Source: Guyanagaster necrorhizus (lineage: Eukaryota > Basidiomycota > Agaricomycetes > Agaricales > Physalacriaceae). From it: a DNA stretch of 64,000 nt. Shown here in pieces: positions 1 to 64,000 of the stretch (the stretch's first letter is position 1; the number at the start of each line of letters is the position of its first letter). Position numbers and translations under genes: made by a program. The notes beneath the pieces are model-generated. The model saw only the letters and a list, made by a program, of their open reading frames with translations. It searched no databases and was not told where the DNA came from. The stretch spans positions 1 to 64,000 of the forward strand of contig NW_025064928.1 in assembly GCF_019112545.1 (NCBI RefSeq), written 5' to 3'.

Positions 1-163
1 GAAGGATACTCCTGTTCACTTCTCTGACAGAACTCCGTTCTGTCCATCCAGATCCTTGGGCTCCGACTCAAGGGTGACGTTGCCAATAGCTTCGTCAATG
101 CCCATGCACTCCGCCGGACTCCACGCGTGCACTCAAGCCCACTTGATTGGCACGTTCCTAACA
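1..163 (+). repeat. 3' end of a family B LTR, cut by the window edge
   Basis: This stretch matches the last third of the family B LTR seen complete at 29805-30305 and 37005-37504, and ends at the same terminal ...cctaaca. It keeps many CpG sites (for example ctccgccggactccacgcg) that are TpG or CpA in every other copy here, so it is the least mutated, probably youngest, LTR in the window. The DNA after 163 is not the family B leader. It is therefore a solo LTR or the 3' LTR of an element lying to the left. Confidence 0.8.
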
Positions 164-1003
164 GCAGCCTAGAAGGTAAAAAAGAAAAAATAACAGAAGG
201 AGTTGGAAAAGAAGAGAGAGAAATTTCAGCTAATAGTAAAAAAATAAGCAAAAAAGATAATAGAAACAGCAAAAGAGGCAGCTCATCAGGAAGTTGTGGA
301 GAGACAGGCTGCAGAAGTTATAGTGAGAGCAGTAGTTATATTGAATATGCTATGAGAGAGGTTGGTTATAAAAAGCAGATTGCAGATGATCTCTATAGAA
401 GCTATTGAATTTAAATGATGCTAGATTCTAACAGCTTATTTCAGTCTTAGACTCAGTCTCTATTTTAAAAAAGTAACTAATCTTATGCCATCAGAGTCTG
501 AGGATAGATCTAACAGAAAGAAGCAGAAAGCAAAAGTTCAAGTTTAGGAGTATGATAGATAACAGTAAGGCAGAAATAGCAGCCAGTCAAAGTGAGTATT
601 TTGTTTTCTTTGTTTGATTCTACTGAGTCTTATTTCAGAAAGCTGCATGTACTGTTGTCAAGATAATGCATGATATTATATATGTCTGACAACTGAAAAT
701 ATCAGTTATAAACAGACTTATGCCTGTTGCAAAATCAAAAAAACTGCTTATTTATTTAACAAGAGTAGATGTCTGTGGTATAGTAACTATTCTTCAAGAT
801 AATTATAGATCAAATGATATATTATCTCTCTTAGAGTTGTTTTTAAAGTTTAAGCTGAAGATATAGAAAAAGACTTGACTGAGCTTCAAAAAAAAGAAGA
901 ATCAGAAGGTGAAAGATCTTCAGATAGTAATATTGAAAAGGTTGAATAAAAATGTGAAGAAGTTGAGAAAATAAAAAGAGTGATAACAATTGAAAAGATA
1001 ATG
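164..1003 (+). pseudogene. Broken copy of the family B antisense Zn-cluster/coiled-coil gene
   Basis: Reading left to right, this aligns with the reverse strand of 36700-35850, the accessory gene of the complete family B element. It begins in the Lys/Glu-rich coiled-coil part. A clean intron is visible at 592-638 (GTGAGT...TTTCAG, 47 bp). After it comes a Cys-rich segment (about 640-770) homologous to the C-terminal Cys cluster of the other copy, including the shared residues KIKKTA followed by FNK. An acidic tail (about 850-1003) is longer than in the other copy. Several stops interrupt it and two cluster cysteines have become Tyr. An ATG at 127 lies inside the LTR and is not its real start. 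The copy belongs to a reverse-oriented family B element whose pol end follows at 1040-1480. Product function is unknown. Confidence 0.65.
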
Positions 1004-1039
1004 TATTTGTATAGTAAAAAATATATATATATAAATAAT

Positions 1040-1480
1040 TATAAAATTTGACTTGAAATTATGGAAGAGTGATTGAAATAGTAGTCATAATAGTTGAAAT
1101 TGAAACAGTAAAATAAATGCTAATAGTATCCAAAATAGTGTTGTATTAAAAAAAATATATTTAAATGATCTTAAATAAGAGCTTCAGCTTGTCTGGATAT
1201 TTATGATGAAAATCTTTAATAAATTTATTAGTGGGAAATTCAGAGGCTAGTAATCACACAAATTTTTTGTTGATACTTTTATAACCTAGCCACTGAATTT
1301 TATAAAGTCATAGACAGCAAAACTGATAGTCTAGCTTAGAGTCAAAGATTTAGGTTATTTTATAATGTTTCTCTTTATTGACTTTGACTAAAGACAGTAA
1401 GAATTGGATTCAGTTAAAAATAATATTTTCTTTCATAAATTTCAACTATAATTGAGTATCTCATGTTTGAAAAAAAAAAA
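1040..1480 (-). pseudogene. Family B pol C-terminus with chromodomain, degenerate
   Basis: The reverse complement aligns with 35380-35670 of the complete family B element, covering the stretch after integrase and the chromodomain-like end of pol. Shared words include the segment corresponding to cagaggctag...cattggta and the attcagtt...tttcaatt block. It is heavily AT-shifted and full of stops. It continues the same reverse-oriented element as the antisense gene copy at 164-1003. The rest of pol is not visible to the right. Confidence 0.6.
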
Positions 1481-2089
1481 CATAAATAACAAAAAATTGA
1501 GTGAGCTCTGCAGAGTTGATAGTATTATTAGTCTATATGTGGTCTGTATAACTGGTTCTATTAGAGAGATCTTATACTGATATACAGTTTAGTATAAGTG
1601 TCTTCTCTGTGATCTATTACTCTTCTATATGCTAGCTGTAAAAAGCTTAGACATTTGCAGCTAGCCTTGTATATATATTGTGATAGATCTTGTGAACTAT
1701 ATTAAGATATCATATATATATTAATAATGATATATATCTTATATAATTGAATATTGTAGTGCCTGGCCAGACTTATAGCACTTATTAGAATTGAAAGTTC
1801 ACATATTATAAAAGTTAACAAAAAAAGTTTGCAAGATCAAGAAAAATTCACAGACAAAAGGAAAGTTTACATATAACATATAATCTTTATGCATAAAAGG
1901 ATCTTTGTGAATAATAAACAGTTTTTGATGAAATTACTGCTTTTAAACTCAAAATAAGTAGTGTACTGAAAGCTTGCTTAAAATCAGAAGTCAAAAATAA
2001 TTATTAAGACCTATAATTTCAGAGCACATAGAGTCTAGAGGCTTATTATTAGTATAGAATTTATTAATATCTATAATGGTCTTAGCTTA
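1481..2089. other. AT-rich stretch, nothing recognised
   Basis: No open frame of useful length and no match to the other repeats was found. It has almost no CpG and contains poly-A and (TA)n runs (about 1680-1740). Probably further decayed transposon DNA. Confidence 0.4.
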
Positions 2090-2365
2090 GAGGGTAGGAT
2101 TTTTATTATGAGTGCTTATCTGCAAGTGTGAGAAATATTAGATAATTACAAACTATTATACTTAATTGTCTCATTCTTAAATAATTCTCTATTATCTACT
2201 TTCCAACAACCAGATAAAACAAATAACATAGTATAGAACAGTACAATAGAAAAACAGTTATATTTATTATAGCTAAACAGTATATAAGTAGAATAGCTCT
2301 CACTGTAGTAGTTCAGCTTTAAGCTATAAGTTTATTCCACACTATCTTCTTTTAAGCTCAGCTTG
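2090..2365 (+). repeat. Truncated family A-type LTR (subfamily of 55937-56395)
   Basis: Similar to the first 270-350 bp of the LTR at 55937-56395, including the TATA-like block cagtatataagtagaatag, ctctcactgta and the cagcttnaagctataagtttat block. It stops abruptly at 2365, where a reverse LTR begins; its own 3' end is missing. Confidence 0.6.
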
Positions 2366-2833
2366 TGTTAGGCTCAAGCTGCATGTGATCAACTTAGCAT
2401 ATGATAAACCAATGTGACTTCACATTCAAGTCTTCTGTTAGAGTTTACTTGTGTGTACCAGTGTTGACTCTCTGTGCTTCAAGGCTTTGTGTGACTAGCT
2501 TAAGAGTAGAATGAGATAGAATAAACTTTAGCTTAAAGCTGGAAACTACCAGCAAGAGTGAGCTTGCTTAAATACTGTACAAAGTCTGCTAATAATACTA
2601 TATACTTATTGTGTGTTTTTCTATCTACTGTGCTTATTGTCTTTGAGCATCATTATTATATATAAAAGGCTGGTTATATATCATCAAGCAACACTGTTGC
2701 ATTAAAAGACAATGACAGACTTGGCTAGTTGTGATGACTAAGCTTTGTCTCACAGTCTTAAGTGCTTGTTCTGGTGTCCTGACTAAGCATAAATAGAGGT
2801 TAAATCTTGGAAAGAAAGTAGAAAATTATAATA
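2366..2833 (-). repeat. Family A LTR, reverse orientation
   Basis: Reverse complement runs from a decayed tattataattt start (2833) to ...gagcctaaca (2366). It closely resembles the LTR at 17971-18436, for example the blocks around gcttgagcctaaca and ttagcttaaagct. Terminal TG...CA is partly mutated. Reverse family A pol sequence follows directly (2834-3040). Confidence 0.75.
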
Positions 2834-3040
2834 TTACCCCCTCCTTAAGACCATTATTCTGATGGCTTAATTTAAGGATAATTCATAGTCATGTATGGTA
2901 TCATCAGCATTTATGAGTTTCTCATTTACCCACTAGTTGGATTCCAGTCTGTAGCCTTTTCAGCTGACCAGATAGTCAACCATGGTTGTCATATCATCCT
3001 CTTTTGCTTTGACTTTTTATAGTTTGTGATTGAGAATCTG
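2834..3040 (-). pseudogene. Family A pol C-terminus (chromodomain), reverse, interrupted by E1
   Basis: The reverse complement corresponds to 10150-10364 of element E1: a chromodomain-like segment (VDYLVS.KGY type), the end of pol and the purine-rich tract before the 3' LTR. It is cut at 3040 by insertion of E1 and resumes at 10823 after the duplicated ATCTG. Confidence 0.75.
3036..3040. repeat. Target-site duplication of E1, left copy (ATCTG)
   Basis: ATCTG directly precedes the 5' LTR of E1, and the same five bases follow its 3' LTR at 10823-10827. Confidence 0.9.
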
Positions 3041-3498
3041 TGTTATGATTTTTCCCTCTCTTTCACATTTGAACCCCTATTTATGCTTAATCAAGGCACC
3101 AAAAGACAAATGCTCAGGACTATGGGATGAGCTTAGTCATCACAACAGACTAACTTCATCATGGTTCTTCAATGCAACTAATGCCTAACAACAAATGCAC
3201 AATCAACCTTTTATGTATGGTAATGATGCTCAAGAACAATAAGCATCCAGGACAGAGAAACATATAATAAGTACAAGTATTAATAGTGAACTGAAAACTG
3301 TATTTAAGGAGGCTCACTCTCACTGGTAATCCCCAGCTTCAAGCTAAAGTTTATAACTACTATTCTATCTCAAGTCAATCCTTGACCTTGTGACACACCA
3401 GATCAGATACACAATAAGTAGACTCAGCTGATCTCTCAAAGTGCAAAGAGACATCTGTTTATCATGTGTATCAGCTCACATAATGCTTAAGCCTAACA
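3041..3498 (+). repeat. E1 5' LTR
   Basis: Starts tgttatgattttt and ends gcctaaca. A TATA-like tatttaagga lies near 3301, and the self-complementary priming sequence agcttcaagctaa at 3335-3347 lies about 34 bp downstream of it. That spacing fits the start of the transcript (R region). Confidence 0.92.
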
Positions 3499-3499
3499 A

Positions 3500-3512
3500 T
3501 TAGCTTGAAGCT
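3500..3512 (+). promoter_or_regulatory. E1 primer-binding site, self-priming type
   Basis: TTAGCTTGAAGCT begins one base after the 5' LTR and is the exact reverse complement of AGCTTCAAGCTAA at 3335-3347 in the LTR. No TGG-starting tRNA-type primer site is present. In Tf1 and relatives the first bases of the element's own mRNA prime reverse transcription at such a site; its use here is inferred. Confidence 0.75.
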
Positions 3513-3554
3513 TCCTCCTTCTCTTTCTCAAGCTCAATTGTGCTGAGAAACTGA

Positions 3555-6540
3555 ATGCTTTCCCCTAGCAATAACAACCCAAACTTTGACTATGAGTTCT
3601 TCAAACTCCTTTCTTCTATCATTGGAACACTGATTGGCCTTTTGGTGATCATCCAGCTGTGCAGAGGATGCCATTCTATTACCACTTGGGCCATCAGACA
3701 CTATCAGGAATTTTAAAACATCCAATGAATACTGCATAATATAACCTCTGACCTCCTATTACATGACATTCCTGAATCCATATGAATGACCTACCAGCCT
3801 CCAGAAGCCAGGCATAGCAGCTCGCATCAGAGGGATGGTCAGAAAGAAGAGGGAAGACAATGTTCTCCTCGATCTGGACACCAGCACTTTAGCATCTCAA
3901 GGAGATACAGAATTCTTATACCAGACATCATCTTAAACCAAGAAGATGAGAACCTCCTGAAAGACTTCTTTCATCAATCCCTCTCCCTCAATCGTTCTTT
4001 CACCTCCCATACCCATAGGGTTGCCAACCATGCTAAGGACTCCCTCAATACCCCTTGGATGGCTTCAAGATCCCACACTCCAACACCTAGCAGCCAGCCT
4101 CATGATGCCCATTCCCTCACTAGAGCCAGCACCAGAGTGGGACAGAACCCCTCAGATCAGTCAGACAATGAGCAAAGACAATGAGAGGTATGGGAAGAAA
4201 CTATACACTGGTACTTCCCAATCTGGGACTTTACTATCCCCTTCAACTATGATGACACCATCTGACAGGAAGAGCATAGACAGCATAATGAGCTGCAGCC
4301 AGTATATGGTGAACCTGAGGACCGACATATGAAAGAGGAGTCACAGAGGAGAGAAGCCACTAAGTATGATGAGCAGAACTGAGACTGCCAGCAAAAAGTG
4401 GAGAGAGACTGACTGGCCAGAGCCAACATCTCAAACTGGTATGAACTCCACCCAGAGGTCACCAGCATACTTGCACCAGTATGAGCAGACCCCTCCCTTC
4501 CCTCCCCTATCTTCAGAGAATCCAGTACATCATGAAGTGGAACCTCTGAGTATTAGGCAGATGACACTTGAACCCAGAGGACTAACTATCCTCCAATCCT
4601 ACAGTACCCCCTCTCTCAATGAACTCCCAGTGCCGATTCAGTGTTTAAGAGTGATGAGTTCATCTTCAGACACTATAGACTTTGAACCCCTGGAAATGCT
4701 CACATCCCCACTCATGCACTCTGAGGATTTCTCAGAAGTAGAGTCATCGGACAACTTGTCAATGATGACTACTGACAGAATGTCTGCCTCTATCACAAGC
4801 AAGTGGAGGTGGTGAGAGTGACTGATAGAAACCGATATGACTCCAACATTGGCAGTCAGCCCACCATCACCTATGACAATACACCAGGTCCTACAGCTGC
4901 TGGGCCGAGCACCCAGCCAGGGCAGTGGGACAATAGTACAACTGGAAGAGAGAGGGAATTTCTATAACCTGCCCACCAGTTTCCTTCTCGCAGAGGAAGG
5001 GGATGACAAGGAAACAGAGGAAGAGGGAACTGAAAGCAGTGACCCACCTCACTCTGAAGGAGTCCTCAGATATAGACTACTTGAATCAACAGATAAAGAA
5101 GAACTGGAGCAGAAAATAAAGAGGGCAAGGACACAGGAATACTAGAAGTATTACCTGTGAGGGGTAAATTTCTTATAGTGTGATACTACTTGGGTAGCAT
5201 CACAATTAGGACAATTATATCTTAAATCCACAACTGACAAAAGAACAGAAATCCTAAAACATGTGGCAATGGACTATGCTGCAGTCCAATACAATTAGAG
5301 ACACCCCAAAGATCAGATTCAAAGACTGCTAGCATATTAAATACCAGTAATAGTCTGCTCCATACCATGAACACTGCCTGAAAACCCAAAGTGAGCCATA
5401 TACATGGCCCTGTCCATCCAAAGCATGTTTTTGTACTCTGCCCTCTCCTCCCACTCAATGGCAACCTGGCTCTCTCAATCCTGACCTCCACCCAGGAAGA
5501 TGCCATCCTCCTACCAAAATCCATGGACTGGCAAGAGAAGCCAACTACTGGAAGCACAGCCTCCTCCTGATGAAGCAACTAGGAGTGGGAAGGAGCCAAT
5601 GCAGAATGATCCAGAAGCAGTCTGACTAGGATTCACTATTTGCAACAGCATCATCATATGAAAAGATGAACCACCACATGGGAGCCTGGTGGCAGATGAC
5701 AATTCACTGCATTTCTTTTTTGGGCCACCACATGAGTGGCAATGACCCCCTTTCTCAGACTGGCCCAACCTGATAGGGGCATTACCCTATAACATGGCAG
5801 TCCTCCAGTGTCATCCAGATCTCTTACAAAAGCCCTGCCCCTTCAAAGGGGCTTCTGACAACATTGACCACTTTCTCATCAATTGTGAGCAATATTTTGA
5901 AGTCTATATTGGGTACCTAAGAACTGACATGAACAAAGTTGTCTTTGCTGCTTCTTATCTTGAGGAAAAGGCAAAGATATGGTGGATCCTTATTTCCTTA
6001 AACTTTCAATCAACAATGCAGGAGCATTATTGATACCCATCATGGCCAGTGTTCAAGTGGATGCTACACAACAAGTTCATTGATCTGGTGGTGCAGAAGG
6101 TATACAAACAAAAGATCAAAGAGTATAAGATGGGAGATAAAGCAGCCACAGACTATTTCGACAAGTTGGAACAACTCACCAGATTAGCTAGAATTGTTGA
6201 CTCTACAGGAGTACATCAAGAAATCAACCCCACCAACCTCAAACAAGCCAATGGGGACAACTGCTGGAAAACCACAGGGAACCTCTATAATGCCAACCTC
6301 TTATAAAACAGGAACTGGAATGATGTACACATGAGTGGAAAAACCCATGAATGTGGATCAGCTGAAGAAGAAAGGGAAATGCTTCAACTGTGGATAAAAG
6401 GGGCATATGGCCAAAGACTGTCCAAAGAAGAAGCAAACCCATGAAGACATTCAGGTGCAGATTGCCAACTTACAGAAGGAAGAAGAGGAGCTCAGAAATG
6501 AGACAAAGGTGGAGGAAGTAAAAGACAGGGCCAGCCAGTG
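3555..6540 (+). pseudogene. gag: E1 gag
   Basis: Gag forms the virus-like particle and packages element RNA. The start is ATG 3555, in a leader conserved among all family A copies. Residues about 14-36 form an uninterrupted hydrophobic stretch (FFKLLSSIIGTLIGLLVIIQ), unusual for Gag. A long Ser/Pro/acidic region follows (3786-5145). A capsid-like domain of Retrotrans_gag type lies at 5794-6300 (FKGASDNIDHFL ... KAKIWW ... DYFDKLEQL). A CCHC zinc knuckle lies at 6378-6420 (CFNC, then KGHMAKDC). Stops, mostly TGA or TAG/TAA where Arg or Gln is expected, and at least one frame change break it. Confidence 0.8.
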
Positions 6541-9500
6541 AGCAATTCTATTGGACTGGCCAAAAGGACTCATAGTGTGCAAATCCCAGCCACTAGCTAG
6601 ATTGATAGTACCTCTGTAGATACTTTTATGCCTGTTCCTATCACACATTCGAATATACCCAGTTGTACCCCACATATTGAAGAATCACACTTTGAATCTG
6701 AAGTGCCTTTAGGCTGAACAAGAGTGGAGAGCCCCAAAACTTGGCTCAAACCATTCAATACTGAATGGATGTGAAAGGCCATCAAGGATGCCATGAGTGA
6801 AGCAGTGGCAAAAGCTGTGCTTAAAAATTGAGTTCACCAAACCTGAGCTGAAGAAGTCATTGATGAGATGATAGAAGGAATGAAGAAAGCTGAATGATGC
6901 TGGACCTTGGAATGGCTTGACAAACTTAGAGGACTATGAAAGTTCATCCGCTGGTCCAAAATGCTTGGATGGGACTTGTTTACCAAGGCCCAAATCGAGA
7001 CCCTTATGTCTTGAGCAACATATGTGGTAATAGCACTCATCGACAGTGGGTGCACTGAGAGCTCCATAAATTGTGCTTTCATCAACAAGCATGAACTCCT
7101 GACCTAAGCCACAGCCACCCTAATTCTGGTCTATAATGCTGATGAAACAAAGAATCAAGCTGGCTCAATCACTGAATTCATAGAACTCAGACTCACAATC
7201 AGAGATTATTCTGAGCAAATCGATCTGGTGATCACAGACCTCAGAACCAAAGAAATCTTCCTCGGTCATGATTGGCTGATATGCCATAACCTGTTGATCA
7301 ACTAAAAGACTGGACAAATGACATTTGCAAGATGCCACTATCAGAAAATTCTGTTTGAACTTCCTGATGAGGACCCTGAGGACCAATGGGATAAAGAGAT
7401 GGAGGATGGAGAAACAATTCTCACTGTGGACTTTCAGCAGGAAATACACATCCACACCATGCATCATGCCAATGACCTAGCCACTAAAGTCAACAAACAG
7501 AAGATAGAGAAAACCTTTGAGGAGATGGTACCTGACTAGGCACATGACTTCAAAGACTTATTTGAGAAAGAGAGTTTTGATGAGTTGCCAAAGCCAAAGC
7601 CCTGGGATCATGCTATCAAGCTCATTCTGAATGCAAGTGCTAATTTGGATTGCAAAACTTACCTGCTTGACAACAACAAGCAGCAAGAACTCAACAAGTT
7701 CCTTGACGAGAACTTGTCTAGTGGATGCATTAGGCCTTCCAAATCCCCCATAGTATCATCATTCTTCTTTGTCAAAAAGAAGGATGGCAAACTCCAGCCA
7801 GTCTAAGATTATCAAAAGCTTAACAAGATGACCATAAAAAACCAATACTCTCTCCCGTTAATCTTCAAATTAATGGACAAACTCTAAGGCACCAAGTACT
7901 ATATGAAGCTTGACATCTGATGGGGATATAACAATGTCCACATCAAAGAGGGCAATGAGTGGAAGACAGCCTTCAGGACAAACTGAGGATTGTTTGAGCC
8001 AACAGTGATGTTTTTTGACCTCACCAACTCTCTAGCCACATTCCAATGAATGATGAATGATATATTCAAGGACCTCATCATGACCAGGAAAGTCACTATC
8101 TATCTCGATGACATTCTGATCATGTCCAAAACGAGAGAGAAGCATAGGAAGCTAGTATGACAGGTGCTAAACCTCATGAGGAAGCACAAACTGTTCCTCA
8201 AAGCTGAGAAATGCAAGTTTGAAGTACTCAAGATAGAGTATCTGGGGGTTATCATCTCAGAAGGGAGTATCCAGATGGATTCCATCAAGGTCATAGGGGT
8301 AATGGAATAGCCAGAACTGACCAGAAAGAAGGAGTTACAATCCTTCCTCAGATTCATGAACTTCTATTGATGCTTTATCTGAGATTATAGCAAAATAGTC
8401 CATCCAATGACACAGTTGACTGGCAATGCCTCTTGGACCTGGGGCCTCTTCCAGCAAATTGTCTTTAACAATCTCAAAAGGTGATTGGCAGAAGACATTG
8501 TACTTGCTGTTCTGATCCAGGAGAGAAAGTTCTGAGTCAAGGCCAATTCAAGCGAAGGAGTGGTTGGAGCTGTGTTGTCCCAAGAATAGAATGGTAAATA
8601 GCAACCAGTTGCATTCCTGTCAAAGGTGCTCACCATCACAGAATGAAACTATGAAATATATGATAAGGAGCTGCTCGCCATCATGCTCACCCTTGAGGAG
8701 TGGCAACACTACCTAATTAGAGCAACCAAAACTTTTGAAATCTGGACTGACTATCAAAATCTTCAGTACTTCTGACAGCCCCAGAAACTAAATCACAAAC
8801 AGACAAGATGGGTCACAGAATTGAGCCAATATCAATACATGCTCTATCATAAAGCAGAGGCTGCCAATAAGAAGGCTGATTTACTCAGCCAAAGAGCAGA
8901 TCATGACTGAGGAGGAGCCGATAATAAAGGAGTAACATTACTATGCTCTGAACACTTCAGGGCCATGATAATGCCAATAGAGGAGGAAATCCATGAGCAC
9001 ATAAAAAGCATGACTTATAACAACCACAAATGAGACCAATGGATAGCCTCCTCCCTCAACCATGAATGAGGTATGACCATGCCACTGCCAGTCACCTTGG
9101 CATCATCAAAACCAAGGAACTGGTACTACAAAAATACTGGTGGCCCAAGATGGGCAATGACATTATCACATATGTCAAAGCATGTGAGGTCTGCCAGTGG
9201 GAAAAATCCTTGACACAGGCCTGAGCTGCTCCTTTACATCCAAATGAAGTCCCAACTTCCCCATGGACTCACATCTCTGTCGACATAATCACCAGGCTAC
9301 CAGATTGTAATGGATATGATACAATCATGGTCATAGTTGATCACTTCTCAAAAGTGATCATTCTGATCACTTGCTCAACAGAACTAACTTTGGAAGGATG
9401 GGCAAAGATATTATGAGATGAAGTATATGTGAAGTATGGTCTACTGCAGATCGTGATTTCAGACAGAGGACCACAGTTCATCTCCAAATTTCTGGATAAC

Positions 9501-10331
9501 CTATACTGACTTCTACACATCAAGCACAATGCATCAACCACATACCACTCACAGACCAATGGGTAGATAGAGTATGCCAATCAAGAAGTCAAAAAGTATC
9601 TCCAACTTTTTATCAATTATCAACAGGATGACTGGGTGGAATGGTTGGCTCTTGCAGCCTTCCAACATAACAACTGAGTCCATTCAGCAACAGGAAAAAC
9701 ACTGTTCTTTGTCAATTATAGATGACACCCAAACATTGCCCAATCAGGATGGTATTGAACAACCACACCCACCTCAACTGACTTTGCCTCCATGATGGCA
9801 ACTATCCACAATGAAACAAAAACAGCATTAGAGAAAGCTGCTGCATTCATGAAAGTGCAATATAACAAACACCACCAACCCACCCATGAATACTCCATCA
9901 ATAATAAAGTATGGCTGGATACAACAAATCTTCATCTCCCACATCCCAAATGAAAACTCACAGACAAATGAACAGGTCCCTTCCCAATTGTCTCAAAAAT
10001 TGGGGTGGGCATCTATAAACTATGCCTACCAGCATCTTGGAAGATCTATGACATCTTCAATGAGATGCTGTTATCCCCTTATATTGCACCAGCATTCCTC
10101 AACCAAGAGAAACCCCCACCACTGCCACTAGACCTGATCAATGATAAAGAACACTATGAAATCGATCAGGTCTTAAACTATAAACTATGCAAGGCAAAAG
10201 GTGGAGGGACAACAATGGTTGACTATCTTGTCAGTTGGAAGGGCTACAGTCCCAAATTCAACTAGTGGATCAACAAAAAATTGATGAATGCTGATGACAC
10301 AATCTATGACTATGAACTATTCCTAAATTAA
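6541..10331 (+). pseudogene. pol: E1 pol (protease, RT, RNase H, integrase, chromodomain)
   Basis: Protease with intact ALIDSG near 7035. Reverse transcriptase spans about 7585-8360, with FVKKKDGKL, a stop replacing Arg in LDI*WGYNN, and an intact YLDD catalytic box at 8101-8112. RNase H spans about 8500-8900. Integrase starts near 9080 after a local frame disturbance and retains its Zn-binding Cys pair (CEVCQ), VDIITRLP and SDRGPQFISKF. The chromodomain lies at 10150-10330 (YEIDQVLNYKL ... DYLVSWKGYSP) and presumably directs insertion to modified chromatin. Roughly one stop every 30-60 codons makes it non-functional. It ends at TAA 10329-10331. Confidence 0.85.
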
Positions 10332-10349
10332 GCCATTGGAATGATGGTT

Positions 10350-10364
10350 TTAAGAAGGGGGTAA
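10350..10364 (+). promoter_or_regulatory. E1 polypurine tract
   Basis: Purine-rich taagaagggggtaa lies directly before the 3' LTR; the same tract precedes the 3' LTR of E5 (about 55019-55032). It would prime plus-strand DNA synthesis. Confidence 0.7.
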
Positions 10365-10822
10365 TGTTATGATTTTTCCCTCTCTTTCACATTTGAACCC
10401 CTATTTATGCTTAATCAAGGTACCAAAAGACAAACACTCAGGACTATGGGATGAGCTTAGTCATCATAACAGACTAACTTCACCATGGTTCTTCAATGCA
10501 ACCAACACCCAATGACAAATGCACAATCAACCTTTTATGTATGATAACAATGCTCAAGGACAATGAGCACCCAGGACAGAGAAACACATAATAAGTACAA
10601 GTATTAATAGTGGACTGAAAACTGTATTTAAGGAGGCTCACTCTCACTGGTAATCCCCAGCTTCAAGCTAAAGTTTATAACTACTATTCTACCTCAAGTC
10701 AATCCTTGACCTTGTGACACACCAGACCAGATACACAATAAGTGGACTCAGCTGATCTCTCAAAGTGCAAAGGGACATCTATTTATCATGTGTATCAGCT
10801 CATATGATGCTTGGGCCTAACA
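10365..10822 (+). repeat. E1 3' LTR
   Basis: 458 bp, the same length as the 5' LTR and near-identical. It keeps the agcttcaagctaa block at 10659-10671 and ends ggcctaaca. ATCTG follows. Confidence 0.92.
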
Positions 10823-10827
10823 ATCTG
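10823..10827. repeat. Target-site duplication of E1, right copy (ATCTG)
   Basis: Matches 3036-3040. Confidence 0.9.
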
Positions 10828-11786
10828 ATTGACTTTATAATGTTCTTCATTGTCAATTAGATCCAGCAGCAGAGATGGAAGGTGTTTTTGATTGAGAAAG
10901 GCAGGCATGATGTAAGATGTCAGTAATGTCTTATTAAAGACATCATGAATCTTCCAAGTCATCAGTAATCAGAGTTTGTAGATGCTTGCCCTGATCTTTG
11001 AGGTGACTGTGAAAGGGCCAGTGTATTTGTCATCCAGTTTGCACTTTGGACATGGGAGGTGAAGGTTGGTTGTGTCAAGCCAAACCTTGTCATTGGTAGA
11101 GTATGTGTGCAGGATGGCAGTATTTGTCATATTGCTGTTTTATTATGTTGGCTGCCTGTTCAAGGGTGTTTTTTGTTTCTAAGTGGATTTTTGCCATTGT
11201 CATGGCAAAGTCTGTAGATGCGAGAGTTGTAGTTCAGTGGCATTCTGTTTGTATGACATTTAGATGGCATCTATGATTGACAAAGAATGGGGTTTTTCCT
11301 ATTGCTGAGTGTACTCAATTGTTGTGTTGGAAGGTGGCAAGAGCCAACCATTCCATCCAGTGAGATCCACAGGTTTCAGAATCCTGTGATGCAAGTGTTA
11401 CTGTTTCTGCTGCTTGGTTGAGATCAAGAAGAGTATCTATATCTTTCTTCTTCTTGAACATCTCTCTGATGCAAGCTGCTAGATCTGGCTTTAGATAAGA
11501 GGTGCTCTATGGGCTGGTGGGATATTCTTCAGGATTCAGGGATGTCTTGTAGAATATAGCAAATGTTTTGAAATTCTTGATAATATCTGACAGCCCAGAT
11601 AGTGATTGATTGGCATCTCCAGCACAGCTGAATGATCACCAATAATTCTAATAGTGTTCTGATGATGGATGTGAGAAGTTTGAAAAACTCATGGTCAAAG
11701 TTTGAATCTGATGGGTTGATAGAGGATATTTAGTTTCCTCCACACTATAGTATATAAGGAAAGGGAAGTAGAAGCTTTGAGCTAAT
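10823..11786 (-). pseudogene. Reverse family A remnant: integrase end fused to gag start
   Basis: Continues the element interrupted at 3040. From 10823 to about 11365 the reverse complement is the integrase C-terminal half. From about 11365 to 11750 it is the N-terminal part of gag, with the conserved hydrophobic segment (FFKLLTSIIRTLLELLVIIQ). Everything between is missing, so only about 1.2 kb of internal sequence survives. The two LTRs flanking this composite (2366-2833 and 11787-12247) belong to different subfamilies, so the junction may come from recombination between two elements and not from a simple deletion. Confidence 0.75.
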
Positions 11787-12247
11787 TGTTAGATTCAAGC
11801 TGCATGTGATCAGAAGCATGTGATAAACTAATATGGTTTTATATTCAAACCTTTGCACTAGAGTTCATTTGTTGTATTCTATTGATCAAATGCTTCAAGG
11901 CCTTTTTAGAAATAGCTTGAGAGATGAATAAACTTTAGCTCAAAGCTGGAGATTTACCAGCAAGAATGAGCCATCTTATATACTGTACACTGGGAAGATA
12001 AATATATGACTGTCTATTATATATTTCCATATCCTTTATGCTTATTGTCCTTAGACATCACTACTATACACAAAAGGTCAATTGTGTATTATTGAGAGCT
12101 GGTTACTATGTCAGAGAACAATGATGAATCAGCTCTTGTAATGACTAAGCTATTCCCACAGTCCTAAGTGCTGGGTTAGATGCTCTGACTAAGCATAAAT
12201 AGGGATTAATTTCATGAAAAAAAAGAAAAGAATGAAAAATCATAACA
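11787..12247 (-). repeat. Family A LTR, reverse orientation
   Basis: Reverse complement starts tgttatgattttt (12247) and ends ...gaatctaaca (11787). Its primer site (reverse of 11772-11785) is TTAGCTCAAAGCT, matching AGCTTTGAGCTAA inside the LTR. It resembles the LTR at 26282-26740 more than its supposed partner at 2366-2833. Confidence 0.8.
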
Positions 12248-12300
12248 TTCACAAGCAAAAGATGAAGAATCTTCAAATAGAAGACAAAATAGCTAACAAG
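12248..12300 (+). pseudogene. Family A gag fragment (E2), left of the pogo-like insertion
   Basis: Aligns with gag of E5 around 45905-45970 (KQKIKDYKIDDKVATDYF region) and continues at 14702 after the transposon. The rest of E2 to the left is missing. Confidence 0.65.
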
Positions 12301-12302
12301 TA

Positions 12303-12325
12303 CAGTTGACTATCTCACAATACAT
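12303..12325 (+). repeat. pogo-like left terminal inverted repeat
   Basis: CAGTTGACTATCTCACAAT is identical to the reverse complement of the right end; the similarity continues as nCAT. Confidence 0.88.
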
Positions 12326-12502
12326 ATGGTTGGGAGACACCAAAACCATATGCATTTATAGATTTATGCAGAACCAAAATAGCATATAATGTGATATATG
12401 ACTTTATGTGACAACATTGTCATTGCCCCAAAATACTGTCAGTGGCTTTTGGATCAGCTTTCCATGTATCTCCTTGAATAATGTCTTTTTCAACTTCCTC
12501 AG

Positions 12503-14416
12503 CTATGGTACTAATCCACCCTGGTCACCTTGTAAAACACAAAATGCCTCCAGCTTTTGAATAAGCTCAAATTCTTCTCTTGTAGTTATCAAGGTCTGTT
12601 CTTCCTCATCCTCCTCTTCCTCTTCTTCCTTCTCATTATCATCAATGACAATTATTTTCCCATTTTCTACTGCAATATCATACTTGACAGCAGCAACAAT
12701 CTTCTCATCTGTTGGCATCGCCTCAAGATCTTCAGTATACTCTTTTGCAATAGAGTTAACTATCTCTTCAATGGTTGGAATGGGACCAAACATGCAATTT
12801 CATTGTTTCAATTTGACAAGATGATCCTTCAATATTATCTCTGCTGTCTGGAGCTGTTGAATGGGGGCAATTTGAGTGGGAGGTGTGTTTATTTTTGACT
12901 GTGATAAAGAAGCCAACTGATTGACTGCCTCTAGTGCTTTACCAACATCATTCTCTGCATTCATAATAGCCATAAGAGCAGAACACCAGTCAGCATCAGC
13001 ATATTGGTTTCCAAGCAGATCCTGCAATGCCTGTTCGATCCCTGGAAGTATGTATTTGTCTGTTGAGGCAAAGTCACAAACAAGATTCCATGCAGACTTG
13101 AGGAGTGAGGCATCTTGGAAATTATTGGATGATGTAGTAGACTGTGACTTGGGTGCATTGTCAGGCATTATACCAGTGTGTTTCCAGCAGTTTGCTATTG
13201 TTTCACTGCTGACATTTGCCCAAGCATCATGAGTGATAGTCATAGCTTTAAGAAGATCAAGCTTAAAGATCTCAGACTCTCTAAGATCATTAAGATCAAG
13301 TGCACAGATACACATGACATTCTAATAATGTGCTTTGAAGCAGCAGATAATACCAGCATTTAGTGGCTGAATATATGGAGTCATATTGGGCTCAAAGAAC
13401 TCCAGCTTTGTGTTATGGGGTGTATAAGCAATGGAATGCCCTCAAAAGTTGTCCAAGATCAGCAGAACCTGCTGTATCTCCCTCTTCATCTTTAAATCAA
13501 ACATTTTTACCTACTCCATAAATATTTTGCTCATCATCCAGGCCTTCTTGTTATTCCAATAATAGAATCCCATTGCCATTGGACTCTTTTTTTTGAAACA
13601 CCATAGTTGCTTTGACTTGCCAATGAAAACAACTGGCATTTGCTCACTCCCATCTGCATTCACAGCAAAACATATGGTGATGCAGAACTTGTCCTGTTTT
13701 TGTCCACTCATAGGACCAGATGCCAAGGTATGATCTGAGATAGCAAAGATGACAAGACTGGATTCATCAATATTCTATCTGTCCCACATTGTATATTTCA
13801 CCATAATGCTGTGAAGATGCACACATTCTTTTTCCACTGCCATCATATTCACTGAGCCTGCTTCTCCATGCTACCAAACCTCCTGAATCTTCCATGCCTT
13901 GCAGAATGACCTCAACCATCCCTCTTCTTTCAAACACTGATCCTCTGAAATATTTATCAGATTTTCAATTCGATTTTGCTTCTCTATCAGCATTGCACCA
14001 GTTACAGTCTCACTTTGGAGCTGCATATTCTGATACCAGAATGCAACAGCATGCTCCACATCAGGTTGGGTGACAATAGAAGACTTTTTGGATGATAGTG
14101 CATTAGGGTTCTCATTTGCACATTGTTCAATTTTTGTATGAGATGCCAGTTTCCATAAAAGAGTTGATTGGGTAAAGAGCAGTGCACCTTTCTTTTGGTT
14201 TGTGAAATGTGCTACAATGTCAGCATGTCAATGAGAAGGATGGTTATTAACATGTTTGAATACTATGAGCCAGTCTCCTATTGTGAGGTGTGGGTGGGAG
14301 ATCTGCTTTGGAGGCTGAGCTGATGATGTGTACATTGGGACTTTCTCCTTCTGTTTTGTATGCTCATATGGATTTTCAGATTTAGCATGTGGTTTTTGTG
14401 TTGGTTCAGAAGGCAT
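12503..14416 (-). pseudogene. pogo/Tigger-type DDE transposase
   Basis: One frame of 638 codons runs from ATG 14416 to the stop at 12503 with no frame shift, broken only by a few stops. The N-terminal third resembles a CENP-B/pogo helix-turn-helix region (about 14300-13900). The DDE_1 catalytic core follows: NIDES with the first Asp (13766-13768), LLILDN with the second (about 13460), then NMTPYIQPLNAG, where the third catalytic residue is Asn (AAT, 13358-13360) instead of Asp. The C terminus has an acidic run of Glu/Asp (about 12605-12660). The Asp-to-Asn change is a G-to-A transition and would by itself abolish activity. Confidence 0.85.
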
Positions 14417-14676
14417 ATTTATAGAGATATAGGCTGCATTGCTTTATAATAATTTTTTTTGTGTTTATCATAGTCTATACAAATAAATTATATTCTTTAT
14501 TGTTCTAATATATGCATAATGTCATATCAGCTTACTATAATTTTTGATCTGACAATGCATATTTCTAACTAGAACCATATATATTATGTGATATGCATTT
14601 CTAGCCTATTTTCCTGCTCCCCAACTGTGTTCCAGCCTAATCCATATGCAAAGTCAGAATTATGCATTTCGACATC

Positions 14677-14699
14677 ATGCATTGTGAGATAGTCAACTG
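14677..14699 (-). repeat. pogo-like right terminal inverted repeat
   Basis: Reads ATTGTGAGATAGTCAACTG on the + strand, the reverse complement of the left end. Confidence 0.88.
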
Positions 14700-14701
14700 T
14701 A

Positions 14702-17700
14702 CTTTGATAAGTTCAAACAACTTGCCAAACTAGCTGAGCTCATTGACTACACTGAGAATGACAGATGCCTGGTAAAATATCTGAAGAATAAGGTATCCCA
14801 CTTCTATACTACAATGATCATTAACATTGGCTTCAACATCCCAAAGAGATAAATGGATCATCATAATGAACAAGAAGCAGCACTGACAGAAGGCAGAAAA
14901 TACCTACTGATAGGATGACCAAAGACTCAGCAATCAAGAGAAGGCTGATACACCAATCTCTGCTAAGTCCAACACAATCCCTTTGACTTCTACACCCTCT
15001 TATTCTGCCCAGAAGACTGATACCAAAACAACCTACACCAGGACTAAAAAACCAATAGATATAGATCAGATGAAGAAAGAGAGAAAGTGCTTCAATTGTA
15101 GAGAGAAAGATTATCTGTCATGAAATTGCCTGAAGAAAAAGTACATCCAAGAAGACATACAGATATAGATCATCAAATTACAGAAGGAGACTGATAGACT
15201 TAAAGAGTTTGGAAAGGATATAAAGATTGAAGAGATAAAAGACAAGGCTGACAAGTGAGTGATTCTACTCAGTCAGCCAAAGAACTTAATGGTGTATCTT
15301 GAAATCTCACTGGTCAAACTTATGCTAGCTCTGTAGATACTTATATGCATATGTATTTAAATATATCTGACTGTTTTCCCAAACACACTAATAAAATTGC
15401 AAACACTCAAAACTCAACTGTCTATAGACTAAACAGAGAGAGAGGCCCTCAATAACTAGCTAAAACCATTCAAGATTGAGTGGACTTGATAAGCCATTCA
15501 AAATGCCAGGGATGGGGCCAAAGCAAAAGCTGTGCTCAAAAACTGGATACATAAGACTTGGACTGAAAAAATCATTGATGAAATGATTGAAAGAATGAGA
15601 AAGGCAGAAAGAAATCAAGTCTTGGAGTGGCTAGATGAACTAAAGAGATTCAGGAAATATATTTAGTGACAGAAGGCCATAGGAAGAGATCTAACCACTA
15701 AGGTACAGATTAAGACCCTCACCAACTGATCCATACATATGGTTATCATTCTGATTGACAGTGGCTATACTAGAAGTTTCATCAATTGTGCTTTTGTCAC
15801 CAAGCATAGTCTATCAACTTAAGCCACTGCCAGTCTGATTCTGATTTACAATGCTGATAGGATTAAGAACCAAGCTGACTCAGTCATGGAGTTTGTTAAA
15901 CTCTAGTTAATGCTTGGAGATCACTCAGAATAGATCAACTTAGCTGTGACTGAGTTGAGATTTAAAGAGATCTTTCTCAGTCATGACTGGCTCACATGGC
16001 ATAATCTGCTAATCAATTGAAAGACAGGGCAGATCACTTTTGCATAATGCCATTGCCAAAAAATTTCTTTCAAACTATCTGACAAAGATCTAGAGAATTG
16101 ATAGAATAAGAAGATAGAGAAAGGAGAAACAATATTAGCTATAGGTATAGACTGTGCAATTCATATCTGAGCAGTGCATCATGCTAATAACCTGATAGCA
16201 AAAGCTAATGAAAAGAAGGAGGCCAAGACATTTGAAGAACTGGTATCTGAATGGGTATATGATTTCTGTGATCTATTCACCAAAGAGAGCTTTGATGAGC
16301 TATCAGAGCTGAAGCCTTAGGATCATGCAATCAAACTCATCTTCAATGCCAGCACTAACCTCAATTGCAAGATATACAATCTCAGTACACCAGAACAAGT
16401 TGAGTTAGATAAACTCTTAGAGGAGAATTTGTCTAGTGGGTGAATAAGGCTGTCAAAGTCCTTTATGGCATCACCCTTCTTTTTCGTTAAAAAGAAGGAT
16501 GGCAAACTCTGACTGGTCCAGGATTATCAGAAACTCAATAAGATGATAATCAAGAATCATTACCCTCTTCTGTTGATTTCTAAATTAATAGACAAACTGC
16601 ATAGTGCCTGATACTACATCAAGCTTGATGTTCAGTGGAGATACAATAATGTGTGGATTAAGGAGGGAGATGAGTGGAAGGTAGTCTTCCAAACCAATCA
16701 AGGACTCTTCAAGCCAACAGTCATATTCTTTGGATTGACCAATTCCTCTACAACATTCCAATAGATGATGAATGATATTTTCAAAGATCTCATCACTACA
16801 GGAAAAGTCACAATCTATCTGGATGACATCCTAATCATGTCAAAAGATCAGAAGGAACACTGATATCTAGTCTGCAAGATACTAGAACTAATGAGAAAAC
16901 ACAAACTGTTTCTCAAGGCAATTCAAGGCACTGAAAACCAAGTACCCTGAAGTGATTATCAGCAAAGGAAGCATTTGAATGGAACTCATCAAGATGACAG
17001 AGGTAACAGAATGGCTGAAGTCAATCAAGAAGAAGGAGCTACAATCCTTTTTCAGATTTACAAACTTTTACTGCTAATTTATCTGAGATTAAAGCAAGGT
17101 TGTCCATCCCATGACCCAGCTCATAGAGAATGCTCTCTGAACCTGAGGAATAGCTCAGCAATCTGCATTTGACAATTTGAAGAGGTGATTAGCTAAGAAT
17201 GTGATACTGGCAGTATCAATGAAGGAAGAGAAATTCCAAGTTGAGGCTGACTCAATTGAGAGAGTGATAGATACATTTCTCTCATAGAAACAGAATAGAA
17301 AATAGTGATCTGTTGCATTCCTCTCACAGACATTGACCATCACTGAATGCAATTATGAGATCTACAACAAAGAACTCTTAGCTATCATGCTGACACTCAT
17401 TGAATGGAGACATTATTTGATTGGTGTCATTTACACTTTTAAGGTCTAAACTGATCATCAAAACCTATACTACTTCTGATTGCTATAGAAACTCAATTGA
17501 TGACAAGCCTATTGGGTTACCACACTCATGCAATATTAATACATACTATATCATAAAGCAGGAATAGTGAACAAAAAGACAGATCTGTTGAGTTGCAGGT
17601 CTGATTATAATCAAAAAGAGGAGAACAATGAAGGATTAACCCTCCTGAAACCAGAACACTTCTGTGCTATGATCATGCTGATAAAAAAAGAGATCCATGA

Positions 17701-17970
17701 GCAAATCAAGAGTGTAACATGACAGACAGAATTATAAGACCAATGAATTGCCTCCTCTATTAATTATGAACAGAATATGATTATATCAGGAGATTTGATA
17801 TACTATGACAATTGAATCTACATCTCCTAAGACCACACACTCTGAAGGAAGCTCATTGCTATATTCTATGATCATGCCACTGCTAGACACCCTGGAATTA
17901 CAAAGACAAGGAAACTGATACCATAGGAGTATTAGTGGCTAAAAATGGAGCAAGACATCAAGAAGGAATC
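14702..17970 (+). pseudogene. Family A gag-pol of E2 (capsid to integrase zinc region)
   Basis: Continues from 12300: end of capsid, then a zinc knuckle at 15090-15135 (CFNC ... NC) in which the conserved His has become Tyr. Protease has ILIDSG near 15755. RT spans about 16320-16980 with an intact YLDD near 16818. RNase H follows, and an integrase zinc-binding start (HDHATARHPG near 17872). A deletion and shift near 16915 removes part of the RT thumb. Stops are frequent. An LTR begins abruptly at 17971, so the rest of integrase resumes only near 20160. Confidence 0.78.
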
Positions 17971-18436
17971 TGTTATGATTCTCTTACTTTTTTCTTGATT
18001 TAACCCCTATGAGTGCTTAGTCAGAGCATCAGAACAAGTGCTTAAGACCATGAGATAAGGCTTAGTCATCACAACTAGCCAAGTTGATCATTGTCTTTTG
18101 TCACAATGATGTTGCTTGACATACACAACCAGCCTTTTATAAGCAGTAGTGATACTCCAAGACAATGAGCATAGAAACAGAGAAAGATACAATAAGTAGA
18201 TAGTATTATTAGTAAAGGCCCACCCAGTATTTAAGGAGCTAGCTCTAGCAAGAGAAACCCCTAGCTTTGAGCTAAAGTTTATACATCCTCATTCTACTCT
18301 CAAGCAAATCACACAAAGCCTTGAAGCACTGGAAATCAACAACAGTACACTAAAGTGGACTCTAACAGAAGGCTTGAACATGAAGCCATGTTAGTTTATC
18401 ATATGCTAGTTGATCACATACAGCTTGAGCCTAACA
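17971..18436 (+). repeat. Family A LTR (5' LTR of a truncated copy)
   Basis: 466 bp, tgttatgattctc...gcctaaca. The R-region block AGCTTTGAGCTAA is at 18263-18275 and the matching primer site TTAGCTCAAAGCT at 18438-18450. No matching 3' LTR or target duplication was found to the right. Confidence 0.85.
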
Positions 18437-20160
18437 ATTAGCTCAAAGCTTTCACTTTCTCTTTCTCAAGCCCAATTGTGCTAAGAAACCAAATGCCTCC
18501 AGCCACTACCACTGACCTCAATCATGACTTCTTTGAACTGATAGCTTCCATCATTGGAATGCTACTAGGTCTACTAGCTATTATTACCCTTTGCTGCAGA
18601 CAACAATCAGTAACTGCTTGGATAGTCAGGCACTATCAAGCATTTCAGCAAGTCTATGCTATACTCTGAAACATAACCCCAGACCTCCCCCTCTATGATA
18701 TCCCTGCCTTCATCAGAACATCCTTTCAGCCACAGGGATGATCTGTATCCAAAGCTGGGCCTAGCAGCCTGCCTTCAGGAAGTCTTCAGAAGAAAGAAGG
18801 ACCCCAATACTCCTCTCAATAACCAAGCAGAAACAGCAACTCTGTTCTTGCAGGATTCCAGAACCTATGGATGACAGATGTCACCCAAGACCCCAAGGAG
18901 ATCTCTGGTGACATCCCTTTAGTCTCTGCCTCCAGCCCTTCTGCCTCTCTGATCATCTCAGGGATTAGAAACTATGCTAGAGACTCTCTTGATGCTGCTT
19001 GAATAGCTCTGAGACCTCAGACAGCCCTCAACTCCTCCTACTATTCTCTTTATGCTACCCCTGAGTCAAGCCTATTCATCAGCAGGCTGGAGCTCAATGA
19101 CCTCTATGGAAGGAGCACCCACCAGGATTTCATAAACATGGAGCTCACCATCACTGCAGCAGAGGACTCCCATAACAACCTTCACATCGGAAGTCAGCCA
19201 GAGACAGATACTGCCAGTGCCAGAGGAAGAATCACCTGAGATAGGATTATATGACAAGTCTTCCCAGATTAGGACCTTACAGTCCTCTTTAATTATAATG
19301 ATGCAGTACAGCAGCAGCAGCAGAATCAGATCTGCCAAGCTGAAATACAATGAGCTCAAGAAGAGCTCACCAACTATGTCCAGGCAGAAGCCCAGCAAAC
19401 ATATGAAGAAGCAGAGTATGACAGGCAAGGGTGACAGCAGTGATGATGGGAGGAGGCTGAAAGGTTAGGGTTGGCTTCCCTCAGCTGAAGGGGGATTCTG
19501 AGGAGTCACTTTGGAGCTTGTACCAGAGAGCCTGACTCAGAGTCTGATCCATGGGCAGGATCAGGAAGCATCATTACCAGAAGCGAAGCCATCAGGAGAG
19601 GATGCACTGCAAGAGACAATTGTCCCTCTTCCCTCCAGTACCCCACCAGAACAGATACCATCTCCTCAGATGCCAACTCTGTTCTCAGAACCTATGGGCT
19701 TCAGGTATCTGATAATGCCCACATCTCTGACTATACTCTCCACTGATTTCTGGGTAGCCAGGTCACTTGTCAGTTCCTCAACTCTGGATTCCAGAGAAAC
19801 TTTGGCCTCTATAGCTGAGAACTGGAGAAAGAAAGAGCACACAGAGAAACATGATACAGTTGACTCCCAAACATTCCCATCCAGCCAACTGCCCTCACCC
19901 CTGATACTCCTGGGCCCAGTACTAGGATTGGCAACAAGTTCTTCAGCAACACTCAAGCTGGCTGTCCCATCCATCTACAACCCATCCATCAGTTTCCTCC
20001 TAGAGAAAGAGGACAGTGGGGATGAAGGTGACAAGGAGGATAGTGAAAGCCCCTTTAGAGTCGAACAATTCATGAAATATGCAGATGAAGACACTGATGA
20101 AGAAGTACTGTGAGAAGAAATAGAGAAGGAGAGGAGGAAGGAATACCAAGGACTATATCT
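18437..20160 (+). pseudogene. Family A gag, truncated copy
   Basis: ATG at 18493 begins a Gag with the family's hydrophobic N-terminus (residues about 14-36, FFELIASIIGMLLGLLAIIT) and a long Ser/Pro/acidic region. Short CAG repeats occur near 19310. It runs to about 20160, where the sequence becomes integrase of the host element within a few matching bases (atctcagtga). Capsid and the whole of pol are missing from this copy. The boundary is approximate. Confidence 0.72.
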
Positions 20161-21266
20161 CAGTGAATATGATCACAGGATTATTTGACTGCAATAGCTA
20201 TAACACCATTCTTGTTGTTATTGATTGGATTGCTTCTCTAAGGCAATCATTTTAGTCACTTGTTCAATAGAGCTAACCTTGAAAAAATAGGCTAAGATCT
20301 TGCAGAATGAAGTATATGCAAAATATAAGATGCTATAAATAGTCATTTCTGACTGAAAACCCTAATTTATCTTTAAATTCTTAGATAATTTATACCACCT
20401 TCTCAATATTAGAAGCAATGCATCCACTACATATCACTCTTAAATAGATGGACAGACAGAGTGAGTCAATCAAGAAATAGAGAAGTATTTGCATATGTTC
20501 ATTAACTATCAACAAGATGACTAGATGAAATGACTTACTTTAGCAGCCTTCCAATATAACAATCATGTCCACTCAGTGACAGATAAAACCCCTTTCTTCA
20601 TCAACCATAGATGACACCTATGAGTTGCTAAAGTGAAATATCACTATGTAACAACTTTTGTCTCTACAGACTTTGCTGCTCTCTTGTCTTTCATCTATAA
20701 TGAGACACATATAGCTCTCATAAAACCTGCAACAACAATGAAAGCTCAACATGACTGACACTACTGACTAGCACATGCTTACTCCATAAATAACAAAGTA
20801 TGACTGAATATAATCAACTTTCATCTCTCTTGTCCAAAATAAAAGCTAGCTGATAAATGCAGTAGACTTTTTTTTATTCTGGCCAAAGTTGGCAACTCTT
20901 ATGTATCGACTTTATCTCTCCACTGTCTGATATATCTATAATATATTCAATGGGTCTCTTCTTACTCTCTATATTGCATCAGCCTTCTCTAATCAAGAAT
21001 AGCCACTCTCTTCCTTTAAATTTATTTTAGTTGAAGATGAGAAATATTATGAGATTGATCAAATTCTCTATCACAAGCTCTACAAAGTATGCATCTGCAG
21101 CAGAGGCATTAGAACAACTGTTGATTATCTTGTTAGCTGGAAAGATTATAGACCAGAGTCAAACCAATGGATCAATAAGTGATATATAAATGCTGCTGAT
21201 GCAATTCATAACTACCAATTATCCCTTGAGTAATCCATTGGAATAATAGTGTTAAAGAAAGAATAA
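20161..21266 (+). pseudogene. Family A integrase core to chromodomain (end of E2)
   Basis: Resumes pol from about the first catalytic Asp region (ITGLFDCNSYNT), continues through the integrase core (about 20200-20560) and C-terminal part, and ends with the chromodomain (VDYLVSWKDYRPESNQWINK, about 21118-21180) and a decayed polypurine tract before 21267. About 100 bp of the integrase that should link 17970 to this point is absent. Confidence 0.72.
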
Positions 21267-21697
21267 TATTATGATTTTTCTATTTTTCTATTTCTAGCCT
21301 CTATTTTCTGATTAGTCATAGTGTTTATTTTACCTTTAGCACCTGTGAGATGTAGAATATACTTATGCAACTATAATAGGCAATCTGTGCTATTATTCTC
21401 TCAACAGCAACAGATGCTACAATAATAGACAATACTAGTACCAATAACTAGAGACAATGAGTATCATAGCACAGAAATGCATAATTAGGTAGAACTATTA
21501 TTATTCAAAGACTCAATAGTATATAAGTAGTATAGCTCTCACTGTATATACTCAGCTTTAAACTAAAGTTTATTCTATACTATCTACTCTTGAGCTGACT
21601 TGTCTCTGGCCTTAAAGCACTTCACTTGAAAACTGTACAAACTCAATACAGTGCTTGTTTATCATGTGTTTAGATCATGTGTAACTTAGGCTTAATA
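21267..21697 (+). repeat. Family A 3' LTR of E2
   Basis: About 431 bp. Begins tattatgatttttc (decayed tgttatg) and ends gcttaata (decayed ctaaca). Contains the conserved cagctttaaactaaagtttat block near 21561. No target duplication could be tested because the 5' end is lost. Confidence 0.72.
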
Positions 21698-22584
21698 AAA
21701 GTCTTTCTTGAATATGACTGGCTGATTCAACACAATTCTCTAATCAATTGAAAATCTGGATATATCACTTTTGCCAGATGCTGATGCCACAAAACCCTCT
21801 TTGTTCTCTTAGACAAAGACTCAAAGAATTTGTGAGATAAAAAGATAGAGAAAGAAGAAATGATACTCATAATAAATATAAAACAAGCTATTTATATATG
21901 AACAATGTATTATGCCAACAACTTGGCAGCAAAAGTTAATGTCAAAAAGAAGATGAAAACATGTAAAAAAATAGTGCTGATATAGATGACAGACTTCAAA
22001 GATCTCTTTGATAAGAAAAACTTTAATGAACTCTCTGAGCTAACACTTTAAGATCACACTATCAAGCTAGTCTCAAATGTGAATATCAATCTTGACTGCA
22101 AGATTTATTCTCTCTGTCAACCAGAGCAATAGGAGCTCAATAAGTTTTTAAATGAGAACTTGGCTAGTGGACAAATATGACCTTTTAAATTCCTTATAGC
22201 ATCTTTTTTTTTTTTTATCAAAAAAAAAGATAAGAAACTGTGATCAGCCTAAGACTATCAAAAACTCAACAAGATGACAATTAAAAACTAATACCTCTTA
22301 CTGCTCATCTCAGAGTTAATAGATAAACTATGCAATGCAAAGTATTATTTAAAGTTAAATATATAATGAGGATACAACAACATTCATATCAAAGAAGGAC
22401 ATAAGTGAAAGACAGCATTTCAGACCAATAGAGGACTATTTGAGCTGACAGTGATGTTCTTTGAACTTAAGCTCAAATCCACTAAAAAAAAGAAGCTGCA
22501 CTCATTCTTGAGGTTCATCAATTTTTACTGATGTTTCATTAAAGACTATAATAAAATTGTCTGTCTGATGACTCAGACCTACTG
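21698..22584 (+). pseudogene. Family A protease end and RT fragment with internal deletion
   Basis: Begins at the end of protease (FLEYDWLIQHN...INWKSG), passes through the RT fingers, then near 22460 jumps to the thumb (KKKLHSFLRFINFY), losing about 300 bp including the YLDD box. It ends at a junction with family B gag near 22585. The AT shift is strong. Confidence 0.65.
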
Positions 22585-23240
22585 CATTCATAGCAGATAT
22601 TAGCAAAGTCAACTATGCTATCTCCTTTCTAGCCAGTATTATACTTAACTGGTTTGAATCAGACAGTTTTAATTCAAACATATGAAATCTACTAGTCTGG
22701 CAATTTTTCTATATGACCTTCTTAAATGAGCTTCATAGCAATTTTAGCCTTTTTGATATTATTAGAGATGCTGAAGATGCATTAAAACATCTTTGGATAT
22801 ACAATAGAGACCAGATCATAAAGTATATAGTTCAATTTAATGAGTATATCTCTCTCTGCTATATCTTCTACCATAGTCTCTGTATTTGCATTATAGCTCA
22901 CTATGAGAAATCTAACAATCTTTATAATATGCACTTTCTTGTCTGAGAACTTGATGCTCAATACTGGGTCTGAAAGACTAAAATTAATTGCCCATAAAAA
23001 CTAGAACAATAAAGTCTCCAACTCATCTTCCAACTCTTTTTCCTTGGACTCCAGCTTCACACTAAAAACCACCACTCCTAAGCTCTATACCAATAAGCTA
23101 GGCAAAGATAGCTGCTTCACTCAGAAAAAGACTACTAGCACCAGAACAACCAGTGTAAAGGCAGATTCTAAAAATAGAGGGTGTTTTTGTAGATCTCTAT
23201 ATAAATCTCTAAAACATGTTTTGACTTGGCTATTATAGAG
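22585..23240 (+). pseudogene. Family B gag fragment
   Basis: Aligns with 31010-31640 of the complete family B element: capsid-like part (KVNYAISFLASI ... FLNELHSNFSLFDIIRDAEDAL) and the Ser/Thr-rich linker before the zinc knuckle. It is joined without an LTR to the preceding family A RT fragment. Confidence 0.7.
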
Positions 23241-23700
23241 CTCCACTTTATCTATGAAGATAAGCTATTAGCACTGTCTCAGTTTCAGTGCTAAAGATTA
23301 GCTGAAGCTGATTCATGAGAGACATCAGTGTTGATATCTCAGACTCATCTTTATCTTCATCCTACACTCTCAGATGAAATGAGCTCCACTCTCTTATTAT
23401 CAGTTATGCTCTAATCACAAATTTCAAGCATCAAGACTTCATCTTTTCTATCTATTGTCAGCTAACTCTCATTGTCTGGTGAGGCTTTATCTCTACTACC
23501 AGCTTATAAAAGCTCACTTATAGTCTCTTAGCTTTATAACTTCTAATTAGTTTTTTGTATTAAGTTCTATTGTATTCTATTATATAAATCTCTAGCAAAC
23601 CTTTTTTATCATATCATTTTTCCTTAAATCTACATATCATTTATGACCTCAAGCTCATCTAGCAATATTGAAAATGTCACTGCATTAGGAAAAATATGTG
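23241..23700. other. Unrecognised AT-rich DNA
   Basis: No readable frame and no clear match elsewhere in the window. It lies between a family B gag fragment and a family A LTR, so it is probably decayed element DNA. Confidence 0.35.
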
Positions 23701-23709
23701 AAGACCTCA

Positions 23710-24131
23710 TTGAAGATTGTGTTAAAGATATATGATCAACATTCTTGACTGATCATGAGACAATCACCTTGACTACAATAGAAAGTTCATACCATTGGCT
23801 TGTCTATCATGCAATAACATCTCACTAACAAACAATACTATATTGTTTTATCTTTAACAATTAGACACTATAGCATTATAATATAGAAGGACATAATAGG
23901 CTAGGACTATATTTATTTGTTAATAAATAGTATATAAGTAGATTAACTCTCACTATAGTAGATCAGCTTCAAGCTAAAGTTTATTCTATACTATCTCCTT
24001 TTTTAAGTCTATTTGAATAGTCTTGAATATACTCACCTTAGTATATAAAAATGGACTCTGCAGTAACTGTATTAATCTGATACAGCTACAGTTTATCACA
24101 TGTATAAATCATATGTCAACTGAGTCCAACA
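23710..24131 (+). repeat. Family A LTR, left end uncertain
   Basis: The right part is clear: tatataagtag, ctctcactatag, agcttcaagctaa at 23965-23977 and the end gtccaaca at 24131. The left boundary has decayed. The primer site TTAGCTTGAAGCT follows at 24133-24145. Confidence 0.65.
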
Positions 24132-24419
24132 ATTAGCTTGAAGCTTCAACCTTTTTCTTCTTTATACAGCTAGACTATAAAAAAAGCTAAATGCCTGCAA
24201 CCTTTGACATCACATCAAGCTTTTTCAAGCTCTTGAATACTATTGTTGGCATCCTTTTCACTCTAATTTTCCTCTGCCATGACAACCAGTCAATTATCAC
24301 TTAGATAATCAAATACTACTAATCTTTTCATATATTCTATAGAATTTGATAAAATATCACTTCTCTTCTTCTCTATAATCTCTCAAAAGAATCTTTCATT
24401 TTCTGAGTTTCCAATAAGC
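24132..24419 (+). pseudogene. Family A gag N-terminus
   Basis: ATG 24191 opens the conserved start with the hydrophobic segment (FFKLLNTIVGILFTLIFL). It is truncated at 24420 by a family B LTR. Confidence 0.65.
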
Positions 24420-24850
24420 TGTTATATGTATACTGCTGGTCCCTATGTCATCTTAACCAACTATAAATTCAATCACCAAGTTCTATCAGACTCTGCCTAT
24501 TTTTTATTATCTACTAATTTTATTTTACTATTATCATTTCATATACATATTTTATATTGTAGTATCTAGACCTCTGAACACAGTAGTAAACAGTTGACAC
24601 TAGAATCTAACAGACTCTGACTCAGAATTAACTGCTATTAGTATATAAACTATATATAATTGTTATAATTACTCAGTTTGAATATCAACTTGAATAGCCA
24701 TCTATATTTCATGCTCACTTCAGCTCTTCTTTACTTTGTCTATCAGATTCCACTCTGAAGGATATTTCTCTGATAGAACTCTGTTCTGTCAATCCAAATC
24801 TTTAAGTCTTGACTCAAGAGTGATGTTGCTAACAGCTTCATTGATGCTAT
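24420..24850 (+). repeat. Family B LTR, 3' end deleted
   Basis: Begins tgttatatgtatactgctgg and follows the 29805 LTR through agtttgaatat (24675-24685) to about 24846, losing the last 60 or so bases. The element leader, with a primer-site-like atattcaaaat at 24866-24876, follows. Confidence 0.8.
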
Positions 24851-25511
24851 CATTCAAATGAACTTATATTCAAAATTGAACTCTTTTTACTAGAATACAG
24901 ATATCTTATTCATATGACAGAAACTGGCAGATCTGATTCAACTCTTATCTCAATATATCACACATCATAATCATCTTTGTAGTCTATACATTCCACTCTT
25001 CCTTCAATAGAATAGTGTCATTTCATTTCAGAATTGGTTTGATAAAAAAATTTTCATAATACTAGGCTGAAAATTCCATGATTTGGTTCTCAAAAGTCTG
25101 AATCTTTTATATATGAGAACATTCTGCATTATGAGCACAATTACAACTTGTGTAGTTATGCATTCATCATCTCACATCCTGACTTCTTACAATCTGTTTA
25201 TAATCTTTAAATTACTACTATCTCCATCACACACTATTGATAGCAGTATAGATATTCATATGCTGCAATCAGACTGAAGGCTGTTAAGCCTCTATAATAG
25301 CCAAATTGCATCCCACTTTTAGAGTAAGCAGCAGAGGCTTCTGCATGTTTTATGAGGCCAAGCATAAAACTAAGGATTGCAACAAATAGAAGATAGCAGC
25401 TTCTATCAAGAGACATGCAGCTGAAGTAGACACTGCTCTTGAGAAACTGGACTCCACAGAGTCAGAAAACTAGAAAGCAACTCTGTTCCCTCTATGTGAG
25501 TTCAGGGTTGT
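24851..25511 (+). pseudogene. Family B leader and gag fragment with zinc knuckle
   Basis: The leader is followed by degenerate gag. From about 25260 it aligns with 31600-31815, including the zinc knuckle (CMFYEAKHKTKDC; the second Cys is now Tyr). It stops at 25511, where a family B LTR lies in the opposite orientation, giving an inverted junction. Confidence 0.65.
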
Positions 25512-26008
25512 TGTTAGGAACATGCCAATTGATTGAGCTTGAGTGCACACATAGAGACTGGCAAAGTGCATAGACATCAACAAAGCTATTAGCAATATCA
25601 CCCTTGAGTCAGGGCCTAAGGATTAGAATGGACAGAACAGAGTTCTGTCAAAGAAGTGAAGAAGAATATCCTTCAGAGTGAAATCCAACAGACAAGATAG
25701 AGAGAAGCTGAAGTGAGTGTGAAGTATAGATGGCTATGCAAGTTGATATTTGAACTGAGTAATTACAATACTTATATATAGTTTATATACTATTAGTAGT
25801 TAATTCTGAGTTAAGGTCTGTTGGATTCTGGTGTCAGCTGTTTGCTACCATATTCAGAGTCTAGATACTAGAATATGAAATACAGATATAAAATGACGAT
25901 AGTAAAATAAAATTGGTAGATACTGAAAAGTGGTGGATTCTGATAAGTCTTATGATTAGCTTCATCATTGGCTGAAATGATGCAGAGGCTGATAGCATGT
26001 ACATAACA
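25512..26008 (-). repeat. Family B LTR, reverse orientation
   Basis: 497 bp. The reverse complement runs from tgttatgtacatgct to ...ggcatgttcctaaca. No matching 5 bp duplications flank it. The DNA to the right (26009-26281) is the reverse of the pre-LTR part of family B, so this is the 3' LTR of a reverse element. Confidence 0.85.
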
Positions 26009-26281
26009 GTATCCCTCTATTAGCATTTTTACTCTCAAGAGCATAGATTCTGATGCCTAGTAGGAGATACATGATGAAAAAAAATTTTATTCTATGGAAA
26101 TTTTGTCTTTGTTTTCAACCACTATTTTTATCTTATAACAATATTATTTCTCATCACATATTATCATTCAAAAACTCCTAATCCTTTGGTGCAGGAGTCT
26201 ACCTCTAATAGCCTTCAAAAGGCCAAGAAATTATTTTGTTTAAAATATCAAACTGTGAAAGATATATATGCAGAGGCTATA
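26009..26281 (+). pseudogene. 5' part of a family B antisense gene copy
   Basis: Aligns with the reverse complement of 36750-37004: the spacer next to the LTR, then the N-terminal codons of the antisense gene, including the region matching its TPKPLV and EEAKELF words (about 26180-26250). It is cut at 26282 by a family A LTR. It is the third copy of this gene in the window. Confidence 0.62.
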
Positions 26282-26740
26282 TGTTAGATTCAAGTTGCAT
26301 GTAATCAAAACACATGATAAATAGATGCTGTGTTATATTCATACAGTCATGCCTGAGTCCACTATTTGTGTCTGTTGACCAATATACTTCAAGGCCTTTG
26401 CAAAAAAGCTCAAGAGTGGAATAATATGAATAAACTTTAGCTCAAAGCTGAGGTTATACAGCAAGAGCTATCTTACTTATATATTGTTCATCTATCAAGA
26501 TAAATATACTACTACTTATTGTATCTGTCTAAATCATTGTGCTCATTGTCTTTGAGCATCATTACTATTTATAAAAGGAATGTTGTATGTTGTCAAGTAT
26601 TGTTGTCATATCAAAAGACAATAACAGACTCAGCTTATTATGATAATTAAGCTAGTCTTATGGTCCTAAGCACTGATGTAGATGTTTTGACTAAGCATAA
26701 ATAGGGGTTAATATGAAGAAAAAGAAGAAAAATCATAATA
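26282..26740 (-). repeat. Family A LTR, reverse orientation (3' LTR)
   Basis: 459 bp. Reverse complement begins tattatgatttttc and ends gaatctaaca. R-region block AGCTTTGAGCTAA in reverse. A reverse polypurine tract (tcaccccctctttaaaa) follows at 26741. Confidence 0.82.
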
Positions 26741-29700
26741 TCACCCCCTCTTTAAAACTATCATCCTGATAGCTTAATTTAGGGATAATTCATAATTATG
26801 TATGGCCTTGTCAGTGTCCATTCATTTTTCATTCACCCATTGGTTAGATTCAGAACTGTAGCCCTTTCAACTAACCAAATAATCTACTATGATAGTCATT
26901 CTACTGTCTTTAGCCCTGATTTTTCATAATTTATAGTTTAAGATCTGATTGATTTTATAATATTTCTCATCATTGATAAGATTTGAGAGCAGAGATGATG
27001 GCCATTCCTGACTCAGAAATGCAGGCATGACAAATAGTGTGAGAAGAGATTTATTGATTATATCATGAATTTTCCAGCTCAAAGGAAGACAAAGTTTGTA
27101 GGTAGAGACCTTGATTTTTGCTAGAATTAGAAAGAGCCTTGTCTTTTTGTCTATCAGTTTCTGTTTTAGTCATGGAAGATGGAGATTGAATGTGTCCAAT
27201 CAGACTTTATCATTAATGTTATATTCATGTATAGAATATCAGTGTTTGTTATATTGTTTTTTCATAGAAGCAGCTACTTTTTTAAGGGTGGTTTGTGTTT
27301 TAGCATAGATCTTGGACATTTCTTGTGTGGAATTATGAGAGGCAGATGTTGACATAATAGTTCATTTAGTGTGTGTGATGTTAGGGTGGCATCTGAAGTT
27401 GATAAAGAATAGTGTCTTTCCAGTAGCAGAATGAACTCTGTTGTTATACTGAAAAGCAGTGAGGGCCAACAATTCAATCCAGTCATCCTGCTGGTAATTG
27501 ATAAATAGCTATAAGTACTTCTTGATCTCTTGATTGACTCTCTTTATCTATCTATCTGTTTGTGGATAATATGCCATTGAAGCATTTTATCAAATGTTTA
27601 TAAGATGATAAAGATTATCCAAGAATTTAGATATAAATTGAGGTTCTCAGTCAGAGATCATGATCTGAGGCATACTATATTTGGCATAAAATTTATTATG
27701 AAGAATTTTAACTCACCCTTTTGAGATCAATTCTATTGAGCAGATGATTGGAATGATTATCTTCAAAAAGCAATCAATGATGACTATAATAGCATTATAG
27801 CTGTTACAGTCAGGTAGTCCAGTGATTATATCTACCAAAATGTGAGTCTATGGTGTCTAAGGAACCTTGTTTGGATAGAGCAGTGCCACCCAGAGCTGTG
27901 TAAAAGATTTTTCTCATTGACAGGTTTCACACTCTTTTATATATCATTCAATGTCCTGACTCATCTTTGGCCACTAATACTCTTAGAGTACCAGTTCTTT
28001 TGTTTTAGCAATCCCAGAGTGTCCTGCAGTTTCATGGTCATGACATATAGTGATAATCTCACCACAAAGTTGCTGATCTCTCAAAATGTAGATCCATCTG
28101 TCATATCAGATCATTCCATCTTCTTTTATCATCCCTCATTCATGATTGAGAGATGGTGCAACACATTGGTTCCACTTGCTGCTGTCCCATGTTGCACTCT
28201 TGATCTTCTTATGAATCTCTTTCTCTATCAGCATTATCATTGCTCAAAAATATTTGGGCTTTAATAGTATGACACTATCATTATCATTCCTGCTCTGATC
28301 ATAGTCAGCTTTCTTGTTAGCTGTCTCTGCCTTATGGTGTAACATATATTTATATTAGGATAACTCAGTAATCCAGTATGCTTGTTGTCAATTTAGCTTC
28401 TGAGGGGAACAAAAATACTGGAGGTTCTAATGGTCAGTTCAGATCTTAAAGATCTGGGCCATATTGATTAGATAATGTTGCTACTCCTCCAAGGCAAGCA
28501 TTATCATGAGTAGTTCTTTGTCATATATCTCATAGTTATATTCTGTAACTGTTAAGGCTTTAGAAAGCAAAGCTACTAGCTACTATTTTCTATCTTGCTT
28601 CTGAAATAGAACAGCTCCAATTGCTCTCTTGCTCAAGTCAGCTTCAACTCAGAATCTTCTGTCCTGAGTTGGAATAGTAAGGATCACATCTTCCATCAAC
28701 TACTGCTTTAAGTTATCAAAGGCAGCTTATTAGGATAATCTCTAATTTCAAGAGGCATTACCTGTTAGTTGCATCATCAGACATATGACTTTACTATAAT
28801 CTCAGATAAATCATCAGTAAAAGTTGGTGAACCCTAAGAATGATTGTAGTTCTTTCTTCTTTCCAGAGACAGGCCACTTGGTTACTTCAGCAACCTTGAC
28901 TGAGTCTATTCAGATGCTCCCCTTGCTAATGATGACTCTCAGATACTCTGTTTTCTGTATCTTGAATTTGCACTTCTCTATCTTGAAAAAGAGTTTATGC
29001 TTTCTCATTAATGTTAGCACCTGTTGGATCAGTTTTTGATGTTTCTTCTGTGTTTTTGACATAATAAGAATGTTATCAAGATAGATGGTCATCTTCTCTG
29101 TGGTGATGAGATCCTTAAAGATATCATTCATCATCCATTGAAAGATGGCAGACAAGTTGGTTAGCCCAAAGAATATTACAGTCAGCTTGAATAGCTCTCA
29201 GTTGGTGTGAAACACTGCCTTCCATTCATCTCCTTCCTTGATCCATACATTGTTATAATCCCATTGAACATTCAGTTTGGTGTAGTACTGGGCCCCACAG
29301 AACTTATTCATCAGTTCTGAGATAAGTAAAAGCAGGTAATGATTCTTAATCATCATTTTGTTCAGCTTCTGATAGTCCTGTACTGGTTGGAGTTTGCTGT
29401 CCTTTTTCTTGACAAAGAGGAATAGTGAAGCCATAGGAGACTTTGATGGTTCAATTTATCTGCTGAAGAGGTTCTTATCCAGGAATTTATCCAATTCCTG
29501 TTGTTTCTGATTGCTGAGAGGATAGATTTTACAATCCAGATTAGTATTTGCATTAGAAATCAGCTCAATCACATGATCTCAGCATTTAGGTTCTGGTAAC
29601 TCATTGAAACTTTCTTTGATGAATAAGTCTCAATAGTCTCATGCTCATTCTAGAACCATTTCTTTAAACATTTTCTTCTCCTTCTCAGCATTTGCCTTGG

Positions 29701-29804
29701 TGGCTAGATCATTGGCATAGTGTATGGCTCAGACATGTAATGCTTGTTGGAAATCAACAGTGAAGATAGTCTTGCCATCCTCCATCTTTTCATCTCAGTG
29801 ATCC
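26741..29804 (-). pseudogene. Family A pol, reverse, chromodomain to protease
   Basis: Read on the minus strand from right to left: end of protease and linker (29804-29560), RT (29550-28820) with FVKKKDSKLQPVQDYQKLN (29400) and a catalytic box mutated to YLDN (about 29075), RNase H (28800-28370), integrase (28260-27240) and chromodomain (about 26950-26830). The register is broken mainly by stops. It is cut at 29804 by the family B element. The matching gag side at 37505 resumes about 560 bp further upstream, and the LTR beyond it is of another subfamily. Confidence 0.78.
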
Positions 29805-30305
29805 TGTTACATACATGCTGCTGGCCTCTGTATCACTCCAACCAACTACAGACTCAATCATGGAAATCCAGTAGACTCTGACTGCTCTCTATTACCTATT
29901 AATTTTATTTTTTACCATTATTATTTTACATCTGTATTTCACATTGTAATATCTAAACCTCAAACTTGGTAGTGAATATTGATATTGGAACCCAATAGAA
30001 CCTGACTCAAAATTAACTACTATTAGTATATAAAGTTATGTATAACTATTATAACTACTCAGTTTGAACATCAACTTGGATAGCCATCTACACTTCATAC
30101 TCACTTCAACTCCTCTCTATCTCATCCATTGGATTTTGCTTTAAAGAATACTCCTCTTTATTTTTCTGATAAAACTCCATTCTATCCATCTAAATTCTTG
30201 GGCTCTGACTCAAGAGTGACATTGCCAATAGCTTTGTTGATGCCCACACACTCTGCTAGTCTCTGCATGTGCACTCAAGCCCACTCAATTAGCATGTTTT
30301 TAACA
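29805..30305 (+). repeat. Family B 5' LTR
   Basis: Starts tgttacatacatgctgctgg and ends ...tttttaaca. TATA-like tatataaag lies near 30028, with the R-start candidate agtttgaacat at 30061-30071. Confidence 0.9.
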
Positions 30306-30307
30306 GT

Positions 30308-30318
30308 ATATTCAAACT
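30308..30318 (+). promoter_or_regulatory. Family B primer-binding site, self-priming type
   Basis: ATATTCAAACT, two bases after the LTR, is the exact reverse complement of AGTTTGAATAT at 37260-37270 in the 3' LTR, and pairs with one mismatch with 30061-30071 in the 5' LTR. The same pairing is seen with different bases in family A. Confidence 0.65.
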
Positions 30319-30411
30319 CAAACCCTTAAGTCAAAAATTTTTATTATATCCACCACATTTACCCAACCCACAGAAACTGATCTTGAACAAACCCAGCTTA
30401 CTCATCATAAC

Positions 30412-31830
30412 ATGTTTTCCATAGAAGACATCTCAGCCTCCATCTCAAAGAAACAACCAGGTCTTTTCAGATTAGCCTCCAATGAAGGACAACCTTCCTG
30501 TAGAGAAACCTACAATCACTCTGGCTTTACTGCCTGCTAATCTAATTATGATAATTCCTCTAACTCTTTTGATGCCACCAGTATCTCAACTAACAAAGCC
30601 TGATGTATGATATCTGAACTGATCCCCCAACAGACTCCTTATTCTTAAGTAACACACATAGGAATTCAGACAGCTCAGACTCAGAAGACAGAGGTGAAGA
30701 CACCTCCACCTATACTCCCATCTGACAGAAACCAGATAGTAACCCATCAAACCCTTTTTCAGATGGTCTAGGTGGTCCAGATGATCCCAATAGCTCAGAC
30801 AGCTTCAATGGCCCTGCAGAAAGCAACAATCTAAACCAATAGGACATGCTCCTAGAATTCATGAACCTACTATGAGGAGTCTCCACTTCTCTCAATAATC
30901 TTAAACCAGCCACTATTCATACCAAAGTCAAGGAACTGAAACTATTTGATAGCTCCAACTTTCACAAACTGAAGGCCTTTATTATCTCTCTTCAATTGAA
31001 CTTTAATGACAGATCTATTGTATTTGCAACAGATGCTAGCAAGGTCAACTATGCTATTTTCTTTCTAGCTAGCATCATGCTCAACTAGTTTGAACTAGAC
31101 ATTCTTAATCTCAACCTGTGAAATCCATCAGTCTGGCAATTCTCCTACATGGCTTTTTTAGATAAGCTTCATAGCAACTTTGGCCCCTTTGACACTATCA
31201 GAGATGCCAAAGATACATTAGAGCATCTCCAGATATGTGATGAAGATCAAATCATAAAGTATATAGTCCAATTCAATCAGTATGCCTCACAAATCAGATA
31301 CAGAGATAACTCTCTCCACTATGCCTTTTACCATGGCCTCTGCACCCATATCAAGGATGATATAGCACACTATAGAAAGCCAAACAACCTTCATGATATG
31401 CACTTTCTTGCCCAAGAACTTGATGCTTGCTACTAGATCTGAAAAACCAAAATTGTCTGTGAAAACTGAGACAATAAGGCCTCCAACTAATCCTCCAACC
31501 TCAAATCCAAGGGATCCAACTCTTCTTCCTTGGACTCCAGCTCCACACCAAAATCTACCACTCCTAAGCCCTATACTGATAAGCTAGATAAAGATAGCTG
31601 TCTTACTCAGAAAGAAAAGGATCACTAGCACCAAAACAATCTTTGCATGTTCTGTGGAGCCAAACACAAGACTGAGGACTGCAACAAGCAGAAGACAGCA
31701 GTCTCTGCTAAGAGTTGTGCAGCTGAAGTCAACACTGCTCTTATAAAACCAGCTCCAACAGAGTCAGAAAACTAGAAAGCAACTTTGTTTTCTCTATGTG
31801 AGTTCAGAGTTGCATTGACTCTATTCACAC
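30412..31830 (+). pseudogene. gag: Family B gag
   Basis: Probable start ATG 30412 (MFSIEDISASISKK). After a polar, Ser/Asp/Asn-rich region (30650-30850) comes the capsid-like domain (about 30920-31430: KELKLFDSSNFHKLKAFI ... FLDKLHSNFGPFDTIRDAKD). A Ser/Thr linker and a zinc knuckle near 31650-31690 (CMFCGAKHKTEDC, spacing CX2CX3HX4C) follow. There is no hydrophobic N-terminal helix, unlike family A Gag. Frame changes and TGA/TAG/TAA stops interrupt it. Confidence 0.78.
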
Positions 31831-34800
31831 ACTAAAGATCATCACCCTCAATGCAACATCCCTTTCAAATCACTCCTTCCACATTCTCCTTTCAGTAGAA
31901 TTACCAACTACTATAGAATCTGATGATTCTTCAGCTTGTACCATTCTGTGTTTTTTTGCTTTTATTGATTCTAGTTTTAGTTACTGCTTTATTGACACTA
32001 AGTATGTAGCTGCCAATAAAATCTCCATTAAAACTATCTCTAGCATGCAACTTTGATTATTTGATGGCTCCATCAGAAGCTGTATATCTCAAATTGCAAC
32101 CATCCCCATCTGTTTTCTATTCAGAGACACCTTCTCCATCAACTTCTATGTTACTCCTCTAGATTTGTCTTGCAATCTTGTCCTAAGATACAACTGGCTC
32201 TCTCACTACAATCCACTGATTGACTGAGCTGAGAACAGTATCACTTTCTGCTCAAGCTACTAGAATCTCATTCCAACTAATTCCACAGCCTTCACTGCAT
32301 CTCAGGGACTTCTGTGCCTGCAGAACAACAGTCCATCTCTCTCTGAGCCTTTCAGCTCAATTCCAAGACTTCCATGCCCACTGAACTCTATCAGTCTAAC
32401 TTTTAGGGCTTTACTCTATTCCAAATCCACCATGAGTAGCTGGCAGACTCTATTCCTGTATGAACTCATTTATTTCTATCCTCCCTCAGAGTCTTTTACT
32501 ACAAAAGCACACCTAAAGATCTCTGTCATATCTGCTGCTGCATTTATCTGAGCCAGTGCAGAAGGAGATGCTCAGCAGTTCACACTGCAGTCTTTCTTGC
32601 CTAAAATTGGAGCCAAAGCTGCATTTGCAGAACCAGTAGACCTTTCACCAGTGCCAGTAGAGTACCATAATTTTGCAGATGTCTTCAGTGATACTCTCTC
32701 CAAAAAGCTACCTGAACACAGACTGTATGATCTCAAAATCAACCTTGAGGAAGGAATATCTCTACTGCTTGAACCCATTTATTTTCTCTTAAAATCTGAA
32801 CTCAAGGCTCTATAAGAGTTTATTGATGATAATCTGTGCAATAGATTTATTACTTTATTCTGCTCTCCATATGAGGCTCCAGTTCTGTTTGTCAAGAAGA
32901 AGACCAGTAAACTCCAACTCTGTGTTAACTATCATGGCCTAAACAAAATCTCCAAGAAGGATTGCTACTCTCTTCCTCTCATTTCTGATCTCCTTGACTC
33001 TGCTCACTCTGCATGTATCTATACCAAGCTCAATCTGTGACATGTCTACTATTTTGTTCACATAGCCAAAGGAGATAAATGGAAAACAGCCTTTTAGACC
33101 CATTATAGTTTCTTCAAATGGCATGTTATATCTTTTGGCCTCACAAATGCTCCAGTGGCATTTCAACAATTTGTGAATAATATATTCTCAGATATACTCA
33201 ATATATTAGTAGTAGTCTATCTTGACAACATCCTCATATATTCCAACAATCCAGAAGATCACTAGAAACATGTTCATAAGGTCTTATGCAGACTTAGAGC
33301 TAATAGATTCTACTGCAAGAGTTCCAAATGCAAATTCAACCAGAATTCCATAGAATACCTAGACTACATTCTATTATATGAAGGACTTTGTATATCTGAA
33401 GAAAAAGTCAAGACCATTGTTGACTGACCAGTGCCACAAAAGGTCAAGGACATCTAATCTTTTCTTAGCTTCACTAACTTCTACCATTGCTTTATACATG
33501 AATATAGTGATATCATTCTTTCTCTTACATGACTCATCTACAAGGAAACTCCATGGAAATTTGATGATAAATACTTGGCCATCTTTAATGAGTTGAAACA
33601 GGCTTTTACACATGCCTCTATTCTTACCCACTGAGTCCTTGATCAAAAGATAGTAGTAGAAACTGATGCCTCCAATTATGCAATTGCAGCTATTTTCTCC
33701 ATCTACCTTGAAGATGATAAAATTCATTCCATCACTTTCTGCTCTCAGAGCCTCCACAATGCCAAGCTCAACTATGACATCCATGACAAAGAGCTCCTAG
33801 CTATTTTTGAAGCCTTTAAACATTGGCAGCACTATCTTGAAGGCTCTGTGGACTCTATCAATATTATAACAGACCACAAGAACCTTGAATACTTCACCAC
33901 TACCAAGATTCTAACCTGCCAACAGATCTGCTAGTCCAAATATCTATCCCAGTTCAATCTAGTAATTTGGTTTCACCCTGGAAAACTTGGTGGAAAACCA
34001 GATGCACTCACTAAATGATGGAATATCTATCCTAAAGAGGAAGATAGCTAATATGCCCAAGTCAACCCTTATAATTTCCAATCTGTATTCACCCAAGAAC
34101 AACTCTTTATATCACTCTGTGCAACCTATCTTGAGGACCCTATCCTATAGGCTAGTGCTATTATAGATATTGACAAACTTCACACTGATATCAAACAAGT
34201 ATAATTTTTTTGACCCTACATGCTCCAATGGTCTCTATCAGGCCAAGGCCACTTTTGAATCCTCTCTCTCTCAGTGGTCCATTGATGAATCCAACATTCT
34301 TTGGTTTGAAGGCCACATTTATGTCTCAGACTCCAATAATCTCTGTCTCCATATACTTCAGAACAATCATGACCATATCTTGACAGGCGACTTTGGTCAA
34401 AACCAGACATTAGAGCTAGGTCTAACAGGACTACACCTGGCCAAAGATGTGTGAATATGTTCAACACTATATTAAGTCATGCACAATTTGTGGGTGCAAC
34501 AAGACACCTAGATACTGCCTCTATAGGTTACTCAAACCTCTATCAGTTTCTGAATGGCCATGAGATTCTATTTCTATGAATTTTATTAAACAACTACTAG
34601 ACTCCAACAGATTTACCACCATTTTAGTAGTCATTGATCAAACTAGCAAGTAAGCCATCTTCATTCCCACATATGATACCATTAACTCTATGGAGCTCAC
34701 CCAACTTTTCCTTATTTATATCTTCTCTAAACATGGGATACTCAGTCATATCACCTCAGATTGTGGCTCCAAATTCATTTTTTAATTTACTCATGCTTTA

Positions 34801-35667
34801 GTCATAGCTCTTGACATGGAACTCCACCTTACTTCTGGTTACTATCCAGAGGCTGATGGACAAACTGAATAAGCAAATCAAACTCTAGAACAGTATATCT
34901 GCATCTACTGCTTCTACCAACAGGACAACTGGAACACCCTCCTATCTATTGAGTTCACCTATAATAATGTCTTTAATGTGTCCACTGGAATTTTCCTATT
35001 TTTTGCTAACAAGAGTTATCACTCCAACATCACTGTTCACTCTGAAAGAGACATTGCCTCCACTTAAGCCTGAGACTTTACAGTCAACCTTGACAAGCTC
35101 TACCAAATACTGAAAAATGAAATTTCCAAAGCTCAGTCTCATTACAAAGCTCAAGCAGACAAGCATCAGATTCCAGCACCTTTATTCACAGTAGGCAACA
35201 AGATCTACTTCAGTGCCAAATATATTAAAACCATCTGCTCAACCAGAAAATTCTTAGAGAAATACCTTGGTCCCTTCAAAATCATAGCCTAACCTGGTTC
35301 CCACTCCTTTATGCTGAAGCTGCCACTGGATTTTCAGTCTATTCACTTGGTCTTTCATGTGTCACAATTGAAACCCATAGAAGAAAACACTATTCCTAAC
35401 TGAATCCAACCACTGCTGCCTCCAGTTGAAGTCAATAGAGAAGAACATTTTAAAATAGCTCAAATCTTTGACTCTAAACTGGACTGCCAGTTCTGCTGCT
35501 CACTGCTATATAAGATCCAGTGGCTAAGCTATGAAGGTACCAATGAAGAGTTTGCTTGGTTGCTAGCCTCTGAATTCTCTACCAATGAATTTATTGAAGA
35601 ATTCTACTATCAATACTCAGACAAACCAGGACCCTTATCTAAAGTCACTCAATTATTCTATTCTTGA
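31831..35667 (+). pseudogene. pol: Family B pol (protease to chromodomain)
   Basis: Protease near 31960 has FIDSS where the catalytic DSG is expected (GGT to AGT). RT spans about 32590-33260, with FVKKKTSKL and a catalytic box changed to YLDN at 33218-33229. RNase H is at about 33640-33900 (ETDASNYAIAAI). Integrase spans about 34460-35100: the first catalytic Asp is changed to Asn (SMNFI), and the second region TSDCGSKF is kept. The chromodomain lies at 35500-35640 (YKIQWLSYEGTNEEF). The resemblance is to the Tf1/Tf2/sushi group. It ends at TGA 35665-35667. At least three catalytic residues are lost. Confidence 0.82.
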
Positions 35668-35846
35668 TATAACATGACTCCAGACACCACTGGCTTCTCT
35701 TTTTACTATTTTAATTTTAACCACTAATTACTACTATTCCAATCACTCTTTTTACACTCTTAAAAGTCAAAATCTTGCATTTACATTTTTTTTCTCCACT
35801 ACCAACATCTGACATCTTTTTTTAATATACATTTCACACAAAATCT

Positions 35847-36874
35847 TTATAAGGAAGCAGAACTCAACAGATCTGCACTGAAACCTGAACTCTCTCCCTG
35901 CCTCTTCAACTCCTTATTGAATGAACAGGCAGTTTTCTTGATTTTGCAGTGAGAACAAGTACACTCTCAACTAGCACCTTTAGTTACTGATCATGCATAA
36001 CACCATGCACCATCTTGATGACAGCATATACAACTCTCTGAAAAACAAAAGCTAAGTCAAATCACATAAGAAAACTAAGACACTTATTTTCACTATCCAA
36101 CAACTCTTTACCCTCCACTGGCCCTGCAACTTCCAACTTCACCTGCTTTTTAGGACTAGCAACCACCTCTGTCCCACTGCCATTCACTACACTCCTTGAT
36201 CTGAACTTGCATTTATAGCCCTTTTCTGCTGGATCTGCCACCCTCCTCTTCCTCTCTCACACCCTCTTCCTCCTCTCCAGGATCCTCTCAGATTCTTCTG
36301 ACTCATTATCTCACTTGATCCCCTTGCTCTGCTCATCATTGGACTCCAGAAGCATATGATCAGTCACCCTCTTAAAGCAAAGACTGGAGTCAGAACTAAA
36401 CCATTCTGCTAGCACTTGATGCAGATGAAAATCAATGGCTTCTACAAGGGTTATTTGCAATCCATCCTCTGTAACCATCCCCTTCTGCCCTATCTCTGAG
36501 ACCTGAGCTCTTGCTGCAGCCTCCATGGCCTCTCTCTCCTCAGCCTCTCTTCAAGCTGCCTCTCTCAATGCTTCTTTCACTTTCTTCACTCACCTCTCCA
36601 CTGTCTACTTGACCTCCTCCCTCTTCTTCTCCAACCCCTCTTGCTACTTCTTTCTCTGTGCCTCCTAGGCCACATAGTCCATCTAGACCTTCTCCTCTCT
36701 TTCTTACTCCCTTTTTCACTCTAAGTGGACTCCTACAGCCTCCACATACTCTTCCTTTATGGTCTGCCATTCTAGATGAAATAATTCCTTAGCCTCTTCA
36801 GGGCCATCAGAGATGAATCCCCTCACTAAAGGCTTGGGAGTACATGAGCAATGATATGCAGCAGGAGATGACAT
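35847..36874 (-). pseudogene. Antisense accessory gene of family B: coiled-coil and Zn2Cys6-like protein
   Basis: Start ATG 36874-36872, stop TAA 35849-35847. Exon 1 is 36874-36112, the intron 36111-36038 (GTAAAG...TTTCAG, 74 bp) and exon 2 36037-35847. Phases agree and give 317 codons in one register. About 50 N-terminal residues (MSSPAAYHCSCTPKPL...) precede a Glu/Lys/Arg/Gln-rich probable coiled coil (residues about 55-120). A mixed region follows, then a basic segment. Exon 2 encodes two CX2CX6C units (CICCHQDGAWC and CSHCKIKKTAC) about 14 residues apart, the pattern of fungal Zn(II)2Cys6 clusters. About twelve internal stops all sit where CGA, CAG or CAA is expected. The family is not recognised; a DNA-binding or regulatory role is inferred from the Cys pattern alone. 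Confidence 0.7.
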
Positions 36875-37004
36875 AGTTAGGGTGATAGTGGTAGTATCTG
36901 ATTAAGTTGCAAAAAATTCTCATAGCTATCAACAATCTTTCATGTAGCCTCACTGGCCATCAGGATCTGCACTCTTGAGGGCAAGAATGCTAATGGAGGA
37001 ATAC
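36875..37004. other. Spacer between the antisense gene start and the 3' LTR
   Basis: About 130 bp upstream of the antisense ATG, conserved in the reverse copy at 26009-26170. It should hold the antisense promoter, and the polypurine tract just before 37005 (gctaatggaggaata). No clear TATA box. Confidence 0.5.
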
Positions 37005-37504
37005 TGTTACATGCATGCTGCTGGCCTCCATGTCACCTCAACCAACTATAGATCCAATCACAGAAACCCACTGGACTTCAGCCACTCTCCATTATTTATT
37101 AATTTCATTTTCACTATTATCATTTCACATCCATATTTCACATTGTAATATCTAAACCTCAAACTCAGTAGCAAATATTGATATCAGAACTCAATAGAAC
37201 CTGACTCAGAATTAGCTACCATTAGTATATAAAGCCATGTATAACCATTGTAACTACTCAGTTTGAATATCAACTTAGATAGTTATCTACACTTCATACT
37301 CACTTCAACTCCTCCCTACCTCATCTGTCAGATTCTGCTCTGAAAGATACTCCTCTTTGCTTCTCTGACAGAACTCTGTTCTGTCCATCCAAATTCTTGG
37401 GCTCTAACTCAAGAGTGACATTGCCAATAGCTTTGTTGATGCCCATGCACTCTGCCAGTCTCCATATATGCACTCAAGCCCACTTGATTGGCACATTCCT
37501 AACA
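37005..37504 (+). repeat. Family B 3' LTR
   Basis: 500 bp, tgttacatgcatgctgctgg...gcacattcctaaca. R-start block agtttgaatat at 37260-37270. Slightly less C-to-T damage than the 5' LTR. Confidence 0.9.
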
Positions 37505-39203
37505 TTGAGTACCACCTTTACTTCTTCTTTCATTCTTGCATTATTGATAGCTCACTAAGTTCATTCAGTATTGAATGATTTAAGCCAGCAAATGAGGGTT
37601 TCTCTCTCTGTTCAGCCTGTAGGCATTTAAATCCTTATGGTTTGCAATTCTTTTAGTGTGTTTAGAGTAGCAGAAATAAGTATATTTGAATGTGCATATA
37701 AATAAGTACCTATAGAGCTAGCATAAGTCCATCCAGTGGTATTCTGAGATATACTGTGAAGTTCTTTAGCTGACTGAGTGGAATTGCTCACTTGTCAGCT
37801 CTGTTTTGGATCTTGAAGTACATCTCACAATCTACTAAGAATCTGTTAATATTGTCAGATGCTCTCTTGAAGGGTCATAGTTTTCTCATGAGCTCTAGCC
37901 TGCATTGAATCAGAGAGGCATTAGTGGCAAAGATAGCCATCAGGTTAGAGTAATCATCAAAGAGGGGGTACTGCCAGAAGGCTGGCAGTTCTGATAAGAA
38001 ATACAGAGAGTGGTTATCAGCAACAGGACTATCTGCCTCTTTTCTTTTTTTTATCTTGATTTTTTTATTGCTGATTTCAAAGTCACTAGTCCTGAGGTCA
38101 TTCTGATCTTTTTCTTTTTTGCTAGCAGATGCAGCATTCTTTGATCTGCTAAATACTGCTATGGTGTTAGAAGGATCATTCTGTCTGGCAAAAAGCTGGC
38201 TTCTCTATGTATTTGACTATGGATACTATTAGCATGAAGTAGATGATAAAGTTAAGCAGCTTGAAAATATAGTTCATACTATAGACCAGACTAAGAGTGC
38301 CATATACATGGCTCACTTCAGCAGTATAGACAGTGTGTTTGACATTAGTCAGATATTGAATCAGGATCAATAGAGTGGTAGGTCAGCTTTTATACTGATG
38401 GGATATCAGTCATTGAATATGTAAATTATCTGTTTAATTGTGTAGCAGAGCTTGGCAAGCTCAGAAGGCTGGAGGAGTAGAATGCTGGAGATAAAAAAAC
38501 CATCTACTATTAGGAGGGTGTTAAAAGAATCTGATCATGAGAGTTTAAGAGTTCCAGTGGAAGTGCTATAGTTAGAATAGATAGCTACAGTGGTTTTTTG
38601 ATAGAGATCAAGAGAGTCTTTAGTGCAGTTTTTAATTCCAGACTCAGAGAGGGTAATGGCAGGGCTGATAGTTAGAGTGATCCAAAAGTCTGATAGGAGC
38701 TCATTAATAAGGCCTTAAAACTAGTCATAGTACCTTTCACAGAGAGAGTCTCTGTGGTTGTCTCAGTGAGGGTTAGACAGTATGTCTGATACTTCTAAGA
38801 CAGCTTTTTAATTCTTGTTTCTGGAGATGCCTTCAGATATAGGCTGGTTGGCAGTCATAATGTCTTTGTGTTCTCATTTGGAGGATTCATAGATTGCAGA
38901 GTCTCCATATTTTTGTTTTAGGGTGTTATCTGGAATATCATAGAGAGAAAGGATTGGAGTTTCTGGTTATCAGAAAAAGGTGTAAGAAAAGTCAACAAGA
39001 AAGATGTAGTATCAGGAAATCCAGCTGAAAATAGACTGATTTCCTCTGCATAAGAGAATGAGAGCAAAAAGCCCAAGCAGAATAATAATAACAGTGCTCA
39101 AAAGCTTGAAGAAATTGATGATGAGATTAGAGGTTAATTGCATTCAGTTTTCTTCACAGCTGATATGAGTAAGAGAAGAAAAGATTGAAGTTTTGAGTTA
39201 ATT
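37505..39203 (-). pseudogene. Family A gag, reverse, second host half
   Basis: Minus strand from right to left: leader with a decayed primer site (39189-39201), Gag start near 39140 with the hydrophobic segment (FFKLLSTVIIILLGLFALIL), the long polar region (39000-37900), then near 37815 a deletion joining early capsid to the region after the zinc knuckle, and the protease-proximal linker (37800-37505). It is not continuous with the pol half at 29804: about 560 bp is missing. Confidence 0.68.
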
Positions 39204-39683
39204 ATTAGGCTTGCTTGTCACATGGACTAAACATATGATAGACTAGCACTGTATCAGATTTATACAATTATGCTAGAATCTACTTGAGTATATTTGATTG
39301 ATGAGATCAAAACACTTTGCAAGTAGACTTGAGAGTGTGTGTAATATAAATAAACTTTAGCTTAAAGCTGGTCTACTATAACAAGAGTTATACTATTTAT
39401 ATATATTTCTAAAAATGATAAATATAGTCTTACTTATTGTATCCTCCTGTAATATAGTACTATAGAGCATAGTAGTCATGCATGGAACAATAGATATCAT
39501 CTGTTGTTGAGATATCTGATGCACACTATAGCACAATAGTATGAGTCATCTGGTATAATCATAATAATCAGCTCACATTTGACAAGCATCCAAGAAGAAA
39601 TAAATGTTCTGATAAAATAAAATAAGATAAGATAAGATAAGAACAGATAGGATGAGATAAAATAAGAATAGAAAATCATAATA
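39204..39683 (-). repeat. Family A-type LTR, reverse (subfamily of 55937)
   Basis: About 480 bp. Reverse complement begins tattatgattttctattc, includes a (TTATC)n-like stretch (39610-39665 on the + strand) as in the LTR at 55937, and ends gcctaata. It is clearly different from the LTR at 26282-26740 that would have to be its partner. Confidence 0.72.
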
Positions 39684-42205
39684 TTTTTTATCAGCTGATA
39701 GAATTTTTCTTATCTGGTACTTTCTCTATACTGACAGATGAGATAAGCCTTTTTAGCAGTAAGATTTGTAGAATCCAGTCCTCTAGAGGCCATATAGCTC
39801 TGTCTTCTAGAGAACTCAAAGTTCTAGCAGAGTGTTCTTATAAGGTATCACTTGTCTTATTCAGTCTTTTTTGTGAATGCTTAAATCCTTATACTCTTGC
39901 ATACTAGTTCCTTATATGTTGAGCAGTGAGTGTTTATTAGTAGTACTCACAGAAAATTTTTCAGTATTGGTAACTATAAAGTTTGAGTTCAAATACACTA
40001 AGTTAGTATTATCTGTTGTGATATTCAAGAAACTGTCTGTAGCCCACCCACATATATGTCAAGAGACTACTTATGAAAATCCTTCTAGAATTCAGCCTCT
40101 TTCACTCTGTTTAACTTCTTATGTATCTTCTTGACTCAATTTTTTTCACTTCTCATCTAAAAACTTTATCTCACATATATTATAGAGTGCAGGTATATTG
40201 CTGGTGATCATAACATTGGGAGTAATGCATGATGGTTGAAGACAACAGAGTTTTAGGTAAGTGCAAGCTATATGCCTCTTCTCACTATAGTTGAAACATT
40301 TGCTCTCTTTTTAGAGAGTGTCAATATCTATAAGTTGTTCTTGGCTATCATATATAGTGCTGATTAGAGTTTTCTGATCTCCCTCTATTGTTAGTGTGAA
40401 TCCCTTCTAGAGTGACTCTGCTGTATCTATTTTGACACTTTTTATTCCTGTAGTTCAGCTTTTCTCTCTTGTGACATTCATATAATAGTTATAGTTTATT
40501 TATATAATATATCATTTCTATTTATTGTATATAGTGAGGAAGTTATTACTCTCATAGGCAATAATGTTTTAGAGATTGAGTCATGTTGTATTCTTAATCT
40601 GTTTCAATATTGTCAGCCTGTCTTCTAACTTTCTAGTTTAATATGCCAACTCTTCAAACTTCTGGAAAATTTTCTTGGCATCTGAGTAGTTGTCTGTCTC
40701 AAAGCTCTCCATTTGATCTGACAAAGCTTCATCTCTCTGTTGAACTATTGTACTATCACATTCTTGAAGTCAGAGTAAGATAAATATTACTATCGTTCAA
40801 TGACTCAGTCATAGAAATAAGGCTTCTGGTGGTCCCATCACTCATACATAGTTCCTTCAAATCATGAAGTGCAAAAAATTACTTAATGTAAGCTGAATCT
40901 ACTAGCACTCATTGAGAAATACATAATATATATTTTGAAGTATGTTTTACACTGATTGAAAAAGTGTTTGAGGTCTGTTACTCTACTGAGTCAGAATAGG
41001 AATGCATTTATATATAAACAGCCTGAAGATCAAATAATATGAGAGTCATTTATTTAATACTACCCACTAAATCTCTCAATGGAGCTGCTAAGTTCAAATC
41101 CTGCTTTCACAGACTCAGTGTCTTTGGTTTATCTAAAGACCAGAGCCAGACTGCTTGATTATTTGGCCCTCAATTATCAGTCTTAGCAGTGACTGTAGTC
41201 ATTAATCATAGTGAGGATTCTATAACAAGAGAATGGCTAATGCTGCTGAGACTGCTGATATATGGCTAAAACTGCTGATTTAGCTAGTGTAATAGAATCA
41301 GATTCTATGGAGTTAGACAGGTCTGCACCTTCTGATCTGGCACTACCAAAGAGTCTACTTAGAAAAGGCAGCAAAAATGCTAAGTACTAATGGAAGAAGT
41401 TTTGGCTTTCAAACTACTCTGACTAACTGTAGCTGATAATGGTCAGTGTGATATATAATATAGTGAACTGAAAGTTAATACTTCTGCATGCCTATTTTCT
41501 TTTATTATTCTGATTATCTTCTGTATCTATATCTGTATTCATGCATTATTTACTAAGTTCCAGATGTATTTTAGCATATTGAGATACCAGATTCCCTCTC
41601 CTGATCTAAACCATTAAGTGTCTGCTATCTGTTTATCTTTCAACTTCTAGTAGTATGCTGAAAGATTCTTTATCCACTCTGGCTTATCACTCATTGATGT
41701 AAGCATATTCTCTTTTCAAAATATAAGAACTATTGACTGTCACTCTAAAAAAATGGAGCTTGATCTCTCTAGAACTGTATTTATCAAGCCAGTGAATGAA
41801 TTTGTCTATAATATCCTGCTCTTGGATTAGAGAGCTGAGAGAAGGAATGGTCATTTCTTCAGAGATGACTTCAGATTTTAGATTGAAGAGTCAAATAATG
41901 ATGCTTTCTCAACTTAGAAATACATAGGAGATTAGCTGAATAGCATTATAAATAGCAGCCACCTGCTGCTGAATATTCCACTCTGCCAGTTCTCTTTTTT
42001 GTCAATCTCATTCTCTCAAAGTTCAAAAGACATAGTAAATAATAATACTTGTTACTAAAATAGCCAGATATATACTCACAAATGTAGCTATAATAAGATT
42101 TCTGATTATGAAGTTTATGAAACATGTCTTAAGCCAAGAGTCTGTAAACTAGAGCATATAAAATCTCAAGCTAAATGTCAGATGATGACCAAATAATTAT
42201 AAATA
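39684..42205. other. Degenerate DNA, possible gag-like remains on the minus strand
   Basis: No LTR or pol motif recognised. On the minus strand near 40315-40245 a segment reads CFNYSEKRHIAC, reminiscent of a damaged zinc knuckle, and 42010-41600 contains short stop-free runs (for example EWNIQQQVAAIYNAIQ). On the + strand a 42-codon island lies at 41262-41390. CpG is very low. Probably an older element not represented elsewhere in the window. Confidence 0.35.
41262..41390 (+). other. Short coding-like island, unrecognised
   Basis: ATG 41262 to TAA 41390, 42 codons, with Met/Leu/Asp/Ser-rich residues (MELDRSAPSDLALPKSL within it). It could be the start of a decayed gene or chance. No ribosomal, promoter or splice context supports it. 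Confidence 0.2.
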
Positions 42206-42209
42206 TCTA

Positions 42210-42739
42210 TATGATGAGATCTATGCAAAGCATAAGATGCTCCAAGTGGTCATTTCAGACTGAGGCTCACAATTTGTCTTCAAGTTTCTTGATGATCTCT
42301 ATTACCTTCTTAGTATCTGAAGCAATGCATCAATAGCCTATCATTCATAGACTGATGGACAAACTGAATATATCAATCAGGAGATTGAGAAGTACTTGCA
42401 GATGTTCATCAATCACAGACAAGATGACTGAACAGAGTGGCTTGCTCTAGTGGTATTCCAACACAATAACCATATTTATTCTGTAACCAACAAGATCCCC
42501 TTTTACATTAACCATAGATATCATTCCTATATCATTATCACAAACTGACACAATGTTACAACCCTCATGTCCTCAGACTTTGCACAACTTATATCTACTA
42601 TTCATACTGAAACACACACTGCACTTGAGAAGACAGCCTCTGCTATAAAGACACAATATGACAAACACCAGTGACCTGCTCATAAATATGCTATTAATGA
42701 CAAAGTCTGGCTCAATACCAGCAACTTTCACCTTTTTTG
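42210..42739 (+). pseudogene. Family A integrase core (E6), left of E5
   Basis: From about the second catalytic Asp region (LQVVISD*GSQFVFKFLDDLY) through QTDGQTEYINQEIEKYL towards the C-terminal part. It is cut at 42739 by E5 and continues at 55502 after the duplicated TTTTG. Confidence 0.78.
42735..42739. repeat. Target-site duplication of E5, left copy (TTTTG)
   Basis: Same as 55502-55506. Confidence 0.85.
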
Positions 42740-43208
42740 TGTTACAATTTTTCCTTTATTTTATTTCTTTTCAATCAATTAACTTCTATCTATGCTTAGT
42801 CAGAGCATCTAGATGAGCACTTAAGACCATGAGACAAAGCTTAGTCATCACAACTAGGCCAAGTTGGTCATTGTCTTTTGACACAATAACATTGTCTGGT
42901 GATGCACAATCAGTCTTTTATATACAGTAGCAATGCCTAAGGACAATAGGCATAGAGGACACAGCAATGCACAATAGACAGCAGTATTAATAGTTACATA
43001 TGAACAGTATTTAAAGAGGCTCACTCTCACTGGTAATCCTCAGCTTCAAGCTAAAGTTTATTCTTACACCATTCTATACTCAACCTGATACTAAGATCTT
43101 GTGACACACTAATCAGAATATGCATCAGTGGACTTGGTTGATCTTCTGAAGTGCAAGGAGACTTTCATTTATCATGTGTTTCTGTTCATGTGATGCTTGA
43201 GTCTAACA
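42740..43208 (+). repeat. E5 5' LTR
   Basis: Starts tgttacaatttttcc and ends gtctaaca. TATA-like agtatttaaag near 43010, R block agcttcaagctaa at 43042-43054. Confidence 0.9.
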
Positions 43209-43209
43209 A

Positions 43210-43222
43210 TTAGCTTGAAGCT
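43210..43222 (+). promoter_or_regulatory. E5 primer-binding site, self-priming type
   Basis: TTAGCTTGAAGCT one base after the LTR, the exact reverse complement of 43042-43054. Confidence 0.72.
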
Positions 43223-43264
43223 TGAAGCTTCTCTTTCTTAAGCTCAATTGTGCTGAGAAACTGA

Positions 43265-46200
43265 ATGCCCACTCTAAATCTAACTGACTCAAAATTTGAT
43301 TGAGAGTTCTTTGAACTCTTAACCTCTATTATCAGAACACTTTTAGGGTTACTTGTGATCATCCAGCTGTGCTGAAGACATCACTCAATAACTGCCTGGA
43401 CTATTCAACATTATCAGGAATTCTAATATATCAGACATATTTTACAAAAACATAACCCCTGACTTACCACTATATGACATCTCAGAATCCAGATGAACCA
43501 CCTACTAGCCCCCAACCAGCCTCATACCTAAAACTGAGCCTAATAGCTTGCATCAGAGAGGCAATCAAGAAGAAAAAAAACACTCTCCTTGATCTAGATA
43601 AAGTAATTATCAGGTTGCAGGATTCAGGAACCCCTGGATTCCACCTCCAGTCTCTGACCATGAAGACAAGAGTATTCTGAGGGACTTCTTCCAGCAGTCT
43701 CTCTCTCCTAATCCTTTCATCACCCCTTGAACCTATAGGATTGCTGACTATGCCAGAGACTCTCTTCATGCTGCTCAATTGGCTCTAAGATCCTAACCTA
43801 TATCACCAGAAAGCCAGTCTCACAGCTTCTCACTCCACCACTCTACAGAGATCAGTGCTGGAATAAGGTGGACATCCTCAGACCAACTCAATGATGAGCA
43901 GCAAACTTGAGAAAATCAAAACAAAATTATCCACTGACTATTTCCTGTATGAGACTTCAACATCTCATTCAACTATGATAAGGCCCTCCAACAGGAGGAG
44001 CAGAGACAGCAAAATACTCCTCAGCCAGCCTGTAGTGAGCTTGAGGAGCACATTATTAACAGAGGCCAACAAGCATATAAGACTGCTGAGTATGATCAGC
44101 AGCATTGGGAGCTGCAGCAGGACAATGAGAGAGCCTGACTGAAAAGGACTGATGTTTCCAACTGGTACAGGCTTTGATCTGAAGTTGCCTTTATACTTAC
44201 ATCAGTACAAGTGGACCATTCTCTCTCAACTCCAGTATTTAAAGAGCCTAGCACCATAGAATCTGACTCATGGGCCTTAGAGTGGTGGACCAATGCTGAG
44301 GTCCTCACCACTGACAAAGCCTGAACTAGAAGCGATGGCATCACTCCTTCAACTCAAGACAATGTTTCAGAATCCTCCAAGCACTCTTCAATCCCATAAT
44401 ATTCCTCTCTCTGATGAACCTTCAGTGCTGATACCACATTCAAGAACAATGAGTCTGTCCTCAGGCATTATAGACTATGAGTACCTAACAATGCCCACAT
44501 CCTCACCTGCACCCTCTAAGAGTTCCTCAGGAGCCAGGTAGTTAGACAACTCCTCAACAACAGATACAACTGAAACATCTGCCTCTATCATGAGTGACTG
44601 GTGATGGCATGAGTGGCAGGAGGGAACCAGTATGACTCTGATATTAGAAGCCAGCCTATTTCCACCTATCTCAATGTCTCAGACTTTTCAGATCCTATCA
44701 CTAGGCTCAGCACCCAGCAAGAGCAGTGGGTTGACAAGGATGACATGACTGCTAAGGGATAGAGAGAGTTTCTATGACCCACCTGCTGCTTCTCTCCTTG
44801 AGGAAGAGGAAGAGGATGACAAGCACAAGAGAGATGAGAAAACTGAAAGCAGTGAGCCATCTTGCACTAGTGAAGAGCTCACCTATAGACTTTGAGAAGA
44901 TACAGATGAAGAAGTGCTTAAAGAAGAGATTTATTAAGCAAGAATGCAGGAGTACCAGGAGTTGTACCTGCAGAGAGTATCTTTTTTATGGTATGACCTT
45001 CACTGATTGAGGTCACATCTTAGATAATTATATTTACATTCTGAACCAAGTGAACAAACAGAGATTCTGCAGAATGCCACTACAGCATATGCCACTGAAC
45101 AATATAATAAATGGCACCCAGAGGATCAGGTCAGTACAGTATCCAAGTACCAATTGCTGCTCTTGATCAGACCAATGTCTTGATCACCTCTCATCACTCT
45201 GAAGTGAGCTATATATACAGCACCCTCCATCTATAGCACTTTTTCATACTCCACCTCTTCCTCCCAATCTATGGCAACTCAGCTATTTTGATTCTGACCT
45301 CAGCCAGTGGACCTGCTAACCTCATACTGAAATCTGTGGACCAGCAGGAGAAGTAGGGTCTTAGGAGCATAGCCTCTATCCAATGAGGCCACAGAAAGTG
45401 GCACCAGAAAAGAACCAATCTGAGATGACCTCAAGAGAGTCTAACTAGGCTTCACCATATAGGATAGTGTCATCATCCAAAAAGACACTGCTCTATAGAG
45501 AAGCCCTATTGCAGATGACAACTCACTCTATTTATTTCTGGGACCACTCAATAAATGGTGATGACCTTCCTCCTCTGAATAGCCCAATTTGATAGGCATA
45601 CTTCCCAGTGATGCCATCATACTACAATGCCAACCTGATCTACTTTGCAAACTCTGTCTCTTTAAAGGGGCATCTGATGATATCAACTGATTTCTGGTTG
45701 ATTATGAATAATACTTTGAGATCTACATTAGATATCTTGGATCTGATATGAACAAAATAGTCTTTGCCACTTCTTACCTTGAAGAGAAGACTAAAATATG
45801 GTGGATCTTAATCTCTTTGAACTTCCAATTCTTCATCTGGGAACACTACTGATACCCCTTATGGCTGGTCTTTAAACAAATGCTGCACAATAAATTTATT
45901 GACTCAGCAGTGCAAAAAGTGCATAAACAAAAGATCAAAGACTATAAGATAGATGACAAAGTGGCCACAGATTACTTCAATAAGCTAGAACAGCTCATGA
46001 AGCTTACCAGCATTCAAGATGATATAGCAAATGATGGGTGGATAGTTGAGGCCCTTAAGAGAGGAGTTCTCTCTTCATATGTCATGATGATCTTGGCCAT
46101 CAGTATTAAAGCTCTGATGCCCATAGGCTATGACAAGTGGAAAGAGAAGATTATTAAGATGTATAAGGAGTGACAAAGGCAGAAAGCAGAACAATCAACC

Positions 46201-46546
46201 CTGCAAGACTATTCGAAGAAGCTGACTTCACTAATCCTGAATAATTCTAAATCAGAGACAACTGCTGGAAAATCATTGGGATCTCTGACAGCTCCAGCCT
46301 ATGGCATGCAAAAAATAGGGATGGAAACAACATATATAGAGACAGAAAAGCCCATGGATATAGACTGTATAAAGAAAGAGGGCAAGTGTTTCAATTGTGG
46401 CTAAAAGAGTCATATGGCAAAAGACTGTCTGAAGAAGAAGTGAACCTGAAAAGACATATGAGTGCAGATTGCTGAGCTGCAAAAGGAAGACAAGGAGCTT
46501 AGCATAGAGACCAAAGTGAAGGAAGTAAAAGACAGAGCTGGTCAAT
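43265..46546 (+). pseudogene. gag: E5 gag
   Basis: ATG 43265 with the family's hydrophobic N-terminus (FFELLTSIIRTLLGLLVIIQ). A long Ser/Pro/acidic part follows (43470-45010). The capsid-like domain lies at about 45640-46170 (FKGASDDIN ... KTKIWW ... DYFNKLEQLMKL ... YDKWKEKIIKMYKE). A zinc knuckle at 46388-46430 (CFNC ... SHMAKDC) has one internal stop. The capsid segment 45880-46173 is among the best preserved of the family. Stops are mostly at expected Arg or Gln codons. Confidence 0.8.
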
Positions 46547-47950
46547 AAGCAATTCCATTGTATCAGCCAAAGGACTTCATGATGTGCTATTAACAGATGC
46601 TAGTCAGACTGACAGTATTTCTGTAGTTACCCCTATATCTAACTTATATATATATTCAAATATACTTCAATTATTCACTTCACACACCAATGAATCACAG
46701 AAAAAAACTCAAGTGCCCACAGGCCAAACAGGAGTAGAGAGCCCCAACAGTTGGCTACAGCCATTCAGTATTAAGTGGACCTGGCAAGCTATCAGAGACA
46801 CCAAAACTGAAGAAGCAGCAAAAGCAGTACTTCAAAACTGAATTTATAAAACTCAAGTTGAAAAAGTTATTGATGATGCTATTGAAGGAATTAAAAAGGC
46901 TGAACATTGTTATGCTCTGAAATGGCTCAATGAACTTTGAGGACCAAAGAAGTTCATTTATCAGTCTAAAACTCTAGAATGGAATCTGCTAACCAAAGCC
47001 TGAATTGAAACCCTCACATCTCAAACTATATATACCATAATGGCTCTGATTGATAGTGGCTGCATAGGTAGCTCTATTAATCATGCTTTTATCAACAAGC
47101 ACAACCTTCTCACAAGAGCCACCATAGCCCCAATCCCAGTTTACAATGCAGATGGAACAAAGAATCAGGCTGACTCTATCATGGAATTTGTCAAGTTACA
47201 GCTCACAATCAGAGATCATTCTGAAAGGATTGATCTTGCTATAACAGACCTTGGCACTAAAAAAGTGTTTCTGGGATATAATTAGTCAATCAGGCACAAT
47301 CCACTGATCAATTGAAAGACTGAGAAGATAACCTTTACTCACTGCAAGTGCTACAAACTTCTATTTGAACTACCAGATGAAGATCCTGAGGATCAATAGG
47401 ATGAGAAAATGGAGGATAGGGAAACCATCCTTGCCATCAACCTTCAATATGAAATACACATTCATGCTATACACTATACTAATAACCTTGCCACCAAAGC
47501 TAATGAACAGAAGAAAGAGAGAATGTTTAAAGAAATAGTGCCCAAATGGGCACAAGACTTCAGAGATCTATTCAAAAAAGAAAGTTTTGATGAACTTCCC
47601 ATGCCTAAATCCTGAAATCATGCCACTAAATTGATCTCTAATGCCAATATCAATCTTGACTGTAAAACCTACCCACTCAGAAATAATGAGCAACAGAAAC
47701 TTGACAAATTCCTCAATAAAAACCTGTCCAGTGGGAGGATTCAACCATCAAAGTCTCTCATGGTATCACCATTCTTCTTTGTTAAAAAGAAGAACAGCAA
47801 ACTTTGTCCCATCTAGGACTATTGAAAACTTAATGAAATAATGATTAAAAATTGATATCTCCTCTCTTTGATCTCAGAGCTGATAGACAAGCTGAGAGAT
47901 ACTAAGTACTACACAAAACTTGATGTCCAGTGAGAGTACAATAATGTATG
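46547..47950 (+). pseudogene. pol: E5 pol, part 1 (protease, RT fingers)
   Basis: Linker, protease with intact ALIDSGC near 47042, then RT from about 47600 (FVKKKNSKL near 47790) to the DVQ*EYNNV region, where the copia element interrupts it at 47951. It continues at 52504 after the duplicated GTATG. Confidence 0.8.
47946..47950. repeat. Target-site duplication of the copia element, left copy (GTATG)
   Basis: Same as 52504-52508. Confidence 0.9.
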
Positions 47951-48158
47951 TGTTGTAAGTAGAGAGCAGAGTAATGTATAAAGGATTAGAATTAGCCTCT
48001 CAAGAGAGAAACGTTCTACTTAAATACATTTCATATTACTTCAAGATCTTTTTATGAGATACTAAATAAGTCCAGATCACAATCCAAGTCAGCTGCTGCT
48101 GACTGGCATCATATCTTCGAGTATGTTCTCATACTCACTCAGAATTGCTATCCCAACA
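47951..48158 (-). repeat. Copia LTR (3' end of the element)
   Basis: 208 bp, tgttgtaagtagagagcag...gctatcccaaca; still carries a few CpG sites. Confidence 0.92.
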
Positions 48159-51100
48159 CTCTCTCTCGATTCTGAGTTCCTAAAATACCTGCAAATAAAT
48201 ACTCATATAATGGTCTTGGTAGGCCTTTAGTGAATATATCTGCTAAGTTCTCCTCTGATGCACAGTGCTGAACTTTGACTTTGTTTGAAGCCATGCACTC
48301 ATGAACAAAGTGATGCCATATATCTATATACTTCAATCGTGCATGGAATATAGGATTCTCAGCAAATTTAATTGCTGATTGGTTGTCGATGAAAATAGTT
48401 GTTGCTTCATAAGGTGGCAATCCTAATTCAGTTAAGAGTGCTTGTAGCCAAATTACTTCCCAGGTTGTGTGTGCAAGGGCCATATATTCTGCTTCCATAG
48501 TGGATAAGGCTATGGTGGGCTGTTTTGTTGAACTCCAAGTAACAGCTCCTCCTGCATAAGTACAGACATAACCAGATGTTGATCTTCTATCTGTTCTGTC
48601 TTCTCCCCAGTCTGAGTCTGAATAAGGTATCAGCTCATCCATAGTCCCTCCATATGTGATTCCAAAGTCTAGAGTTCCCTTCAGATAGTGAAAAACTTGC
48701 TTTAAGGCTGTGACATGCTCAGCAGCTGGATTCTGCATATACTTGCTTAATTCAGTGATAGCATGTGCAATGTCAGACCAAGATCTATTGGCCACATACA
48801 TTAGTGATCTGACACCAGTATGATAATATTGCCTGGTGGCTGTGTCAACACCTTGTGGATCTTCTATCGGAATTTTCTCTAGCTGTACATTCAGGTCTAT
48901 AGGCATTTTGACTGGTTTGCAGTCATTCATGCCTATTCACTCAAGTACTTTGAGAATATATGCCTTCTGGGATAGAGTGATAGTGCTCTTGTCCCAATTT
49001 CTGTCTATCTTCATGCCCAATATATATTGAATCTCTCCTATGTCTGTGACATTTAGCTTCTTCTTAAGCTCTTCTTTCATTTTAGACATGGTTTCATCAT
49101 CTGGGGCAAGCAATGTCATGTTGTCGACATGTACAGCTATGATTATGAGACCAGAACTCATTTGTCTGATGTACACACATTGATCACTGATCAATCTGAT
49201 GTATCCAAGTCCCAAAAATGTAGCATTTAATTTGTCATTCCAAACTTGGCCAAATTGCTTGAGTCCATACAATGTTAATTTGAGGTGTGCTGCTTTTCCA
49301 CTCCCATCTGAATATTCAGATGGCTGTGCCATGTAAATAGATTTATTGAGTTTACCATTTAAGTAAGCTCCAACAATGTCCATTCTATGAATGATTAGGT
49401 TTCTTTGAGCAGCAATTGCCATGAGTAGGTGGAATATGTCCAGCCTGACAACTGGTGCATATGTCTCAAAGAAATCAATGCCAGATACCTGTGAAAATCC
49501 TTTTGCAACAAGTCTGGCCTTGTATCTGATGATTTTCCTATCACCATCTCTTTTCAATCTGTAAGTCCACTTGCAATCCACAAGTGATCTGTCTTTGGAT
49601 AATTCTTCCAGCTGCCATGTGCTTAGAGAAGTCAATAGATTGTATTCTTCATCTATTGCTTTCTTCCAATAATGCCAGTCTGGCCTTGTTTTGGCTTCTT
49701 CAAGGCTTAATGGCTCATCACTGAGGTTGTCTGCAGTTTTCCCAATGCATGCATAGTCTATTGCAACATTTATGGCTTCCAAAGATGATTTTTCTGAGGT
49801 ATGCTGTTGCTCCAATGTTTTTACAGCTCATACACTTGGATTATGAAGTGTTCGGTAACTCGGTTGAGTCTTTGATACAATCCAGACTGATTTGTTGCAT
49901 GACTCGATCACTTTTCTATACTATATTGGGAAATTTGATTTGATCAATGACATATCAGGAGCTATTTCTCCTTTTGGTTCAGCATTTCTGGCATCCACAG
50001 AATCATCCAAAATGCCATCATTTCCATCTGGAGTCTGCTTAACTTTGCTCCCTGACTTCTTCTTGAGCAACAAAGAGTGGGAGACCATATAGTCAGTGTC
50101 TATAGGCTCTGTAGTATTGTTTTCAGGGAATATAACATTTCTTGAGGTCTGAATCTGCCTGGTTTGAGGGTTATAATATCTCCAGACTCTGGATTCATCT
50201 GTAAGACCTGTGAAAATAAATTCCCTTGACTTCAGATCCAGTTTTGACCTCTTGTTATCTTGCTGCAACATCCAGCACTTTACTCTGAATTCCTAAAGTG
50301 CTGAAATATCTGGTTTCATGCCCTGAAACACTTCTTCTAGGGTTAGATCATTCTTGATAGTCCTGGTTGGTGATTAGTTCTTCAAATATGTGGCATATGC
50401 TACTGCCTCAAACTATAGAAACTTTGATAAGTGATGTTCTTCTAGCATGGCATGTGCATGCTCCACAAGAGTCTGATTTATTCTCTCAGCAACTCCATTT
50501 TGAGATGAGAAGTATGCTGCAGTCAATTCCAACTGTATGTCATTGTCCTAGAGGTATTCCTTTACCTCTTCATTGACATATTCCTTTTCATTGTCAATCC
50601 TCATAAACTTCAGATCCTTCTCTTTGTAGACTTTGATATATTTTTGATACTGCTGGATTTTCTTTTGAATTTCTATATCTTGCTTTGACTTCAAAAAATA
50701 CAGCATTGTCCTCTGGGATTTTCCATCTGTGAAGCTTATATAATATCTTTCACCATAGATACTCTGAGTTCAGATCAGCCCTCATAGATTCGAAAATGTC
50801 ATTTCCTCTATTTCAGTATAATCTCTTTTGGCTTTCTGTGAAAATAGCTTAATATGATGTTTGGCTTTTATGCAAGCTATGCAATCTGTCTGGGGCTCAG
50901 CTGACTCATCTATATCCATTCCCTTGACCATTTTCTTCCTAAATAGTCTCTTTACTAATCCCATATTTAAGTAGCCTAATGTTTTGTGCCACTTTTGCCA
51001 TGATTGGGCTGATTTCATAGCATAGGCCTGGGTTATTTCTAGAACAATGATGTCAAAGCTATACAGCTTTGATATTTTATCTCTATAGCTGATTATCTTG

Positions 51101-52212
51101 CCATGTGGTGAGATAATATCCATTCTGGACTCTTTGAATCTGAGTTCAAATCCAGCATCTGTAATGTGCTCTATCGACATAAGATTGAATGGTGCATCAG
51201 AGCAGTGGATACACTCCTTTAGTGTGACTGGAGTGATCTTTTCCTCTTCAACCATTTTAATCTTGACAGTTTCCCTTCTCAAGTCTTTGGATTTGCTTAC
51301 ACCAATGACTTCATGTCCTAGGGTTTCAACATAGTCAGAAAAATATAATCTATTTTTGACTATATGTCTAGTGGTGCCAGAGTCTCCTAGTCATGATACT
51401 CCTGAGAGTGAGATAAATGCAATGTCTGTTGCACAAAATACATAGTCTTCTGAGTCTGAGTCTGATTTGGCAATATGTGCCTAAGTCTGGCTCTTTCCCT
51501 TCTCTTTCTATAACTTTCCAGAATTCTTCTTCCCATTTAGGCAATTTGTTCTGATATAACCAGTTTTCCTACAACCATAATATGTGACTTTTGAATTGGA
51601 CTTTTTGCCATGTGCTGCAAGTATCATAGTCTGATCAGAAGTCTTTTTCTTTAGTCAGATGTCTTTCTGAAGAATTTAGAAAATCAACTTGTAAGAATCT
51701 TTCAAGTCAGCAGTATCCACTGATGAGATGAATGAATTTCATGATTCTGAGAGTGATGTAAGCAGTGTGATAGAGAAGTCCTCCTCTTCAACTTACTGCT
51801 TAAGGGATGCCAGCTCCTTCTGATAGGACCTCAAAGTCCTAATATGCTCCTCTATGTTTTCTCCTTCTTCGCACTGAGCTCTGAAGAATTTCCTTCTGAC
51901 AAGGACAATTCCCATAGGTCCCCTGGACTCATACATATCTTTTAGAGCTTTTCAGGCTTCTGCCAAAGTCTTTGAACCAGCAATATATACCAGCGGGCCA
52001 TCAGAAACATACAATCTTATTGTTGAAAGAGCCTTCCTATCGCTCTTCTTCCAATCTGCCACCAGTGTCATGTCTGCCAGGGCCAGAATGCTTTCATCTG
52101 CATAATCAATTAGTTCTAAATCAGTTAGGATATCAATTATCTTGATTTTTTATGTCAGATAATTTTCTGAGTCTTTAAAGGGGTCAATTCTATACACAGA
52201 CTGACTATCCAT
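48148..52212 (-). pseudogene. Copia gag-pol polyprotein
   Basis: ATG 52212 to the stop at 48148 is one register of 1,355 codons without any frame shift, broken only by stop codons. Gag (52212-51600) is of the UBN2 type, with a zinc knuckle near 51580 that has lost a Cys. Protease has GDSGTTRH near 51385. A GAG-pre-integrase region follows (51282-50782). The integrase core (about 50780-50370) keeps RIDNEKEY and GVAERINQTL. RT (49815-48937) starts its core at TRPDWHYWKKAID and has VHVDN where the YVDD-type box is expected, an Asp-to-Asn loss. RNase H (48930-48148) keeps DSDWGEDRTDRRSTSGYV and TMEAEYMALA. The order integrase before RT identifies copia. Confidence 0.9.
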
Positions 52213-52295
52213 GTGGTTCTACATATATATATAAAGTATGAAAGGGTGCAAAGTGAGTAGCGATATAAGTTCAGTTATGGCCAGAGCCCATAATC

Positions 52296-52503
52296 TGTTG
52301 TAAGTAGAGAGCAGAGTAATATACAGAGGATTAGAATTAGCCTCTCAAGAGAGAAACATTCTACTTAAATACATTTCGTATTACTTCAAGATCTTTCTAT
52401 GAGATACTAAATAAGTCCAGATCACAATTCAAGTCAGCTGCCACTGACTGGCATCATATCTTCAAGTATGTTCTCATACTCACTTGAGATTGCTATCCCA
52501 ATA
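52296..52503 (-). repeat. Copia LTR (5' end of the element)
   Basis: 208 bp, ends ...ctatcccaata (last CA mutated to TA). The internal side reads gattatgggctctggcc in element orientation, a possible primer-site region; its tRNA partner was not identified. Confidence 0.9.
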
Positions 52504-52508
52504 GTATG
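52504..52508. repeat. Target-site duplication of the copia element, right copy (GTATG)
   Basis: Matches 47946-47950. Confidence 0.9.
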
Positions 52509-54999
52509 AATCAAAGAAGGTGACAAATGGAAGATGGCTTTCTGGATTAATTAGGGACTCTTCAAACTAACTGTGATATTCTTTGGACTCACTAACTCCT
52601 CCACAATATTTCAATAGATAATGAATAACATCTTCAAGGATCTCATCTCTACTGAAAAAGTCACCATCTACCTCAATGATATCCTGATCATGTCAAAAAC
52701 ACAGGAGGAACATAGAAAGCTGGTACAACAAATACTAGCTCTCATGAGAAAACATAAACTGTTTCTCAAAATGGAAAAGTGCAAATTCAAAGTACTTGAA
52801 ATCAAGTATCTTGGAGTAATTATCAGCAAAGAGAGCATATGAATGGATCCCATCAAAGTCATAAGTGTCACTGAATAGCTGAAACCCACCAAGAAGAAGG
52901 AGCTCCAATCTTTCTTAGAATTCATGAATTTCTATTGAAGATTCATTCAAGACTATAGCAAGATAGTCTGACCCATGATGCAACTAACCAAAAATGTCCC
53001 TTGGACATGGAGTCCTTTGCAATAAGCCACTTTCAATGATCTCAAGAAGTGACTCACAGAGGATGTGATCTTTGCTATTCCAATGCAAAAAGGAAAGTTT
53101 TGAGTAGAGGCTGACTCCAGTGAGAGAGCCATTGGTGCCATCCTATCTCAGCAACAGGATGGAAAGTGGTGGCCCATAGCATCCCTCTCTAAGACTCTCT
53201 CAGTCACAGAATAAAACTATGAAATTTATGACAAGAAACTACTTGCTATAATGCTTGCCCTGAAAGAATGGAGGCATTATCTGATCAGAGCCACAGAAGT
53301 ATTCAAGATCTAGATAGACCATCAAAACCTCTGGTATTTCCATCAGCCTCAAAAGCTGAACCAAAGGCAGGCCAGATGGATCACAGAACTCAGCCAATAC
53401 CAGTACACCCTATATCACAAGGCAGAGACAGCCAATAAAAAAGCCAATCTCCTTAGCTGCTGAGCTGATCATGACTAAGGATGATATGACAACAAGAGAG
53501 TGACATTGTTAAAACCCAAGCATTTCTGGGTGATGATAATGCTGACTGAAGAAGAGATCCACAAACAAATCAAGAGTGTCACCAGAGACACAAGCAAGTG
53601 AGACCAGAGGATAGTCTCTTCATTAAACCACAAATAGAAAATGACAAAGGAAGGAGGAATGATCCACTATGATAGACAGATCTATATTCTAAGAGACTGA
53701 ACATTAAGAGGCAAAATCATTGCTATTTGCCATGACCATGTGACTGCCAGCCACCCAGACATTGCCAAGACAAAGGAACTCATATTATGAGAGTATTGGT
53801 GGCCTAAACTAAGCAACAACATTACTCAATATGTCAAAGCCTGTAAAACCTGTCAGTATAGAAAGACATCTACACAGCTACAGGCAGTATCTCTATATCC
53901 AAATGAGATTCCAGCTGTCTCTTGAACTCACATCTCAGTAGATATAGTCACCAGCCTATCAGAATATAATGGCTATAACACTATCATCATCATTGTTGAC
54001 TGATTCTCAAAAGTGATCATATCTATCATATGCTCAATGGAACTTATGTCAGAAGAATGGACAAAGATTCTCTGCAATAAAGTGTATAGCAAACACAGCA
54101 TGCTGCAAGTGGTCATTTCAGACAGGGGCCCACAATTCATCTCCAAATTCCTGGATGACTTATACTGCCTTCTAAATATCAAGCATAATGTCTCCACTAC
54201 CTACCATCCACAAACTGATGGCCAGATGGAACAGGCAAATCAGGAGGTCAAGAAATATCTCTGACTCTTCATTACCTACAGACAGGATGATTGGACAGAA
54301 TAGTTAGCTCTTATAGCTTTTCAATATAATAACTGAGTCTATTCAGCAACTGGCAAAATATTATTCTTTGTCAACTATGGTAGACATCCCAACATTGTCC
54401 AAACCAATCAAACATATACAATAACTCCTATATCCACAGACTTCACTACCACCATAGCAAAGATTTACAATGAAACCAAAACCACCCTTGAAAAAGCAGC
54501 CTCTACTATGAAAGCCCAATATGATTATCATTATTGTCCTGCTCATAATTACTCAGTCTATGATAAAGTTTGGCTGGACACCACCAACTTACATCTGCTA
54601 AGACCAAAGTGCAAACTCAATGACAAATAGACTGGTCCTTTTCAAATCACAGCAAAGGTCAGAGCATCTGCCTATCATCTTCATCTCCCAAAGCACTGGT
54701 AGATCTACAATGTCTTTAATGAATCATTATTAACACCATATATTGCACTGGCCTTCCCAAATCAAGAACAACTACTGCTGCTCCCTTCAGACCTGATCAA
54801 TGATGAAGAACATTATGAAATTGATCAAATATTACACTATAAACTATAAAAGGTCAAGGTCCACAGTAGAGGAATGATAACAACTGTGGATTATCTGGTC
54901 AGTTGGAAGGGTTATAGACCCAAATCCAACCAATGGGTCAATAAAAAATGAATGGATGCAGCTGAGACAATCCAGGACTATGAGACATCCCTAAATTAA
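52504..54999 (+). pseudogene. pol: E5 pol, part 2 (RT palm, RNase H, integrase, chromodomain)
   Basis: Continues RT. The catalytic box reads YLND near 52662-52680 (first Asp to Asn). RNase H is at about 53090-53460. The integrase zinc region near 53725-53870 (HDHVTASHPD ... CKTCQ) and catalytic regions VDIVTSLS, SDRGPQFISKFLDDLYCLL and QEVKKYL are preserved, with an 83-codon open stretch at 54013-54264. The chromodomain is at about 54815-54990 (YEIDQILHYKL ... DYLVSWKGYRP). It ends at TAA 54997-54999. Confidence 0.82.
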
Positions 55000-55032
55000 G
55001 CCATTGGGATGATGGTCTTAAGAAGAGGGTAA

Positions 55033-55501
55033 TGTTACAATTTTTTCTTTATTTTATTTCTTTTCAACTAATTAACTCCTATCCATGCTTAGTCAGAGCA
55101 TCCAGACAAGTGCTTAAGACCATGAGACAAAGCTTAGTCATCACAACTAGGCCAAGTCAGTCATTGTCTTTTGATGCAACAATGTTACCTGATAATGCAC
55201 AATCAGTCTTTTATGTACAGTAGCAATACCTAAGGACAATGGGCACAGAGGATGCAGCAATGCATAATAGGCAGCAGTATTAATAGTTACATATAAACAG
55301 TATTTAAAGAGGCTCACTCTCACTGGTAATCCCCAGCTTTGAGCTAAAGTTTATTCTTACACTATTCTATACTTGAGCCAATACCAAGGTCTTGTGACAC
55401 ACTGATCAGAATATGCATCAGTGGACTTGATTGATCTCCTGAAGTGCAAGGAGACTTTCATTTATCATATGTTTCTGTTCACATGATGCTTAAGTCTAAC
55501 A
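55033..55501 (+). repeat. E5 3' LTR
   Basis: 469 bp, the same length as the 5' LTR. The R block is agctttgagctaa at 55335-55347, differing from the 5' copy by CA versus TG. It is preceded by the purine tract aagaagagggtaa. Confidence 0.9.
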
Positions 55502-55506
55502 TTTTG
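55502..55506. repeat. Target-site duplication of E5, right copy (TTTTG)
   Basis: Matches 42735-42739. Confidence 0.85.
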
Positions 55507-55936
55507 ACTGAAATATAAACTCAATGACAAATGAACTGGACTCTTTTCTATGCTCACAAAAGTTGGCACTTTCTCTTACTGTCTTATATTGCCTGACACC
55601 TGGTATATACACTCAGTCTTTAATGAAATATTGCTTATGCTATATATTGCATCAGCTTTTTCCAATCAGAAAGTCCCACCTCCTCCTGCACTGATTCTGA
55701 TCAATGATGAGAAACACTATAAAGTTAAATAAATTCTCAATTATAAGCTTTATAAGATTCAGCACCATAAAAGAGGCAGTCAAACTGTTGTATATTATCT
55801 GATCAAATAGAAGAGTTATAGATTGGAATCCAATCATTGGGTCTATGAGTGGGACCTCAATGCTGATAACACTATTTATGACTATAAAATCTCTCTCAAT
55901 TGATCCATCAGGATAATAGTCTTAAGAAAAGTGTGA
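55502..55936 (+). pseudogene. Family A integrase C-terminus and chromodomain (E6), right of E5
   Basis: Continues 42210-42739: KLNDK*TGLFSMLTKVGTF, then the chromodomain region (about 55715-55900) and a purine tract (cttaagaaaagtgtga) before the LTR. Confidence 0.75.
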
Positions 55937-56395
55937 TGTTATGATTTTTATATTCTTTTCTTTTCTTCTTTTCTTTTTCTTATCTTATCTGGATATCTAT
56001 CTTATCTAAGTGCTTCCACAGAAGGCATGGAATTATTAGGTAATCACAACAGATAGAGCACTATTGTACTTAGTCATCTCATCCTCAGACAATGCTCTAT
56101 TGTCTCACTAATGACAATCAGACAGAATCAGCATCACAACACAGAACAGTACAATAGATAGTGGTTATATTTATTACAAGCTAAACAGTATATAAGTAGA
56201 ATAGCTCTCACTGTAATAACTCAGCTTGAAGCTATAAGTTTATCTCATATTATCTTCTCTTGAGCCTTGTCTGTCTTTAGCCTTGAAAGCACCTCATCTA
56301 TTAGAACACACTAAGTGGACTCTAGCATGACTGTACAAACACAATACAGTGCTAGTTTATCACATGTTCAGATCACATGCTAGCTAGGTCTAACA
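55937..56395 (+). repeat. Family A-type 3' LTR of E6
   Basis: 459 bp, tgttatgatttttatattc...gtctaaca, with a pyrimidine-rich start (ttcttttcttctt...). The same subfamily occurs at 2090-2365 and, reversed, at 39204-39683. Confidence 0.8.
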
Positions 56396-57352
56396 AATAT
56401 ATTTGACACTATGTTAAATCTTGCACAGTTTGTGAATATAATAAGACATCTAGACATTGTCCTTATGAGTAGCTTAAATCCTTACTGGTTTTGAAATGCC
56501 TATGAGATTCTATTTTTATAGATTTTATCAAATAACTATCAGACTTCAATGGATTCACTGCTATTCTAGTAGTCATTGATCATGCTAGCAAGCAAGCTAT
56601 ATTCATCTCCACTCATGACACTATCAATTCCACAAAACTCATTCAGCTTCTTGTTATACATGTCTTTTTCAAGCATGGCATATCCAATCATCTTGCCACT
56701 GACTGTGGCTCTGAATTCATCTTCTAATTCACTTGCACCCTAGCTATAGCCTTTGACATGAAACTCCACTTCACTCCTGAATATCATCCAGAGGCTGACA
56801 GACAAACTGAATGTGCTAATCAAACTCTGGAACAATATATTCACATCTACTGTTCCTATCAATAAGACAATTGGGACACTCTCCTATTCATTGCTCAGTT
56901 TGCTTACAACAATACTTCTAATGCTTCTATCAGAATCTCCCCATTCTTTACCAACAGGGGTTACCATTCTAACATTGCTATCTATCTTGAATGAGATATT
57001 GCCTCTGCCTAGGCCTATGACTTTGTAGTCAATCTTGATGAACTTCATCAATTCCTACACAATAAAATCTTCCAAGCTCAGTCCTGCTGCAAGATCCAAG
57101 TGGACAAGCATCAGATTTCTGCCTCCTCTTTTAAAGCAGGCAATAAGGTCTACCTCAATTCCAAACACATCAGGACTACTTGCTCCACTGCAAAATTCAC
57201 TGAAAAATTCCTAGAACCATTTAAAATCATCACTCAATCCAGGTCTCATTCCTTTATGCCATCCACCCAGTCTTCCACATTTCACAGCTGGAATCTATAG
57301 AAGAGAAGACCATTTCCAACTGCATCCAACCTCTGCTGTCTCTGATTGAAGT
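56396..57352 (+). pseudogene. Family B integrase fragment
   Basis: Aligns with 34450-35440 of the complete family B element: zinc region (CTVCEYNKTSRH), IDFIK with the first catalytic Asp kept, ATDCGSEFIF, then the Glu region ECANQTLEQYI and the C-terminal stretch up to HSWNL. It stops near 57352, where the sequence turns into reverse family B gag. Confidence 0.75.
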
Positions 57353-57612
57353 TGGGATATTAAGCCCCTTGGATTTGAGGTTGGAGATAATATCAGAGAC
57401 TTTGTTATCTCAATTCTCTCAGAAAATCTTGGTCCTCTGAGTCCAGTAGCAGGTGTTGAGCTCATGGGCAAGGAAATGCATATCACAGAGGTTGTTAGGC
57501 TTTCTGTAATAGGTTATATCATTTTTGATACAGGTGTAGGGTTCACAGTAGAGAGCATGATGCAAGGAGTTATCTCTGTGACTGATTTATGAAGCATACT
57601 GCTGAATGAATT
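57353..57612 (-). pseudogene. Family B gag fragment, reverse
   Basis: The reverse complement aligns with 31270-31520 (FNQYASQIRYRDNS ... KPNNLHDMHFLAQEL region and the Ser/Asn linker). It is joined head-on to the forward integrase fragment on its left, and directly to an LTR R region on its right, with the leader and Gag N-terminus deleted. Confidence 0.65.
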
Positions 57613-57886
57613 GATATTCAAACTAAGGTAGTATAAGATATCCTATGGCTTATATACTAAATAGCTAGTCTGAGTTAGAGTCTGATAGATTCTGATGAGT
57701 TGGTCTCTTTACTACTGTTTCAGATTCTAGATTGGAAATAAAATAACAAATAAAATGAGAGTTAGTTACACTATGGGGTTCTGTGGAGTATAACAAAGTT
57801 GGAAAAAAGGAAAACACTCAGTATTCCTTCATCACATGAAAACTCTATTGATTGGTAAAGCAAGGATCTGCAGCATGTATATTACA
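57611..57886 (-). repeat. Family B LTR, reverse, U3 and start of R only
   Basis: The reverse complement begins ctgtaatatacatgctgcag-like (57886) and ends at the agtttgaatatcaa block, where gag sequence begins. Strongly mutated. Confidence 0.6.
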
Positions 57887-58640
57887 GTAGCCTTTAACTC
57901 TCCAGAACTCTTTAGAAAACCAAAAATGTAGCTTATATATGAGGTATCAATTAGTTACAAGAGAATTAATCAATTCCATTCCAAATTATTCTCACTTGAG
58001 TGAATCTAAGTTTGAAAAAGACTACACTAAATGCTTGCTGAATCTTAGAAGAATATGCTGAATTCTTTTCTTTGATTATTAAGATTTCTGTAAAAGAACT
58101 CATATTGCATTTGATCTCTAGTGAAATACTATTACAGCATTACTCTATATGATTAAATACTTGCTCAAGCATAACAGTTTGGATTTACAAATGCTGATGA
58201 TCCTACAGTCTGAAATTGAAGTGCAAGGATGCCATGACTATCATATTATATAAATCTCACAGCTCCAGAATATACTGCTTCCTCCAGCTCCCTCTTGAAT
58301 CCTCTTGCATCACTCAGTCATGTCCAGCACTTTTTGTCAAATCCTTCAGTATACCATGGACTTTGTCACATCACATCTCTCTGGTTTACCACCAGCTGTA
58401 TCATCATCTTATGAATACTAAGCTTGTTTCTGGCACATCTGTGAGAGCTGTGTAGCTCTATGGCTATGAGCTTTCAAGAAGCAATACTTATCAGTAATAA
58501 AACACTCTTCCTTTGCAAACCAGTTCAAAAGATCTTACACACAAGGACCATATCTGGAACACCCTATATCTCTGAATTTCTCGTGTGCTTCACTATTCTA
58601 ATGCTGATGCCATCAACCAACATGATCTCACCTTAAATTC
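57887..58640. other. Unrecognised low-CpG DNA
   Basis: No LTR or pol motif. A 79-codon open stretch at 58216-58455 lacks recognisable domains. Base composition still resembles the repeats, with CpG nearly absent until about 58645. Probably the edge of an older insertion. Confidence 0.35.
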
Positions 58641-59935
58641 TGAACCGAGATCAATGGCTTGATGAAAAATCGAATGCGCGATGAGATGGTTACTCCCAGC
58701 TCCATTAACTAAGTGGCAAACAACACACGCGTCACACAACACAATAAGACAATCAATCCCTTGGCAATTAAGTTCTCGTGCATAAACATCCATTATCAGA
58801 AGAATGGCAACAAATAGAAGGCTACACTGGGAACTTCAATCGTATGATCAGCATTATTTCCGCCGGCACATTGCGACGACAAGCTCGTTAAACCCAACGC
58901 GACAATTACTACAGCAAAGTTTACCTTGTGAAATCAGAATCCATCAATGGAACGCACTCGCCAGCGAAGAGACGAGCAAATGAAGCCGGAATGGAAACGG
59001 GGATGAACTGCAAAGGGACGTTCCGAGGTTGCGCACTGAGACAAAGACAAGCCGTGCCCGTGCGTGAATCCAAACCCCGCAGACAGCCGCTATATCCAGC
59101 GATGCCTTGATTTTCGGCGAGGGCTGATAGTCGCCACCTCGGGTACCTCGTCAATGATCGATCCATGACCAAGTTTGGAGGTCACGATGATCTCAACTCC
59201 TGTACTTTTGAATTCATGGGAGCACCGCGGCTAAGGATAGCGCCAGAAGGGGTTGTCCTGATGATGAAAGTTGATTTTACGACACTCGAGGCTGTAGCAT
59301 GTTAATCCCAGATAAAGCACTGGAATTTGAAACATGGCGGAAGCAAAAAAAGGCATGGTCCATTCATCGGTAAGGGGTGGGTGCAATATACGACGGGAAG
59401 TGGGATGATGATGCGTCATAGATTACGATGTACGATCCCGCGAAGCCCATTGTGTGGTTGCTAGCGGCGACGATGAGCTCGGAGGATGAGCAACGTGGAG
59501 AAACGCGACAAATAGAAAGCGACAGGAAATGTCAATTGACTGCCAGCTGTAACGTACAACCCTGAGGGGAACCAGGAGAGGAGGTGAGCATTGTGTATCC
59601 CAGGGGAAGGACGGCCCAGACCGCAAGTGCCTGGTCGGATGCAAGGCAATATTGAATGGAGAATGAGAGGTCTGGACTCGCGGGGAGCAGAAGCGATGAC
59701 CACGGCTCGGAGGTTTATAGTCAATGTCGCAGTTTTCTCGAAAGCAAAGGGTGGGAATTCGAAAGTAGTTAACGATATTCGCGGCGACGTGGGGGGTTCT
59801 TGTAGACCATTGATACGCAACAGTGTGTGGATAAAAAGTTGAGTTGTCCAAGCTGTAGGGAATTGCCAAAGAAAGAATAGCAGTCGTCTCGTGGCGAGAG
59901 AAAAAAGAAAGGTAAAACCTCTGAACAGCAGGAGC

Positions 59936-60029
59936 CTAGACCGCGCGAAGCCGGAGTATCCCGGAACAAAGGCCTAGACCTGTCTGGGCCACGTTGCATC
60001 TAGACCGTCCTAGCAGACCGTGGGTCTAG
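59936..60029. promoter_or_regulatory. Cluster of four CTAGACC motifs
   Basis: CTAGACC at 59936-59942, 59974-59980 and 60000-60006 and its reverse complement GGTCTAG at 60023-60029, 276-369 bp upstream of the SKN7-like ATG. Such a concentration in 94 bp suggests a binding site for a transcription factor; the factor is unknown. Confidence 0.4.
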
Positions 60030-60046
60030 GCAAGGCTGAGCTGCCC

Positions 60047-60067
60047 GTAAATCGTAAATCGTAAATC
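60047..60067 (+). repeat. Tandem GTAAATC x3
   Basis: Three perfect 7 bp copies in the promoter of the SKN7-like gene, just upstream of the TATA-like sequence. Confidence 0.7.
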
Positions 60068-60096
60068 CGGTAGATTTGCTGGCGTTGCAGAGAGAA

Positions 60097-60102
60097 TATA
60101 AG
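60097..60102 (+). promoter_or_regulatory. Candidate TATA box of the SKN7-like gene
   Basis: TATAAG, about 205 bp upstream of ATG 60305. It is followed by a purine-rich tract (60138-60200, repeated ggaaa units) that would lie in the 5' leader. Confidence 0.4.
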
Positions 60103-60304
60103 GCAGCAGAGCAGCGTACAAGTAGAGCAGTGTAAATGGAAAGAAGGAGCGAGACAAGGGAAGGAAAGGAAAGGAAAGAAGGAAAGAGAAAGAAGGGAGC
60201 AAATGATGTGATGTGAATTTGATGTGTATGGACGCGGGCACAAATACATAACCAGGGCCCTGCTCTTGACCATCAGAGCCAGCATCTCCGTCCGCTTATT
60301 ATAC

Positions 60305-63069
60305 ATGGACGACTCGTCGCAATCTAGACAGCTCTTCCCGCCTCTCAACATTAATCTCCCTCCATTCCGCTCCCAACCCCAGCAGTACCAGTCGCCACAG
60401 CACGAGTATCCTCAGCAGCACCAGCAGTATCAGCAGCAGGAATACTGGCAACAGCGCACTTCCAGTTCGAGGGATGATATACACCAGCAGCAGGATATCA
60501 AACCAGTGATGCAGACTCAGCAGCCAAAGCAGGAGGGCGGTGTCGAAGATGGAATGCCCTCCACCAGTGATTTTGTGAAAAAGCTCTACAAGTGCGTCGC
60601 TTTATTTCCCTTCTTTGCTCTCTCTCACCCTAGCCCAGGATGCTAGAGGATCAGTCCTTCCAACACGTCGTCTCGTGGGGTCCCCAAGGCGATTGTTTCG
60701 TGGTCAAGGTAACTAGTCCATCTCGCCACTCAACCTCTGCTAACAATACCAGGACATGAACGAATTCACAAAATCAATTCTACCACGCATGTTCAAACAC
60801 TCGAATTTCGCCTCGTTTGTGCGTCAACTGAACAAGTATGACTTTCACAAAGTCAAGAACACGGATGACAACCAATTCGGCGAACATGTGTGTTCAATAC
60901 CTATTTCTTTCTTTCCATTTCCTCATCGTTCGTTAGAGCTGGACATTCCGGCATCCGGATTTCCATGCTGACCGGCGCGATGCACTAGAAAACATCAAGC
61001 GCAAGGTCCCCACATCGCGGAAATCGCTCCCCGCTCCACAACCGACATCATCACGGCCTCTACCGCCGTCTCTCGCTTCTCCGTCAGCATCGCAGACCGA
61101 CTATCTCCAGGCCCAAATAGAGCGCCTCACCCAGGCCCAAGAAGAGATGTCGGCGCATGTACGGAACCTAGAGCGAAATTACCACGACGTTCTCGTGGAG
61201 ATGGTCGGATTCCAGCGGAATATGGCGCAGCAGGACGGGCTGATGCAAAACCTCATTCAGTATTTTTTGCAAGTTGAGAATGGTGAGTGTCGTTGAGTGA
61301 TTTCTTGCATCCCCCCCGTCCCCCCGCCGCTGCTTCATATGTTGTCGTCTCGTCCGCCATATTTCTCATTCGTCATATCCAGAAAACAATTATGGATGAG
61401 CGAACGACGCGCTCATTTTTTCTTTTTCCTATTTTATTATACGATATATCCACCGTCATTTGACCCCCCCCACTCCCTCTCCATTTTGTCGCTCTGTATC
61501 AAAATCCACCTGTGTACTGACTACATGTTTTCTTTTCTATAATACCTTCAACTTCATCAATACAAATCTCTTATAAAACTTACTCAGGCAAATCGAAACG
61601 CGCGTCCTCGTCTCAACAGCAAGCGATGCTACAGTCGCCTTCCGACCCATCCTCTTCAAATCCGAACCCGTTCCTACAGCAACACGAAACGCTCCGAATG
61701 ATGAACCCAGATAGTGATGTTGCCCGCGCGTCCCTTATGCAAATGAACGAAATTTCGCGGCGGCAAATGGAATTCTCCCAACCTTCCTCGTTTGACGACC
61801 GGCCGCCATCACGGATATGGACTGCCGCCGCCAATGCAGGACTCATCAACCCCGACGGGTCTGTCAAAGGCGCACCCCCAGTCCCGTCTATATCTGGCGA
61901 GAAGATCACCTCGCGGGTGGAGGCCCTGCAGCGTATCGAGGAGCTGCAGCGGCTGCGTATGGGAAGCGCGCCGCCAAATATCCCGCCACTACCCCCGCCT
62001 CCCCAACCGCAAGAGGAGATGGTCATGCCGACGTCGTCGACAGGAACGCTCACTTCGCCAGAGGGTACTCCGCCGTCGTTTGCGTGGCCTGAAGAAGGCG
62101 ACATGGGCCAGCTTGGAGGCGGCGATCCAGGTAACCAGGTGGCTGGGGCAGGACACGAGGGTCTGCAGGTGTATACTGTTGGGCACCTGATGCCCAAGAG
62201 CGCGGTAGACGACGCGAATGGTAATTGGACGTATGATCCGACGATGTGGGATCCTCAGCAACAGCAACAGCGGCAGCAACAGCCACAGCAGCCACAGGCG
62301 AGCACGTCGCAGCAAGCGCTCCAACCCGCCTCGTCGTCGTCCCAACAGCGGCTCCGGGTACGGCGGAGCACGTACGTTCCCGGGTGGGCGGTGCCTCCAC
62401 GGGTGCTGCTCGTCGACGACGATGCCGTGAGCCGAAAACTGAGCAGCAAGTTTCTCCAAGTGTTTGGGTGCACGATCGACGTGGCCGTTGACGGTGTCGG
62501 AGCGGTGAACAAGATGAATCTTGAAAAGTACGATTTGGTATTGATGGTATGTTCCGTGTATGTTTCTCTGCCTTTTTTTTTTCTTTAATTGAGCTCTCCA
62601 GGACATTGTGATGCCGAAACTGGACGGTGTCTCTGCAACGTCGCTGATCCGGAAATTCGACCATATGACGCCTATCATCAGTATGACGAGCAACTCGAAG
62701 CCCAACGAGATCATGACGTACTATTCGTCGGGGATGAACGACATTCTGCCAAAGCCGTTCACCAAGGAGGGGCTGCTAGGTATGCTGGAGAAGCACCTGA
62801 TGCACCTCAAGGTGATCCAGGAGATGGCGAGCGCGAGGGTGTCGCGACCGCTGGGACCAGGGGATGTGGGGCCGTACATGGGGAATGGGGAGGTGGACAA
62901 TGAAGGGCGAGTGAATCCGCTGGCGGGTATGGGCCTCACGGACGAGCAGTACAACATGATCCTGCAGAATATCGTGAACGGGGAGACATTTGTAGGGGAG
63001 AAGCGGTCATTGGAAGAAGACGATGACGGGCGGGAAGGGAAACGAGGTCGATTCGAGGTGATTGAGTAG
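60305..63069 (+). CDS. SKN7: SKN7-like transcription factor (HSF DNA-binding domain plus response-regulator receiver)
   Basis: Exons 60305-60591, 60639-60708, 60753-60887, 60937-61282, 61588-62546 and 62602-63069 give 754 residues. All introns are GT-AG with consistent phases. In fungi Skn7 receives phosphate from histidine kinases through Ypd1 and controls oxidative, osmotic and cell-wall stress genes in the nucleus. The HSF-type domain spans about residues 90-187 ([37 protein letters not shown] at 138-152). A coiled coil lies at about 218-279. The receiver spans about 551-670: acidic pocket D556-D557, phospho-acceptor D600 (LVLMDIVMP, the first codon of exon 6), T628 and K650. Gln-rich tracts precede both domains, and the C terminus is basic (GKRGRF). 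The start is the ATG of MDDSSQS; an earlier in-frame ATG (60224) would add 27 unlikely residues. The product name is strong, the symbol by homology. Confidence 0.93.
61283..61587 (+). other. Unusually long intron 4 of the SKN7-like gene
   Basis: 305 bp against 44-55 bp for the other four introns (60592-60638, 60709-60752, 60888-60936, 62547-62601). It separates the HSF/coiled-coil exons from the Gln-rich/receiver exons and holds C-runs (61313-61325, 61462-61471) and an AT-rich stretch with tattatacgatatatcc. The donor GTGAGT and the acceptor ACTCAG are good. A promoter or regulatory role is possible but unproven. Confidence 0.75.
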
Positions 63070-63200
63070 ACATTGTATCGATATCATTATTTTATTCGAT
63101 CTGTACGAGATGCATATATTAATACGAACCCCTATCATACTGCGGCCCGGATTACCATATACGTGCATAGGAAAAAAAATATGGTCGCGTTGCAACTCTC
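63070..63200 (+). other. 131 bp spacer between the SKN7-like and carrier genes
   Basis: Must contain the 3' end of one transcript and the promoter or leader of the next. AT-rich (tgcatatattaatacg at 63110-63125). No separate gene. Confidence 0.6.
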
Positions 63201-64000
63201 ATGTCGAGCACAGAGGGATCGTCAAGCAAGTCTGTGCTTCCTTCGCATTCATGGCTGCACTTTGTTGCTGGGGGGTAAGTAAATCTGTAGCGTCCGAGAT
63301 TTGTGACTGAAGGGTGTTTTTAGTATTGGAGGGATGTGCGGTGCGATTGTAACGAGCCCGTTCGACGTTGTCAAGACCCGACTACAGTCGGACCTCTTTC
63401 GTGTAAACGCGACGGCAAGCGTTGGGGGCGGGGGTGTGCTCGTCGCCTCTGCACCGAAACCTGGGGGGCTGCTGTGGAACTTTGTAGAAACGGGGCATAT
63501 ACTGCGCGACATATACCGTAACGAATCGCCCAAAGCGCTATTCAAAGGACTGGGCCCATCCCTGGTTGGGATCATCCCAGCACGGTCCATCAACTTTTTC
63601 ACATACGGCAACGGCAAAGAGGTGATTGCGCGAACGTTCAACGAGGGGCGGGAGAATTCGTATGTGCACCTGTGTGCGGCTGCACTGGCTGGGGTTGTGA
63701 CTGGAACAGCGACGAATCCGATATGGGTGGTGAAGACACGGCTGCAGCTTGTGCAAGGGAAAGGCGGGAGCTGGGAGATGATCCGGCATATTTTCCGGGA
63801 CGAGGGTGTTCGGGGGTTCTACAAGGGACTGAGTGCGAGCTATCTGGGCGTGACGGAGGGCACGATCCAGTGGGTGCTCTATGAGCGACTGAAGAAGATG
63901 AGTGCGAACACACAGGGCAAGGGCGGCCTGCAAGAATGGCTGGGTATGCTCGGCAGTGCAGGAACCGCGAAATGTGTCGCGAGTCTTATCACTTATCCTC
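63201..64000 (+). CDS. RIM2: Mitochondrial pyrimidine-nucleotide carrier, RIM2/SLC25A33-36 type (3' end outside the window)
   Basis: Exon 1 is 63201-63274, the intron 63275-63323 (GTAAGT...TTTTAG, 49 bp) and exon 2 63324 to beyond 64000; 250 codons are visible of an expected 320-380. The start is ATG 63201 (MSSTEGSSSK), the only ATG in frame with HFVAGGIGGMCG. The family exchanges pyrimidine (deoxy)nucleotides across the inner mitochondrial membrane, supplying mitochondrial DNA and RNA synthesis. Carrier repeat 1 has SPFDVVKTRLQ at residues 36-46. Repeat 2 has NPIWVVKTRLQL near 156-167; the PIW form, with Trp in the acidic position, is typical of this subfamily, as is ARSINFFTYGNGK. Repeat 3 is just beginning (SLITYP). 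The reading frame is clean. Confidence 0.92.

What the first reader, a model, noticed from the sequence alone, without database searches (positions are those of the whole stretch)
35847..36874. Family B retrotransposon carries a spliced antisense gene with a Zn2Cys6-like cluster
Between the pol stop and the 3' LTR, the minus strand holds one register of 317 codons over two exons with a GT-AG intron in consistent phase. Every interruption is a stop explainable by a C-to-T change. The product combines a coiled coil with two CX2CX6C units, the spacing of fungal Zn(II)2Cys6 DNA-binding clusters. Gypsy elements with extra antisense ORFs are known mainly from plants; I do not know of this gene type in a fungal chromovirus. 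It could regulate the element's own LTR or counter silencing (speculative).
Basis: partly seen in the sequence, partly recalled or inferred. Interest (0 to 1): 0.88.

Follow-up and report, generated by a model that had tools for sequence, protein, structure and literature searches.

The report
Antisense zinc-cluster gene inside fungal retrotransposon
A family of retrotransposons in what is likely a mushroom-forming fungus carries, on the strand opposite to its usual genes, an extra conserved protein-coding gene with a predicted intron; honey-mushroom (Armillaria) genomes encode relatives of its product, which would likely bind DNA and may let the element regulate itself.

Summary
The antisense gene is real, but the window copy is a wreck: its splice donor is mutated, 12 stops interrupt it and about 309 bases of exon 2 are missing. 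Sister copies in the same genome show the gene: two exons, a 48-54-base intron (GTAAGT...AG), 428 residues. Six of 20 less mutated copies are open from start to end. It lies antisense between pol and 3' LTR of an LTR element with 5-bp target duplication, integrase and a probable chromodomain. Transversions against 15 further copies are silent more often than chance (best p = 1e-7): the protein was selected. Armillaria and Desarmillaria hold 25 homologues, three named Zn(2)-C6. The product has a long helix, six cysteines (CX2CX6CX14CX2CX6C) and a five-heptad coiled coil, the layout of dimeric zinc-cluster proteins; yet Pfam's Zn_clus does not recognise it, so it is Zn2Cys6-like, not a proven member. 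Antisense extra genes are known from plant elements and from Botrytis (brtn); none with a zinc cluster turned up in six literature listings. No transcript was seen, and self-regulation is inferred: the LTR shows no excess of CGG triplets.

The parts
29805..30305 (+). 5' LTR of the element (TGTTACA...TAACA)
   Evidence: direct repeat of 37005-37504; ends read by eye
31122..31436 (+). gag fragment (Retrotrans_gag)
   Evidence: PF03732, E 3.6e-6
33098..33265 (+). reverse transcriptase fragment
   Evidence: PF00078, E 5.1e-12
33635..33934 (+). RNase H fragment
   Evidence: PF17917, E 1.4e-26
35404..35667 (+). chromodomain-like C-terminal end of pol, decayed here
   Evidence: no Pfam match in the window; the corresponding stretch of sister copy L050 matches Chromo PF00385 at E 0.0027, below the cut-off
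36088..36874 (-). antisense gene, exon 1 (787 nt, phase 1; 10 stops)
36038..36087 (-). predicted intron of the antisense gene (50 nt; donor mutated to ATAAGT, acceptor CAG)
35847..36037 (-). antisense gene, exon 2, shortened by a deletion
35913..36035 (-). six-cysteine cluster of the antisense product
   Evidence: tblastn with the L041 product, 68% identity over 41 residues, E 1.7e-11
35912..35913 (.). junction of a ~309-base in-frame deletion that removes the second coiled coil
   Evidence: 4 bases here against 302-313 in 18 of 20 copies; 2 of 20 give no data
37005..37504 (+). 3' LTR of the element
212..971 (+). second, more diverged and decayed copy of the antisense gene, in a minus-strand element at the window's edge
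   Evidence: tblastn 36-48% identity, E 3.6e-9 and 5.2e-7; LTR match at 1-163 and inverted pol-end match at 1110-1445
26150..26281 (+). remnant of a third copy (N-terminus only)
   Evidence: tblastn 48% identity over 44 residues, E 6.4e-10

Best explanation
The element family carries a conserved gene antisense to gag-pol between pol and the 3' LTR, with a predicted intron, and its 428-residue product is predicted to be a dimeric zinc-cluster-like DNA-binding protein that likely regulates the element's own expression. Shown: place, strand, kept splice signals, open copies, excess of silent change, relatives in Armillaria and Desarmillaria, six conserved cysteines. Predicted from sequence: a long charged N-terminal helix, zinc binding, dimerisation through a five-heptad coiled coil just behind the cysteines, nuclear location through lysine/arginine-rich stretches. 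Inferred and untested: that an antisense RNA starts in or next to the 3' LTR (the ATG lies about 120-130 bases from it), is spliced, and that the dimer binds DNA of the element or its surroundings and tunes transcription, much as HBZ of HTLV-1 acts on its provirus.
For: DNA search of this genome: 42 matches from 40 scored candidates, the window included; protein search: 139 matches from 98 scored. Of 20 fetched copies 18 keep pol beside the gene, 18 run on to the end of the 3' LTR, 16 both. L050 has LTRs of about 500 bp, 96.4% identical, GTCTT on both sides, integrase domains and a sub-cut-off Chromo match. Splice signals kept in 52 (donor) and 54 (acceptor) of 56 rows, with introns of 48-54 bases that are not all multiples of three, so only splicing keeps one frame. 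Six of 20 less mutated copies are open throughout. Transversions against L041: all 15 further copies L051-L065 give omega below 1 (0.15-0.70; 12 of 15 at 0.25-0.38) and all 20 copies L009-L028 0.20-0.46; e.g. 30 silent and 34 replacement in L051 where 18% silent is expected. Homologues: ARMOST_04143 at E 1.1e-44 from the family profile, and 24 more proteins found with its cluster region, E 7.9e-102 to 6.5e-19, three of the 25 named Zn(2)-C6. All six cysteines are invariant or at least 90% kept in 22 aligned sequences. Ten heptad positions 321-352 hold only L, I and V; a helix is predicted there at pLDDT 81-95.
Against: No transcript was seen; no RNA data are on hand. Zn_clus does not match two intact products at E up to 1 and matches 1 of 25 relatives at E 0.12; no element copy listed is among 69 Zn_clus matches of the genome (compared by eye). 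The basic half of the cluster comes second, not first; swapping the halves gains 2-3 bits for L041, P0024 and P0025, nothing for P0001, and the median of 16 falls from 9.0 to 8.3. Of 400 shuffles with cysteines fixed, 16 score as well as the L041 cluster. Both predicted structures give the cysteine part no confidence. CGG/CCG triplets are not in excess in the LTRs. Three close copies give omega of 0.66 (L040), 0.99 (L042) and 0.55 (L044) on 11-21 transversions; the window row gives 0.76 but is misaligned at its deletion. The compared copies share ancestry.
Confidence: 0.5

Rival explanations
1. The gene is a real accessory gene, but its product works on the RNA, the capsid or the pre-integration complex (a structural or transport protein) and is no transcription regulator; the cysteines only stabilise the fold.
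For: Much of the product and of its Armillaria relative is predicted helix; Zn_clus not matched; no CGG excess in the LTR.
Against: Six cysteines in two CX2CX6C units followed by a coiled coil are the layout of zinc-cluster DNA-binding proteins (recalled), and three of 25 relatives carry that name in UniProt; two of these have loops of 7 and 8 residues.
Confidence: 0.27
2. A host gene captured long ago and carried as a passenger; the selection seen is left over from its host life.
For: No likeness to gag or pol domains in Pfam; it has a predicted intron, which being antisense would not be spliced out of the element's genomic RNA (reasoned).
Against: 139 matches in one genome, omega_tv of 0.25-0.38 in 12 of 15 further copies and several relatives per Armillaria species suggest that selection acted while it multiplied.
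Confidence: 0.13
3. No gene: a purine-rich strand with few stops that merely looks coding.
For: Shuffled sequence of the same dinucleotide content gives 168-189 open codons on average and up to 477.
Against: Excess of silent transversions, which C-to-T mutation cannot make, phase-keeping splice sites in 52-54 of 56 rows and annotated relatives in another assembly with the same kind of N-terminal head (by eye).
Confidence: 0.02
4. The antisense RNA, not the protein, matters: it pairs with gag-pol RNA and damps the element or feeds silencing.
For: Proposed for antisense transcripts of plant elements (PMC7264820, passages).
Against: Does not explain selection on the amino-acid sequence; the gene and pol point at each other without overlap in the window and in L050.
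Confidence: 0.08

Closest known systems
ARMOST_04143 and 24 related uncharacterised proteins of Armillaria ostoyae, A. solidipes, A. borealis, A. novae-zelandiae and Desarmillaria tabescens
   Same: 42% identity over 238 residues around cluster and second coiled coil; same kind of head (MS...Y..S.TPEPY, by eye) and N-terminal helix
   Different: Lengths from 312 to 566 residues, 13 of 25 over 500, with an extra C-terminal part; their genomic surroundings could not be read here, so their place in an element is not shown
brtn of Boty (BcGypsy1), Botrytis cinerea
   Same: Additional antisense gene of a fungal Gypsy-type element (title of Zhao et al. 2011, seen only as cited in PMC7264820 and PMC8365987)
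   Different: Its sequence was not at hand and was not compared; whether it has an intron or a zinc cluster is unknown to me
TRP28 antisense ORFs of Retand, gene23 of Grande (plants)
   Same: Antisense, between pol and 3' LTR, kept over copies; predicted DNA binding (TRP28) or nuclear location (gene23) (PMC11963269 and PMC7264820, passages)
   Different: Other protein family, plant hosts; Retand is described as a non-chromovirus lineage; the word intron does not occur in the main text of PMC11963269
HBZ of HTLV-1
   Same: Product of an antisense transcript begun in the 3' LTR, with a leucine-zipper dimerisation part, acting on transcription (abstract starts)
   Different: bZIP, not a cysteine cluster; a retrovirus of people; no sequence comparison made or claimed
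Zn(II)2Cys6 transcription factors (Gal4, AlcR; PF00172)
   Same: Two CX2CX6C units followed by a coiled coil (Gal4 layout recalled); AlcR is among six weak sequence matches in the PDB, residues 262-303, E 2.3
   Different: Below detection by PF00172; loop of 14 residues between third and fourth cysteine; basic half second

Membership tests
Ty3/Gypsy chromovirus | LTR-bounded element with target-site duplication | tested here: met
   L050: LTRs of about 500 bp, 96.4% identical, GTCTT at both ends; window LTRs at 29805-30305 and 37005-37504
Ty3/Gypsy chromovirus | RT and RNase H before integrase | tested here: met
   RT then RNase H in the window, integrase nearer the 3' end in L050; seen on two copies, not on one
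Ty3/Gypsy chromovirus | Chromodomain at the C-terminus of integrase | tested here: inconclusive
   PF00385 over its whole length in L050 at E 0.0027, 18.0 bits against a cut-off of 25.1; none in the window
[quoted passage not shown]
   16 of 20 fetched copies show both neighbours; L014 and L024 lack pol, L011 and L026 do not run through the 3' LTR
Antisense additional ORF of LTR elements (aORF-3R) | Transcribed | not testable with these tools
   no RNA data
Zn(II)2Cys6 (PF00172) | CX2CX6C - loop - CX2CX6C | tested here: met
   cysteines 265, 268, 275, 290, 293, 300; loop 14 here, 7 and 8 in P0024 and P0025
Zn(II)2Cys6 (PF00172) | Score above Pfam's gathering cut-off | tested here: not met
   0 of 2 intact products at E up to 1; 1 of 25 relatives at E 0.12
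Zn(II)2Cys6 (PF00172) | Basic residues in the first CX2CX6C unit (recalled) | tested here: not met
   the KIKKTA-type unit is the second; in 12 host clusters read from 20 fetched places it is the first, by eye
Zn(II)2Cys6 (PF00172) | Coiled coil for dimerisation behind the cluster (recalled) | tested here: met
   L/I/V at ten heptad positions 321-352; helix in the model
Zn(II)2Cys6 (PF00172) | Binds zinc and DNA | not testable with these tools
   needs purified protein
HBZ-like antisense factor | Basic leucine zipper | tested here: not met
   no bZIP match in Pfam for two intact products; a cysteine cluster stands before the coiled coil

The most novel reading that the evidence does not exclude
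Gypsy elements of Armillaria-type mushrooms encode their own zinc-cluster transcription factor: a spliced antisense gene, driven from the 3' LTR, whose dimer controls the element, the fungal counterpart of HBZ, built from the DNA-binding module that fungi use for their own genes but with its two halves in reverse order.
Probability: 0.3. Interest if true: 0.82.

Novelty: new variant of a known kind. Interest (0 to 1): 0.62.

Why it matters
If true, a fungal retrotransposon lineage carries a DNA-binding regulator of its own, antisense and spliced, as some retroviruses do. That could explain a set of unnamed multicopy Armillaria proteins as parts of mobile elements, warn annotators who would count them as host transcription factors, and give a simple system for the open question of why many LTR elements keep antisense genes: open and decayed copies lie in one genome and relatives in other species, so selection, expression and binding can all be tested.

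Tried and rejected
Protein search with the read-through of four decayed copies found nothing; words from the coiled coil may have swamped it (7993 candidates). The profile of four open copies found one protein, and a search limited to that protein's cluster region listed 25, itself included. Search of viral contigs with A4: no relative. Structure of P0001 (mean pLDDT 51) and its fold search (8 matches, none with E up to 0.001) told nothing about the cluster; the model of exon 2 was not fold-searched. Idea that the halves of the cluster are swapped: inconclusive. Idea that the LTR is rich in CGG triplets: not so in L050's two LTRs. Idea of a programmed stop before the chromodomain: 11 TGA, 4 CAA, 3 TAA, 3 without a clean codon of 21 rows, as decay of one codon would give. 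Six literature searches (only 79 listed rows of some 1200 papers holding enough terms were seen, as titles and abstract starts) showed no zinc-cluster antisense gene in a fungal LTR element; Boty's brtn was met through a citation and followed. Subscription papers are mostly not held. In one search the window row is misaligned across its deletion and is not used as evidence.

Full report
What is there. Around 29.8-37.5 kb lies an LTR element in + orientation: LTRs at 29805-30305 and 37005-37504, with gag, reverse transcriptase and RNase H pieces between them. CpG is absent from it (observed/expected 0.00), while the 59-64 kb part of the window has 1.02, so the element has been hypermutated. On the minus strand, from ATG 36874 to the stop at 35847, lies the reported frame.

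The window copy is broken in three ways. Its donor reads ATAAGT where 52 of 56 aligned rows read GTAAGT. It has 12 stops before the deletion, of which 11 can be reached by C-to-T or G-to-A steps from codons of six less mutated copies. And it lacks about 309 bases of exon 2: where it has 4 bases, 18 of 20 fetched copies have 302-313; the other 2 give no data.

The gene. A protein search of the same genome gave 139 matches from 98 scored candidates, many of them without a stop. Of 20 less mutated copies taken from it, 6 (L029, L030, L038, L041, L043, L044) are open from the start to the usual end after splicing, five with 428 residues and one with 449 from an upstream ATG; the other 14 lack the usual ATG, are interrupted or cut, or gave no model. 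Exon 1 of 787 bases ends in phase 1; introns in 56 rows are 48 to 54 bases long and not all multiples of three, so only splicing keeps the two exons in one register. The 56 rows stand for 55 copies, as L026 and L047 are the same place. That the intron is spliced in life is predicted, not seen.

It belongs to the element. In 20 fetched copies, 18 have pol beside the gene and 18 run on through the 3' LTR, 16 both. L050 is the clearest: LTRs of about 500 bases, 96.4% identical, with GTCTT on either side, integrase with H2C2 and SH3 domains and a Chromo match below Pfam's cut-off, then the antisense gene pointing towards pol, then the 3' LTR. The gene and the pol frame do not overlap. Part of pol is masked in L049 and L050 and was left so.

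It was selected. C-to-T mutation cannot make transversions, so I compared transversions only, against the open copy L041. If they fell at random, 18% would be silent. In L051 30 of 64 are (p = 1.1e-7), in L052 24 of 52, in L065 27 of 74, in L061 41 of 141. All 15 copies L051-L065 give omega below 1 (0.15 to 0.70; 12 of 15 at 0.25-0.38), and so do all 20 copies L009-L028 (0.20-0.46). Against this, L040, L042 and L044 among the close copies give 0.66, 0.99 and 0.55 on 11-21 changes. The copies share ancestry, so these are not independent tests. A caution: the strand is poor in stops by composition, and shuffled sequence gives long open frames too.

It is wider than this genome. A profile of four open copies found ARMOST_04143 of Armillaria ostoyae at E 1.1e-44, 42% identical over 238 residues. 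Its cluster region brought up 24 more proteins of Armillaria and Desarmillaria, several per species in three species; three of the 25 are named Zn(2)-C6 fungal-type by UniProt. Many begin with the same kind of head (by eye).

What the product looks like. From the N-terminus: a conserved head, a long charged stretch that is one helix in the model of the Armillaria relative, a serine/acid-rich middle with lysine/arginine runs, six cysteines at 265, 268, 275, 290, 293 and 300, and behind them a coiled coil with leucine, isoleucine or valine at ten successive heptad positions. All six cysteines are invariant or at least 90% kept in 22 sequences. AlphaFold2 gives the coiled coil pLDDT 81-95 and the cysteine part about 40. 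Zn_clus does not recognise it, and no element copy listed is among 69 Zn_clus matches of the genome (by eye). Against a profile of 12 host zinc clusters L041 scores 14.4 bits, more than all but 16 of 400 shuffles with cysteines held in place; P0024 17.6 (10 of 400), P0025 23.0 (3 of 400); P0001 only 3.1. The basic half comes second, whereas in the 12 host clusters it comes first. So: zinc-cluster-like, membership not shown.

How it may work. I take it for a dimeric DNA-binding regulator that the element makes from an antisense RNA begun in or near the 3' LTR. The place of the gene, the kept splice signals, selection and the cysteine spacing are shown; splicing, zinc, dimer, DNA and regulation are inferred. 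HBZ of HTLV-1 is the model of the mechanism (abstract starts). One expectation failed: the two LTRs of L050 have 15 CGG/CCG triplets each, no more than 1000 shuffles give, though such proteins can bind other sites.

What is known. [quoted passage not shown] In fungi, Boty of Botrytis has brtn (cited in PMC7264820 and PMC8365987, passages; the original was not read). The listings of six searches showed no zinc-cluster antisense gene of a fungal LTR element. I rate it a new variant of a known kind.

Noticed in passing
window 1-1445: A minus-strand relative of the element is cut by the window's edge and carries its own decayed antisense gene (36-48% identity to the intact product), so the gene may mark a wider group of elements than one family.
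   Followed up: partly
window 25512-26281: An inverted LTR followed by a 44-residue remnant of the antisense gene's N-terminus: a third element of this kind in 64 kb.
   Followed up: partly
20 copies L009-L028 and the window element: At sites that are CpG in at least 5 of 6 less mutated copies, decayed copies read TG 422 times, CA 420, TA 104 and CG 5; other C and G are changed at 12-22%. Heavy CpG-directed mutation of repeats, beside recent copies that largely escaped it.
   Followed up: partly
window 61521-63069: A response-regulator receiver domain split over two frames (an intron is likely) in a stretch with normal CpG: apparently an ordinary host gene beside the repeats.
   Followed up: no
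literature, PMC10799480: That paper calls Armillaria ostoyae an outlier with 31.6% candidate TE-derived proteins; the multicopy proteins found here may be part of that (passage).
   Followed up: no
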